Source of the DNA: Chitinophaga pinensis
GTDB taxonomy: Bacteria > Bacteroidota > Bacteroidia > NS11-12g > UBA9320
Length of the DNA: 47,384 bases
Direction: 5' to 3'
NCBI GenBank assembly: GCA_945897885.1
Contig: CAMDGU010000002.1
Location: forward strand, 82,307 to 129,690
Shown: positions 1 through 47,384 of the stretch, piece by piece
Position numbering within the stretch: the stretch's first letter is position 1
How the letters are laid out: each line of letters opens with the position of its first letter
Program-made: the position numbers and the translations under genes
Notes under the pieces: model-generated
What the model was told of the DNA's origin: nothing
What the model saw: only the letters and a program-made list of their open reading frames with translations
Database searches by the model: none

Positions 1-942
1 TTTAACCAACAAATTTCTCAAGCTTCAGGATATACCAACCAAATTATAAATGCCACAAAAACTCAGAAAAGAGGTATGGAAATTACCTTAACCGGAAATG
101 CAATTAAGACAAAGAAAGGTTTAAGCTGGGATGTTTTGGTAAACTGGTCAAAATACACCGAAACATTTAAGGAACTCCCTAAAGGACTAACAACAATAAA
201 TAGCTTTTATGAAGTTGGAAGCAGAACAGATGAGGTTTGGATTCGTAAGTTTGCAAGAACAGAAGACGGCAAATTAATAAATGATGCCGGTGGTAGACCA
301 ATAGTGATGCCGATTGCACAATTTGCCGGTCACTCCAATCCTGATTGGGTATGGTCTGTATACAACAAAGTTAGTTACAAAAGTTTCACTTTAGGTTTTC
401 AATTTGATGGACGTGTAGGTGGTGTTATGGAAAATTATATCAGAAAGCAAACGTTCCGTGGTGGAAGACACATTGAAACAACCGAGGGAGATTTAGGTGC
501 TGCAAGAGAGCAAGATGGCGCTGGAGTGAAAGCATACCTTGGCGAAGGAGTGCAAGTTTCCAATGGTGTAGCTATTAAATTTGATCCTGTTACAGGTAAA
601 ATTATTAATTATAATGAATTACAATTTACAGATAACTCAACCAAAACTTTTGCTCAAGATTATGTTAGTAGAGTGCATAGTATTCCGGAGGTAAATATGA
701 TGAGTAAAACTTATACCAAATTAAGAGAAGTAGTTATTACCTACAGAATTCCGGAGTCAATTGCTAAAAGAGCATTTATTCAAGGTGCAACGGTATCATT
801 GGTTGCGCGCAACTTGCTTTATTTTATAAAAGATAAAAAATTCAAAGATGTGGATATTGACCAATACGCCACACAGTCTATTACCAACTTGCAAACTCCT
901 ACAATGAGAAGCTACGGTATAAATTTAAATTTAACTTTTTAA
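1..942 (+). CDS. SusC/RagA-family TonB-linked outer membrane protein, 3' part
   Basis: The reading frame is open from the first base of the window, so this is the C-terminal 313 residues of a longer gene; SusC proteins are usually about 1,000 residues. It lacks signal peptide, carboxypeptidase-like domain and plug because they lie outside the window. What remains is beta-barrel: alternating aromatic strands, the phrase VSYKSFTLGFQFDGRVGG, and a terminal strand SYGINLNLTF ending in Phe, as outer membrane barrels do. The SusD lipoprotein gene follows after 19 bases, the standard SusCD order. SusC forms the TonB-driven channel and SusD the lid over it. The substrate cannot be read from this part. 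The downstream genes suggest a phosphonate-containing ligand, but a terminator lies between, so that link is inference. Confidence 0.9.
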   Translation, partial: FNQQISQASGYTNQIINATKTQKRGMEITLTGNAIKTKKGLSWDVLVNWSKYTETFKELPKGLTTINSFYEVGSRTDEVWIRKFARTEDGKLINDAGGRPIVMPIAQFAGHSNPDWVWSVYNKVSYKSFTLGFQFDGRVGGVMENYIRKQTFRGGRHIETTEGDLGAAREQDGAGVKAYLGEGVQVSNGVAIKFDPVTGKIINYNELQFTDNSTKTFAQDYVSRVHSIPEVNMMSKTYTKLREVVITYRIPESIAKRAFIQGATVSLVARNLLYFIKDKKFKDVDIDQYATQSITNLQTPTMRSYGINLNLTF

Positions 943-961
943 CCAATAAATAAACACTAAG

Positions 962-2524
962 ATGAAAAAGAAACTATTTTTAATATTAACGGCCTTAATG
1001 GTTATATCCATTTCGGGTTGTAAAAAAGAATTTGATGATTTAGAAAAAGATCAAAACAGACCTACTAATGTTCCACCTTATTTAGTTTTAAATGGAATAC
1101 TTTCAGATATAACTTATAAAAGCTTTAACCCTACACAAAGATGGAATCAATTTTATTGCTGTAATTATAATTATTATGGTAACCAAGAATATAACTGGAA
1201 CTCAGGCTCAACATACTCTACTTATTCATCTTTAACCAATGTATTAAAAATGGAACAAGAAGCCGAAAGAAGCGGATTAGCATCACCAAATGCATATACT
1301 GCACTGGGTAAGTTTTTCAGAGCCTATTTATATTACAACATAACCATGCAATTAGGAGATGTGCCTATGACCGAAGCCTTAAAAGGTATCGACAATTTGA
1401 AACCTAAGTATGATAGTCAAAAGGAAGTTTTTAAACAAATTTTAAAGTGGCTTGAAGAATCGAATGATGAAATAAATACTATTACAAGCAAAGGTGCATA
1501 TTCATTATCCAGTGATTATTTTTATAATAATGATTTGAAGAAATGGAGAATGGCTGTAAACAGTTTTAAACTTCGTGTTTTAATGCAATTAAGCAAACAT
1601 GAAAATGATGCAGATCTTAACGTAAAGCAAAAGTTTGCAGATGTAATTTCAAACCCAGGCAAATACCCGATATTCACTACAATGTCTGATAATATGGTTT
1701 GGGTACCCAATAGTTCATTTGACAAATATCCTACTAACCCGGATAACTTTGGTTTTGATGCTACACGTTATAACATGGCATCAACTTACTTGAACACTTT
1801 GGCCGGACTAAAAGACCCAAGAACATTTTTTGTGGCAGAACCTGCTGACTCTTTTTTAAGAGCAGGAAAACTACCTACGGATCACGCTGCATTTAACGGT
1901 GCAGGCAGTGGAGAAGACCTTGCTATTATGTCATCCAATGCATTAAAAGGTATTTACTCTTACATGAATCGCAAACGTTATTACAGCACTTATACCGCTG
2001 AAAATATCATTCAAATCGGGTATCCTGAATTATGCTTTAATATAGCTGAAGCCATCAATCGTGGATGGCTTGCAGGCAATGCAGAAGAGTATTATACTAA
2101 AGGAGTTCAGTCAAGTATAAGTTTTTATGGTATAGTAGCGGGTGCAAACACTGTAACATTTCAGAAAAAAGGCGGAACCTTGAGTGAATCGGAGTATTTT
2201 TCTATAAATTATGATTGGAATGCTTATTACAATCAAAGTTCAGTAAAATACGCAGGTAATTCTCAGGCAGGTTTAAATCAAATCCTTACTCAAAAGTATC
2301 TTGCTTTTTACCAAAATAGCGGTGCAGAGGCTTACTACAACTGGCGCAGAACTAATGTACCTGCATTCCATACCGGACCCGGAACTGCTAATAGCCAAAG
2401 AATTCCTCTTAGATTTTCTTATCCCTCAGCAGAAAACAACGTAAATACGGCTAATTTGAAAGCTGCTATATCATCACAATTTGGAAGTGATGATATCAAC
2501 GAAAAAATGTGGATCATTAAATAA
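962..2524 (+). CDS. SusD/RagB-family nutrient-binding outer membrane lipoprotein
   Basis: A 520-residue protein with a type II signal peptide; the lipobox ISGC puts the lipidated cysteine at residue 20. The body is helical, rich in Tyr, Asn and Trp, with the look of the SusD-like 2 subfamily (early segment NVPPYLVLNGIL, later FNIAEAINRGWLAGNAEEYY, and near the end EAYYNWRRTNVPAF). SusD proteins sit on the cell surface, bind the ligand and cap the SusC barrel. The gene lies directly behind the SusC gene and is followed by a strong hairpin, so susC-susD probably form one transcript unit with limited read-through. Length is normal for the family. Function as SusD is near certain; the ligand is unknown. 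Confidence 0.93.
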   Translation: MKKKLFLILTALMVISISGCKKEFDDLEKDQNRPTNVPPYLVLNGILSDITYKSFNPTQRWNQFYCCNYNYYGNQEYNWNSGSTYSTYSSLTNVLKMEQEAERSGLASPNAYTALGKFFRAYLYYNITMQLGDVPMTEALKGIDNLKPKYDSQKEVFKQILKWLEESNDEINTITSKGAYSLSSDYFYNNDLKKWRMAVNSFKLRVLMQLSKHENDADLNVKQKFADVISNPGKYPIFTTMSDNMVWVPNSSFDKYPTNPDNFGFDATRYNMASTYLNTLAGLKDPRTFFVAEPADSFLRAGKLPTDHAAFNGAGSGEDLAIMSSNALKGIYSYMNRKRYYSTYTAENIIQIGYPELCFNIAEAINRGWLAGNAEEYYTKGVQSSISFYGIVAGANTVTFQKKGGTLSESEYFSINYDWNAYYNQSSVKYAGNSQAGLNQILTQKYLAFYQNSGAEAYYNWRRTNVPAFHTGPGTANSQRIPLRFSYPSAENNVNTANLKAAISSQFGSDDINEKMWIIK

Positions 2525-2546
2525 ACAAACTTGTCATATTCATTTA

Positions 2547-2577
2547 AAACAGGTAACCTTTATTAGGTTACCTGTTT
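2547..2577 (+). terminator. Intrinsic terminator-like hairpin after susD
   Basis: A perfect 12-base-pair stem (AAACAGGTAACC at 2547-2558 pairing with 2566-2577) with a 7-base loop lies 22 bases after the susD stop. There is no long T run after it, so it may act as a partial terminator or an mRNA 3' stabiliser that makes susCD more abundant than the downstream enzyme genes. Confidence 0.7.
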
Positions 2578-2596
2578 GTATTAGAAACTCTTATTA

Positions 2597-5305
2597 ATGA
2601 AAAAAATATTCCTCATTTCTCTTCTTATATTTGGTGCCTATTCCAGCTCTAGGGCTCAAAATAAAGCAACCATTTTACAGGTACCTGGTGTAGACAGTTT
2701 TTGTAGGATAAATGAAAAAGGTATTTCAATTCTTGCCAGTGGCAGATTCCTAACTCCGGCAGGAAGTTTTATTCGAATAACGCATGATCCTTTTGGGATG
2801 GCTGTTTCTTCTGATGGAAAAAAATCAGTGACTCTACATAATGGGGTATTTACAGTTATTGATATTGCAAGTCTAAAACAGGTAAGAGTTCCGTCCTATG
2901 ACGGAAAGATAAAATCGCCTCTTCAACGCGGGTCTTTTCTTGGAATCGCCATTCAGCCCGATTCAAAAACAGTTTATTTAAGTGGAGGAGATCAAGGTTC
3001 AGTTATTATATATGACATAGAGAAATTTGAAAAAATTGATACTTTTTCCTTAGACGGTGAATTTGAAGGAATTAAATATGAGGATAGTTTTACTTCAGAC
3101 TTACTGCTGAATGATTCAAAAAATGAATTATTAATTCTTGACCGAGCAAATTTCAGATTGGTTAGATATGATCTCAAACTAAAAAAAATTACCGCTTCTA
3201 TTCCTGTGGGTAGACTTCCTTTTGGTTTGGCTTTGAGTCCAGATAAAACTACTGCTTTTGTTGCAAATGTGGGCATGTACTCGTATCCCCTAATTGAAGG
3301 AGCCAATCAAAAAAATTATGATTCACTCTTAATCTCTCGTCATCCTTACGGAAACAATACAATGGAATCTATCAATGGAACCAATATAGAAGGGAAAAAA
3401 ATACCGGGTGTTGGAAGCCCAAATGCGCCGGAAGCCATGAGTGTTTACGCTATTGATCTTGTTACCAACAAAGTAATTGACAAATTTAAAACAGGTTATC
3501 AAATTGGGGAAATGATTGAAGATGCCGAAGTAGTTGGCGGTTCCAGTCCCAATTCCATTGCAGTTGGAAAAAAATATGCCTATGTTACCAATGCTACTAA
3601 CGACAATATAACTGTGATCGATTATAAAAATCATCGCATTGTATCTCATATTCCGATACGAGTAGATCAACGAATTGATAAATTAAGAGGATTGCTGCCT
3701 TTTGGCATTTCAATAAGCCAAGATGAAAAAACTTTGTATGTTGCACTTTTGGGATTTAATGCGGTGGCAGTAATCGATATTAAAAGTAAAACAACTAAAG
3801 GTTTAATCCCCAGCGGATGGGGTGCATCAAGAATCGCTTTATCAAAAACTGAAAATGAACTTTACATTATTTCTTGCAGAGGCTTGGGTGCAGGCCCCAA
3901 TGGCGGAAAAAATTTTATAAAACCGCCACAAGGCACTTATATTGGAGATATTCAATTAGGAAGTTTCCAAAAAGTTCCAATGCCATCCAATGAGGAATTA
4001 AAAAAATACACTTCTCAAACATTAAACAATACTTTTAAAAGTGTTACCCTGCTTGATGATGGTAAAAATCCATTACCTCCCCTTCCTCAATTGAGAAAAA
4101 GTCCTATAAAACATATAGTATATATTACTAAAGAAAACAGAACTTACGACGAAGTTTTTGGTCAATTGAAAGCAGGAAATGGAGATAGCAGTCTTGCTCG
4201 TTTTGGGGTCAATTGCGAATATGTTTTGCCGGATTCTTTAAAAAGTAAATATCCAGGACTTAAAATAACACCCAATCACCACAAAGCCGCCAAAAGCTTT
4301 GCTTACAGTGACAATTTTTACTGTGAGAGTGATGCATCCATTCATGGACATCACTGGATGCTTGGGGTAATTCCGAATGAGTGGGTAGAAACCAATTCAA
4401 GTGTTGACAAAACAGCAAAATTATTTTCATCTGCTCCCGGCCGGCGGTTTCCCGGCTCAACCGGCAGCATGGATCCTGAGGATTATGCTGAAATTGGGGG
4501 ATTATGGGAAGCGTTGGAAAGAAATAATATTTCATTTTACAATTTTGGTGAAGCCAATGAAACTGCTCATGTTAGGGAAGAAGCCATGGATACTGCTACA
4601 GGAGCAGCTCATGGTGTTATGGTGCCAATGCAAAAGGCACTTTACAATAAAACCAGTCACAATTACGCGGGATATAATACCAACATTCCGGATCAATTTC
4701 GTATGAACCAGTTTGAAAATGAGTTTACCGAAAAATGGTTGACAGGAAAAGATTCCATGCCTTCTTTAATTGTAATGCAAATACCTAATGATCACACAGC
4801 GGGCCCAAGACCTGAAGATGGATATTATTTTCCACATTCCTTTGTAGCCGATAATGATTTGGCCGTTGGACGCATTCTTCATTTTTTATCCAGAACTAAA
4901 TACTGGAAAAATACATTAGTAATTATAACTGAAGATGACCCTCAGGGTGGCGTCGATCATATAGATGCACACCGAAGTTTATTAATCATGGCAGGACCTT
5001 ATGTAAAAAGAGGTTACACAAGCCATACACATGCCAGTTTTGGGTCAATTCTTAAAACCATTTATAATATTTTGAACGTGCCCTATGTCAACCAATATGA
5101 TGCTACTGCTTCACTTTTACAAGACTTTTTTATAGAAACTCCTGATTTTAATCCCTTTACTCTTGAGCCAAATGACACTCGGGTTTTTGATGACCAAAAA
5201 GCCATGAAAAAATACAATCGTGAATTAGATTGGCATAAAATTATGCAAGGACCTCCTATGGATAAGGAAGATATTATGAGACAAAATCATTACAAGGGAT
5301 ATTAA
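2597..5305 (+). CDS. YVTN beta-propeller / phosphoesterase (PLC-phosphatase family) fusion protein 1
   Basis: A 902-residue exported protein. The signal peptide ends near residue 21 (SSSRAQ). Residues about 25-440 are a YVTN-type beta-propeller with repeats such as DPFGMAVSSDGKKSV, LPFGLALSPDKTTAFVANVG and KYAYVTNATNDNITVIDY. From about residue 500 a phosphoesterase domain related to phospholipase C and acid phosphatase AcpA begins: KENRTYDEVFGQL (about 512-524), ITPNHH, SIHGHHWMLG (about 580), NDHTAGPRPEDG and EDDPQGGVDHIDAHRS (about 779-794), the conserved metal and active-site blocks of that family. It probably hydrolyses a phosphate or phosphonate ester in the periplasm or at the surface. 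Six bases separate it from the next gene. A paralogue (11084-13510) closes the cluster. Substrate is not readable; release of a phosphonate head group is inference from context. Confidence 0.88.
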   Translation: MKKIFLISLLIFGAYSSSRAQNKATILQVPGVDSFCRINEKGISILASGRFLTPAGSFIRITHDPFGMAVSSDGKKSVTLHNGVFTVIDIASLKQVRVPSYDGKIKSPLQRGSFLGIAIQPDSKTVYLSGGDQGSVIIYDIEKFEKIDTFSLDGEFEGIKYEDSFTSDLLLNDSKNELLILDRANFRLVRYDLKLKKITASIPVGRLPFGLALSPDKTTAFVANVGMYSYPLIEGANQKNYDSLLISRHPYGNNTMESINGTNIEGKKIPGVGSPNAPEAMSVYAIDLVTNKVIDKFKTGYQIGEMIEDAEVVGGSSPNSIAVGKKYAYVTNATNDNITVIDYKNHRIVSHIPIRVDQRIDKLRGLLPFGISISQDEKTLYVALLGFNAVAVIDIKSKTTKGLIPSGWGASRIALSKTENELYIISCRGLGAGPNGGKNFIKPPQGTYIGDIQLGSFQKVPMPSNEELKKYTSQTLNNTFKSVTLLDDGKNPLPPLPQLRKSPIKHIVYITKENRTYDEVFGQLKAGNGDSSLARFGVNCEYVLPDSLKSKYPGLKITPNHHKAAKSFAYSDNFYCESDASIHGHHWMLGVIPNEWVETNSSVDKTAKLFSSAPGRRFPGSTGSMDPEDYAEIGGLWEALERNNISFYNFGEANETAHVREEAMDTATGAAHGVMVPMQKALYNKTSHNYAGYNTNIPDQFRMNQFENEFTEKWLTGKDSMPSLIVMQIPNDHTAGPRPEDGYYFPHSFVADNDLAVGRILHFLSRTKYWKNTLVIITEDDPQGGVDHIDAHRSLLIMAGPYVKRGYTSHTHASFGSILKTIYNILNVPYVNQYDATASLLQDFFIETPDFNPFTLEPNDTRVFDDQKAMKKYNRELDWHKIMQGPPMDKEDIMRQNHYKGY

Positions 5306-5311
5306 ATCAAT

Positions 5312-7360
5312 ATGCTAAGATTAAAATTATTCCTTTTTGTGTTTTATTACTTGATTGTTTGTGAGGACTTAGCCTTCTCACAAACATTAAAAATAGATTC
5401 TACAAAAAATCTATCCGAAGTAATTGTTACAGCCAGTAGAAATAAAACCCAGTCATTATATGTTCCTTATTCTTTTGTAAGCATTCATAAAAAAGATTTA
5501 GAAATATTTCAATACCGAACCACACCCGAAGCCCTTTCAGGAAGTAGTGGAATTTTTATTCAAAAGACAAACCACGGAGGCGGCTCTCCATTTATTAGAG
5601 GCTTAACCGGTAATCAAATCCTTTTGTTAAGTGATGGAATTAGATTGAATAATTCCATTTTTCGCTATGGACCAAATCAATATTTTAACACCATAGATGT
5701 TTACTCCATTTCTCATATTGAAGCGATAAAAGGAACCGGGTCTGTTCAATTTGGTTCAGATGCTTTAGGTGGGGTAATTCAAGTATTTACCAAAGAACCA
5801 AACTTCTCACCTAAGAAAAAATTACTGACCGAGGTTCAATTAAAGGCAGTTACACAAAAAATGGAATGGACCAGCCACGCAGATATGCAGTATCAAACAA
5901 AAAAAACAGCTTTTTTAATATGTGCCACCATTCGAGAGTTTGGAGATCTTTATGGTGGTGATACTACTGGAAAACAATCTCCATCAGGTTATAAAGAAAA
6001 TGCAATAAATGGGAAATTTAAATACAAAATAAACGATCATTTGGTTTTAACCTTTGCTTACCAATATCTTGAACAAAGAGATGTTCCTTTATACCATAAG
6101 GTTCATCTTGAAAATTTTAATTATTACTATTTTGAACCACAAAAGAGACAACTTGGTTATGCAAGACTAGAAAAAACGGGCAAAATAAAACTATTAACCA
6201 AAACCACTTTTACGATTTCATCCCAAAAAAGTAATGAAACCAGGGGCTATTATAAAAATAATAATGTCAATCAATTTATTGAAAAGGATCAAATTTCAAC
6301 CAATGGACTAACCATTGATATCTTATCCCAGCTAAAAAAGAACTGGTTAGCTAATTCAGGAATTGAATACTACCATGATAAAGTGAGAAGTTCAAGAGAA
6401 CAGATTACCATGGCATCCAATTCTCATAAACAGCTAAGAGGATTATATCCTGATTTAGCAACCAATGCCAATTTTTCAGTTTACACTTTGCATCATTTTC
6501 AGTTTAACCCATTAAGAATTGAGGCCGGTTTGAGGTATAATAAATTTAATCTTTTGATTCCCGATACAGGCAAAATGGGTTCTAACCCAACGGAAATAAG
6601 AATTTATCCTTCATCTATGGTCGCTAATTTGGCTGCTCTCATTCAAATATCATCAACACAAAGTCTGTTTGCCTCCTTTAGTACAGGATATCGTTTACCC
6701 AATATTGACGATATGGGAACCCTTGGATTGGTAGATTTTAGATATGAATTACCCACTTATGACATCAAACCTGAAAAATCGTATAATACGGAGATTGGAT
6801 ATCGTTTAATGACTCAAAAGGCATTAGCATCCATTTCATTTTACTATATGCATCTTTCCGATCTTATCACCCGGGCACAAATGGTTGGAGCAAAAATTGA
6901 AGGATACAATGTTTATAAAAAACAAAATAATCAGGAATCCTATTTAAAAGGTTTAGATTTTTCATTTTCTAAGCTCTTATTTAAAAAATTTAAATTGTTG
7001 GGAAATATTTCATATTGCTTTGGACAAAACCTGACAAAGAATGAACCATTAAGAAGAATTCCACCTTTGAATGGAAGATTTTTGGCAACTTATGAATACA
7101 AAAAATTTCAATTACAATCAGAATTGCTTTTTGCCTTTGATCAGAAAAGACTAGCGCAAGGAGATAAGGAGGATAATCGAATCCCGGCCGGAGGAACTCC
7201 AGGTTGGCAAATTTATAATTTATCGGGAAGTTTTAAGTTTCAAAAGATGCATGTTTTTACTGGCATTCAAAATATTTTAAATCAAGATTACAGAACTCAT
7301 GGAAGCGGCATTAATGGAATGGGGCGCAGTTTATACCTAACCTTACAATTCTTTTTTTAA
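5312..7360 (+). CDS. TonB-dependent outer membrane receptor
   Basis: 682 residues. The signal peptide ends at about residue 24 (LAFSQ), followed by a TonB-box-like stretch SEVIVTASRNKTQS. The plug domain shows GGGSPFIRGLTGNQILLLSD and IEAIKGTGSVQFGSDALGG. The rest is a 22-strand-type barrel ending in RSLYLTLQFFF, a typical aromatic C-terminus. There is no carboxypeptidase-like N-terminal domain, so this is a classic receptor of vitamin B12, siderophore or metal type rather than a SusC. It follows the phosphoesterase by 6 bases and precedes the HD oxygenase by 2 bases, so it is part of the same operon. It probably imports the phosphonate product or a related small molecule; import of an iron chelate for the iron-dependent HD oxygenase is an alternative. 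Confidence 0.9.
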   Translation: MLRLKLFLFVFYYLIVCEDLAFSQTLKIDSTKNLSEVIVTASRNKTQSLYVPYSFVSIHKKDLEIFQYRTTPEALSGSSGIFIQKTNHGGGSPFIRGLTGNQILLLSDGIRLNNSIFRYGPNQYFNTIDVYSISHIEAIKGTGSVQFGSDALGGVIQVFTKEPNFSPKKKLLTEVQLKAVTQKMEWTSHADMQYQTKKTAFLICATIREFGDLYGGDTTGKQSPSGYKENAINGKFKYKINDHLVLTFAYQYLEQRDVPLYHKVHLENFNYYYFEPQKRQLGYARLEKTGKIKLLTKTTFTISSQKSNETRGYYKNNNVNQFIEKDQISTNGLTIDILSQLKKNWLANSGIEYYHDKVRSSREQITMASNSHKQLRGLYPDLATNANFSVYTLHHFQFNPLRIEAGLRYNKFNLLIPDTGKMGSNPTEIRIYPSSMVANLAALIQISSTQSLFASFSTGYRLPNIDDMGTLGLVDFRYELPTYDIKPEKSYNTEIGYRLMTQKALASISFYYMHLSDLITRAQMVGAKIEGYNVYKKQNNQESYLKGLDFSFSKLLFKKFKLLGNISYCFGQNLTKNEPLRRIPPLNGRFLATYEYKKFQLQSELLFAFDQKRLAQGDKEDNRIPAGGTPGWQIYNLSGSFKFQKMHVFTGIQNILNQDYRTHGSGINGMGRSLYLTLQFFF

Positions 7361-7362
7361 AC

Positions 7363-7947
7363 ATGACCATAGAAAACAAAGTTGAAGAGATTATCTCCTT
7401 ATACTTAAAGTACGGCGATTCTGATTATATAGGTGAGCCAGTTTCCCAAATCGAACATATGTATCAATGTGCTGAACTTGCCATGGAAGCCAACGCAAAT
7501 GAAGAGCTTATTTTGGCAGCTTTTTTTCATGACATTGGCCATTTATATGAATTTGCCTTTCCTGACGAAAGACTAATAAGCATGGACGGTTTTGGGATAT
7601 TCGATCACGAACGTATTGGAGCCAATTATTTGGCAAGTATGGGCTTTTCAGATACTATTTCGAAACTGGTTGCCAGTCATGTGCAGGCAAAAAGATATCT
7701 CGCATACAAGTTTCCCTCCTATTTAAAAGAATTGTCTGAGGCAAGTTTAAAAACTCTTGTATTTCAAGGGGGTAAAATGTCAGAGGAAGAAGCCTCTGAA
7801 TTTGAAAATGACAAGTTGTTTGAACAATACATTACACTTCGGATTTGGGATGAAAAGGCAAAACTAACTAATAAAGCGACAGGTGATCTTAAAATTTTAA
7901 AAGAGCTCATGATAAACCATCTTAAGAAAATCAATCAAGCTAAATAA
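7363..7947 (+). CDS. HD-domain mixed-valent di-iron oxygenase of PhnZ/TmpB type (phosphonate catabolism)
   Basis: 194 residues, close to PhnZ (about 190). The HD metal ligands are visible: H32, H57-D58, H83, H107 and D164, with H61 and K111 as likely substrate contacts. Upstream lies Y22-I-G-E25, with the spacing of the Tyr24/Glu27 pair that PhnZ uses to close its active site. The late motif LRIWDEKAK is also typical of the oxygenase branch that includes inositol oxygenase. PhnZ oxidatively cleaves (R)-1-hydroxy-2-aminoethylphosphonate to glycine and phosphate; TmpB does the same for the trimethylated compound. The usual partner, a 2-oxoglutarate-dependent hydroxylase (PhnY*/TmpA), is not in the window. 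Family assignment is good; exact substrate is open. It is not a cyclic nucleotide or nucleotide HD hydrolase, judging by the Tyr/Glu pair and neighbours. Confidence 0.85.
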   Translation: MTIENKVEEIISLYLKYGDSDYIGEPVSQIEHMYQCAELAMEANANEELILAAFFHDIGHLYEFAFPDERLISMDGFGIFDHERIGANYLASMGFSDTISKLVASHVQAKRYLAYKFPSYLKELSEASLKTLVFQGGKMSEEEASEFENDKLFEQYITLRIWDEKAKLTNKATGDLKILKELMINHLKKINQAK

Positions 7948-7949
7948 TC

Positions 7950-8651
7950 ATGAATATAGAACTAATCGTATTTGACATTGCAGGTACCACCTTAATGGAT
8001 AATGGAGAAATCGCTGAATCCTTTCAAAAAGCATTACATGAATTTGGATATACTGTTCCGGTTGTCAAGATAAACCCACTGATGGGTTATAAAAAACCGG
8101 AGGCAATTCTTAAAATATTGGAGGAATTTGAACATGATATAGAATTAATTGATGAAAATTATGTCAACAAAATTCATCAACGATTTCAAAGTATCATGGT
8201 TGAATATTATAGAAACACCAAGGAACTTAAAGCACTGCCATACGCTGAAGAAATATTTGAATATCTTCATTCTAAAGGTATAAAAATTGGTCTGGACACC
8301 GGGTTTTCAAAAGAAATTACCGATGTAATAATAGATAGACTTGAGTGGTTAAAAAATGGAAAAATTGACTCATATGTTTGCAGTGACGAGGTTATCATGG
8401 GCCGTCCTCATCCTTATATGATTAATAAGATTATGAACGATCTTGGAGTCATTGATCCTAATAAGGTAATTAAAGTGGGAGACACGGAAGTGGATGTGAA
8501 CGAAGGTTTTAATGCAGGATGTAAATACAGTATTGGTATAACAACCGGAGCTTTTAGTGAAGAAGAGTTAAAAAAACACTTGCCTTCTTTTATAATACAT
8601 CATTTATCCGAACTGGTTCCCATTATACATGATTCACTTACAAACGAATGA
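7950..8651 (+). CDS. Phosphonatase-like HAD-superfamily hydrolase (PhnX-related)
   Basis: 233 residues. The first HAD motif reads FDIAGTT: nucleophile D9, but Ala at position 11 where ordinary HAD phosphatases carry the acid Asp. Phosphonoacetaldehyde hydrolase (PhnX) has the same DxAGT. The cap segment MGYKKPEAI places K49 where PhnX has its Schiff-base lysine (MGLLK). Later motifs also match PhnX: MGRPHPYM (about 149-156), and VGDTEVDVNEGFNAGC with the metal-binding Asp pair. It is shorter than PhnX (about 265), as in the phosphonatase-like subfamily found in phosphonate operons. The probable reaction is C-P cleavage of phosphonoacetaldehyde or a close relative. It starts 2 bases after the HD gene and its end overlaps the MFS start by 4 bases, implying translational coupling. 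Confidence 0.85.
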   Translation: MNIELIVFDIAGTTLMDNGEIAESFQKALHEFGYTVPVVKINPLMGYKKPEAILKILEEFEHDIELIDENYVNKIHQRFQSIMVEYYRNTKELKALPYAEEIFEYLHSKGIKIGLDTGFSKEITDVIIDRLEWLKNGKIDSYVCSDEVIMGRPHPYMINKIMNDLGVIDPNKVIKVGDTEVDVNEGFNAGCKYSIGITTGAFSEEELKKHLPSFIIHHLSELVPIIHDSLTNE

Positions 8652-9955
8652 GTGGCACCTTTGTACCTTTACCAGTAAACAAAAAGATTTTCCTTAGGTT
8701 AAGCCAATCTACCCTTTTGTTTATCATTTATTCTTCGGTAACGGTATTCGTTATTTATACCTGCATGTATGGCTTCAGAAAACCTTACACGGTAGGTTTA
8801 TATGAAGGTATAACCTATTTGGGGGTATCGTATAAGGTTTGTTTAGTTATTGCTCAGGTTTTAGGTTACATGATCAGTAAATTTATTGGTATAAAATTTA
8901 TTTCATCCATTATACCTAAAAAAAGAGCCAATTATCTTATGATTTGCATAGCTGTTGCATGGACCTCTCTTTTTCTTTTTGCAATCATTCCTCCTCCTTT
9001 CAATATTCTATGCATGTTTATCAATGGTTTACCTTTAGGAATGGTTTTTGGATTGGTTTTTGGTTTTATTGAAGGGCGACGAACAACTGAAATAATGGGC
9101 GCCATGTTGGCGGTGAGTTTCATTTTTGCATCTGGTCTCGCCAAAACGATTGGCAAATGGTTACTTCTTGAATTAAACACCTCCGAATGGTGGATGCCAT
9201 TTGTGGCAGGAGCCATATTTGTGATTCCTTTTCTTGTGTTTGTTTGGCTTATACAACAGTTACCTCCACCAACGTCTGATGACATTGAAGCCAGAAATAT
9301 CAGACTTCCTATGACAAATCTCGAAAGAAAATTATTTCTTAAAAAATTCTGGATCCCCATGACATTCGTGGTTATAGCCTATGCTATTTTTACTATTGTC
9401 AGAGATTTCTGTGAAGATTTCGGCAATGAATTATGGACCGAAACCGGCTATAAGAACACTATTGGAATTTTTGCCAATACAAGTACCATTATTTCATTTG
9501 TTGTACTTCTATTTATTGCTGCTTTTTTTCTAATAAAAAATAACAAACTTGCATTTAGATTAAGCCATTATTTGGTGATACTTGGATTGACCCTCGTTAT
9601 TTTGGCAACGATTTTATATAATTTAAATAGCATATCCACAATTACATGGATGCTAATGGCAACTTCTGGCTTATATCTCGCTTATCTGCCATTTAACTGT
9701 CTTTATTTCGAAAGGATGCTTTCAACCTATAAAATGACTGCTAATATAGGATTCGTGATGTATATCGCCGATGCCTTTGGTTATTTGGGAACCGTAATTG
9801 TTTTATTAATCAAAGAGTTTGTAACAATTAAATATTCTTGGGTTGATTTTTTCAGTATTTTGTTTTATACAGCCGGTTTTATAGGTATCCTATTGATGGT
9901 GATTACTACAATTATTCACTCTAATTTCATAAAAAAACTAAATGTCATACAATAA
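8648..9955 (+). CDS. MFS transporter, DUF5690-like, probable phosphonate permease
   Basis: 435 residues with about 12 hydrophobic segments, giving the 6+6 major facilitator layout with a basic cytoplasmic loop in the middle (NLERKLFLKKFW, about residues 225-236). The N-terminal phrase YTCMYGFRKPYTVG resembles the first helix of organophosphate/phosphate antiporters such as GlpT and UhpT. I recognise it as a Bacteroidota MFS family often labelled DUF5690. ATGA overlap with the HAD gene upstream and a 14-base overlap with the FAD gene downstream tie it to the same mRNA. The likely role is uptake of the phosphonate, or of the ester-hydrolysis product, from periplasm to cytoplasm. Substrate is inferred from neighbours only. 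Confidence 0.82.
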   Translation: MSGTFVPLPVNKKIFLRLSQSTLLFIIYSSVTVFVIYTCMYGFRKPYTVGLYEGITYLGVSYKVCLVIAQVLGYMISKFIGIKFISSIIPKKRANYLMICIAVAWTSLFLFAIIPPPFNILCMFINGLPLGMVFGLVFGFIEGRRTTEIMGAMLAVSFIFASGLAKTIGKWLLLELNTSEWWMPFVAGAIFVIPFLVFVWLIQQLPPPTSDDIEARNIRLPMTNLERKLFLKKFWIPMTFVVIAYAIFTIVRDFCEDFGNELWTETGYKNTIGIFANTSTIISFVVLLFIAAFFLIKNNKLAFRLSHYLVILGLTLVILATILYNLNSISTITWMLMATSGLYLAYLPFNCLYFERMLSTYKMTANIGFVMYIADAFGYLGTVIVLLIKEFVTIKYSWVDFFSILFYTAGFIGILLMVITTIIHSNFIKKLNVIQ

Positions 9956-11072
9956 AAAAGCAATAGTTATTGGAGCCGGTATCGTTGGTTTATCTGCAGC
10001 CAGAGCCTTGGCGTTAAAAGGTTTTAAAGTTACTGTTATTGAACGAAGCGAAAGATCTACCGGGGCTTCGATACGAAACTTTGGAATGGTTTGGCCCATT
10101 GGCCAGCCAGAAGGCGAACTTTATTCCAGAGCTATTAGAAGCAAACAAATATGGAAAGAAATTGGTGATAAAACCAATTTTTGGTATGAAGAATCAGGTA
10201 GTCTTCATTTAGCCTACGAACAGGATGAATGGCAAGTTTTAAAGGAATTATATGAGATCTTTATAAGAAACGGAAGACCGGTAAAACTCTTGACTCCTGA
10301 AACAATATTAAATTACTATCATGGTGTAAATAAGACAGGTTTACTTGGAGGATTATTAAGTGAAACGGAGATAATTGTAGACCCTAGAGAAGCCATTGCA
10401 GCTATCCCGGCATTTCTTGAAGAGCAACTTGGTGTCGAATTTATTTGGGGTAAAGCCGTTACCTATACAGCCAGCAATAAAATTTGGCTCGATAATGAAA
10501 CCATGTTTGCAGATGTTATTTGCATTTGCTCAGGTTCTGATTTTGAAAATCTATATCCGGATAAGTTTACCTCTTTAGAAATTACCAAATGTAAATTGCA
10601 AATGTTACGATTTGTAAATGAGTCTAATGCACCGCGTATTGGAATTGCTCTTTGTGGCGGACTTTCGCTCATTCATTACAACAGCTTTAAAGTGGCACCA
10701 TCCTTATCCAAATTATTTAATAGATATTCTGACGAAATGAAAGAATATATTCAATGGGGCATTCACGTGATGGTTTCCCAAAATGGTTTAGGGGAGTTAA
10801 CCGTTGGTGACAGTCATGAGTATGGACTCACGTTTGATCCATTTGATAAAACTCATATCAACGAGTTGATTTTTAACTACCTCCAGAAGTTTGTTGTAAC
10901 CGAGCATTGGAAACCTATTCAGACTTGGCACGGCATTTATCCAAAAATGACCAATGGAGATTCTGGTTTATTTTTAGAAACAGATCCGGGGGTATATATT
11001 ATAAACGGGATGGGCGGAGCCGGAATGACCTTAAGTTTTGGTTTTGCCGAAGAAATGATCAATAAATTATAA
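9942..11072 (+). CDS. FAD-dependent amine oxidoreductase of the phosphonate-operon type (TIGR03364-like)
   Basis: 376 residues of the DAO/glycine-oxidase fold. The dinucleotide-binding motif VIGAGIVGLSAARAL (G11, G13, G16) is at the N-terminus, followed by the FAD segment VIERSERSTGASIRNFG. The C-terminal FAD contact GVYIINGMGGAGMTLSFG is intact. No signal peptide, so cytoplasmic. Members of this subfamily recur beside HD oxygenases and phosphonatase-like HADs in phosphonate clusters and oxidise aminophosphonates or their N-substituted or hydroxylated forms. Here it could make phosphonoacetaldehyde for the HAD enzyme, or deaminate a product for the HD enzyme. It starts inside the end of the MFS gene (14-base overlap), strong evidence for one operon. 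Confidence 0.85.
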   Translation: MSYNKKAIVIGAGIVGLSAARALALKGFKVTVIERSERSTGASIRNFGMVWPIGQPEGELYSRAIRSKQIWKEIGDKTNFWYEESGSLHLAYEQDEWQVLKELYEIFIRNGRPVKLLTPETILNYYHGVNKTGLLGGLLSETEIIVDPREAIAAIPAFLEEQLGVEFIWGKAVTYTASNKIWLDNETMFADVICICSGSDFENLYPDKFTSLEITKCKLQMLRFVNESNAPRIGIALCGGLSLIHYNSFKVAPSLSKLFNRYSDEMKEYIQWGIHVMVSQNGLGELTVGDSHEYGLTFDPFDKTHINELIFNYLQKFVVTEHWKPIQTWHGIYPKMTNGDSGLFLETDPGVYIINGMGGAGMTLSFGFAEEMINKL

Positions 11073-11083
11073 TTAAAAATAAA

Positions 11084-13510
11084 ATGAAAAAGCCTTTACC
11101 ATTCACCATCCTATTGCTATTTTATACTTTTAGTATAAATGCACAAAAATTAATCGACCTTGAGAAAAACAGAATAGAACTTCCACATTCTTGGAGCCTT
11201 ACTCCCATTGGAATAAGCCTTAATCTTGGCGACTTGCCTCTTAATATGGCAGTTTCATCTTCTAAAAAATACATAGCGGTTACCAATAATGGTCAGTCAA
11301 AACAATGTATTCAAATCATTGATGTAAATAAAAAAAAGATCGTCTTTGAAAAATCAATCGGTAGGGCTTGGGTAGGACTTAAATTTAGTCATAATGATAA
11401 ATACCTGTTTGCAAGTGGCGGAAATGATAATTGTATATTACGTTATCGTTTTCAAAAGGATAGTATTGCCTTAATGGATTCATTTATTTTAGGTACGAAA
11501 TGGCCAAATCGAATCTCACCGGCAGGACTGGAAATCGATGAAAAAAAAGATATTTTATATGTGGTAACAAAAGATAATAATTCATTGTATTGCTTGGATG
11601 TAAAAACCAAAAAGATTATTCGTCAAATCGCCTTACCAGGTGAGGCATACTCTTGTAAATTATCCAATGATGGTAAAGAACTTTATATCTCTTGCTGGGG
11701 TTGCGCAAAATTATTGATTTACAATATCGAAAGTGCATTAATCACTCATGAAATATCTGTAGGAAGTAACCCTAATGATATCGCATTGGGCAAAAACAAT
11801 CATTTTCTCTATGTTGCCAATGCGAATGACAACTCGGTTTCTGTCATTGATCTTGTAAATTACAAGGTTCTTGAAACTTTAAATTGTGCCTTGTTCCCAA
11901 ATTCTTTGATGGGATCTACCACCAATAGTGTATGTTTAAGTGAAGATGAAAAATTGTTGTTCATTGCTAATGCGGATAACAATTGCTTGTCAGTGTTTGA
12001 TGTAAGTATACCAGGGCAAAGCAAATCAAAAGGATTTATACCCACCGGATGGTATCCAACTTCAGTAAAAGTGGTAGGAAAGAACCTATTTGTTGCCAAT
12101 GGTAAAGGCTTTACCTCCATGGCAAATCCCAATGGCCCCAGCCCTTCTAATAAAAAAATAAAATTAAGTTACCAAAAAGGCGATCCTGAAAAACAGAAAG
12201 AAATCCAATACATAGGTGGTTTATTTAAAGGAACAATGAGTATATTCGAAATACCTAATGAAACTTTATTAAACCAATACTCACAACTGGTCTATAAAAA
12301 CACACCCTATTCAAAGGAAATTGAAAATTTGGCTGAAGGCCAAGAAGGCAATCCCATTCCAAGAAAAATAGGAGATTCAAGCCCGATAAAGTATGTTTTT
12401 TATATCGTAAAAGAAAATAGAACCTACGATCAGGTTCTAAGTGATATTAATGGCGGAAATGGAGACACCAGCCTTTTACTTTTTGGTGAAAATATCACCC
12501 CTAATCAACATGCCCTAGCCAAAGAATTTGTGCTGCTAGATAATTTTTATGTAAATGGAGAAGTGAGTGCCGATGGACATAATTGGACAATGGGCGCCTA
12601 TGCCAATGATTATTTGGAAAAGACCTGGGTTACGAGTTATGGTGGACGAGGTGGTGATTACGATGGTGAGGGAAACAGAGAAATTGCCAACAATAAAAAT
12701 GGTTTTTTATGGGATCATGCCAAAAGAGCCGGTGTAACCTATCGCACCTATGGTGAATTTGCCGACAATTACAAAGCCAATATCCCGGTATTGAAAGAAC
12801 ATTTTTGCCCATATTATACTAGTTGGGATGAAACGGTTAGAGATACCACAAGGGTTGGTCAATGGAAACGTGATTTTGATTCCTTATTGACCATTGGCCG
12901 ATTGCCACAATTAAATACTTTAAGACTTATCAATGATCACACTGAAGGACTTCGATTAGGAAGACCAACTCCTTTTGCTCATGTAGCTGATAATGATCTT
13001 TCGGTCGGTATGTTTATTGAGTATTTGAGTAAAAGTAAAGTTTGGGAGCAAAGCGCAGTATTTATATTAGAAGATGATGCCCAAGATGGTCCTGATCATG
13101 TGGATGCTCATCGAAGTACTGCCTATATTGCCGGTGGATATGTGAAAAGACATTTTATTGACCATACCATGTATTCTACTTCTTCTATGTTGCGAACCAT
13201 CGAATTAATCCTTGGCATTCCTCCAATGACTCAGTATGATGCAGCTGCTAAGCCCATGTGGAGATGTTTTGATACCATGCCCAATCATGCTCCATTTAAT
13301 GCTTTGCCTTTAAAAACGGACATCAATCAGGTGAATGTTAAAACAGGATATTGGCAGCAGAAAAGTGAAGGATTCGATTTTTCAAAAGAAGATCAAATAA
13401 ATGACAGAGAATTTAGTGAAGTGATATGGAAAGCTGTAAAAGGCGAAAAATCCGAGCTTCCTTCTCCTAAGAGAGCATCATTTGTTAAAAATTTAGACTT
13501 CGATCTTTAA
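11084..13510 (+). CDS. YVTN beta-propeller / phosphoesterase fusion protein 2
   Basis: 808 residues, a shorter paralogue of the protein at 2597-5305. The signal peptide ends near residue 20 (SINAQ). A beta-propeller with YVTN-like repeats (VGSNPNDIALGKNNHFLYVA, LLFIANADNNCLSVFDV) covers about 25-340. The phosphoesterase domain starts near residue 437: KENRTYDQVLSDI (about 443-455), NITPNQHALAKEF, VSADGHNWTMGAY, LINDHTEG and EDDAQDGPDHVDAHRS (about 663-678). All recognisable catalytic blocks are kept. Compared with the first copy it has GHN in place of GHH and lacks a segment before ITPN, so the two probably act on different esters. It is the last gene of the operon (11 bases after the FAD gene) and runs convergently into the DUF58 gene with only 3 bases between. 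Confidence 0.87.
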   Translation: MKKPLPFTILLLFYTFSINAQKLIDLEKNRIELPHSWSLTPIGISLNLGDLPLNMAVSSSKKYIAVTNNGQSKQCIQIIDVNKKKIVFEKSIGRAWVGLKFSHNDKYLFASGGNDNCILRYRFQKDSIALMDSFILGTKWPNRISPAGLEIDEKKDILYVVTKDNNSLYCLDVKTKKIIRQIALPGEAYSCKLSNDGKELYISCWGCAKLLIYNIESALITHEISVGSNPNDIALGKNNHFLYVANANDNSVSVIDLVNYKVLETLNCALFPNSLMGSTTNSVCLSEDEKLLFIANADNNCLSVFDVSIPGQSKSKGFIPTGWYPTSVKVVGKNLFVANGKGFTSMANPNGPSPSNKKIKLSYQKGDPEKQKEIQYIGGLFKGTMSIFEIPNETLLNQYSQLVYKNTPYSKEIENLAEGQEGNPIPRKIGDSSPIKYVFYIVKENRTYDQVLSDINGGNGDTSLLLFGENITPNQHALAKEFVLLDNFYVNGEVSADGHNWTMGAYANDYLEKTWVTSYGGRGGDYDGEGNREIANNKNGFLWDHAKRAGVTYRTYGEFADNYKANIPVLKEHFCPYYTSWDETVRDTTRVGQWKRDFDSLLTIGRLPQLNTLRLINDHTEGLRLGRPTPFAHVADNDLSVGMFIEYLSKSKVWEQSAVFILEDDAQDGPDHVDAHRSTAYIAGGYVKRHFIDHTMYSTSSMLRTIELILGIPPMTQYDAAAKPMWRCFDTMPNHAPFNALPLKTDINQVNVKTGYWQQKSEGFDFSKEDQINDREFSEVIWKAVKGEKSELPSPKRASFVKNLDFDL

Positions 13511-13513
13511 TCT

Positions 13514-14851
13514 TTAAATCAACCCCAAACTTTTTATTTCCAAATATTTATTCACGGTATTTAACGTTAACTCTTCAGGTAAGGTTAGAATAGTTTTTAT
13601 ACCATGTGCTTTTAGTTCAAGGGCAATAAGGGTTTTTTGAAAAATGAAACGTTCAGCTATTACTTCATTATAAATTTCTTCAATAGTGTTAGGATTTTTT
13701 TTGCTCATTTCTATTATTTCCGAATTTTGAAACAGTATTAAAACCAAAACATGGCGTTTGTTCAATTTTCGAAGAATAGGTAAAATGCGCTGAAGATTAT
13801 GTGTTGTTTCAAAATTGGTATATAAAAACAAAAGACTACGTTGCTTAATATTTTGATTAACATATTGGTACAATAATTCATAATTTGCTTCATACTGACC
13901 TTGTTTTTCATTATACAAAGCGTTCAAAATCTTACCTATTTGCCCCGGTTTATTTTCTGCTTTTAGCCCTGTTTCTATCGTTTCGGCAAAAGTTATTAAA
14001 CCCGATTTATCCCCTTTTACTAAAGCTGTATTCGAAATAACCAACGAACTGTTTATGGTATAATCCAATAAGCTTAGTCCGTTAAAGGGCATTTTCATAT
14101 TGCGGCTTTTATCAATCAAGCTATATACGGCCTGCGACTTTTCATCCTCAAATTGATTGATTTTTAAAGCACCAACCGCTCGGCTTGTTGCTTTCCAATT
14201 AATATGCCTGAAATCATCTCCTACCGAATAATTTTTAATTTGCTCAAACTCATAACTCTGTCCTAACCTTCTCAATTTTTTAGCACCTTCGAGCCGACTT
14301 ATTCGGGTTAAAACCTTTAACTGAAAAAGTTTCATTTGAATTATGGATGGATAAACCTTTGCTATTAACGGTTGCTTAATTTCAAAGCGTCTTAAGGCAA
14401 ACGAAAATCTAAAAGCCACATAAATATTAGTGTTTCCAAATGAATATTCACCACGGGAAGTTGGGGTTAAGTGATAGTCAATTTTTTTTGATTCATTAGC
14501 AGCCAAAGATGTTTTAATGCTAAAATCACGCTTTTGAAACTGAAATGGGATTTCATCAATTATTTCAATATCAAGCTTAAAGGGATAATTATTTTTTAAA
14601 ATTAAATGAATTCTATTGGCATCACCCATACTTAGCAATTCAGGAATTTGGCGATGAGCGGTAAGTAAATTATTAGTATAAAAAAGCAAAACCCCGCTAA
14701 TTACAAACCATAGCAAGCTTGCCATAATAATTAGCTGCCCTAAAGGTAATAATAGTGGAAACTTATAGGAAATAACAAAGATAAATATTCCCAAGGTAAA
14801 GCCATACCAAAGATACACCGTAGGAAAAATATGCTTTATAATCCGAATCAA
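13514..14851 (-). CDS. DUF58 domain-containing protein, partner of MoxR
   Basis: 445 residues. Two hydrophobic segments at about residues 10-60 anchor it, then a beta-rich extracytoplasmic stretch, then the DUF58 signature GDDFRHINWKATSRAVGALKINQ (shown here in two overlapping halves: GDDFRHINWKATSRA and AVGALKINQFEDE) and a von Willebrand A-like end. DUF58 proteins are almost always encoded behind MoxR ATPases and are thought to act with them in envelope or metal-cofactor maturation. No ATG exists near the 5' end: the frame opens after a stop and the only plausible start is TTG at 14851, before the hydrophobic segment. It follows moxR by 18 bases. No BatA/BatB-type vWA genes follow, so this is the short form of the locus. 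Confidence 0.88.
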   Translation of the reverse strand: MIRIIKHIFPTVYLWYGFTLGIFIFVISYKFPLLLPLGQLIIMASLLWFVISGVLLFYTNNLLTAHRQIPELLSMGDANRIHLILKNNYPFKLDIEIIDEIPFQFQKRDFSIKTSLAANESKKIDYHLTPTSRGEYSFGNTNIYVAFRFSFALRRFEIKQPLIAKVYPSIIQMKLFQLKVLTRISRLEGAKKLRRLGQSYEFEQIKNYSVGDDFRHINWKATSRAVGALKINQFEDEKSQAVYSLIDKSRNMKMPFNGLSLLDYTINSSLVISNTALVKGDKSGLITFAETIETGLKAENKPGQIGKILNALYNEKQGQYEANYELLYQYVNQNIKQRSLLFLYTNFETTHNLQRILPILRKLNKRHVLVLILFQNSEIIEMSKKNPNTIEEIYNEVIAERFIFQKTLIALELKAHGIKTILTLPEELTLNTVNKYLEIKSLGLI

Positions 14852-14869
14852 TTTAAGGAGTGGTTAAAA

Positions 14870-15880
14870 TTATCTGGGCACTTCAATGCGAGAAAGCATA
14901 TCCTTTATTACATCTTCAGGTTGTAAGCCTTCCATTTCCCTCTCGGGAGTTAAAATAATGCGGTGATTTAAAACGGGATAGGTAGCTTGCTGAATATCTT
15001 CAGGAATTACAAAATTTCTACTATTCATAGCTGCCAAAGCTTTTGCCGTTTTTAATATTCCCAAAGATGCTCGGGTTGAGGCACCTAAATACAAATCGGG
15101 ATTATGGCGGGTTTCATTTACAATATTGGCAATATATCTAACCAATTCATCCTTAATCAAAATGCCTTCAATTACTTTTCGGTATTTGGCCAATTTTTGT
15201 CCGTTAAGAACCGGCTTAATGTCTAAAATTATGCGTTGTTCAAAATCATATTTAAATCGTTGAAGAATTAATATTTCATCCTCCAACGATGGATAGCTCA
15301 TTTTTATTCGGTAAATAAAACGGTCAAGCTGGGCTTCGGGAAGTTTGTAGGTTCCTTCCTGCTCTATCGGATTTTGAGTTCCCAAAACCATAAACGGTTC
15401 CTCCATTGCATAGGTGATGCCATCCAAAGTTATCTGCTGTTCCTGCATTACCTCAAATAAGGCCGATTGGGTTTTAGCCGGGGCACGGTTTATTTCATCA
15501 ATCAACACAATATTTGAAAAAACCGGACCTTTTTTAAACGTAAACTCTGACGTTTTGAGGTTAAAAATATTGGTCCCTATGATATCGCTTGGCATTAAAT
15601 CAGGGGTAAACTGGATTCGGGAAAAACCGGAATCAATGGTTTGAGAAAAGAGTTTTGCCAAATAGGTTTTTGCGATACCGGGAACCCCTTCCAGCAAAAT
15701 GTGACCTTTGATAAATAAGCCTGAAATTAAATAATTAATTTGCTCGTCCTGCCCTATAATAAATTTTGCTATTTCAGCCTTTATTTTTTCTACAGCCTCC
15801 CCTATCTCCTCAATTTCTTTGGGTACTTCGGTAAGATTATTTGGGTGGTTGGTTAATTCATATTCAATTGGGTCAATCAT
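14870..15880 (-). CDS. MoxR-family AAA+ ATPase
   Basis: 336 residues from ATG at 15880. Walker A is GVPGIAKT (65-72), Walker B is VLIDEINRAP, and sensor and arginine-finger blocks follow (GTQNPIEQEGTYKLPEAQLD, then ASTRASLGILKTAKALAA). MoxR ATPases act as chaperones on partners encoded beside them, here the DUF58 protein. A longer frame could begin at TTG 15916, but a TACCTTTG -7 box (15897-15890 on this strand) lies 9 bases before the ATG at 15880, and the longer form would start inside the promoter. I therefore prefer 15880. Confidence 0.92.
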   Translation of the reverse strand: MIDPIEYELTNHPNNLTEVPKEIEEIGEAVEKIKAEIAKFIIGQDEQINYLISGLFIKGHILLEGVPGIAKTYLAKLFSQTIDSGFSRIQFTPDLMPSDIIGTNIFNLKTSEFTFKKGPVFSNIVLIDEINRAPAKTQSALFEVMQEQQITLDGITYAMEEPFMVLGTQNPIEQEGTYKLPEAQLDRFIYRIKMSYPSLEDEILILQRFKYDFEQRIILDIKPVLNGQKLAKYRKVIEGILIKDELVRYIANIVNETRHNPDLYLGASTRASLGILKTAKALAAMNSRNFVIPEDIQQATYPVLNHRIILTPEREMEGLQPEDVIKDMLSRIEVPR

Positions 15881-15889
15881 AGATTCAAA

Positions 15890-15897
15890 CAAAGGTA
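15890..15897 (-). promoter_or_regulatory. -7 promoter box of moxR
   Basis: Reads TACCTTTG on the minus strand, matching the Bacteroidota -7 consensus TAnnTTTG. A TTG -33 candidate lies at 15916-15914 with a 16-base spacer. Nine bases separate the box from the moxR ATG. Confidence 0.6.
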
Positions 15898-15941
15898 TTT
15901 TTGTGTTTATAAACAATAAAACCCTTAAAGTATTATCATAC

Positions 15942-15975
15942 TTGGCATATCTCCATATTTAATTTCTTAGCTTTG
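15942..15975 (+). promoter_or_regulatory. -33/-7 promoter of the 15984 lipoprotein gene
   Basis: TTG at 15942-15944, a 23-base spacer, then TAGCTTTG at 15968-15975, within the spacing range seen for Bacteroidota promoters. The ATG follows 8 bases after the box, so the mRNA would have almost no leader. Confidence 0.55.
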
Positions 15976-15983
15976 CATCATAA

Positions 15984-16424
15984 ATGTATAAAAGAAGACT
16001 TCTCTTACTTGTGGTGTTTACATCTTTGTTATTTGCAAATTGTATGACAGACCCGTCAAGCGAAGAAAATGAAATTTTGAACCAAGACACCTTATTGGAT
16101 AGCCCAATCGATACAGTGAATAATTCGGTATTGGTAGTTAAAGCAAAATTTTTAGAATTTGAATTAAACGATGCCTCTCACTATATTTTTAAAGACACAG
16201 CAGGAAACGTATGGGATTTTGGAGGCTGTGAAGAAAAAGATTATGAATTTGCCATGGAACTGCAAAGTGAAAAACAAAATGAGGAGAACCAAGGTTGGAA
16301 AACGAATCCTGATCTTAAAAACAAATGGTTTGAAATAAAATACTCCTACCGCAATCAGCCAAAATATCAAGATGGCCCTGTAATGAAAGTACCAATTATT
16401 CTACAAGTTGAGCTTTCCGAATAA
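15984..16424 (+). CDS. Small putative lipoprotein of unknown function
   Basis: 146 residues. The N-terminus MYKRRLLLLVVFTSLLFANC has a positively charged start, a hydrophobic core and a cysteine at residue 20, with the non-classical lipobox FANC. The same LLFANC appears in the TPR lipoprotein at 33305-34027, which supports lipidation. The mature part is acidic and has one recognisable block, YIFKDTAGNVWDFGGCEEKD, possibly binding a ligand, and a later NKWFEIKYSYRNQP. I do not recognise a family. A promoter box lies 8 bases upstream, and the gene is divergent from moxR. Confidence 0.75.
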   Translation: MYKRRLLLLVVFTSLLFANCMTDPSSEENEILNQDTLLDSPIDTVNNSVLVVKAKFLEFELNDASHYIFKDTAGNVWDFGGCEEKDYEFAMELQSEKQNEENQGWKTNPDLKNKWFEIKYSYRNQPKYQDGPVMKVPIILQVELSE

Positions 16425-16462
16425 AATTTCAGTTTCAAAAATATCTTAAGGCAGTAACTTCT

Positions 16463-16470
16463 TAATTTTG
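16463..16470 (+). promoter_or_regulatory. -7 promoter box of the DUF1456 gene
   Basis: TAATTTTG matches TAnnTTTG and lies 20 bases before the ATG at 16491. No good TTG -33 element is visible at 17-23 bases upstream. Confidence 0.45.
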
Positions 16471-16490
16471 CATTATCAAAAAAAGTACGC

Positions 16491-16730
16491 ATGAGTAACA
16501 ACGATATACTAAAAAAACTAAGGGTGGCACTTCATTTACGCAATTCTGATATAGTGGAAATATGCCAACTTGTAAATTTCAGGATTACTGAAAGTGAACT
16601 CACTGCTTTGTTTAGAAAAGATGACCACCCAAATTTTAAAGCGTGTGGTGATCAAATACTTCGTAATTTTTTGAACGGCCTTATAATTTACAAACGTGGC
16701 CCTATGGAAAAGAAACCTGAAGGGGAGTAA
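16491..16730 (+). CDS. DUF1456 (YehS-like) protein, single-repeat form
   Basis: 79 residues. The sequence MSNNDILKKLRVALHLRN, then ESELTALFRKDDHPNFKACG and ILRNFLNGLIIYKRG matches one DUF1456 unit. E. coli YehS has two such units in about 156 residues; here only one is present and the frame ends cleanly after an acidic/basic tail, so it is either a one-repeat form or a truncated gene. It has its own promoter box. Function of the family is unknown; the helical repeat suggests nucleic-acid or protein binding, but that is not shown by the sequence. Confidence 0.75.
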   Translation: MSNNDILKKLRVALHLRNSDIVEICQLVNFRITESELTALFRKDDHPNFKACGDQILRNFLNGLIIYKRGPMEKKPEGE

Positions 16731-16833
16731 TTACGTCCTTCTTCAAAGATTTTTCTTATTTTTTAATGGTTCGTTAAATATCCATTTTAAATTTCTCATG
16801 CTATTTGCACCATAATATTTGTTTTTTGAAACT

Positions 16834-17213
16834 ATGTATGTTGGAAAAGTATTTAGAGTAAAAGTCTTACGGCCTTTTGAAAAAAAAATCTGATAAGATC
16901 TGTTATTTCAAGCACCGTAATTACCTCTTTATATTTTTTTTAGATTGGACATTTTTGGCTGTACTCATTTTACCAATAGGAACAATAGGCACCGCGGAAG
17001 CATTTTATGTTGGTTTTAAAAATAATCAAGCATATGAACGTCTTTGGGAACCTCACAAGCTTTGAGGAGGATTTACTAATAACAGTCGAATATTTACCGC
17101 CAACGTTAGAAGAATAATTCAGGACATAGATGTTCAAAAAGATTTGCTATGCCGTCATTAATACCTACTTTAATATTTTAAAACTTCAACTTCGAAAAAC
17201 AATTCCTATGGTT
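16834..17213 (+). pseudogene. Decayed bestrophin-like chloride/anion channel gene (N-terminal part)
   Basis: An ATG at 16834 opens MYVGKVFRVKVLRPFEKK, which resembles the start of bacterial bestrophins. The frame breaks in a run of nine A (16880-16888). In the next frame the family core is plain: FLDWTFLAVLILPIGTIGTA followed by EAFYVGFKNNQAYERLWEPH. A TGA at 17063 replaces the Trp expected after HKL, and the same frame goes on as GGFTNNSRIFTANVRRIIQD. A second frameshift after DLLCRH at about 17157 continues with INTYFNILKLQLRKTIP. The rest of the channel (well over half) is missing and the sequence passes straight into a carbonic anhydrase remnant. With two frameshifts, one nonsense codon and a large deletion, this is not functional. 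Confidence 0.8.
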
Positions 17214-17484
17214 AAGAAATATTAGAGATATATGCAGAACTCTCAAGGATGCACTAAATAAAATTACAATGGAAAAAGATCTATATAATCGACTGGTGAA
17301 ATTAAATTTACAGGAACAATGTATCAATCTTATTTAGACCTCAGCAGTTCAAGGAGCTCAACATGAAAGAGGCTTAATGGTGCATGGTTGGGTTTTTGAT
17401 ATTCATACCGGAAAATTGATTGACCTGAAGATTGACTTTCCAAAAATACTAAGTAGTATTATGGAAATTTATAAGCTGCATTAA
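17209..17484 (+). pseudogene. Decayed beta-carbonic anhydrase gene (C-terminal part)
   Basis: In one frame the bases read WLRNIRDICRTLKDALNKI, then KDLYNRLVKLNLQEQCINLI, a TAG at 17335, then TSAVQGAQHERGLMVHGWV and FDIHTGKLIDLKIDF, ending at TAA 17482-17484. This is the C-terminal third of a beta-class carbonic anhydrase (VHGWVYD-xxTGxLxDL is the hallmark). The N-terminal part with the zinc ligands (Cys-His-Cys) is absent and no start exists. Its stop overlaps the stop of cinA on the other strand. Together with the bestrophin remnant it looks like a former bicarbonate/CO2 gene pair collapsed by an internal deletion. Confidence 0.8.
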
Positions 17485-18725
17485 TCCTTTAAAATTTCTC
17501 TTCTAAGCATATCCAAAGCTACCAAAGAAGTTCGTTCTATTACATTAATCCGTTCGCCATTAGCTATTATTTTTCGGGTAACTATTCCATGGGGTCCTGC
17601 TACCGCTATCCAAACTAATCCAACAGGTTTATCAGCCGTTGCTCCACCCGGGCCGGCAATTCCTGTTGTGCTGATTGCAAAATCTGTTTTAAAATTCTTT
17701 TTTATTCCTTCCACCATTTCTCTTACGCATTCCTCACTAACGGCTCCATATTTTTCTAAGGTTTCAGCTTTTACTCCTAAATTATTAATTTTTATTTGAT
17801 AACTGTAAGCTATTAACGAACCAATAAAATACTCCGAACTTCCTGGAACTGTGGTAACCAGATGCGAGATATATCCCCCGGTGCAACTTTCGGCAATGGC
17901 TAAGGTTTGTTTTGTATTTATTAGCAGTTTCCCAATTATTTCCTCAGGTTTTAAATCTTCGGTAGCACCAATATTATCTTTTGGAATTATTTCAAGGATT
18001 TGTGAGGCATAATCTTCCATTGATGACTGTAATATGTTTTTATCCTTCCCAATACCCGAAAGGCGTAATCTTACTAAACCAAAATTTGGCAGATAAGCTA
18101 ACTTAATATGGTTGGGCATTGAATCCTCAACTTCAGCTATCATATCAGCCAAGGTTGATTCAGGAAGTCCAATGGTTACCAAAGTTTTATGTATAATCAC
18201 TGGAAGTTGAAATTGTGTTTTCAATTTCGGTAAAACGTATTTGCTCATAATACCCCTCATTTCAAAAGGAACACCAGGCATGCAAATAATAATTTTACCA
18301 TTATGTTCAATCCACATGCCTGGTGCAGTGCCGTTATGATTAAAGAGAATTTCACTATTTTCCAAAATCATAGCTTGTTGTTCGTGTACCGGTAAATATT
18401 GAATACCTCGTTTTACAAAATTTTCTTTAATAAAATCAATGACTCTTTCCTCCTTTTTTAACCCCACATTAAAATATTCGCTCAATGTAGTTTTTGTAAT
18501 ATCGTCTTTTGTTGGGCCCAATCCACCTGTAATCAATACCACATCAGCCCGGTTCAATGCGGCATCCAAAGCCTCTATTATATGGTTTTTATTATCACTT
18601 ACTGAAGTTATTTGTTTTATGGAAACTCCAATATAATTGAGTTCCTTGGCCATCCATACGGCATTTGTATTTATGATTTGGCCAATAAGTATTTCATCGC
18701 CAATGGTTAAAAGTTCTGCTTGCAT
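17481..18725 (-). CDS. cinA: CinA-like competence/damage protein with PncC nicotinamide-nucleotide amidase domain
   Basis: 414 residues, normal full length. The N-terminal MoeA/MogA-like domain begins MQAELLTIGDEILIGQIINT and contains VLITGGLGPTKDDITKTTL and CMPGVPFEMRGIM; this domain in other CinA proteins has ADP-ribose pyrophosphatase activity. The C-terminal PncC domain shows the catalytic ESCTGGYISHLVTTVPGSS and STTGIAGPGG, and deamidates NMN to nicotinate mononucleotide in pyridine-nucleotide recycling. The ATG is clear. It stands alone on the minus strand, with the pseudogene pair on one side and the 18852 gene diverging on the other. Confidence 0.95.
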   Translation of the reverse strand: MQAELLTIGDEILIGQIINTNAVWMAKELNYIGVSIKQITSVSDNKNHIIEALDAALNRADVVLITGGLGPTKDDITKTTLSEYFNVGLKKEERVIDFIKENFVKRGIQYLPVHEQQAMILENSEILFNHNGTAPGMWIEHNGKIIICMPGVPFEMRGIMSKYVLPKLKTQFQLPVIIHKTLVTIGLPESTLADMIAEVEDSMPNHIKLAYLPNFGLVRLRLSGIGKDKNILQSSMEDYASQILEIIPKDNIGATEDLKPEEIIGKLLINTKQTLAIAESCTGGYISHLVTTVPGSSEYFIGSLIAYSYQIKINNLGVKAETLEKYGAVSEECVREMVEGIKKNFKTDFAISTTGIAGPGGATADKPVGLVWIAVAGPHGIVTRKIIANGERINVIERTSLVALDMLRREILKD

Positions 18726-18824
18726 TTTGGTGACTGGTTGTAATTGTTAAAAATAGTGATTGGTATTTCGTGTAAAAGCAATTTCAAATTTCCATTTTCA
18801 AATTTTCAAATCAAAAAAAATCCT

Positions 18825-18832
18825 TACTTTCG
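18825..18832 (+). promoter_or_regulatory. -7 promoter box upstream of the 18852-prfB pair
   Basis: TACTTTCG, the TAnnTTCG variant that recurs in this window (also at 29024, 34057 and 47350). It lies 19 bases before the ATG at 18852 and argues for that start over an upstream in-frame one at 18744. Confidence 0.5.
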
Positions 18833-18851
18833 CGACTTCAAAATTACAACA

Positions 18852-19196
18852 ATGCACAATCCAAAAGCCATAGAACTTGCTGATAAAATTTTAGCCAAAT
18901 CTGCCAAAGAATTTGACGCTGAATGGGTATCAAAAAATCTTAAAGCCTTGCGCGAAATGGCTCGCGAAGAAGGTGACCCTGCGGTTATTAAAATATTACG
19001 TTTAGCCTACGAGCACATTGACGAAAACGGAGATTTTAACATTGGGTTTTCAGCCGATGAAGATGAAGAAGGGGAAGAGGAAGAGGGGTTAATCACCGAT
19101 CTTGAATACCTTTTAACTCTTGTTCAACGCTCGGAACGTGAAAAAAGTAAGGAAGAAATTAAAGAGATGAAAAAACTTTTGTTAAGTCTTAAATAG
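18852..19196 (+). CDS. Conserved-looking acidic protein of unknown function, upstream of prfB
   Basis: 114 residues from ATG at 18852. The frame runs upstream to 18744, but that extension is low-complexity, includes the promoter box, and reads like non-coding DNA. The protein is charged and helical: MHNPKAIELADKILAK at the start, then EMAREEGDPAVIKILRLAYE, a strongly acidic patch DEDEEGEEEEG (about 76-86), and a Lys/Glu-rich end. It has no signal peptide or membrane segment, so cytoplasmic. Only 2 bases separate its stop from the prfB start, so the two are co-transcribed and probably translationally coupled. I do not recognise the family. Confidence 0.75.
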   Translation: MHNPKAIELADKILAKSAKEFDAEWVSKNLKALREMAREEGDPAVIKILRLAYEHIDENGDFNIGFSADEDEEGEEEEGLITDLEYLLTLVQRSEREKSKEEIKEMKKLLLSLK

Positions 19197-19198
19197 TA

Positions 19199-20294
19199 AT
19201 GACTAACGAACAATTTTTGGAATTAAAGGGCAGATCTAAGGCCCTGGGGAGGTATCTTTGACATTGAACAGAAGGTAATACTCATACAAGACGAAGAACA
19301 ACAAACCCAAGCTCCCAATTTTTGGGATGACTCAAAAAAAGCTGAAATTTTCCTAAAAAACATTCGCTCCAAAAAAATTTGGGTAGATGCCTATAATGAA
19401 ATTGAAAAAGGAATTGCCGATTTGGAAGTTCTTGTTGAATTTCATGAAATGGACGAAGTAACCGAGGAGGAACTGGATATTCAGTATAATCAAGTTTTAT
19501 TATTAATAGATGACCTAGAGTTTAAGAACATGATGAGTGGCGAGGAAGACCAGTTGGATGCAATTATTCAGGTTAACGCAGGTGCTGGTGGAACAGAAAG
19601 TTGTGATTGGGCCAGCATGATTGTGCGTATGTACATTATGTGGGCAGAAAAAAATGGATATACCGTTTCCATTGTAGACGAACAAAGCGGAGATGTTGCA
19701 GGGATTAAAAGTTGCTCAATTGAAATAAAAGGACAGTTTGCTTACGGCTATCTTAAAGGTGAAAATGGCGTTCATCGCTTGGTTCGTATTTCTCCTTTTG
19801 ATAGCAATGCAAAGCGTCACACATCTTTTGCTTCAGTTTATTGCTACCCTGTAGTGGATGATACCATTGAAATAGAAGTAAAACCTGCAGAAATCGAATG
19901 GCAAACCTACCGAAGTAGTGGAGCCGGTGGACAAAATGTAAATAAAGTTGAAACTGCTGTTAGACTTAGGCATTTACCCTCAGGTATTATTATAGAATGC
20001 CAGCAAGACCGTTCGCAATTGGGAAATAAAGAAAAAGCGATGAAAATGCTTAAATCTCAATTGTATGAACTGGAAATACGAAAACGAAACGAAGAACGTG
20101 ATAAAGTAGAAGCCGGTAAAATGAAAATAGAATGGGGTTCACAAATCCGTAATTATGTTTTGCACCCATACAAATTGGTAAAGGATGTAAGAACAGCATG
20201 TGAATCAAGTGATGCCTCCGGTGTATTGGATGGAAACTTAAATCCATTTTTAAAAGCATTTTTGTTGGCTTACGGAAAAAGTGCTTCGGCTTAA
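19199..20294 (+). CDS. prfB: Peptide chain release factor 2, made by programmed +1 frameshift
   Basis: The gene starts at ATG 19199, reads 20 codons to CTT at 19256-19258, meets TGA at 19259-19261, and continues in the +1 frame from GAC at 19260 to the stop ending at 20294. The product is 364 residues, the normal RF2 length. SPF (198-200), which reads the second and third bases of UGA/UAA, and GGQ (243-245, in [12 protein letters not shown]), which triggers peptide release, are both present. The in-frame UGA makes RF2 synthesis depend on RF2 scarcity. Gene prediction without the shift would start at an internal codon and lose the N-terminal 74 or so residues. The upstream gene ends 2 bases before the ATG. 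Confidence 0.96.
19246..19262 (+). promoter_or_regulatory. prfB programmed +1 frameshift site
   Basis: The sequence GGGGAGGTATCTTTGAC contains a Shine-Dalgarno-like GGGGAGG (19246-19252), a 3-base spacer TAT, the slippery CTT, and the in-frame stop TGA followed by C. It matches the classic RF2 autoregulatory signal (Shine-Dalgarno element, CUU UGA C). Confidence 0.95.
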
Positions 20295-20386
20295 ATATTT
20301 GTAAGACGATTACATTTTTAGTTATGAGATAATTTGAAAATATTTAGATAGCGAAATTTCTCATATCTCTAAATCTTAAAAATAAA

Positions 20387-20394
20387 TATCTTTG
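20387..20394 (+). promoter_or_regulatory. -7 promoter box of tRNA-Leu
   Basis: TATCTTTG, an exact TAnnTTTG, ends 12 bases before the first base of the tRNA, so transcription would begin just ahead of the mature 5' end. No clear -33 TTG. Confidence 0.5.
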
Positions 20395-20406
20395 CAACAA
20401 ATAAAA

Positions 20407-20488
20407 GCCCGGTTGATGAAATTGGTAGACATGCCATCTTGAGGGGGTGGTGGCTTAGGCTGTGGCAGTTCGAATCTGCTACCGGGCA
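20407..20488 (+). tRNA. tRNA-Leu(GAG)
   Basis: The acceptor arms GCCCGGT and ACCGGGC pair perfectly. The anticodon stem CCATC/GGTGG encloses the loop TTGAGGG with anticodon GAG (CUY codons, leucine). A long variable region and a T arm with TTCGAAT follow, as expected for a class II tRNA-Leu. The full CCA end is not encoded (discriminator A at 20488 is followed by CAT). Confidence 0.95.
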
Positions 20489-20548
20489 CATTTGGTAGAG
20501 ACCCAAAATATTGCGTCTCTACGTTTTTAAACAATTTTGTAAAACCCA

Positions 20549-20579
20549 TTTGAATATTTGAATTTAATAATTACTTTTG
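20549..20579 (+). promoter_or_regulatory. -33/-7 promoter of rplU-rpmA
   Basis: TTTG at 20549-20552, a 19-base spacer, and TACTTTTG at 20572-20579: the best full match to the Bacteroidota promoter in the window, fitting a ribosomal protein operon. The rplU ATG is 15 bases further on. Confidence 0.75.
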
Positions 20580-20594
20580 CAGCCCTTAAAAGAT

Positions 20595-20906
20595 ATGTAC
20601 GCAATAGTAAATATAGCCGGCCAACAATTCAAGGTTTCTGAAAACCAGAACCTTTATGTTCATCGCTTGGCAAATGATGAAGGCAGTTCAGTTGAGTTTA
20701 ACAATGTATTGTTTGTAGATAATGATGGTAAAATTAAAATTGGTTCGCCAACAGTTAGTGGTGCTAGTGTTAAAGCAAAAGTTCTTTCTCATTTAAAAGG
20801 TGATAAAGTAATTGTATTTAAAAAGAAACGCAGAAAAGGTTACAGACTTAAGCGTGGACACAGACAATATTTAACAAGAATTCAAATCGAATCAATAAAA
20901 GGATAA
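20595..20906 (+). CDS. rplU: 50S ribosomal protein L21
   Basis: 103 residues from ATG 20595: [20 protein letters not shown], matching the L21 start (MYAVFxxGGKQxxV). The end [19 protein letters not shown] carries the conserved basic GHRQ motif. A longer frame from TTG 20577 overlaps the -7 box and is rejected. L21 binds 23S rRNA and L20 in the large subunit. rpmA follows after 4 bases. Confidence 0.97.
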
Positions 20907-20910
20907 TAAA

Positions 20911-21168
20911 ATGGCACACAAAAAAGGAGCCGGATCGGTAAAAAACGGAAGAGAATCACACAGCAAACGCTTAGGTGTGAAATTATTTGGTGGTCAAGCT
21001 GCAATTGCAGGTAACATTATTGTAAGACAACGTGGAACCAAGCACCACCCAAGTGATGGTGTTGGTATTGGCAAAGATCATACTCTATTTGCCTTGGTAG
21101 ATGGAACCGTGGTTTTCAAAAAGAAAAAAGACAACCGTTCTTTTGTTTCTATAGCCCCTAAGGCATAG
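20911..21168 (+). CDS. rpmA: 50S ribosomal protein L27
   Basis: 85 residues, [20 protein letters not shown], then LGVKLFGGQ and [21 protein letters not shown], all diagnostic of L27. The N-terminus begins directly with AHKKG and needs no protease trimming, unlike Firmicutes L27. It sits in the peptidyl transferase centre region. It is co-transcribed with rplU and followed by a strong terminator. Confidence 0.98.
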
Positions 21169-21192
21169 AATTCTAAAACTGAAAAATATTGG

Positions 21193-21225
21193 AAAGCATT
21201 CAGAAATGAATGCTTTTTTTATTTT
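21193..21225 (+). terminator. Rho-independent terminator after rplU-rpmA
   Basis: A perfect 10-base-pair stem (AAAGCATTCA at 21193-21202 with 21207-21216), a GAAA tetraloop and a T tract overlapping the stem end (21214-21220, then ATTTT). Confidence 0.93.
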
Positions 21226-21321
21226 AAAATCATTTCATTTATTTTAAACTATTTGCGATCTCTCGTGTTAATATTGATGTGTTTATTCTATCATTCAACA
21301 CCGGCAATTAAGGCTTATTTA

Positions 21322-22227
21322 ATGGAGTCAATACTTGAGGTAAAAAGCCTTTACAAAACTTTTGGAAATTTTAAAGCTTTGAATGGCTTGGATATGGAGG
21401 TTCCAAAAGGAGACATATTTGGGTTTCTAGGTTCTAATGGATCCGGCAAGTCTACAACCATTCGTTGCATTTTAACCCTTATAAAACCTGATTCAGGTGA
21501 AATATTATATAACGGCAATTCTATAAAAAACCACCGAGAATCATTTTTAAAAAACATCGGTTGTATTGTAGAAAAACCTGATTTCTATATCAATATTTCT
21601 GCACTCAAAAACCTGGAAATAAGTGCAAAAATGTATGGAGTTAATCCTAATACATCAAAACTTATGGAAACTTTGGAAATGGTTGGATTAAGTGGTAAAG
21701 AAAAAACATTGGTTAAAACGTTTTCACAAGGAATGAAACAGCGACTTGGTATTGCACAATCGTTAATTCACAACCCCGAAATTATTATCCTGGATGAGCC
21801 TACCAATGGATTGGATCCAAGCGGTATTATTGACTTTAGAAAAATAATAAAACAACTTAAAACCGATTTTAATAAAACCATTATTATATCATCACATATT
21901 CTCTCTGAACTGGAACTAATGGTGGATAGTTTCATAATTATTGAAAAAGGCAAAAAAGTTGTTCAGGGAAAGGCGAGTGAATTGCTTTCTGACAGAGACA
22001 TGTCTGTAATTATTGAAACAAATGATGCAGAAAGTTTGAACACGTACCTACAAAACACATCCAGTCCTTATAAAGTAACAAATAAAACCAATAGTACTTT
22101 AACGATAAAAATTGATAGAGACCAAATACCTGCTTTGCATAAGGATATTGTAAATAGCAAGCAGCCTTTATTTGGGTTTACAACTCGAAAAAAACTTGAA
22201 GATTTATTTTTAAACCTTACCAATTAA
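21322..22227 (+). CDS. ABC transporter ATP-binding protein
   Basis: 301 residues from ATG 21322 (MESILEVKSLYKTFGNFKAL). Walker A GSNGSGKST (37-45), signature FSQGMKQRLG (about 134-143), Walker B IIILDEPTNGLDP (about 154-166) and the switch His in IIISSHILSELE are all present. The C-terminal extension of about 80 residues is typical of Bacteroidota/Firmicutes ABC-2 export ATPases of CcmA/YxlF type. An in-frame TTG at 21253 would add 23 hydrophobic residues unlike the family, so I use the ATG. The membrane partner follows after 10 bases. Confidence 0.93.
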   Translation: MESILEVKSLYKTFGNFKALNGLDMEVPKGDIFGFLGSNGSGKSTTIRCILTLIKPDSGEILYNGNSIKNHRESFLKNIGCIVEKPDFYINISALKNLEISAKMYGVNPNTSKLMETLEMVGLSGKEKTLVKTFSQGMKQRLGIAQSLIHNPEIIILDEPTNGLDPSGIIDFRKIIKQLKTDFNKTIIISSHILSELELMVDSFIIIEKGKKVVQGKASELLSDRDMSVIIETNDAESLNTYLQNTSSPYKVTNKTNSTLTIKIDRDQIPALHKDIVNSKQPLFGFTTRKKLEDLFLNLTN

Positions 22228-22237
22228 GAGAAGGCTG

Positions 22238-23077
22238 ATGTGGCAACTTACCAAAATAGAATTATTTAAAATTTTTTCAAAACCACGCTCCTATATTGGT
22301 TTTTCTGCTGTTACTGCTATTGCAATTGTAATTCAAATTGCATTGTATGCTGATGGAAAATCCTATTGGGATTTTTTAATACAATCGCTGGATGAATCAT
22401 TTCAGATTGAAAACCTAACCTTTAATGGCAATATGGTATGTTTTATTTTGCTACAAGCTTTAATTGTTCAAATGCCATTGTTGGTCGCTTTGGTTTCAGG
22501 AGATGCTATTTCGGGTGAAGCTGCGGCAGGAACGATTCGCTCCTTGCTTACCAAACCCGTTTCGCGAAGTAAAATACTTTGGGCTAAACTACTTGCAAAT
22601 GAAATTTACACCTTTCTGCTGGTTCTTTGGTTGGGTATTTTGGCCTGGGTAGTATCACTTGCTATTTTTGGAAGTGGTGATTTGGTTGTACTTAAAAGCG
22701 ATTCATTAACCATCATACGAGGCGCTGATTCTGCCTGGAGATTTATTGCAGCATTTGGTATTGCTTTTCTTAGCCTATCAGTGGTTGTTACTTTGGCATT
22801 ATTACTCTCTGTATTTTCCGAAAATTCAATTGCTCCAATTATTATTACGATGAGTGTCATCATTTTGTTTACCATCATTGGCACCTTCGATTTGCCGGTT
22901 TTCAATCAACTAAAACCGTTTTTATTTACAACCCACATGATTATTTGGCGAAACTTATTTGATAACCCATTACCTACTGAACAAATTTTCGTTTCTATTG
23001 GTGTTTTAGTTCTGCATATTGTCCTATTTCTTGCCATCACATTCTATCATTTCAAAAGAAAAGATATTACCCAATAA
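22238..23077 (+). CDS. ABC-2 type permease
   Basis: 279 residues with six hydrophobic segments, at about 20-38, 65-86, 125-148, 168-192, 197-216 and 250-270. The cytoplasmic block GDAISGEAAAGTIRSLLTKP (about 88-107) is the hallmark of ABC-2 permeases of NatB/YhaP type. It pairs with the ATPase just upstream to form an exporter. Its stop TAA overlaps the next ATG by one base, so the three genes form an operon. The exported substrate is unknown. Confidence 0.9.
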   Translation: MWQLTKIELFKIFSKPRSYIGFSAVTAIAIVIQIALYADGKSYWDFLIQSLDESFQIENLTFNGNMVCFILLQALIVQMPLLVALVSGDAISGEAAAGTIRSLLTKPVSRSKILWAKLLANEIYTFLLVLWLGILAWVVSLAIFGSGDLVVLKSDSLTIIRGADSAWRFIAAFGIAFLSLSVVVTLALLLSVFSENSIAPIIITMSVIILFTIIGTFDLPVFNQLKPFLFTTHMIIWRNLFDNPLPTEQIFVSIGVLVLHIVLFLAITFYHFKRKDITQ

Positions 23078-23760
23078 TGAAAAAAACACTTGTTATTCTA
23101 TTTGTGATAATTGGCTTTAATGCCTTTTCTCAAACTGCTAATCAAATATTGTTAAATACCTACAACAAATTTTCTAAAGTAAAAACGTTTAAAAACAAGG
23201 TACATGTCGACTTCAATATTCCATCCATCAATATTGATACAATAACCGGTAAATCCTATTACAAGGCCCCATTAAAATTTAAGTTTAAATTTAAAGGAAT
23301 TGCTTTTTTACCGAAAGATAATCCGTTTCTAATCTATAATTTTATAAAAGATTCTACTAAATACATTGCCGTTTTAAACGGAACAGAAAAAGTTCAAAAA
23401 CAGAATTGCATAATAATTAATGTTATTCCTAAAGAAGAAGGAGATGTGATGATGGCAAAATTTTGGATAAATCCTAATACCAATTGCCCTTTAAAAATGC
23501 AAATCACCTCTAAATCAAATGGTGTAATTTTAATAGAAAATTTTTATGGTAAATATGCAAACCTGTGTCTTCCAGATAAAACCATTTTTACTATAGACAT
23601 GAAAAAATTTAAGGTTCCCAAAATGGTTTCTGCGGATATAAATTCAAAATCAACCAAATCAAAAGATTCTTCAACAAAAACAATCGGAACAATTATATTT
23701 AACTTTAGCAATTACATTGTAAATACTGTCATTAACGACAAAATATTTACCGACAAATAA
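23077..23760 (+). CDS. LolA-like periplasmic protein
   Basis: 227 residues. The signal peptide ends near residue 19 (GFNAFSQ). The mature part fits the LolA/LolB-like half-barrel found in many Bacteroidota outer membrane lipoprotein-sorting-like proteins: early ANQILLNTYNKFSKVKTFKN, and later KFWINPNTNCPLKMQITSK followed by GVILIENFYGKYANLCLPD. A Lys/Ser-rich linker (about 190-205) comes before the last strand. It is translationally coupled to the ABC permease, so the exporter and this periplasmic protein probably handle the same hydrophobic or lipidated cargo. The annotation is by pattern rather than strong motif. Confidence 0.65.
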   Translation: MKKTLVILFVIIGFNAFSQTANQILLNTYNKFSKVKTFKNKVHVDFNIPSINIDTITGKSYYKAPLKFKFKFKGIAFLPKDNPFLIYNFIKDSTKYIAVLNGTEKVQKQNCIIINVIPKEEGDVMMAKFWINPNTNCPLKMQITSKSNGVILIENFYGKYANLCLPDKTIFTIDMKKFKVPKMVSADINSKSTKSKDSSTKTIGTIIFNFSNYIVNTVINDKIFTDK

Positions 23761-23763
23761 ATA

Positions 23764-24846
23764 TCACTTCTTAAATCGAAACAACCGAATCATCTTATGA
23801 AAAATTTTGTTGTTTTCATAAATACCTGTAAATTCATCGGCACCGGGGCCATATGCAAACACAGGAACCATTGTTCCTGTATGTTCTTTTGAGGTAAATG
23901 CTCCTTTAATAAATTTATTTTTTATAGAGCCGCTATCTAGGGCAAACCCACCTGTTTCATGGTCAGCAGTAATAACCACCAATGTATTGCCATCTTTTTC
24001 AGCCCAGTCCAATACTTTACCTATTGTGATATCAAAATCTACCATTTCACGAGCTATATAATCCGCATCATTGTCATGACCACCCCAATCTATTTGCGAA
24101 CCTTCAATCATTAAGAAAAACCCCTTTTTATTTTTGCTCAAAACATCAATGGCTTTTAATGAAGCTTTTTCAGAAAAACTGCCACGCCCATCTTTCATAG
24201 ACGGAACATGATAATTATTGCTAAATGCATAAAATTTTGAAGAGGTTAGTTTTGTAAAATCAACGGTGCTATCCACCACTTCATATCCTTTATTTCTTAA
24301 AGTATCCAAAAGATTGATGCCATCCTTACGGGTTTCAAAATAATGCTTTCCCCCCCCGATTACCACATCTACATCTGTTTTGGTAAAATCATAGGCAATC
24401 TCCTCATTCATTCGGCGGCTAGGTTGATGGGCAATATAGGAAGCCGGAGTGGCATGCGTTATGGCACAAGTAGCCACCAAACCTGTTGACAACCCATTTG
24501 ATTCCGCTATTTCAAGAATGGTGGGTTTGCGTTTTTTTAAACTATCTAATCCAATGGCTCCATTGTATGTTTTTTCGCCTATGGAGAAGGCAGTAGCGCC
24601 GGCAGCACTATCAGTTATGAAATTATCCGAACTTTGAGTTTTACTAAATCCTACACGTTTAAAACGGGCCAAGTTTAAATCTCCTTCTCTATATACCATT
24701 CCAGCACTAATTTGCGAAAGCCCCATACCATCGCCAATTAAAAAGATAATATTTTTGGGAGGCTTACTTTTTTTGTTTTGTGCCTGTAAATGATAAAACT
24801 GAAAGGAAAGGATTAAAAGGAAAATAGATAACTTAAATTTAATCAT
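23764..24846 (-). CDS. Secreted alkaline phosphatase (PhoA family)
   Basis: 360 residues; the signal peptide ends near residue 23 (YHLQAQ). Active-site blocks of the alkaline phosphatase family are intact: IFLIGDGMGLSQ (zinc Asp), ITDSAAGATAF (Ser nucleophile), ITHATPASYIAHQPSR, FLMIEGSQIDWGGHDND, VVITADHETGGF and KEHTGTMVPVFAYG. It is shorter than E. coli PhoA (471), as in many Bacteroidota forms lacking the crown domain. It would release phosphate from monoesters in the periplasm. It is the last of three minus-strand genes (secA, SPOR, this), 65 bases after the SPOR gene. An eight-base G run encodes the GGG of VVIGGGKHYF. Confidence 0.93.
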   Translation of the reverse strand: MIKFKLSIFLLILSFQFYHLQAQNKKSKPPKNIIFLIGDGMGLSQISAGMVYREGDLNLARFKRVGFSKTQSSDNFITDSAAGATAFSIGEKTYNGAIGLDSLKKRKPTILEIAESNGLSTGLVATCAITHATPASYIAHQPSRRMNEEIAYDFTKTDVDVVIGGGKHYFETRKDGINLLDTLRNKGYEVVDSTVDFTKLTSSKFYAFSNNYHVPSMKDGRGSFSEKASLKAIDVLSKNKKGFFLMIEGSQIDWGGHDNDADYIAREMVDFDITIGKVLDWAEKDGNTLVVITADHETGGFALDSGSIKNKFIKGAFTSKEHTGTMVPVFAYGPGADEFTGIYENNKIFHKMIRLFRFKK

Positions 24847-24911
24847 GATAAATTTGTTGACAATAATTGGTTATAAGTTAGCTATGTTTAAGGGGCTACA
24901 TAGCCTTAATT

Positions 24912-25343
24912 TTAGTCTTCGTTTTCTTTAGGTTTATTTTTAATATACCTAACTTTATCCCTAACTATAAATACGTTTTCAAAACTTTTAGCAAGCAATC
25001 GCTCCAATGGTTTAGCCTCTGATTCTTTGATATAGTTACCAACCCTAACTTTATAATTTGGGGATTGATAAACAACATAAGCTTCGTTTGAATATTCAGG
25101 ATGCAGTTTGATAACCTTATCCTTCATCGCATAGGCTTTTTTTCTATCGTTACTAAAATACACCTGCACTCTATACCCTTGAACCTGCAATGTATCAGGT
25201 TTTGCATCGGCAACTTTTTTACGCTCATAACGTATTTTTACTATCTCATTTAATTGAGAGTCTGCAAAAATTTCTACTTTGCCTTGACCAACAGTTGAAA
25301 AGAACGACGTGCAAAGAGACATCAACAATATTACCTTTTTCAT
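24912..25343 (-). CDS. SPOR domain protein
   Basis: 143 residues with an N-terminal signal peptide (MKKVILLMSLCTSFFSTVGQ). The C-terminal SPOR domain runs from about residue 53 to 132: YRVQVYFSNDRKKAYAMKDK, then YVVYQSPNYKVRVGNYIKES and AKSFENVFIVRDKVRY. SPOR domains bind denuded glycan strands in peptidoglycan, often at the division site. It starts 19 bases after the secA stop and is probably co-transcribed with it. Function beyond peptidoglycan binding is unknown. Confidence 0.9.
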   Translation of the reverse strand: MKKVILLMSLCTSFFSTVGQGKVEIFADSQLNEIVKIRYERKKVADAKPDTLQVQGYRVQVYFSNDRKKAYAMKDKVIKLHPEYSNEAYVVYQSPNYKVRVGNYIKESEAKPLERLLAKSFENVFIVRDKVRYIKNKPKENED

Positions 25344-25362
25344 AAGCCTATATTATCATTTG

Positions 25363-28683
<3,321 letters not shown>

Positions 28684-29057
28684 GGTGTGTTTTTAACTCA
28701 AATTTTGTTCCAAAAAATAATTTGGCAAATATCGCAGAAAGTTTGGAGTTCTTGGCGCAAAGTTGCAGGATTGTTGGGGCAATTATTAACTGTAAAGTGT
28801 CAAAACGTCAATTGACTGAATTTAACCAATTTCTATGGTATTCAGCATCCTTTAAATCCAGGCAATTAGAGCAAAAGGAGCGAATGGATATGGTCATTTA
28901 AAATAATAAGGTCAACTAGCAATTGCGCATATCCTTAAGGCGAAATGCTGACTTGGAAGCAAGTATTTGTGCAGAAACTCGTCATAAAAATACTTTTATT
29001 AGACAATACAACCATTTAATTTTTATATTCGTCTAAATATAATAACCAACCTGAATT
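28684..29057. other. Intergenic region between divergent secA and the 29058 gene
   Basis: 374 bases without a convincing gene. A short plus-strand frame (28671-28901) exists but has no family resemblance. On the secA side the only -7-like string is a one-mismatch GATATTTG on the minus strand (about 28730). On the other side there is a TATATTCG box at 29024. I see no RNA gene or repeat. Confidence 0.6.
29024..29031 (+). promoter_or_regulatory. -7 promoter box of the 29058 T9SS gene
   Basis: TATATTCG (TAnnTTCG variant), 26 bases before the ATG. Confidence 0.45.
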
Positions 29058-31124
29058 ATGGGTAAATATAAAAAACTTGGAACCTTATCAATTTGTCTTT
29101 TTATTTTTTTTACAATAACTCCTCTAATCAATGTTGTTGGATGCACATCTCCGGATAATGCCGGTAACATATCTGGTAAAAATACTACCTGTCATGGACA
29201 AAAAGTGACCTTTATTGTTCCTGCCATTGGATTTGCAACTTCATATAAGTGGATTTTACCATCGGGGACTCAGATTATTTCAGGTTCAAATTCAGATACA
29301 ATCACAGTTATTTTTTATGGTTCAGGAGGAGATGTCAGAGTTCAGGGAATTAATACCTGCGACACAGGTATATCATCCGTAATCAATGTAAAGGTTTATA
29401 GTCTTCCTAAAATAACTCTAATTTCTTCCCAAAAATATTGTTGCGACTACGGAAACATTGATTTGGGAAGTTCAACCTTTGCAAGCCCATCAGGGGGTAC
29501 CTGGAGCTGTAGGCAAAATTCAAAATTAGTCAGCAGCAATGTTTTCCAAACCTCTCAGGCTTGCAATCCTATCAAATCAGGTACTTTTTCATTATACTAT
29601 ACCTATCAGGATCCAACTACATCCTGCATTAATAAAGATAGCACATATTTCAGAATTAACCCTTTGCCGGCGGTTCTGCTAAAGGATGGCACATTTTGTC
29701 AGGATAAAAATGAAGTTGCTCTTAAACCCCAAATAATAGCACCAATTAATCTTAATGCACTAGCTGCTATTAAGTGGAAATTACTAAAGACTCTGCCAAA
29801 AAACGGAGGTAGAAACAATACAATCAATGATTTGGTATACGATGCGGATGCAACCTTAAATTTTGACTTCCGGTTAAAAGTGGATTCAGGAACCATAAAC
29901 CTTGGCACAAAAACATCAGATTCCATTATTCTTGAAATAACCATTCAGGATGGAGCCGGATGTTTTAATAAAGACACTGCCACATTTACCATTGTTAAGG
30001 TACCAACAATAACAATGAATGCTTTTCCTGAATTGTGCATTGATGCCGGTATAGTAAATCTAACCATGATTTCCAATGCACAACCGCAAGGCGGCTGCTG
30101 GAGTGTGATAAACAAAAGTGGGTATCGTGATTCTGCCAATTTAAAAATTGGTTTGAGGAGCTGTGATACCTTAAATACCAATTATTTAACCTTACAAAAA
30201 GGTCCTGGTTTATACTGGATGCGTTATACTTATAACTCCGGTGGATGTATTGTTATAAAAGAAATGGAACTACACATTAATCCAATACCCAGTGTTAGTT
30301 TAGGTTTAACACCAAATGGCGACCAAGGTAAATTTTGTGAATTGGATGGTGATGTAACACTTAATGCGAGTCCGGCCGGGGGAACCTGGACAAGCACGGT
30401 AGCCGGAATCATAAGTGGCTCTAAGTTTAAGCCAGGCTCAGTTGGTGTGGCTGACAGAGATAAAAATATATTTCTTTGGTATACATACATCCATCCAACA
30501 ACTAAGTGTGATACTTCAAAAAGTTTGAGAGTTTTTGTCCAAAGTACACCCCGAATTCAAATTCTTACTCAAAATATAGATACATGCAGAAGAGACCCCA
30601 TGATAATAAAACTAACAGCTAACTCTTCATATACTACCAGTAAAATAAGTTGGGTACACAGTTTCAATTCTGATAAAGCTAGTTTTGAAAATAAGCAACA
30701 ATTGAGCAATAGTAATCCTGCCACTTTTACAATTCAGCCGAGAAAAGACAGTATTACTTTCATTAGGATTACAGCCTTTACTGAGGCCGAAGGGGTTTGT
30801 CCATTTGCAGATGACATGATGGATATTAGGATTGATACTCTCCCATGCAAGAGTGCTACTGGTATTCGACCCATTGGCAGTATTAAACCATTTGAAGTTG
30901 TCTTATTCCCAAACCCGGCTAAAGACAAATTTAATATTGAGATAAATAAAGCCGGTAAGTTTTATTTAAAGCTCTATACTTCGGAGGGACAACTTCTTTT
31001 AGAAAAAGAGTTATATAGTTTTGAATTGAATACAATCACCCAAAAACTCACAAAAGGATTATATACTCTGGTAATTAGTGATACAAGCGGGAACTCCATT
31101 ATAAGGAAACTTAGTATGGAATAA
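29058..31124 (+). CDS. Secreted PKD-like protein with T9SS type A sorting domain
   Basis: 688 residues. The N-terminal signal peptide covers about 1-32. The first domain (about 40-118) is PKD/Ig-like: YKWILPSGTQIISGSNSDTI. Several more beta domains follow with repeated phrases FCQDKNEVALKP, LCIDAGIVNLTM and FCELDGDVTLNASPAGGTW, each a Cys-containing strand of the type found in adhesin-like gliding-group proteins. The last 75 residues, from about FEVVLFPNPAKDKFNIEI to GLYTLVISDTSGNSIIRKLS, are a type A T9SS C-terminal signal, so the protein is secreted across the outer membrane and probably surface-attached. No catalytic domain is visible; adhesion or biofilm matrix is the likely role. Confidence 0.88.
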   Translation: MGKYKKLGTLSICLFIFFTITPLINVVGCTSPDNAGNISGKNTTCHGQKVTFIVPAIGFATSYKWILPSGTQIISGSNSDTITVIFYGSGGDVRVQGINTCDTGISSVINVKVYSLPKITLISSQKYCCDYGNIDLGSSTFASPSGGTWSCRQNSKLVSSNVFQTSQACNPIKSGTFSLYYTYQDPTTSCINKDSTYFRINPLPAVLLKDGTFCQDKNEVALKPQIIAPINLNALAAIKWKLLKTLPKNGGRNNTINDLVYDADATLNFDFRLKVDSGTINLGTKTSDSIILEITIQDGAGCFNKDTATFTIVKVPTITMNAFPELCIDAGIVNLTMISNAQPQGGCWSVINKSGYRDSANLKIGLRSCDTLNTNYLTLQKGPGLYWMRYTYNSGGCIVIKEMELHINPIPSVSLGLTPNGDQGKFCELDGDVTLNASPAGGTWTSTVAGIISGSKFKPGSVGVADRDKNIFLWYTYIHPTTKCDTSKSLRVFVQSTPRIQILTQNIDTCRRDPMIIKLTANSSYTTSKISWVHSFNSDKASFENKQQLSNSNPATFTIQPRKDSITFIRITAFTEAEGVCPFADDMMDIRIDTLPCKSATGIRPIGSIKPFEVVLFPNPAKDKFNIEINKAGKFYLKLYTSEGQLLLEKELYSFELNTITQKLTKGLYTLVISDTSGNSIIRKLSME

Positions 31125-31206
31125 TTATTTTACATTACCTATTCTCCATTAAAAAAATACAAATTATCTTGGAGAATATAGCCTCCCAGAACTTAGAACT
31201 TTATTT

Positions 31207-31214
31207 TACTTTTG
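31207..31214 (+). promoter_or_regulatory. -7 promoter box of purD
   Basis: TACTTTTG, exact consensus, only 7 bases before the purD ATG, so the transcript should be leaderless or nearly so. Confidence 0.6.
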
Positions 31215-31221
31215 CGGCATA

Positions 31222-32517
31222 ATGATGCGTATTTTAATATTAGGGTCAGGCGGTCGTGAATGCACCTTCGCATGGAAACTGGCTAAGGAACTTCCCAAAG
31301 AAAATATTTTTATAACTCCCGGAAATGCAGGAACAGCGGCTTACGGTACCAATTTAAATTTATCTATTCTGGATTTTGAAGCCATAGGTAAATTTTGTCT
31401 CGACAATGCCATTGATACCCTATTGCCCGGTGGCGAAGATTCACTAGTGGCAGGTATACGCAATTATTTTGAAAGCAACGAAAATTTAAAGCATATTTAT
31501 GTTTTTGGCCCGGATAAAACCGGAGCTTTGTTGGAAGGTAGTAAAGAATTTGCCAAAAAATTTATGGCCAAATATGGCATTCCTACCGCCAAATATCAAT
31601 CGTTTATAAAAGGTGAGGAAACGGAAGCCAAAGCATTTTTAAAAACTATGAACCCGCCTTATGTCATTAAAGCCGACGGATTGGCAGCAGGAAAAGGGGT
31701 AGTAATACCTGAAACCCTTACCGAGGCTGAAAATTGTGTAGACGAAATGCTTGGCGGACAATTTGGACAAGCAAGTAGCACGATTGTTATTGAAGAATTT
31801 TTAAAGGGAATAGAGGTTTCCTTTTTTGCCATTACGGATGGAAAGGATTATCTATTAATGCCTGAAGCCAAAGATTACAAGCGCATAGGCGAAAAAGACA
31901 CCGGTCCAAATACAGGAGGAATGGGAGCCGTTTCACCCGTTTCATTTGTGGATGAAACTTTTAAAAACAAAGTGATTGAACAAGTTGTTAAACCTACCAT
32001 GACGGGATTGCAAAATGAACCATTTGGCTACAGAGGGTTTGTGTTTTTTGGATTAATCAATGTGGAAGGCAATCCGTTTGTGATTGAATACAACTGCCGA
32101 ATGGGCGACCCTGAAACAGAGGTGGTATTACCAAGACTAAAAAACAGCCTGAGTGAAATAATTAACAAGGCAAAAAACGGAACATTTTCGGAAATAGTAC
32201 CGCAATTGGACGAACGCTTTTGCACCACGGTAATGCTTGTTGCCGGTGGTTATCCGGGAGATTATGAAAAAGGTAAAACCATTGAAATAGGAAGCGTAAC
32301 TAACAGCATTGTATATCACGCAGGAACAAAAATAACCGATGGCAAACTACAATCCAACGGTGGCCGAGTGATAGCGGTGAGTTCATTTGGTGAAACGATG
32401 AATGAGGCTTTGGATAAAAGTTATTCAAGCATTAAAAATATTCATTTTGACGGGATGTTTTACCGAAAAGATATTGGCAAGGATTTACAGTCTAAATTTA
32501 TTCGTTGTAAGGGTTAA
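31222..32517 (+). CDS. purD: Phosphoribosylamine-glycine ligase (GARS)
   Basis: 431 residues, the normal length. The N-domain begins MRILILGSGGRECTFAWKL; the ATP-grasp part has PPYVIKADGLAAGKGVVIPE and DTGPNTGGMGAVSPVSFVDE, and FVIEYNCRMGDPETEVVLPR carries the Mg-binding Glu/Asn. It catalyses the second step of purine synthesis (phosphoribosylamine + glycine + ATP to GAR). Two ATG codons stand in tandem at 31222 and 31225; either may be used. No other pur genes are next to it. Confidence 0.97.
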   Translation: MMRILILGSGGRECTFAWKLAKELPKENIFITPGNAGTAAYGTNLNLSILDFEAIGKFCLDNAIDTLLPGGEDSLVAGIRNYFESNENLKHIYVFGPDKTGALLEGSKEFAKKFMAKYGIPTAKYQSFIKGEETEAKAFLKTMNPPYVIKADGLAAGKGVVIPETLTEAENCVDEMLGGQFGQASSTIVIEEFLKGIEVSFFAITDGKDYLLMPEAKDYKRIGEKDTGPNTGGMGAVSPVSFVDETFKNKVIEQVVKPTMTGLQNEPFGYRGFVFFGLINVEGNPFVIEYNCRMGDPETEVVLPRLKNSLSEIINKAKNGTFSEIVPQLDERFCTTVMLVAGGYPGDYEKGKTIEIGSVTNSIVYHAGTKITDGKLQSNGGRVIAVSSFGETMNEALDKSYSSIKNIHFDGMFYRKDIGKDLQSKFIRCKG

Positions 32518-32598
32518 AATAGTAACTTGTTTTTTTGATAAAATATTTAACTAGCTACTGTTTAAACCTTTACAACTATTTTAACTAAAATAAAAAAA

Positions 32599-32757
32599 AT
32601 GGAAATATTAAATAAAATATGGGGTTATATCACCTTCAAAAAAAATCCGGAAGCTAAAGGCAACTCCTATCTTAGTGCGATGCATAGCATCAATAAATTA
32701 TCTATTGCTATGTTTTTGGTGGCAATCATTGTTTTAATAATTAAATGTTCAAGATAA
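32599..32757 (+). CDS. Small single-pass membrane protein (DUF6728-like)
   Basis: A 52-residue frame: MEILNKIWGYITFKKNPEAK, then a middle NSYLSAMHSINKLSIAMF and a hydrophobic segment (about 37-48) ending in KCSR. It begins at an ATG 81 bases after purD and ends 7 bases before the adenosyltransferase ATG, so it is probably translated from the same mRNA as the latter. The layout (short cytoplasmic head with Trp-Gly-Tyr and Lys-Lys-Asn-Pro, a Met-His-x-Ile-Asn-Lys motif, one membrane helix) resembles the small Bacteroidota family DUF6728 as I remember it; I cannot check. Function unknown. Confidence 0.65.
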   Translation: MEILNKIWGYITFKKNPEAKGNSYLSAMHSINKLSIAMFLVAIIVLIIKCSR

Positions 32758-32764
32758 GGAATTT

Positions 32765-33304
32765 ATGAAAATTTATACAAAAACAGGTGATAAGGGCGAA
32801 ACCTCCCTGATAGGCGGTGTTAGGGTAAAAAAATCAAACCATAGAATTGAGGCATACGGAACCTTAGACGAACTAAACTCGTGGATTGGAGTGCTTAGAA
32901 ATATTGAAGAAATTTCAAATCCCCAATTGTTCCAAAAAATACAGGATGTTCTTTTTACCATCGGTTCTCACTTGGCTTCTCATCCCGAAAAAGGACGAAT
33001 GAAACTACCTGAAATATTGGATGCGGATATTGAACAATTGGAAAAAGACATTGACAGAATGGAGAGTGAATTGCCCCCATTAATGACTTTTGTTTTGCCG
33101 GGAAGTTCATTGCAAAACAGTTATTGCCACATAGCCCGTACAGTTTGCCGCCGCGGTGAACGTTGTGTGGTAGAACTTTCAATTAATGAAAAAGTAGAAG
33201 AAATTATTATTCGTTATTTGAACCGCCTTTCCGATCATTTATTTGTTTTATCGCGGTATATCACCTTAAAACAACATGGTGAAGACATCCCCTGGAAACC
33301 TTAA
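32765..33304 (+). CDS. Cob(I)yrinic acid a,c-diamide adenosyltransferase, PduO type
   Basis: 179 residues, typical for the PduO/MMAB family. The N-terminal ATP-binding motif is KIYTKTGDKGETSLIGG; the middle helix has EAYGTLDELNSWIGVLR; the active-site region has HIARTVCRRGERCVVEL and YLNRLSDHLFVLSRYI. It transfers the adenosyl group of ATP to cob(I)alamin, making coenzyme B12 for adenosylcobalamin enzymes such as methylmalonyl-CoA mutase. No cobalamin synthesis genes are nearby, so the cell probably salvages cobamides. Its stop meets the stop of the TPR gene on the other strand end to end. Confidence 0.95.
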   Translation: MKIYTKTGDKGETSLIGGVRVKKSNHRIEAYGTLDELNSWIGVLRNIEEISNPQLFQKIQDVLFTIGSHLASHPEKGRMKLPEILDADIEQLEKDIDRMESELPPLMTFVLPGSSLQNSYCHIARTVCRRGERCVVELSINEKVEEIIIRYLNRLSDHLFVLSRYITLKQHGEDIPWKP

Positions 33305-34027
33305 TTAGCGGCCACCACTTTGCATATATTGGGCTATTCTTTCTAGGTATAATCTTGGAAATGAAAACTCGGGATAAATTTTTAAAGCTTTTTGAAAATA
33401 AGGTACTGCATTTTTAATATGCTCAACATTTCCTGTTCTGTCAGCCATTTCAGCTAAAATAGCGCCTTTCATATTATAGCAAGCCGCAACTATAGGCACA
33501 GACTGGCTTTTGCCGCTAGGCAACTGAAGTTCAATTCTTTTAGTTGTATCGGCTTTCGCAATCATAATATCGGCCAAGCTATCAGCTTCATTGTATTTTT
33601 GACTGTCAAAACACATCCCAGCAATTTTATATAAATAAGTATAATCCTGAGAAGCCACAAACAACGCGTTAAAGTTTGCCACAGCCTTATCAATATTATT
33701 TAATCTTCCATTTCCAATTCCAACCAGTTCTAATAGTTTCAAATTTTTTGGTTGCTTAGCCAATACTTGTTCACCCAATCTTACCCCACCCTCATAATTT
33801 CCTGATTTGATATATATCCTGGCCAAAGAATCTTTGTATTCAAGATTTGACGAATCGGCTAATAACAAATTATTGTAAGCAAATGCCGCGGTGGCATAAT
33901 CTTTATTTTTCAAAGCCTGCTCAAGAAGTTTTCTAGAATTATCGTGCTTGCTGCAATTAGCAAATAGAAGTATAAAGAATACTACGAAACAAAAATTTGT
34001 AATTAATATTGATGGGTTCTTTTTCAT
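33305..34027 (-). CDS. TPR-repeat lipoprotein
   Basis: 240 residues. The N-terminus is a signal peptide ending in LLFANC, with Cys25 as the likely lipidation site; the identical LLFANC is in the protein at 15984. About five tetratricopeptide units follow, for example NKDYATAAFAYNNLLLADSS, SGNYEGGVRLGEQVLAKQPK and HIKNAVPYFQKALKIYPEFS. TPR lipoproteins of this size act as scaffolds in envelope complexes. No partner is evident. Confidence 0.87.
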   Translation of the reverse strand: MKKNPSILITNFCFVVFFILLFANCSKHDNSRKLLEQALKNKDYATAAFAYNNLLLADSSNLEYKDSLARIYIKSGNYEGGVRLGEQVLAKQPKNLKLLELVGIGNGRLNNIDKAVANFNALFVASQDYTYLYKIAGMCFDSQKYNEADSLADIMIAKADTTKRIELQLPSGKSQSVPIVAACYNMKGAILAEMADRTGNVEHIKNAVPYFQKALKIYPEFSFPRLYLERIAQYMQSGGR

Positions 34028-34056
34028 GATAAAAACTGACTGAAACTGTATGCCTG

Positions 34057-34064
34057 CGAAAATA
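34057..34064 (-). promoter_or_regulatory. -7 promoter box of the TPR lipoprotein gene
   Basis: Reads TATTTTCG on the minus strand (TAnnTTCG variant), 29 bases before the ATG at 34027. Confidence 0.4.
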
Positions 34065-34146
34065 TTAAAGTTTAGCGAAATACTTATCTAAAAATAAATA
34101 AACGGTGGTTGTGGAAAGTACAATTTCGTAAAATACCAAAATAATA

Positions 34147-34525
34147 TGCCGCCTCAGGTAATAATAAAGAAACTAGCTTTTAAAATATTTCTTGCCTTAT
34201 GTCCCCTTCTACTGTATACTTTCCAAATGCTTTTTCACCAAATGAGGATGGCGGAAATGAAATAATTTTTACTAAATCTCTTTTTTTTTATAACAATACT
34301 AAAATTTTGGGTCGAAATTTTAGTATTGAAATTTTTAATTGTTCAGGCGAAAAAATATTTCAGAACATCACTATTAATGATGAAAGGTACGATATTTATA
34401 AAGGTAAGCAGATTCATAGGGGAGTCTATATGAACCATCTAAAAGCTATGGGTGCTAATTATCGTAGCTTTTCAATATCCGGTACAATTACCATTTTGCA
34501 GCAACCTAACTTTCTGCAATGTTGA
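34147..34525 (+). pseudogene. Remnant of a protein with T9SS type B (gliding-motility-associated) C-terminal domain
   Basis: From ATG 34199 a 108-residue frame reads VYFPNAFSPNEDGGNEIIF, then FSIEIFNCSGEKIFQNI, GVYMNHLKAMGANYRSFSIS and GTITIL. This is the pattern of the type B sorting domain (PNAFTPNxDGxND, IFNRWGexVF, WDG, GxYxY, GxxxL), but the key WDG is absent and it has no passenger domain. In another frame an ATG at 34147 gives MPPQVIIKKLAFKIFLALCP, a signal-peptide-like start that runs on briefly and then hits TGA. The two pieces could be the ends of one former gene that lost its middle by deletion with a frameshift. The alternative, a real 108-residue cytoplasmic protein, is unlikely. 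Confidence 0.55.
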
Positions 34526-34594
34526 GGGGATATATATTTCTCATTTTGATTTAATTCTAACCAAAAAATCATAGCAATATCTTTTTACCAAAAG

Positions 34595-34602
34595 TATATT
34601 TG
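34595..34602 (+). promoter_or_regulatory. -7 promoter box of ffh
   Basis: TATATTTG, exact consensus, only 5 bases before the ffh ATG. A leaderless transcript is the simplest reading. Confidence 0.6.
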
Positions 34603-34607
34603 CAGCC

Positions 34608-35906
34608 ATGTTTGAAAACCTAAGTCTTCGCCTCGAAAAAGCCATAAAAACCCTGAAAGGTCAGGGAAGAATTACTGAAATAAACGTAGCCGAAACGGTA
34701 AAGGAAATCCGTCGTGCTTTGCTGGATGCTGACGTAAGCTTTAAAATAGCAAAAGAATTTACAAGTGGAATAAAGGATAAAGCGATTGGGCAAAATGTGC
34801 TTACCAGTATTTCACCAGGGCAATTAATGACTAAAATAGTAAATGATGAAATGGTAGAATTGCTCGGAGGTAGCAAAACTGATATAAATCTTAAAGGAAG
34901 TCCAGCAGTAATATTAATTGCAGGATTACAGGGTTCAGGTAAAACTACCTTTACGGGCAAACTGGCTCATCATCTTAAATCGAAAGGAAGAAGCCCTTAT
35001 ATTATTGCCTGCGATGTTTATCGCCCAGCTGCTATTGAACAAATAAAAGTACTGGGGCAATTAGTTGGTGTTCCCGTTTACTTTGAAGATAATAATAAAG
35101 ACCCAAAGCAAATTGCCGCAAATGGTATAAAACAAGCTAAAATTTTATCGCATGATATAGTAATTATTGATACGGCAGGCCGGTTGAGTATTGATGAGGA
35201 AATGATGACAGAAATTGCTGACATCAAAAAAACCGTTAATCCATCAGAAACTTTGTTTGTGGTAGATAGTATGACTGGGCAAGATGCTGTAAATACAGCC
35301 AAAGCATTTAACGACCGATTAGACTTTGATGGAGTTGTACTTACCAAATTAGACGGTGATACACGTGGTGGAGCAGCCTTATCCATAAAGTCTGTTGTAA
35401 ACAAACCAATCAAATTTGTGAGTATGGGCGAAAAGCCCGAAGCATTGGATATTTTTTATCCTGATAGGATGGCCAGCCGTATTTTAGGAATGGGAGATAT
35501 TGTTTCTTTGGTTGAAAAAGCTCAGTTAACCTATGATGCAGAAGAAGCAGAACGCCTTGATAAAAGGCTTAGAAAAAATGAATTCAACTTTGAAGATTTC
35601 CTAAAGCAAATAAATCAAATTAAAAAAATGGGGAACTTAAAAGATTTGATGGGTATGATTCCTGGTGTTGGAAAAGCTATGAAAGATATCGACATCTCTG
35701 ATGACTCTTTTAAGCATATTGAGGCAATGATACATTCAATGACACCAAGAGAAAGACAAAATCCTGAAATAATTGACGGAAATCGCAAAAAAAGAATAGC
35801 AGCAGGAAGCGGCAACACAATTATCGAGGTTAATAAATTAATGAAACAATACGAAGACATGCGCAAAATGATAAAATCAATGAATAAAATGCGGCCTTTA
35901 AGATAA
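34608..35906 (+). CDS. ffh: Signal recognition particle protein Ffh
   Basis: 432 residues. The N domain starts MFENLSLRLEKAIKTLKGQG and has ALLDADVSFKIAKEF. The G domain carries GLQGSGKTT (about 105-113), DVYRPAAIEQ, DTAGRLSIDEEM and TKLDGDTRGGAA. The C-terminal M domain (about 310-432) is methionine-rich (MKDIDISDDSFKHIEAMIHS, MTPRERQNPEII, MKQYEDMRKMIKSMNKM) and binds SRP RNA and signal sequences. Ffh with 4.5S RNA and FtsY targets inner membrane proteins to SecYEG. No SRP RNA gene is visible in the window. Confidence 0.97.
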   Translation: MFENLSLRLEKAIKTLKGQGRITEINVAETVKEIRRALLDADVSFKIAKEFTSGIKDKAIGQNVLTSISPGQLMTKIVNDEMVELLGGSKTDINLKGSPAVILIAGLQGSGKTTFTGKLAHHLKSKGRSPYIIACDVYRPAAIEQIKVLGQLVGVPVYFEDNNKDPKQIAANGIKQAKILSHDIVIIDTAGRLSIDEEMMTEIADIKKTVNPSETLFVVDSMTGQDAVNTAKAFNDRLDFDGVVLTKLDGDTRGGAALSIKSVVNKPIKFVSMGEKPEALDIFYPDRMASRILGMGDIVSLVEKAQLTYDAEEAERLDKRLRKNEFNFEDFLKQINQIKKMGNLKDLMGMIPGVGKAMKDIDISDDSFKHIEAMIHSMTPRERQNPEIIDGNRKKRIAAGSGNTIIEVNKLMKQYEDMRKMIKSMNKMRPLR

Positions 35907-35932
35907 CTAAATTTTAAATAGCAAATATGTTA

Positions 35933-35965
35933 TATATTTGTTAAGTACAAAATTACTTAACAAAT
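35933..35965 (+). promoter_or_regulatory. -7 box and perfect inverted repeat over the start of the 35964 gene
   Basis: TATATTTG at 35933-35940 is a -7 box. A perfect 12-base inverted repeat, ATTTGTTAAGTA (35936-35947) and TACTTAACAAAT (35954-35965) with a 6-base centre, overlaps the end of this box and the AT of the start codon. As DNA it could be an operator; as RNA the downstream arm could hide the start codon. Confidence 0.6.
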
Positions 35966-38900
35966 GAAAAAAACAATATTAATCTTCGCTTTATTCTTTT
36001 TCACTGTTCTAAACATAAAAGCCCAAAGTTATCTAATTAACGAGGACTTTTCTTCTTCTACAAGTTTGCCAACTGGGTGGACCAACAACATGATTTCAGG
36101 TATTACCACCGATGATTACTGGATGTTTGGCAAGCACCCCAAATTTTTCTTTGGTCCCCCGTTTGACAATAAGTATGCCATTTTCGACAGTTATAATGGT
36201 GGTTCAGCAGGTGGTACTGCCACCAATGGTCAGGGTGAAAATGTAGCTTTAGAAACTCCTTCTGTTAATACAACCGGGCTAAGTAATTTATATCTCAGTT
36301 TTGATTATATGGAGCTTTATAATGGAGGTCGGGCAGTTCTCGAATATTCTTTAAATGGAGGTTCTAGTTGGACCACCTACGCAACATATACTTCTGTTAC
36401 ATCTACACCTGTTCGTGTTACATACAATATAAGTAGCTATGTAGGATATTCTGCCTTTAAATTAAGAATAAGATGGGATAACACTACCAACTATACATAT
36501 TCAGGCTATTTTGCAATTGACAATTTTCAACTTTTTTCTCGTTATGTAACAGATGCCACCATTACAGGGATAGACCCAATGTATGATAAATCTTGCCCAA
36601 GTGCATCTCAGCAAGTTAATGTTGTTATTAAAAATGCCGGTACAAATAGTATTTCTAATATACCAGTTACTGTAAATGTTTCAGGTGCTGCAACAGCCAC
36701 CTTAAATTATACTTACACTGGGTCTCTAGCTTCTGATGCCAATATAAATGTAAATGTTGGTAATATTAACACAACCGCAGGTGGAAGTGTTAATTTTAGT
36801 GCAACTGTAAACTACTCAGGCGATGGATATACCACAAATGATAATTTTAAAACAACGCGTGTTTCTGCCGGCATAGCAGGTAATCCTGTTGCAAAAGATG
36901 GCTCAGCATGTGCTAAAGGAAGCAGAGTTAGTATTGGCGTTGTTAAAAATGCTGGTGATTCAACGTTTTGGTATAATCAATCTTCCGGTGGAAGTATAAT
37001 TGGTGAAGGGAATCCTTTTCTAACTCCTCCATTAAATGGCACCACTACTTTCTATGCTCAAAATGCTAGATTATTTGATAATGACCAATCAGCATTCCAA
37101 GGTCCATACAGATTTAATGGCATTCAATATTCAGGATCTTTCTTTAATATAAACGCATCAAATGAAATTTTGATCGATAGCTTTTGGCAGCAATTTGCAT
37201 ATCCTGGAGCCTATACTGTGAGTGTATATTATAAAACAGGAACTTATTCGGGATATGAGTCAAACTCTTCTGCCTGGACATTTCACCAATCTGTTTCAAT
37301 TACCTCCAGGGGATTTGGACACATGGTAGGATTAAAATTAACCAAGCCAATAAATGTACCGGCAGGAAATTTATACGGATTTTATATTTTGGCTGATGGA
37401 AATACAACTCAAAAATGTGTTACCTTTAAAAGTGGAACATTAAGTTATTCCAACGCTGACTTGACAATAAACTGTGGATCAGTTTCTAATGCTCAGTTTA
37501 CCGGAATTAGTGGATACTCGTGGGACGGAAGTGTATTTTATCGCAAACTTTGTTTATCAAATAGAGTTGCGGTTAAAGCTGAAATTAAGCCTAGCCCCAC
37601 AGGTGCATCAATGATAAAAAGTACACCGTTTGAAGGCATATTCGACGCCGGTTCAGTAGGTTCTCCAGATTTGTTAAAATTAAATCAAACCAATACGTAT
37701 GAATTTACTCCACCCACAGGCTATAATAATGCCGGGCACATTACTAAATGGAAAATTAATTACGTTGAGCTAAAAACTCCGGGAGGCAAAACCCTACCGA
37801 TAAGTGATTACTCCTTTGCACCTCCAACTTCGAGTACAAATGCCATCCTATCTTTTAAGGGGCATACAAAATATCTAGACAGCAATATTACCATTATATT
37901 TAATTTCAGTGATTTGGGTCCATATTTTTGCGATAGCACCGTTAAGCGTGTTATTAGAATTGTGCCTACCCCTAAGTCAGATTTCACATTTAATTCCCCA
38001 ACTTGCGATGGTACTCCTGTTGTTTTTGAAAATAAATCAAAAATTCATTCAGGAAATTTAACACAGATGTGGTATTTTGGAGATGGTGATAGTTCTGACA
38101 TTGAAAGCCCAATACATGTTTATGCCACTCATGGCACTTATTGTGTTAAATTGGTAACAACGAGTTTACCTTATAAAATCACACATGATACCACAATTTG
38201 TGTGGTTGTAACTGAAATACCTAAAATAGAATTTAAGGTATTCAACGCTTGTATTGGTGATAGTTTAAGTTTTTCTAATACTACTTCGATAAGTGCAGGC
38301 AAAATAAATTATAAATGGAATTTTGGAGATGGTAAAACCAGCGCCAAAGTTAATCCTAAACATAAATATACATTAGCTGGAACCTATCAAGTAACTTTAG
38401 AAGCAAATTCAAATGGATGTAAAAGTCTTTTAACTAAAAAGGCTCATCAATTTGTAAGACCGGTGGCCAACTTTAGCGTTACAGGTAATTGCAGCAAAAC
38501 TGAAATCCTTTTTAACAATCTAACCACAATTGGACTTCAGGATCAATTTGGAAGCCATTGGAAATTTGGTGATGGTGGAGGCAATAATCAAGACAATCCA
38601 ACTCACGTTTATACCACACCAGGAACTAAAGTTGTTAAATATGTTGCCACAAGCCAATTTGGTTGTACCGATTCAATGTTAAAAACGATTACAATTTTAG
38701 CTTCACCGGAGGCTTCGTTTAACAATGGCCCTGTTTGTAATGTAAAACCAGTAATATTTAATAATACATCCAATGAACCCTCTGGCGTGCTTACGACCTA
38801 TACTTGGGATTTTGGAGATGGTAGCAATTTTTCGAACAATAAGAATCCTCAGCATAATTACCCAAATTTAGGTTTATATACTATTAAACTTATTGCAAAT

Positions 38901-39713
38901 GGTAATAATGGTTGTAAAACTATGTTTGAAAAAGAAGTTACAGTGCTTCAACAACCTGCTGCTAATTTTTCTGCCCTAGATGCCTGCTTAGGACACGATG
39001 TTATATTTACCAATAAAACAAAAGGTGGCGGTATAATTAATTATAAATGGAAATTTGGTGATGGTGATAGTAGCAACTTTTTTTCTCCTGTTAAAAGGTA
39101 TAAAGAAACCATTGCTCAAACTTATAACGTAACCCTTAGTGCCAAAAATTTAGGTGGTTGTGAAGATGTTATAACTCTTCCCGTTAATATTAAAGAATCT
39201 CCGATATGCGGATTTAGTATAAAAACTGCAGGTACAGGCGGATTTGAATATAAATTTACACCTCCTAATATGACCTATCCATTCTATCAATGGAGTTTTG
39301 AAGGTGGAGGCTCTAGCAATTTAGCAGTTCCAACACATCGTTTCCCCGGAGATGGTAAATATAAGGTTAGGGTATTTATGAAAACTGTAGACGGTTGTGA
39401 TTGCGTGGACTCAAGTCAATTTGTTACCGTATACCATTTAGGCACAAATAAATTTGGAAGTAAATCAGGTATAGAATTCTACCCAAATCCTAACAACGGG
39501 CACTTTAATCTTCAGGTTTCAACATTAGCCCCTACCGAAACTTTCACACTAAATATTTTGGACTTGGCCGGTAAAGTTATTAGTACATCTTTATTAGCAG
39601 GCAATCAAAAACATAACTTGGTTTATGATGAACTTGCTAACGGATTGTATACCCTAGAAATTATTAAACAATCAGGGGAGAGAACAACTGCTAAAATGAA
39701 CATCTTAAAATAG
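35964..39713 (+). CDS. Large secreted PKD-repeat protein with T9SS type A sorting domain
   Basis: 1,249 residues. Signal peptide to about residue 20 (LNIKAQ). Residues 22-193 form a jelly-roll of the choice-of-anchor/MAM type (FSSSTSLPTGW; GRAVLEYSLNGGSSWTTY; AIDNFQLF). A CARDB-like domain (about 196-305) and a further beta region (about 310-535) follow. From about 670 come five or six PKD domains with repeated motifs: MWYFGDGDSSDIESPIHVYA, YKWNFGDGKTSAKVNPKHKY, HWKFGDGGGNNQDNPTHVYT, YTWDFGDGSNFSNNKNPQHN and YKWKFGDGDSSNFFSPVKRY. The last 75 residues (IEFYPNPNNGHFNLQV to TTAKMNILK) are a type A T9SS signal. The protein is surface-exposed or released, likely adhesive; no enzyme domain is seen. 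It has its own promoter with an inverted repeat. Confidence 0.9.
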   Translation: MKKTILIFALFFFTVLNIKAQSYLINEDFSSSTSLPTGWTNNMISGITTDDYWMFGKHPKFFFGPPFDNKYAIFDSYNGGSAGGTATNGQGENVALETPSVNTTGLSNLYLSFDYMELYNGGRAVLEYSLNGGSSWTTYATYTSVTSTPVRVTYNISSYVGYSAFKLRIRWDNTTNYTYSGYFAIDNFQLFSRYVTDATITGIDPMYDKSCPSASQQVNVVIKNAGTNSISNIPVTVNVSGAATATLNYTYTGSLASDANINVNVGNINTTAGGSVNFSATVNYSGDGYTTNDNFKTTRVSAGIAGNPVAKDGSACAKGSRVSIGVVKNAGDSTFWYNQSSGGSIIGEGNPFLTPPLNGTTTFYAQNARLFDNDQSAFQGPYRFNGIQYSGSFFNINASNEILIDSFWQQFAYPGAYTVSVYYKTGTYSGYESNSSAWTFHQSVSITSRGFGHMVGLKLTKPINVPAGNLYGFYILADGNTTQKCVTFKSGTLSYSNADLTINCGSVSNAQFTGISGYSWDGSVFYRKLCLSNRVAVKAEIKPSPTGASMIKSTPFEGIFDAGSVGSPDLLKLNQTNTYEFTPPTGYNNAGHITKWKINYVELKTPGGKTLPISDYSFAPPTSSTNAILSFKGHTKYLDSNITIIFNFSDLGPYFCDSTVKRVIRIVPTPKSDFTFNSPTCDGTPVVFENKSKIHSGNLTQMWYFGDGDSSDIESPIHVYATHGTYCVKLVTTSLPYKITHDTTICVVVTEIPKIEFKVFNACIGDSLSFSNTTSISAGKINYKWNFGDGKTSAKVNPKHKYTLAGTYQVTLEANSNGCKSLLTKKAHQFVRPVANFSVTGNCSKTEILFNNLTTIGLQDQFGSHWKFGDGGGNNQDNPTHVYTTPGTKVVKYVATSQFGCTDSMLKTITILASPEASFNNGPVCNVKPVIFNNTSNEPSGVLTTYTWDFGDGSNFSNNKNPQHNYPNLGLYTIKLIANGNNGCKTMFEKEVTVLQQPAANFSALDACLGHDVIFTNKTKGGGIINYKWKFGDGDSSNFFSPVKRYKETIAQTYNVTLSAKNLGGCEDVITLPVNIKESPICGFSIKTAGTGGFEYKFTPPNMTYPFYQWSFEGGGSSNLAVPTHRFPGDGKYKVRVFMKTVDGCDCVDSSQFVTVYHLGTNKFGSKSGIEFYPNPNNGHFNLQVSTLAPTETFTLNILDLAGKVISTSLLAGNQKHNLVYDELANGLYTLEIIKQSGERTTAKMNILK

Positions 39714-39734
39714 ATTTAACCTTATATTTCTTTT

Positions 39735-39771
39735 AGAAAGGCCTGACGATTGTCCGGCCTTTCTTATTTTT
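39735..39771 (+). terminator. Rho-independent terminator after the PKD-repeat gene
   Basis: A 9-base-pair stem AGAAAGGCC (39735-39743) with GGCCTTTCT (39756-39764), an inner GAC/GTC extension past one mismatch and a GATT loop, then TATTTTT. The T tract coincides with the pdxH -7 box. Confidence 0.85.
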
Positions 39772-39772
39772 G
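39765..39772 (+). promoter_or_regulatory. -7 promoter box of pdxH, overlapping the upstream terminator
   Basis: TATTTTTG, exact consensus, starts at the base after the terminator stem and ends 16 bases before the pdxH ATG. No TTG lies at normal -33 spacing. Confidence 0.5.
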
Positions 39773-39788
39773 TACCAAAATAAAAACC

Positions 39789-40418
39789 ATGCTATCTATC
39801 AAAAATTTAAGAGAAAATTACAGCAAGGGACAGTTGTTGGAAAAGGATATTCCAGCACATCCGGTTGATTTATTTGATGCCTGGTTTCAATTAAGTTTAT
39901 CATCCGCAGTAAAAGAGCCGAATGCAATGGTACTAAGTACTGTAAATGCCAAAAATCAACCCCGATCAAGGGTTGTCTTGCTAAAAGATTATTCAAAAGA
40001 TGGATTTGTTTTTTATACCAATTATGAGAGTGACAAAGGTGTGGAAATTGAAAATAACCCGAATGTTTGCCTTAATTTTTTGTGGTTGGAAATGGAAAAA
40101 CAAGTAAGAATTGAAGGAGTTGCAACAAAAGTGAGTGAACACGAATCAACCGAATATTTTAATTCACGACCCGATGGCAGCAAAATTGGCGCTATTATCA
40201 GTAACCAAAGTAAACCCATAATGAGCCGTGAGGAACTGAACAAGCGCTTATCAGATTTTGATATTACAAGCCCAATCGTTAAACCCAAACATTGGGGGGG
40301 GTATATTATTAAACCAAATGTAATTGAATTTTGGCAAGGTAGAGCCAATCGACTGCACGATCGTATAGAATATATATTGGTTAATGACCAATGGGGATTC
40401 CATAGGCTTCAACCATAA
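39789..40418 (+). CDS. pdxH: Pyridoxamine 5'-phosphate oxidase
   Basis: 209 residues from ATG 39789 (MLSIKNLRENYSKGQLLEKD), a normal PdxH length. An upstream in-frame TTG (39750) lies within the terminator stem and is rejected. FMN and PLP contacts are visible: RVVLLKDYSKDGFVFYTNYE, NFLWLEMEKQVRIEG, SRPDGSKIGAIISNQS and the C-terminal EFWQGRANRLHDRIEY and RLQP. It oxidises pyridoxamine or pyridoxine phosphate to PLP with oxygen. An eight-base G run encodes WGGY near residue 170. Flanked by terminators on both sides, so monocistronic. Confidence 0.96.
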   Translation: MLSIKNLRENYSKGQLLEKDIPAHPVDLFDAWFQLSLSSAVKEPNAMVLSTVNAKNQPRSRVVLLKDYSKDGFVFYTNYESDKGVEIENNPNVCLNFLWLEMEKQVRIEGVATKVSEHESTEYFNSRPDGSKIGAIISNQSKPIMSREELNKRLSDFDITSPIVKPKHWGGYIIKPNVIEFWQGRANRLHDRIEYILVNDQWGFHRLQP

Positions 40419-40445
40419 AAAAAGACCCATTAGGGTCTTTTTTTT
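40417..40445. terminator. Bidirectional terminator between pdxH and rpsTHX
   Basis: A perfect 12-base-pair stem: seven A then GACCC at 40417-40428, loop ATTA, and GGGTC then seven T at 40433-40444. The A and T runs serve both strands, ending pdxH (whose stop lies in the first arm) and the minus-strand THX gene. Confidence 0.93.
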
Positions 40446-40465
40446 ATGCAAACTATAATGTATGC

Positions 40466-40585
40466 TTACTTAGTTTCTTTAGCAGCAGCAGTTGCTTTTG
40501 GTAAATTAGAAACACGTGGACGGGTGTTACCATAAGATCCCATGATTCTTTTACCTTTTGCTGATTTTTTATCGCCTTTTCCCAT
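40466..40585 (-). CDS. 30S ribosomal protein THX
   Basis: A 39-residue frame: MGKGDKKSAKGKRIMGSYGN, then TRPRVSNLPKATAAAKETK. MGKGDKKS-x-KGK-x-GSYG-x-RPR is the signature of the small basic THX protein that sits in a cavity at the top of the 30S head in Thermus and is found across Bacteroidota. It is too short for standard length cut-offs and is easily missed. An exact TAAATTTG -7 box lies 19 bases upstream on the same strand, and a bidirectional terminator lies 21 bases after the stop. Confidence 0.9.
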   Translation of the reverse strand: MGKGDKKSAKGKRIMGSYGNTRPRVSNLPKATAAAKETK

Positions 40586-40604
40586 TGTTATTTTTTTAGT
40601 ACTG

Positions 40605-40612
40605 CAAATTTA
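40605..40612 (-). promoter_or_regulatory. -7 promoter box of the THX gene
   Basis: TAAATTTG on the minus strand, exact TAnnTTTG, 19 bases before the ATG at 40585. It lies between the end of pepT and the THX start, giving THX its own promoter. Confidence 0.6.
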
Positions 40613-40641
40613 TCTTTTTTTAGGTTTTAAAAAAATTGTTT

Positions 40642-41889
40642 TTAACTCTTTTCTTCCCAAACCATGCACAAATGAACAATTGTTTCTACCGCCTTTTGCA
40701 TATCTTGAACTGAAACCCATTCTAATTTTGAATGGAATGCATGTTCACCGGCAAAAATATTAGGACAAGGCAATCCCATAAAAGAAAGTCTTGAACCATC
40801 TGTTCCACCTCTAATACTCTCTGTAATTGGAGTTAAACCAGTTCTTTTTATAGCCTCCATAGCATAATCTACTACATGTGGAAATTGAACTAAAATTTCC
40901 TTCATGTTTCGGTATTGATCATACGTTTCTAATTTGTACGATGAATGGGGATAGTTTGATAAAATTGCATCTGCAACCTTTCTTATTTCATTAGCATTAT
41001 CTGTTAATGTTTCATTATCAAAACCGCGAATAATAAATTTCACAACTGCTTCTTCAATGTGTCCACTTATAGAGGTTGGATGAACAAATCCATGCTTTTT
41101 CTCTGTTGTTTCAGGAGAAAGGCGGTCTTTAGGCAATGCAGATACTATGTCAGAAGCTATTTTTATTGCACTTTCCATTTTACCTTTAGCAAAACCAGGG
41201 TGAGTGGAAACACCATTTATAGTAAGGGTGGCACCATCAGCGCTAAACGTTTCATCTTCAATATGTCCGGCGGATTCACCATCCATCGTGTAACCAAAAT
41301 CAGCTCCTAATTTTTTAATATCTACTTTATCTACCCCTCTTCCAATTTCCTCATCCGGTGTAAATAGTATTCTAATTTTACCATGCTTTATTTCGGGATG
41401 TTGAAGTAAATAATGTGCGGCATCCATAATTTCTGCCAACCCCGCTTTATTATCAGCTCCCAGCAAAGTGGTACCATCGGCAGTAATTATATCATTACCT
41501 ATCTGATTTTTTAAATCAGGATGAGCTTTTGGATCTAATGATATGTTGGCATCTTGAGGAAACTTAATAATTCCACCAAAATAATTTTTATGAACGATTG
41601 GTTTTACATCTTTGCCACTGCAATCAGGCGATGTATCCATGTGCGAACAAAAGCAAATTACTGGAATTGGTTTATCTGTATTGGCTTCAATGGTTGCATA
41701 TACATACCCATGTTCATCTAAATGGGCATCCATTATACCCATCAATTGTAATTCTTCAACCAATACCTTGCCTAAATTCTTTTGCTTTTCGGTAGAAGGA
41801 CAAGTTGGTGATTCGGGGTCAGATTGTGTATCTATTTGAACGTATTTTAGAAAACGCTCGGCAACTGTAAATGAATAATTGTTGAACAC
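40642..41889 (-). CDS. pepT: Peptidase T (tripeptide aminopeptidase)
   Basis: 415 residues of the M20B family. The first block ERFLKYVQIDTQSDPESPTC is diagnostic of PepT. Zinc ligands lie in CSHMDTSPD, LLGADNKAGLAEIMDA, FTPDEEIGRG, MDGESAGHIEDETFSAD and NIFAGEHAFHSKLEWVS. It removes the N-terminal residue from tripeptides in the cytoplasm. The start is GTG at 41889; there is no ATG nearby and the N-terminus aligns with family expectation. It begins 2 bases after the msrA stop, so the two are one operon. Confidence 0.95.
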   Translation of the reverse strand: MFNNYSFTVAERFLKYVQIDTQSDPESPTCPSTEKQKNLGKVLVEELQLMGIMDAHLDEHGYVYATIEANTDKPIPVICFCSHMDTSPDCSGKDVKPIVHKNYFGGIIKFPQDANISLDPKAHPDLKNQIGNDIITADGTTLLGADNKAGLAEIMDAAHYLLQHPEIKHGKIRILFTPDEEIGRGVDKVDIKKLGADFGYTMDGESAGHIEDETFSADGATLTINGVSTHPGFAKGKMESAIKIASDIVSALPKDRLSPETTEKKHGFVHPTSISGHIEEAVVKFIIRGFDNETLTDNANEIRKVADAILSNYPHSSYKLETYDQYRNMKEILVQFPHVVDYAMEAIKRTGLTPITESIRGGTDGSRLSFMGLPCPNIFAGEHAFHSKLEWVSVQDMQKAVETIVHLCMVWEEKS

Positions 41890-41891
41890 TT

Positions 41892-42557
41892 TTATTTTAA
41901 TTTACTTTTAAATGCTTTTCTAAACTTATCTAATTTTGGACGTATGATATAGACACAATAGCTTTGGTCGCTATTATTTTTGTAATAATTCTGGTGATAA
42001 TCTTCGGCCCTATAAAATTTGGTCATTGGAGCAATTTCTGTAATTACTGGTTTTGGAAACGCATTTTCCTCATTCAATTTATTTTTATAAAACTCTGCTT
42101 CTTCTTTTTGTTTCTGCGTATGATAGAAAACAGCACTACGGTATTGAGGTCCTACGTCATTTCCTTGCTTATCGCGACTGGTTGGGTCATGTATTTCCCA
42201 AAAAACTTCCAGTAATTCTTTAAAAGAAGTAACCGATGGGTCGTAAATTACTTGGGTAACTTCCACATGTCCTGTGGTTCCGCTGCTAATTTCTTCATAA
42301 GTTGGGTCAACTTTGGTTCCACCGGCATAGCCTGATTTTACACTATGCACACCTTTCACTTCTTGAAATATAGCTTCCACACACCAAAAGCAGCCTGCAC
42401 CAAACGTGGCTGTGTCCCATTTTGTTGAATCCTTTATCTCCATAATTTTTTCGTTTTTAGTATCTTTTGGCTTGTCCTCCGTTGTCTTTTTTGTTTTTCC
42501 AACGCAGCCCACGCTTAGTAAAAACAAGGTTACAGGTAATAATATAAGTGATTTCAT
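41892..42557 (-). CDS. msrA: Peptide methionine (S)-S-oxide reductase, lipoprotein form
   Basis: 221 residues. The signal peptide has lipobox LSVGC (Cys18), so this MsrA is anchored in the periplasm or outer membrane instead of the cytoplasm. After a Lys-rich linker the catalytic motif FGAGCFWCVEAIFQ follows, then VKSGYAGGTKVDPTYEEI, HVEVTQVIYDP and FWEIHDPTSRDKQGNDVGPQ. It reduces methionine-S-sulfoxide in exported proteins, so it needs a periplasmic thiol donor. No MsrB domain is fused. pepT follows after 2 bases. Confidence 0.95.
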   Translation of the reverse strand: MKSLILLPVTLFLLSVGCVGKTKKTTEDKPKDTKNEKIMEIKDSTKWDTATFGAGCFWCVEAIFQEVKGVHSVKSGYAGGTKVDPTYEEISSGTTGHVEVTQVIYDPSVTSFKELLEVFWEIHDPTSRDKQGNDVGPQYRSAVFYHTQKQKEEAEFYKNKLNEENAFPKPVITEIAPMTKFYRAEDYHQNYYKNNSDQSYCVYIIRPKLDKFRKAFKSKLK

Positions 42558-42575
42558 TTGCTTTTAATTATCCTT

Positions 42576-42583
42576 CAAATGTA
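42576..42583 (-). promoter_or_regulatory. -7 promoter box of msrA-pepT
   Basis: TACATTTG on the minus strand, exact consensus, 18 bases before the msrA ATG. Confidence 0.55.
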
Positions 42584-42602
42584 ACCCTTCAATCCTGGTA
42601 AT

Positions 42603-43631
42603 TCAAACACTTAATATTTCAGAAATGTTTTGCTCTACTTCCAATAAGGTTACCAAATTTATACATGGATTTTCGCGACGAACGCACTGAACTTGGTCAC
42701 AAGGATTACAATCTAAAATATGATGAACGACTTTTGACTTGTCTCCTATTGGATAAAAAACACCTGGTACACCCGGCCCATAGATTCCAACTAAAGGGGT
42801 TTTCATTACCGCGGCTATGTGCAAAGGACCACTCTCATTACCTACAAATAGCTTTGCCTTTTGAACCAAACATGCAAAATGCAACAACGAAAAATTGCGA
42901 GTGCACACGACAGCTTCAACCTTTGAAAGCTTTATTATTTCATTAATTACAGGTTCATCTTCCTCTGTTCCTGCAAAAACTATTTGAAGGTTATATTTTT
43001 CTATTAAAATTTTTATAAGGCTTGAAAATTTCTCTACCGGCCATTGTCTTAGTTTTCTTCTTGCTCCGCAATGTATTACCGCAAAATTTTTAAGCTTTTT
43101 ATCCAAAATAAATTCTTCTACAAATGCTTTAGAATTTTGATCAAGCTTTATTTCAGGTGTGAATGGTATTGTTCCCTTTGGTAAAAGCGATTTTATTACC
43201 TCAAAATTTGTAATAACTTCATGCTTTTGGCCACCTTTTAATTTATTTAAAAACCTTACAGTTCCTCTGTCCAATCTCCTGTTGGGCATTTTATCAATGG
43301 CATACTTCATAGTATCCCAATTGCCTCTTAATTCTACAACCAAATCAAATTTTTCGCTGACAGGTATTTGATGAATTATATGAGAGATAGAAGGAGTATT
43401 TTGAACCAAAGGCTTTACAAACGGTTTGCAAAGCAAGGTAATTGGGGCATCAGGATATTGAATCTTTAGGTGTTCAAAAACATGCAGCGCATATACCATG
43501 TCACCAATTTCATCCAACTTTATTACCAAAATTGAATGAACAGGTTTTTTAGGTTTAATAAAATTTATAAACCAGCTAACTAGTGCTGATGCTAAAAAGT
43601 AAAATTGTTCTTTGTTAAATTTTTGGAGCAT
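42603..43631 (-). CDS. Glycosyltransferase family 9 (heptosyltransferase-like)
   Basis: 342 residues. The N-terminal SILVIKLDEIGDMVYALHVF is the typical GT9 start (KxDxIGD). The C-terminal nucleotide-sugar half has FAVIHCGARRKLRQWPVEKF, IVFAGTEEDEPVI, FVGNESGPLHIAAVMKTPLV and GIYGP. GT9 enzymes add ADP-heptose or similar sugars to lipopolysaccharide cores. The last 30 residues carry four Cys (HHILDCNPCDQVQCVRREN, then CINLV), a cluster seen in many GT9 proteins. It follows the cyclase gene by 35 bases and precedes msrA by 45; the operon structure is uncertain. Confidence 0.93.
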   Translation of the reverse strand: MLQKFNKEQFYFLASALVSWFINFIKPKKPVHSILVIKLDEIGDMVYALHVFEHLKIQYPDAPITLLCKPFVKPLVQNTPSISHIIHQIPVSEKFDLVVELRGNWDTMKYAIDKMPNRRLDRGTVRFLNKLKGGQKHEVITNFEVIKSLLPKGTIPFTPEIKLDQNSKAFVEEFILDKKLKNFAVIHCGARRKLRQWPVEKFSSLIKILIEKYNLQIVFAGTEEDEPVINEIIKLSKVEAVVCTRNFSLLHFACLVQKAKLFVGNESGPLHIAAVMKTPLVGIYGPGVPGVFYPIGDKSKVVHHILDCNPCDQVQCVRRENPCINLVTLLEVEQNISEILSV

Positions 43632-43666
43632 TCTCTATTTTTATCCTCACAATGCCATTAAAAAAA

Positions 43667-44416
43667 TTATAATTTTAATCGGTATAATAATGGTCGGCTT
43701 GGGCTTGCATCCGACTGAAACGAGGCAATCTGGATATCCAGCATGTATAAACCATTTTCAATAGAATCATCAACATATATTAATTCAGTAATGGTGGCAT
43801 CCATTCGTGGGGATTCAGGAACTCCGAAAAAGGCTTTATGTGCCAACAGTTTTCCGCCATCATCTTCCCTATCCACCGAAGGAATGTCGCACAACAAATG
43901 CTTTATTCCCTTTTCTTTAAAATATTGTAAAACCTCAGGTGCAAAATATGCCGGATTTTTACCTGAATAATCCATTGTTTTTTTAGAACTGTCATTAGGC
44001 CGAGTTCTTACTATTATTGCCTCCAAACTATTGTTACTATCAATAGGAACAATAAGATTTTTGGTTATTACCAAATTATCACCAATCTGCTCAGGAATTA
44101 CTGTTATTAATCGAGCCATCATAAGTCCCTGATGTAAAGCCTCTGTAATCGATTGTTGTTCTGCCGTTATATGACCAATACATTCGGTATGGGTTCCGTT
44201 TCCATGCGGTGTGAAACTTATAACATCCACATTGCAGGCTCCTCCTTTAGCTACATTCCCAATAAAACTCCCTGCTTGGTAAGATTTAAAAAGAGGCCGG
44301 TCGGTATAAAAACAATTGGTTCCTAATCCATCGTGTCTTACTCCTAAAGAAATATCCAATGGTAATGACGTATTAAAACTGTATAAAATATCGTTGTACT
44401 TGAAAGAGAGTTGCAT
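43667..44416 (-). CDS. Cyclase/kynurenine formamidase family metal-dependent hydrolase
   Basis: 249 residues. The signature HGNGTHTECIGHI (H-x-G-T-H-x-E/D) carries the metal ligands of the cyclase family (PF04199), and DIPSVDREDDGG and LLAHKAFFG later in the sequence fit the formamidase branch. No signal peptide. Related enzymes hydrolyse N-formylkynurenine in tryptophan catabolism or open other cyclic amides, but no kynurenine genes are near, so substrate is open. The ATG at 44416 is clear. Confidence 0.88.
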   Translation of the reverse strand: MQLSFKYNDILYSFNTSLPLDISLGVRHDGLGTNCFYTDRPLFKSYQAGSFIGNVAKGGACNVDVISFTPHGNGTHTECIGHITAEQQSITEALHQGLMMARLITVIPEQIGDNLVITKNLIVPIDSNNSLEAIIVRTRPNDSSKKTMDYSGKNPAYFAPEVLQYFKEKGIKHLLCDIPSVDREDDGGKLLAHKAFFGVPESPRMDATITELIYVDDSIENGLYMLDIQIASFQSDASPSRPLLYRLKL

Positions 44417-44471
44417 AACTGCTATTGGTTGGTAAAATTACCATTTTTTGTAAAAGATTAACTTATCTAAT

Positions 44472-44479
44472 TATTTTTG
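44472..44479 (+). promoter_or_regulatory. -7 promoter box of the histidine kinase gene
   Basis: TATTTTTG, exact consensus; the ATG at 44489 follows after 9 bases. The in-frame TTG at 44477 is part of this box. Confidence 0.55.
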
Positions 44480-44488
44480 AAACACACA

Positions 44489-45652
44489 ATGAACTCCTAC
44501 AGATTTAATCGGATTATAAAACCGGTAATACTTATTTTGGCCATGATGATAGGTGCCATATCGCTTTGGTACACCAACAATTTGACAAAAAAAATGGAAA
44601 AGGAGGAAGAATTAAAAATAAAAACCTGGGCAAAAGCTACAGCGCAATTGGCTTCCAGTGATTTTTCAGTAGACCTAACTTTTCTACTTGAAATTGTGAG
44701 CCAAAATACCACCATACCAGTAATACTTACCGATGAAAATGAAAATGTAACAAGTTGGCGAAATATAGACTCAGCTAAAGCTGCCCGAAATAATGATTAT
44801 ATTATAAAAACACTCGAAAAAATGAAGTCGGCTCATGAACCAATTGTTTTAAATTATTTTGAAGGCCAAAAGGTTAAAGTTTTTTATTTAGACTCAAAAA
44901 TACTTACCCGCTTAAAATATTATCCATTTGTTCAACTAATCATCATTTCTGTTTTTTTAATAATAAGTTATTTAGCTTTTAGTTACTCTCGCCGTTCGGA
45001 GCAAAACCTTGTATGGGTAGGTATGAGTAAGGAAACCGCTCATCAACTTGGAACCCCGCTATCATCACTCATGGCTTGGATTGAAATAAGCCGCGAGGAT
45101 GAAAGTAGCAATAAAGAAATTTTAAAGGAAATGGAAAAGGATGTGAACCGCCTTGAAATAATAACTGAGCGGTTTTCAAAAATAGGGTCCGACCCAAAAC
45201 TTGAACCTTTGGATATTGTGAAAGAGCTTGAAACATCCATTGATTATTTAAAAAACAGAACGTCTAAACTAGTAACCTTTGCGGTAAACAATCATTTGCA
45301 AACCCCGGTTTTAATAAATATAAATACTTACCTATTTGCCTGGGCCATAGAAAACCTTACAAAAAATGCTATTGACGCCATGGATGGGGTAGGTTCAATA
45401 ACTTTTAATATAGAACAACGTGGACATAATGCTATAATAGATATAAGCGATACCGGAAAAGGAATACCTGCCAACCGATTCAAAACCATTTTCAAACCGG
45501 GATTTACAACCAAAAAGCGGGGTTGGGGCCTTGGTTTATCTTTCGTTAAACGAATAATAGAAAACTACCACAAAGGGCATATTATCGTTAAAGAATCCTT
45601 TCATAATAAAGGGACGACGTTTAGGATAACATTAAAAATTGAATCCTTCTAA
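44489..45652 (+). CDS. Sensor histidine kinase
   Basis: 387 residues from ATG 44489. Two membrane helices at about 9-27 and 147-167 flank a periplasmic sensor domain of about 120 residues that I cannot assign. The phosphoacceptor region is VGMSKETAHQLGTPLSSL with His185. The ATPase domain has the N box FAWAIENLTKNAIDAM, G1 DISDTGKGIPANRF and G2 FTTKKRGWGLGLSFVKRIIE. It should autophosphorylate and pass phosphate to a response regulator, but no regulator gene is adjacent, so it is an orphan kinase. The longer start at TTG 44477 lies within the promoter box. Confidence 0.93.
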   Translation: MNSYRFNRIIKPVILILAMMIGAISLWYTNNLTKKMEKEEELKIKTWAKATAQLASSDFSVDLTFLLEIVSQNTTIPVILTDENENVTSWRNIDSAKAARNNDYIIKTLEKMKSAHEPIVLNYFEGQKVKVFYLDSKILTRLKYYPFVQLIIISVFLIISYLAFSYSRRSEQNLVWVGMSKETAHQLGTPLSSLMAWIEISREDESSNKEILKEMEKDVNRLEIITERFSKIGSDPKLEPLDIVKELETSIDYLKNRTSKLVTFAVNNHLQTPVLININTYLFAWAIENLTKNAIDAMDGVGSITFNIEQRGHNAIIDISDTGKGIPANRFKTIFKPGFTTKKRGWGLGLSFVKRIIENYHKGHIIVKESFHNKGTTFRITLKIESF

Positions 45653-45660
45653 AACAAGAA

Positions 45661-45925
45661 ATGACGCGACGCCGATATCTGGGGCAGGGCCACCATTTTG
45701 GCGGCCCAACACACAGCGGTGCTGAAAGAAATTCATTTAAGGAATTTGATTTTTTATTAATTGAGATAAAGATTCTAACCCAATAAGTTCCACTATACCC
45801 ATTTTACTGCTTTCAGTGTGGTGGCCTTGGCAAAACGGCGGGTTAGCCCCGGACTTGTGCGCTGAAGCTTCGTTTTGCCTTGATTTTTTGGTTACTTTTT
45901 CATCTAAGGAAAAAGTAACAAATCC
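45661..45925. repeat. Structured GC-richer intergenic repeat-like element
   Basis: The 313 bases between the kinase and the M20 gene hold no convincing gene but several inverted repeats: GGGCC/GGCCC at 45687-45707, GGCAAAACG/CGTTTTGCC at 45829-45837 and 45871-45879, and GTTACTTTTTC/GAAAAAGTAAC at 45891-45901 and 45909-45919. The stretch CGTTTTGCCTTGATTTTTTG with the GTTACTTTTTC hairpin looks like a dispersed intergenic repeat I associate with Bacteroidota genomes. Base composition differs from the AT-rich surroundings. Only one copy is in this window, so repeat status is inferred. Confidence 0.55.
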
Positions 45926-45965
45926 TTTGCCTAGATTCGTGTCTACAAGAATTGAAACAAACAAT

Positions 45966-47330
45966 TTATTTCATCATCTCCGCAAAATATTTATAAAAAT
46001 AGGGAATGGTTTCAATGCCTTTGTAATAATTAAATAAACCATAATGTTCATTGGGAGAATGAATGGCATCGCTATCCAAACCAAAACCCATTAATACCGT
46101 TTTTACTCCCAATTCTTTTTCAAACAAGGCCACAATTGGAATACTTCCTCCGCCAAATGTAGGTATTGGGGCTTTTCCGTAAGTGGTTTCAATGGCTTTA
46201 GAAGCGGCTTTAAAAGCAACAGAATCGGTTGGAGTAATGGCAGCTTCACCACCATGATGCGGGGTTACTTTCACCTTTACGCCTTTTGGAGCTATGGATA
46301 CAAAATAGTCAGAGAATAATTTGGTAATGGCTTCTGATTTTTGATTTGGAATCAAGCGCATGGAAATTTTAGCATAAGCTTTCGATGGCAATACGGTTTT
46401 AGCTCCTTCACCTATGTAACCTCCCCAAATTCCGTTAACTTCAAATGTAGGGCGAATGCCGGTTCTTTCAAGGGTTGTGTAACCCTTCTCTCCCATCACA
46501 TCCTCTATTTCCAAATCTTTTTTATAATGTTCTAAATCAAACGGTGCAGAATTTAAAGCTTTCCTATCGGCATCACTTATCACATTCACATCATCATAAA
46601 ATCCGGGGATGGTGATATGACGATTTTCATCGTGCATACTTGCTATCATGGTGCAAAGTATGTTGATAGGATTGGCCACAGCACCACCATATACGCCTGA
46701 ATGCAAATCGCGGTTTGGCCCGGTTACTTCCACTTCCACATAACTCAAGCCCCGCAATCCCACATCAATAGAAGGAATATCATTGGCTATCATTCCGGTG
46801 TCCGAAATCAAGATTACATCGGCTTTTAATTTTTCTTTATGGCTTTTTACATAAATACCTAAATTGGTACTTCCTACTTCTTCCTCACCTTCTATCATAA
46901 ATTTAACATTACAGGCCAGGGTATTGGTTTGCATCATGGTTTCAAAAGCCTTTAAATGCATGTACATTTGGCCCTTATCATCACAGGCTCCACGAGCGTA
47001 AATTTTACCATCTCTCACGGTTGGCTCAAATGCCGGGGTTGTCCAAAGTTCATCGGGTACCGAAGGTTGCACATCATAATGCCCATAAACCAAAACGGTT
47101 GGTAAACTTGGGTCTATAATTTTATCACCATATACAATCGGGTTTCCGGCGGTTTCTTCCAGTACCACGTTATCGGCACCGGCAGCTATCATTTTATCCC
47201 TTACAAATTCTGCTGTTTTTCTTACATCGCCCAAAAATGCCTTATCGGCACTAATGCTTGGGATGCGCAACATATCAAATAATTCATTTAAAAAACGGTC
47301 TTTGTTTTGGGCTATATACTGACTTTGCAT
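45966..47330 (-). CDS. M20 family dipeptidase
   Basis: 454 residues of the carnosinase/CNDP-like M20 group. Zinc-site blocks: VLVYGHYDVQPSVPDELW, GRGACDDKGQ-like ARGACDDKGQMYMH, MIEGEEEVGSTNLG, LISDTG, and near the end MGFGLDSDAIHSPNEHYGLF. The lid/dimerisation domain has GLRGLSYVEVEVTGPNRDLH. No signal peptide, so cytoplasmic. It would cleave dipeptides or small N-acyl peptides. The ATG at 47330 is preceded by a TACTTTCG box on the same strand. Confidence 0.94.
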   Translation of the reverse strand: MQSQYIAQNKDRFLNELFDMLRIPSISADKAFLGDVRKTAEFVRDKMIAAGADNVVLEETAGNPIVYGDKIIDPSLPTVLVYGHYDVQPSVPDELWTTPAFEPTVRDGKIYARGACDDKGQMYMHLKAFETMMQTNTLACNVKFMIEGEEEVGSTNLGIYVKSHKEKLKADVILISDTGMIANDIPSIDVGLRGLSYVEVEVTGPNRDLHSGVYGGAVANPINILCTMIASMHDENRHITIPGFYDDVNVISDADRKALNSAPFDLEHYKKDLEIEDVMGEKGYTTLERTGIRPTFEVNGIWGGYIGEGAKTVLPSKAYAKISMRLIPNQKSEAITKLFSDYFVSIAPKGVKVKVTPHHGGEAAITPTDSVAFKAASKAIETTYGKAPIPTFGGGSIPIVALFEKELGVKTVLMGFGLDSDAIHSPNEHYGLFNYYKGIETIPYFYKYFAEMMK

Positions 47331-47349
47331 GGTTATTTTTTTTGGCTTA

Positions 47350-47357
47350 CGAAAGTA
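47350..47357 (-). promoter_or_regulatory. -7 promoter box of the M20 dipeptidase gene
   Basis: TACTTTCG on the minus strand, the same TAnnTTCG variant as upstream of the 18852 gene, 19 bases before the ATG. The last 27 bases of the window show nothing else. Confidence 0.45.
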
Positions 47358-47384
47358 ATTATTTTTTAGATATGAGTACAGAGA

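Follow-up and report, generated by a model that had tools for sequence, protein, structure and literature searches.

A predicted PhnZ-type oxygenase encoded without a hydroxylase partner in a Bacteroidota operon

Oxygenases of the PhnZ type act on alpha-hydroxylated phosphonates that are made by a partner 2-oxoglutarate dioxygenase. A reading made from the sequence alone (the sequence-only reading) of a 47,384-nucleotide stretch of DNA assigned to Chitinophaga pinensis (GCA_945897885.1, contig CAMDGU010000002.1, positions 82,307 to 129,690; the whole stretch is called the window here) had pointed to an HD-domain protein resembling PhnZ, with no such dioxygenase encoded nearby. What, then, would supply its substrate? 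The sequence-only reading had allowed for direct uptake of the hydroxylated compound, for production by a neighboring FAD enzyme and for a distant gene. Our analysis makes it likely that the protein is a PhnZ-type oxygenase that uses externally supplied (R)-1-hydroxy-2-aminoethylphosphonate (R-HAEP), or a compound closely related to it, does without a hydroxylase and occupies the slot of the lyase PbfA.

The operon around the HD gene

The HD gene (7363..7947) is an intact open reading frame of 194 amino acids within a tight run of co-directional genes, all on the + strand. At the upstream end of this run is the 3' part of a gene for a SusC-like TonB-linked outer-membrane transporter (76..942), which starts upstream of the window and whose 5' part is readable in a separate stretch (L181, from 11992). 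Next come a SusD-like surface lipoprotein (962..2524), whose Hymenobacter orthologue is annotated SusD/RagB, and a protein that combines a beta-propeller with a PF04185 phosphoesterase domain (PEa, 2597..5305; 8.1e-11). PEa is kept in many related loci and carries an apparent signal peptide, as judged by eye. A TonB-dependent receptor (5312..7360; PF00593 2.3e-31, PF07715 3.4e-19) directly precedes the HD gene. Downstream are genes for a PhnX-like HAD hydrolase (7950..8651; TIGR03351 8.4e-55, TIGR01422 2.5e-36), a DUF5690 membrane protein (8648..9955; PF18943 3.9e-145), an FAD amine oxidase of family TIGR03364 (9942..11072) and a second beta-propeller and PF04185 phosphoesterase (PEb, 11084..13510; 1.1e-9), which is also kept in related loci. 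Gaps of 2 bases lie on either side of the HD gene, and the HAD/DUF5690 and DUF5690/FAD gene pairs overlap. Scans for promoters and terminators found nothing above chance level. Elsewhere in the window, prfB (release factor 2, 19200-20294) carries near 19253 the sequence TATCTTTGAC, apparently the programmed frameshift site typical of this gene, because of which it shows up as a short frame and an ORF with a TTG start.

The predicted functions of the downstream enzymes bear on the origin of the HD protein's substrate. The HAD protein was aligned to PhnX: the D9-x-A-G-T motif, the Schiff-base lysine K49 and R152, an arginine in place of the usual lysine, are present in 39/39 rows, PhnX among them, while its scores fall under the TIGR03351 and TIGR01422 cut-offs. 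The FAD enzyme clears the TIGR03364 cut-off (404.2 versus 285.1 bits) and is PbfD-type by profile rather than by direct alignment to a characterised PbfD. PbfD1 is annotated as TIGR03364, and PbfD enzymes, some of them so annotated, convert 2-aminoethylphosphonate (AEP) and N-methyl-AEP into phosphonoacetaldehyde (PMC10590968). An FAD oxidase of this kind and a HAD protein with the phosphonatase signature would together form one complete branch that needs no PhnW.

The DUF5690 protein is probably an inner-membrane permease, and its context suggests aminophosphonates as the transported compounds. Nine such cluster proteins from Bacteroidota were tested, and all nine were confirmed as DUF5690; on a Hymenobacter plasmid an MFS_1 protein stands in its place. 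A comparison of DUF5690 with an MFS_1 protein gave no match. The alignment to GlpT (hhalign) is full-length and co-linear, with the Arg-Lys of TM1 in register, and is not significant (E 0.039, probability 1.3%), so that it can be taken only as a hint. Two conserved arginines, Arg44 and Arg252, are reminiscent of the arginine pair in antiporters of the GlpT type. The predicted structure had a pLDDT of 39.6 and was not used. We found no paper on DUF5690 in the literature searched.

Family, fold and residues of the HD protein

The HD protein aligns nearly end to end with PhnZ (phmmer, E 8.5e-44) and with TmpB (E 3.3e-29). In these alignments Y22 (codon 7426-7428) and E25 (7435-7437), which form a YxxE loop (7426..7437, + strand) ahead of H32, match Y24/E27 of PhnZ and Y30/E33 of TmpB, in agreement with the spacing proposed in the sequence-only reading. 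The published role of such a loop is that the tyrosine binds Fe2 before the substrate does and the glutamate contacts the amine of the substrate (PMC8177086). The YxxE motif occurs in 48 of 49 aligned proteins; the exception, from Aquicella, lacks that stretch. The six di-iron ligands recognized previously (H32, H56, D57, H82, H106 and D163) fit the H...HD...H...H...D set, align with those of PhnZ and are invariant in the 49-protein alignment, as are K110, S128, Q135 and R160. The Aquicella HD protein (L160:4998-5573) groups with PhnZ; an MFS ORF overlaps its start, and it may be truncated or frameshifted.

Against the profile TIGR03276, the HD protein scores 194.8 bits (E 8.7e-58), which is far beyond chance and yet short of the curated equivalog cut-off of 214.6 bits. 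A TmpB that is encoded with its TmpA likewise falls under this cut-off, at 201.7 bits. Because a genuine TmpB fails too, the cut-off cannot serve as the border of the oxygenases. Nonetheless, the sub-cut-off score and an identity to PhnZ of about 41% count against our proposal.

The fold was compared using an AlphaFold model (pLDDT 75.4 overall, below 50 for residues 20-23). The modeled structure resembles PhnZ (Z 20.6) and TmpB (Z 19.3), and its next-best match is an unrelated HD protein (Z 9.7). In a tree built without outgroups, whose bootstrap was not fully settled, the HD protein falls in a clade with PhnZ (support 96/93), and TmpB with three TmpAB-encoded proteins forms a separate neighboring clade. 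Position 29 follows the same division: the HD protein and PhnZ have Gln, and Met is confined to TmpB and the proteins of the three TmpAB loci.

These observations allow two other views of the protein to be weighed. Since an HD domain is present (PF01966, 40 bits), the protein might be an ordinary HD phosphohydrolase. We regard this as extremely improbable: all best matches are oxygenases, the YxxE loop is conserved, the modeled fold gives Z of 19-21 to PhnZ and TmpB versus at most 9.7 to non-oxygenase HD proteins, and the phosphohydrolases YfbR and YedJ lay far outside in an earlier tree whose hydrolase outgroups were unalignable. It is very unlikely, if somewhat less so, that the protein is an oxygenase for trimethyl-AEP (TmpB-type) or hydroxymethylphosphonate (GmPhnZ-type) instead of R-HAEP. 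It does match the corresponding profiles weakly (NF049941, 131.9 bits; NF052439, 107.4 bits), but both scores are far under the cut-off of 300, and a genuine TmpB reaches 351. In addition, residue 29 is not Met, the clade is apart from that of TmpB, and neither TmpA nor PhnY is present. The conclusion that the HD protein is an oxygenase, and PhnZ-like rather than TmpB-like, is thus well supported by fold, tree and residues, from which we infer its activity. The preference for an oxygenase over a hydrolase in the sequence-only reading is borne out to the same extent.

The missing hydroxylase and the source of the substrate

The source genome comprises 3.03 Mb in 126 contigs and is 98.5% complete. 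We searched it for the two 2-oxoglutarate oxygenase families to which PhnY* and TmpA belong, and found no protein with PF05721 (PhyH) and none with PF02668 (TauD). The absence of a partner dioxygenase that had been noted for the window thus extends, for these two families, to the whole genome, which has neither the PhnY*-PhnZ nor the TmpA-TmpB two-enzyme pathway. PhnW, PbfA and the C-P lyase protein PhnJ were not found there either; the HD protein and the PhnX-like HAD protein are the only predicted C-P-cleaving enzymes found. Because the HD protein is oxygenase-like and the genome lacks PhyH and TauD proteins, we infer that it is an oxygenase that has no PhnY* or TmpA partner.

Genuine partners are readily recognized in other organisms. 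The TauD gene beside TmpB in Aliiroseovarius encodes TmpA (E 3e-148 to 6NPB; NF049936, 582 bits), and in Dietzia the product of a PhyH gene adjoining an HD gene reaches 260.8 bits against the PhnY model. Of the 36 genomes that carry an HD gene, 18 also encode PhyH proteins. From such genomes we scanned nine PhyH candidates and one TauD candidate, none of which was PhnY*-like; the best reached 52.7 bits on the PhnY model, versus 260.8 for the genuine partner. PhnJ is absent from all 36 HD-bearing genomes.

We propose that the HD protein is a mixed-valent di-iron oxygenase that would convert R-HAEP, or its N-methyl form, into phosphate and glycine (or sarcosine). R-HAEP would arrive ready-made from outside, and because of this external supply no hydroxylase would be needed. 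Surface phosphoesterases may split lipid or glycan esters and so release their aminophosphonate headgroups, with import via SusCD/TonB and the DUF5690 protein. The FAD oxidase and the PhnX-like hydrolase would in parallel process AEP and N-methyl-AEP by way of phosphonoacetaldehyde, and the 1-hydroxy analogue, which this branch presumably cannot process, would go to the HD enzyme, in the slot that PbfA fills elsewhere. Our account of the substrate, the chemistry, the release from esters and the role of the DUF5690 protein is built on computed properties, namely family, fold, residues, operon, partner absence and co-occurrence. In the literature, PhnW-PhnX is described as handling R-HAEP poorly (PMC8154272), and PhnZ as specific for (R)-alpha-hydroxyphosphonates and otherwise tolerant (PMC10574752). 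Occurrences on record are those of R-HAEP in polysaccharides of Acanthamoeba and of HAEP in lipids of Bdellovibrio (PMC8154272), which would fit esters as the source.

Of the three sources envisaged in the sequence-only reading, direct uptake is the best supported, and the other two appear unlikely. The FAD enzyme is a doubtful supplier of the HD protein's substrate because its known product, phosphonoacetaldehyde, has no alpha-hydroxyl and is the expected substrate of the HAD protein. The two enzymes might still act in series, such that the FAD oxidase would remove the amino group of a hydroxy-aminophosphonate taken up from outside, and the HD or HAD protein would then cleave the resulting 1-hydroxy-2-oxo intermediate. 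The strong co-occurrence of the HD and FAD genes (see below) speaks for this idea, and HAEP was named as a proposed substrate in the description of TIGR03364 itself (quoted in PMC10590968). However, the assayed PbfD enzymes turn AEP and N-methyl-AEP into phosphonoacetaldehyde, the HD protein retains the YxxE glutamate that binds a substrate amino group (PMC8177086), which the intermediate would lack, and FAD enzymes occur without the HD protein in 17 of 33 genomes. We consider action in series to be unlikely. A similarly low probability attaches to the idea that a hydroxylase outside PhyH and TauD, encoded elsewhere in the genome, makes the alpha-hydroxyphosphonate. The search covered two 2-oxoglutarate oxygenase families in a 126-contig assembly with 98.5% completeness, which leaves some room for such an enzyme. 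However, the known partners belong to PhyH (PhnY*) or TauD (TmpA), of which the source genome has none, and genuine partners score 261 bits (Dietzia) or 582 bits (TmpA), whereas candidates elsewhere do not exceed 53 bits on the PhnY model.

Recurrence in Bacteroidota and comparison with known systems

The orphan HD gene is a recurrent arrangement across Bacteroidota. In a survey of 33 other Bacteroidota loci, representing two separate HD lineages and counted by hand, the neighborhood of the HD gene contained SusC/SusD in 32, the TIGR03364 FAD enzyme in 30, a DUF5690-type protein in 27 and the HAD protein in 24, where several absences reflect contig ends. The 33 HD loci yielded no class III aminotransferase. 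In a phylum sample of 395 genomes, 17 have the HD gene, 33 have the FAD gene and 16 have both (Fisher p 1.5e-18, uncorrected for kinship). In G233, the one HD genome that lacks the FAD gene, the HD gene and PhnW are about 3 kb apart. Because the FAD gene co-occurs, or PhnW in G233, the HD protein accompanies a phosphonoacetaldehyde-making enzyme of either kind.

PbfA shows the opposite tendency. It is present in 3 of 36 HD genomes, and never on the HD contig, whereas among the 17 FAD-only genomes 9 have it; at five FAD-only loci a PbfA scoring above its cut-off is encoded. The contrast has p 0.0007 across all 53 genomes and 0.07 in the even phylum sample, and kinship inflates the tests. We speak of segregation rather than exclusion, given the value of 0.07, and exclusion is in any case not strict, since three genomes (G206, G233 and G297) hold both genes, on different contigs. 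In a survey from 2021 (Table 1 of PMC8154272), phnZ was found in 15 phnWX and 24 phnWAY clusters and never with pbfA.

PhnZ-like HD genes are also found in other settings. In Nostoc (L155:6001-6561) and on a Variovorax plasmid (L158:5989-6537) they lie within C-P lyase operons and have no PhnY* or TmpA neighbor in the stretch shown, which is another orphan setting. On a Novosphingobium plasmid (L179:2632-5546), an orphan PhnZ-like HD gene lies between genes for a phosphocholine-specific phospholipase C and a TonB receptor, an arrangement suggesting that the link to lipid esters arose elsewhere too. No HD relatives were found in viral contigs; one phage record contains a partial HD match.

We tentatively suggest a broader view, which is possible but less probable than the proposal for the HD protein itself: feeding on esterified aminophosphonates (phosphonolipids or phosphonoglycans) may be widespread in Bacteroidota. 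It would involve surface esterases with SusCD, a DUF5690 permease and two parallel O2-dependent branches, in one of which AEP and N-methyl-AEP would pass through PbfD and the PhnX-like hydrolase, while in the other an orphan PhnZ would act on 1-hydroxy-AEP. If our reading of the HD protein and its operon is right, hydroxylated aminophosphonates would be a free nutrient that is common enough to keep an orphan PhnZ in many Bacteroidota, counts of phnZ genes in metagenome surveys would part from counts of the AEP-oxidising pathway, and the unnamed membrane family DUF5690 would gain a first testable function.

The nearest characterised enzyme in the tree is PhnZ of the uncultured bacterium HF130_AEPn_1 (PDB 4MLM, 4MLN, 4N6W, 4N71). 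It shares with the HD protein the fold, the six ligands, YxxE, Lys110, Ser128, Gln135, Arg160 and Gln29, whereas it is only about 41% identical and is encoded with PhnY*. TmpB of Leisingera caerulea (PDB 6NPA) has the same fold, ligands and YxxE, but is about 35% identical, has Met at position 29 and a TauD-family partner, TmpA, and belongs to the separate clade.

At the level of gene clusters, an orphan PhnZ is already known in principle. The phnWX and phnWAY clusters that contain phnZ (PMC8154272) likewise combine a PhnZ homologue with the hydrolytic route for AEP and lack pbfA. The present operon, from Bacteroidota, differs in that it has no PhnW, so that the TIGR03364 oxidase would make the aldehyde, and in that it also encodes SusCD, two phosphoesterases and DUF5690. 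The uptake side, SusCD with phosphoesterases, resembles the phosphate utilisation systems of Flavobacterium (PusCD loci), a number of which include enzymes for phosphonate degradation (PMC8115612). PusCD loci are marked by SusCD beside phosphoesterases and phosphonate enzymes and by induction at low phosphate; in gene content, the present operon has SusCD beside phosphoesterases and predicted phosphonate enzymes. As far as the readable literature shows, the PhnW-free combination of oxidase and oxygenase in Bacteroidota, its recurrence and the link to DUF5690 are new. The locus would thus represent a new operon variant, in which an oxidase and an oxygenase occur with no transaminase and are joined to uptake by SusCD and phosphoesterases.
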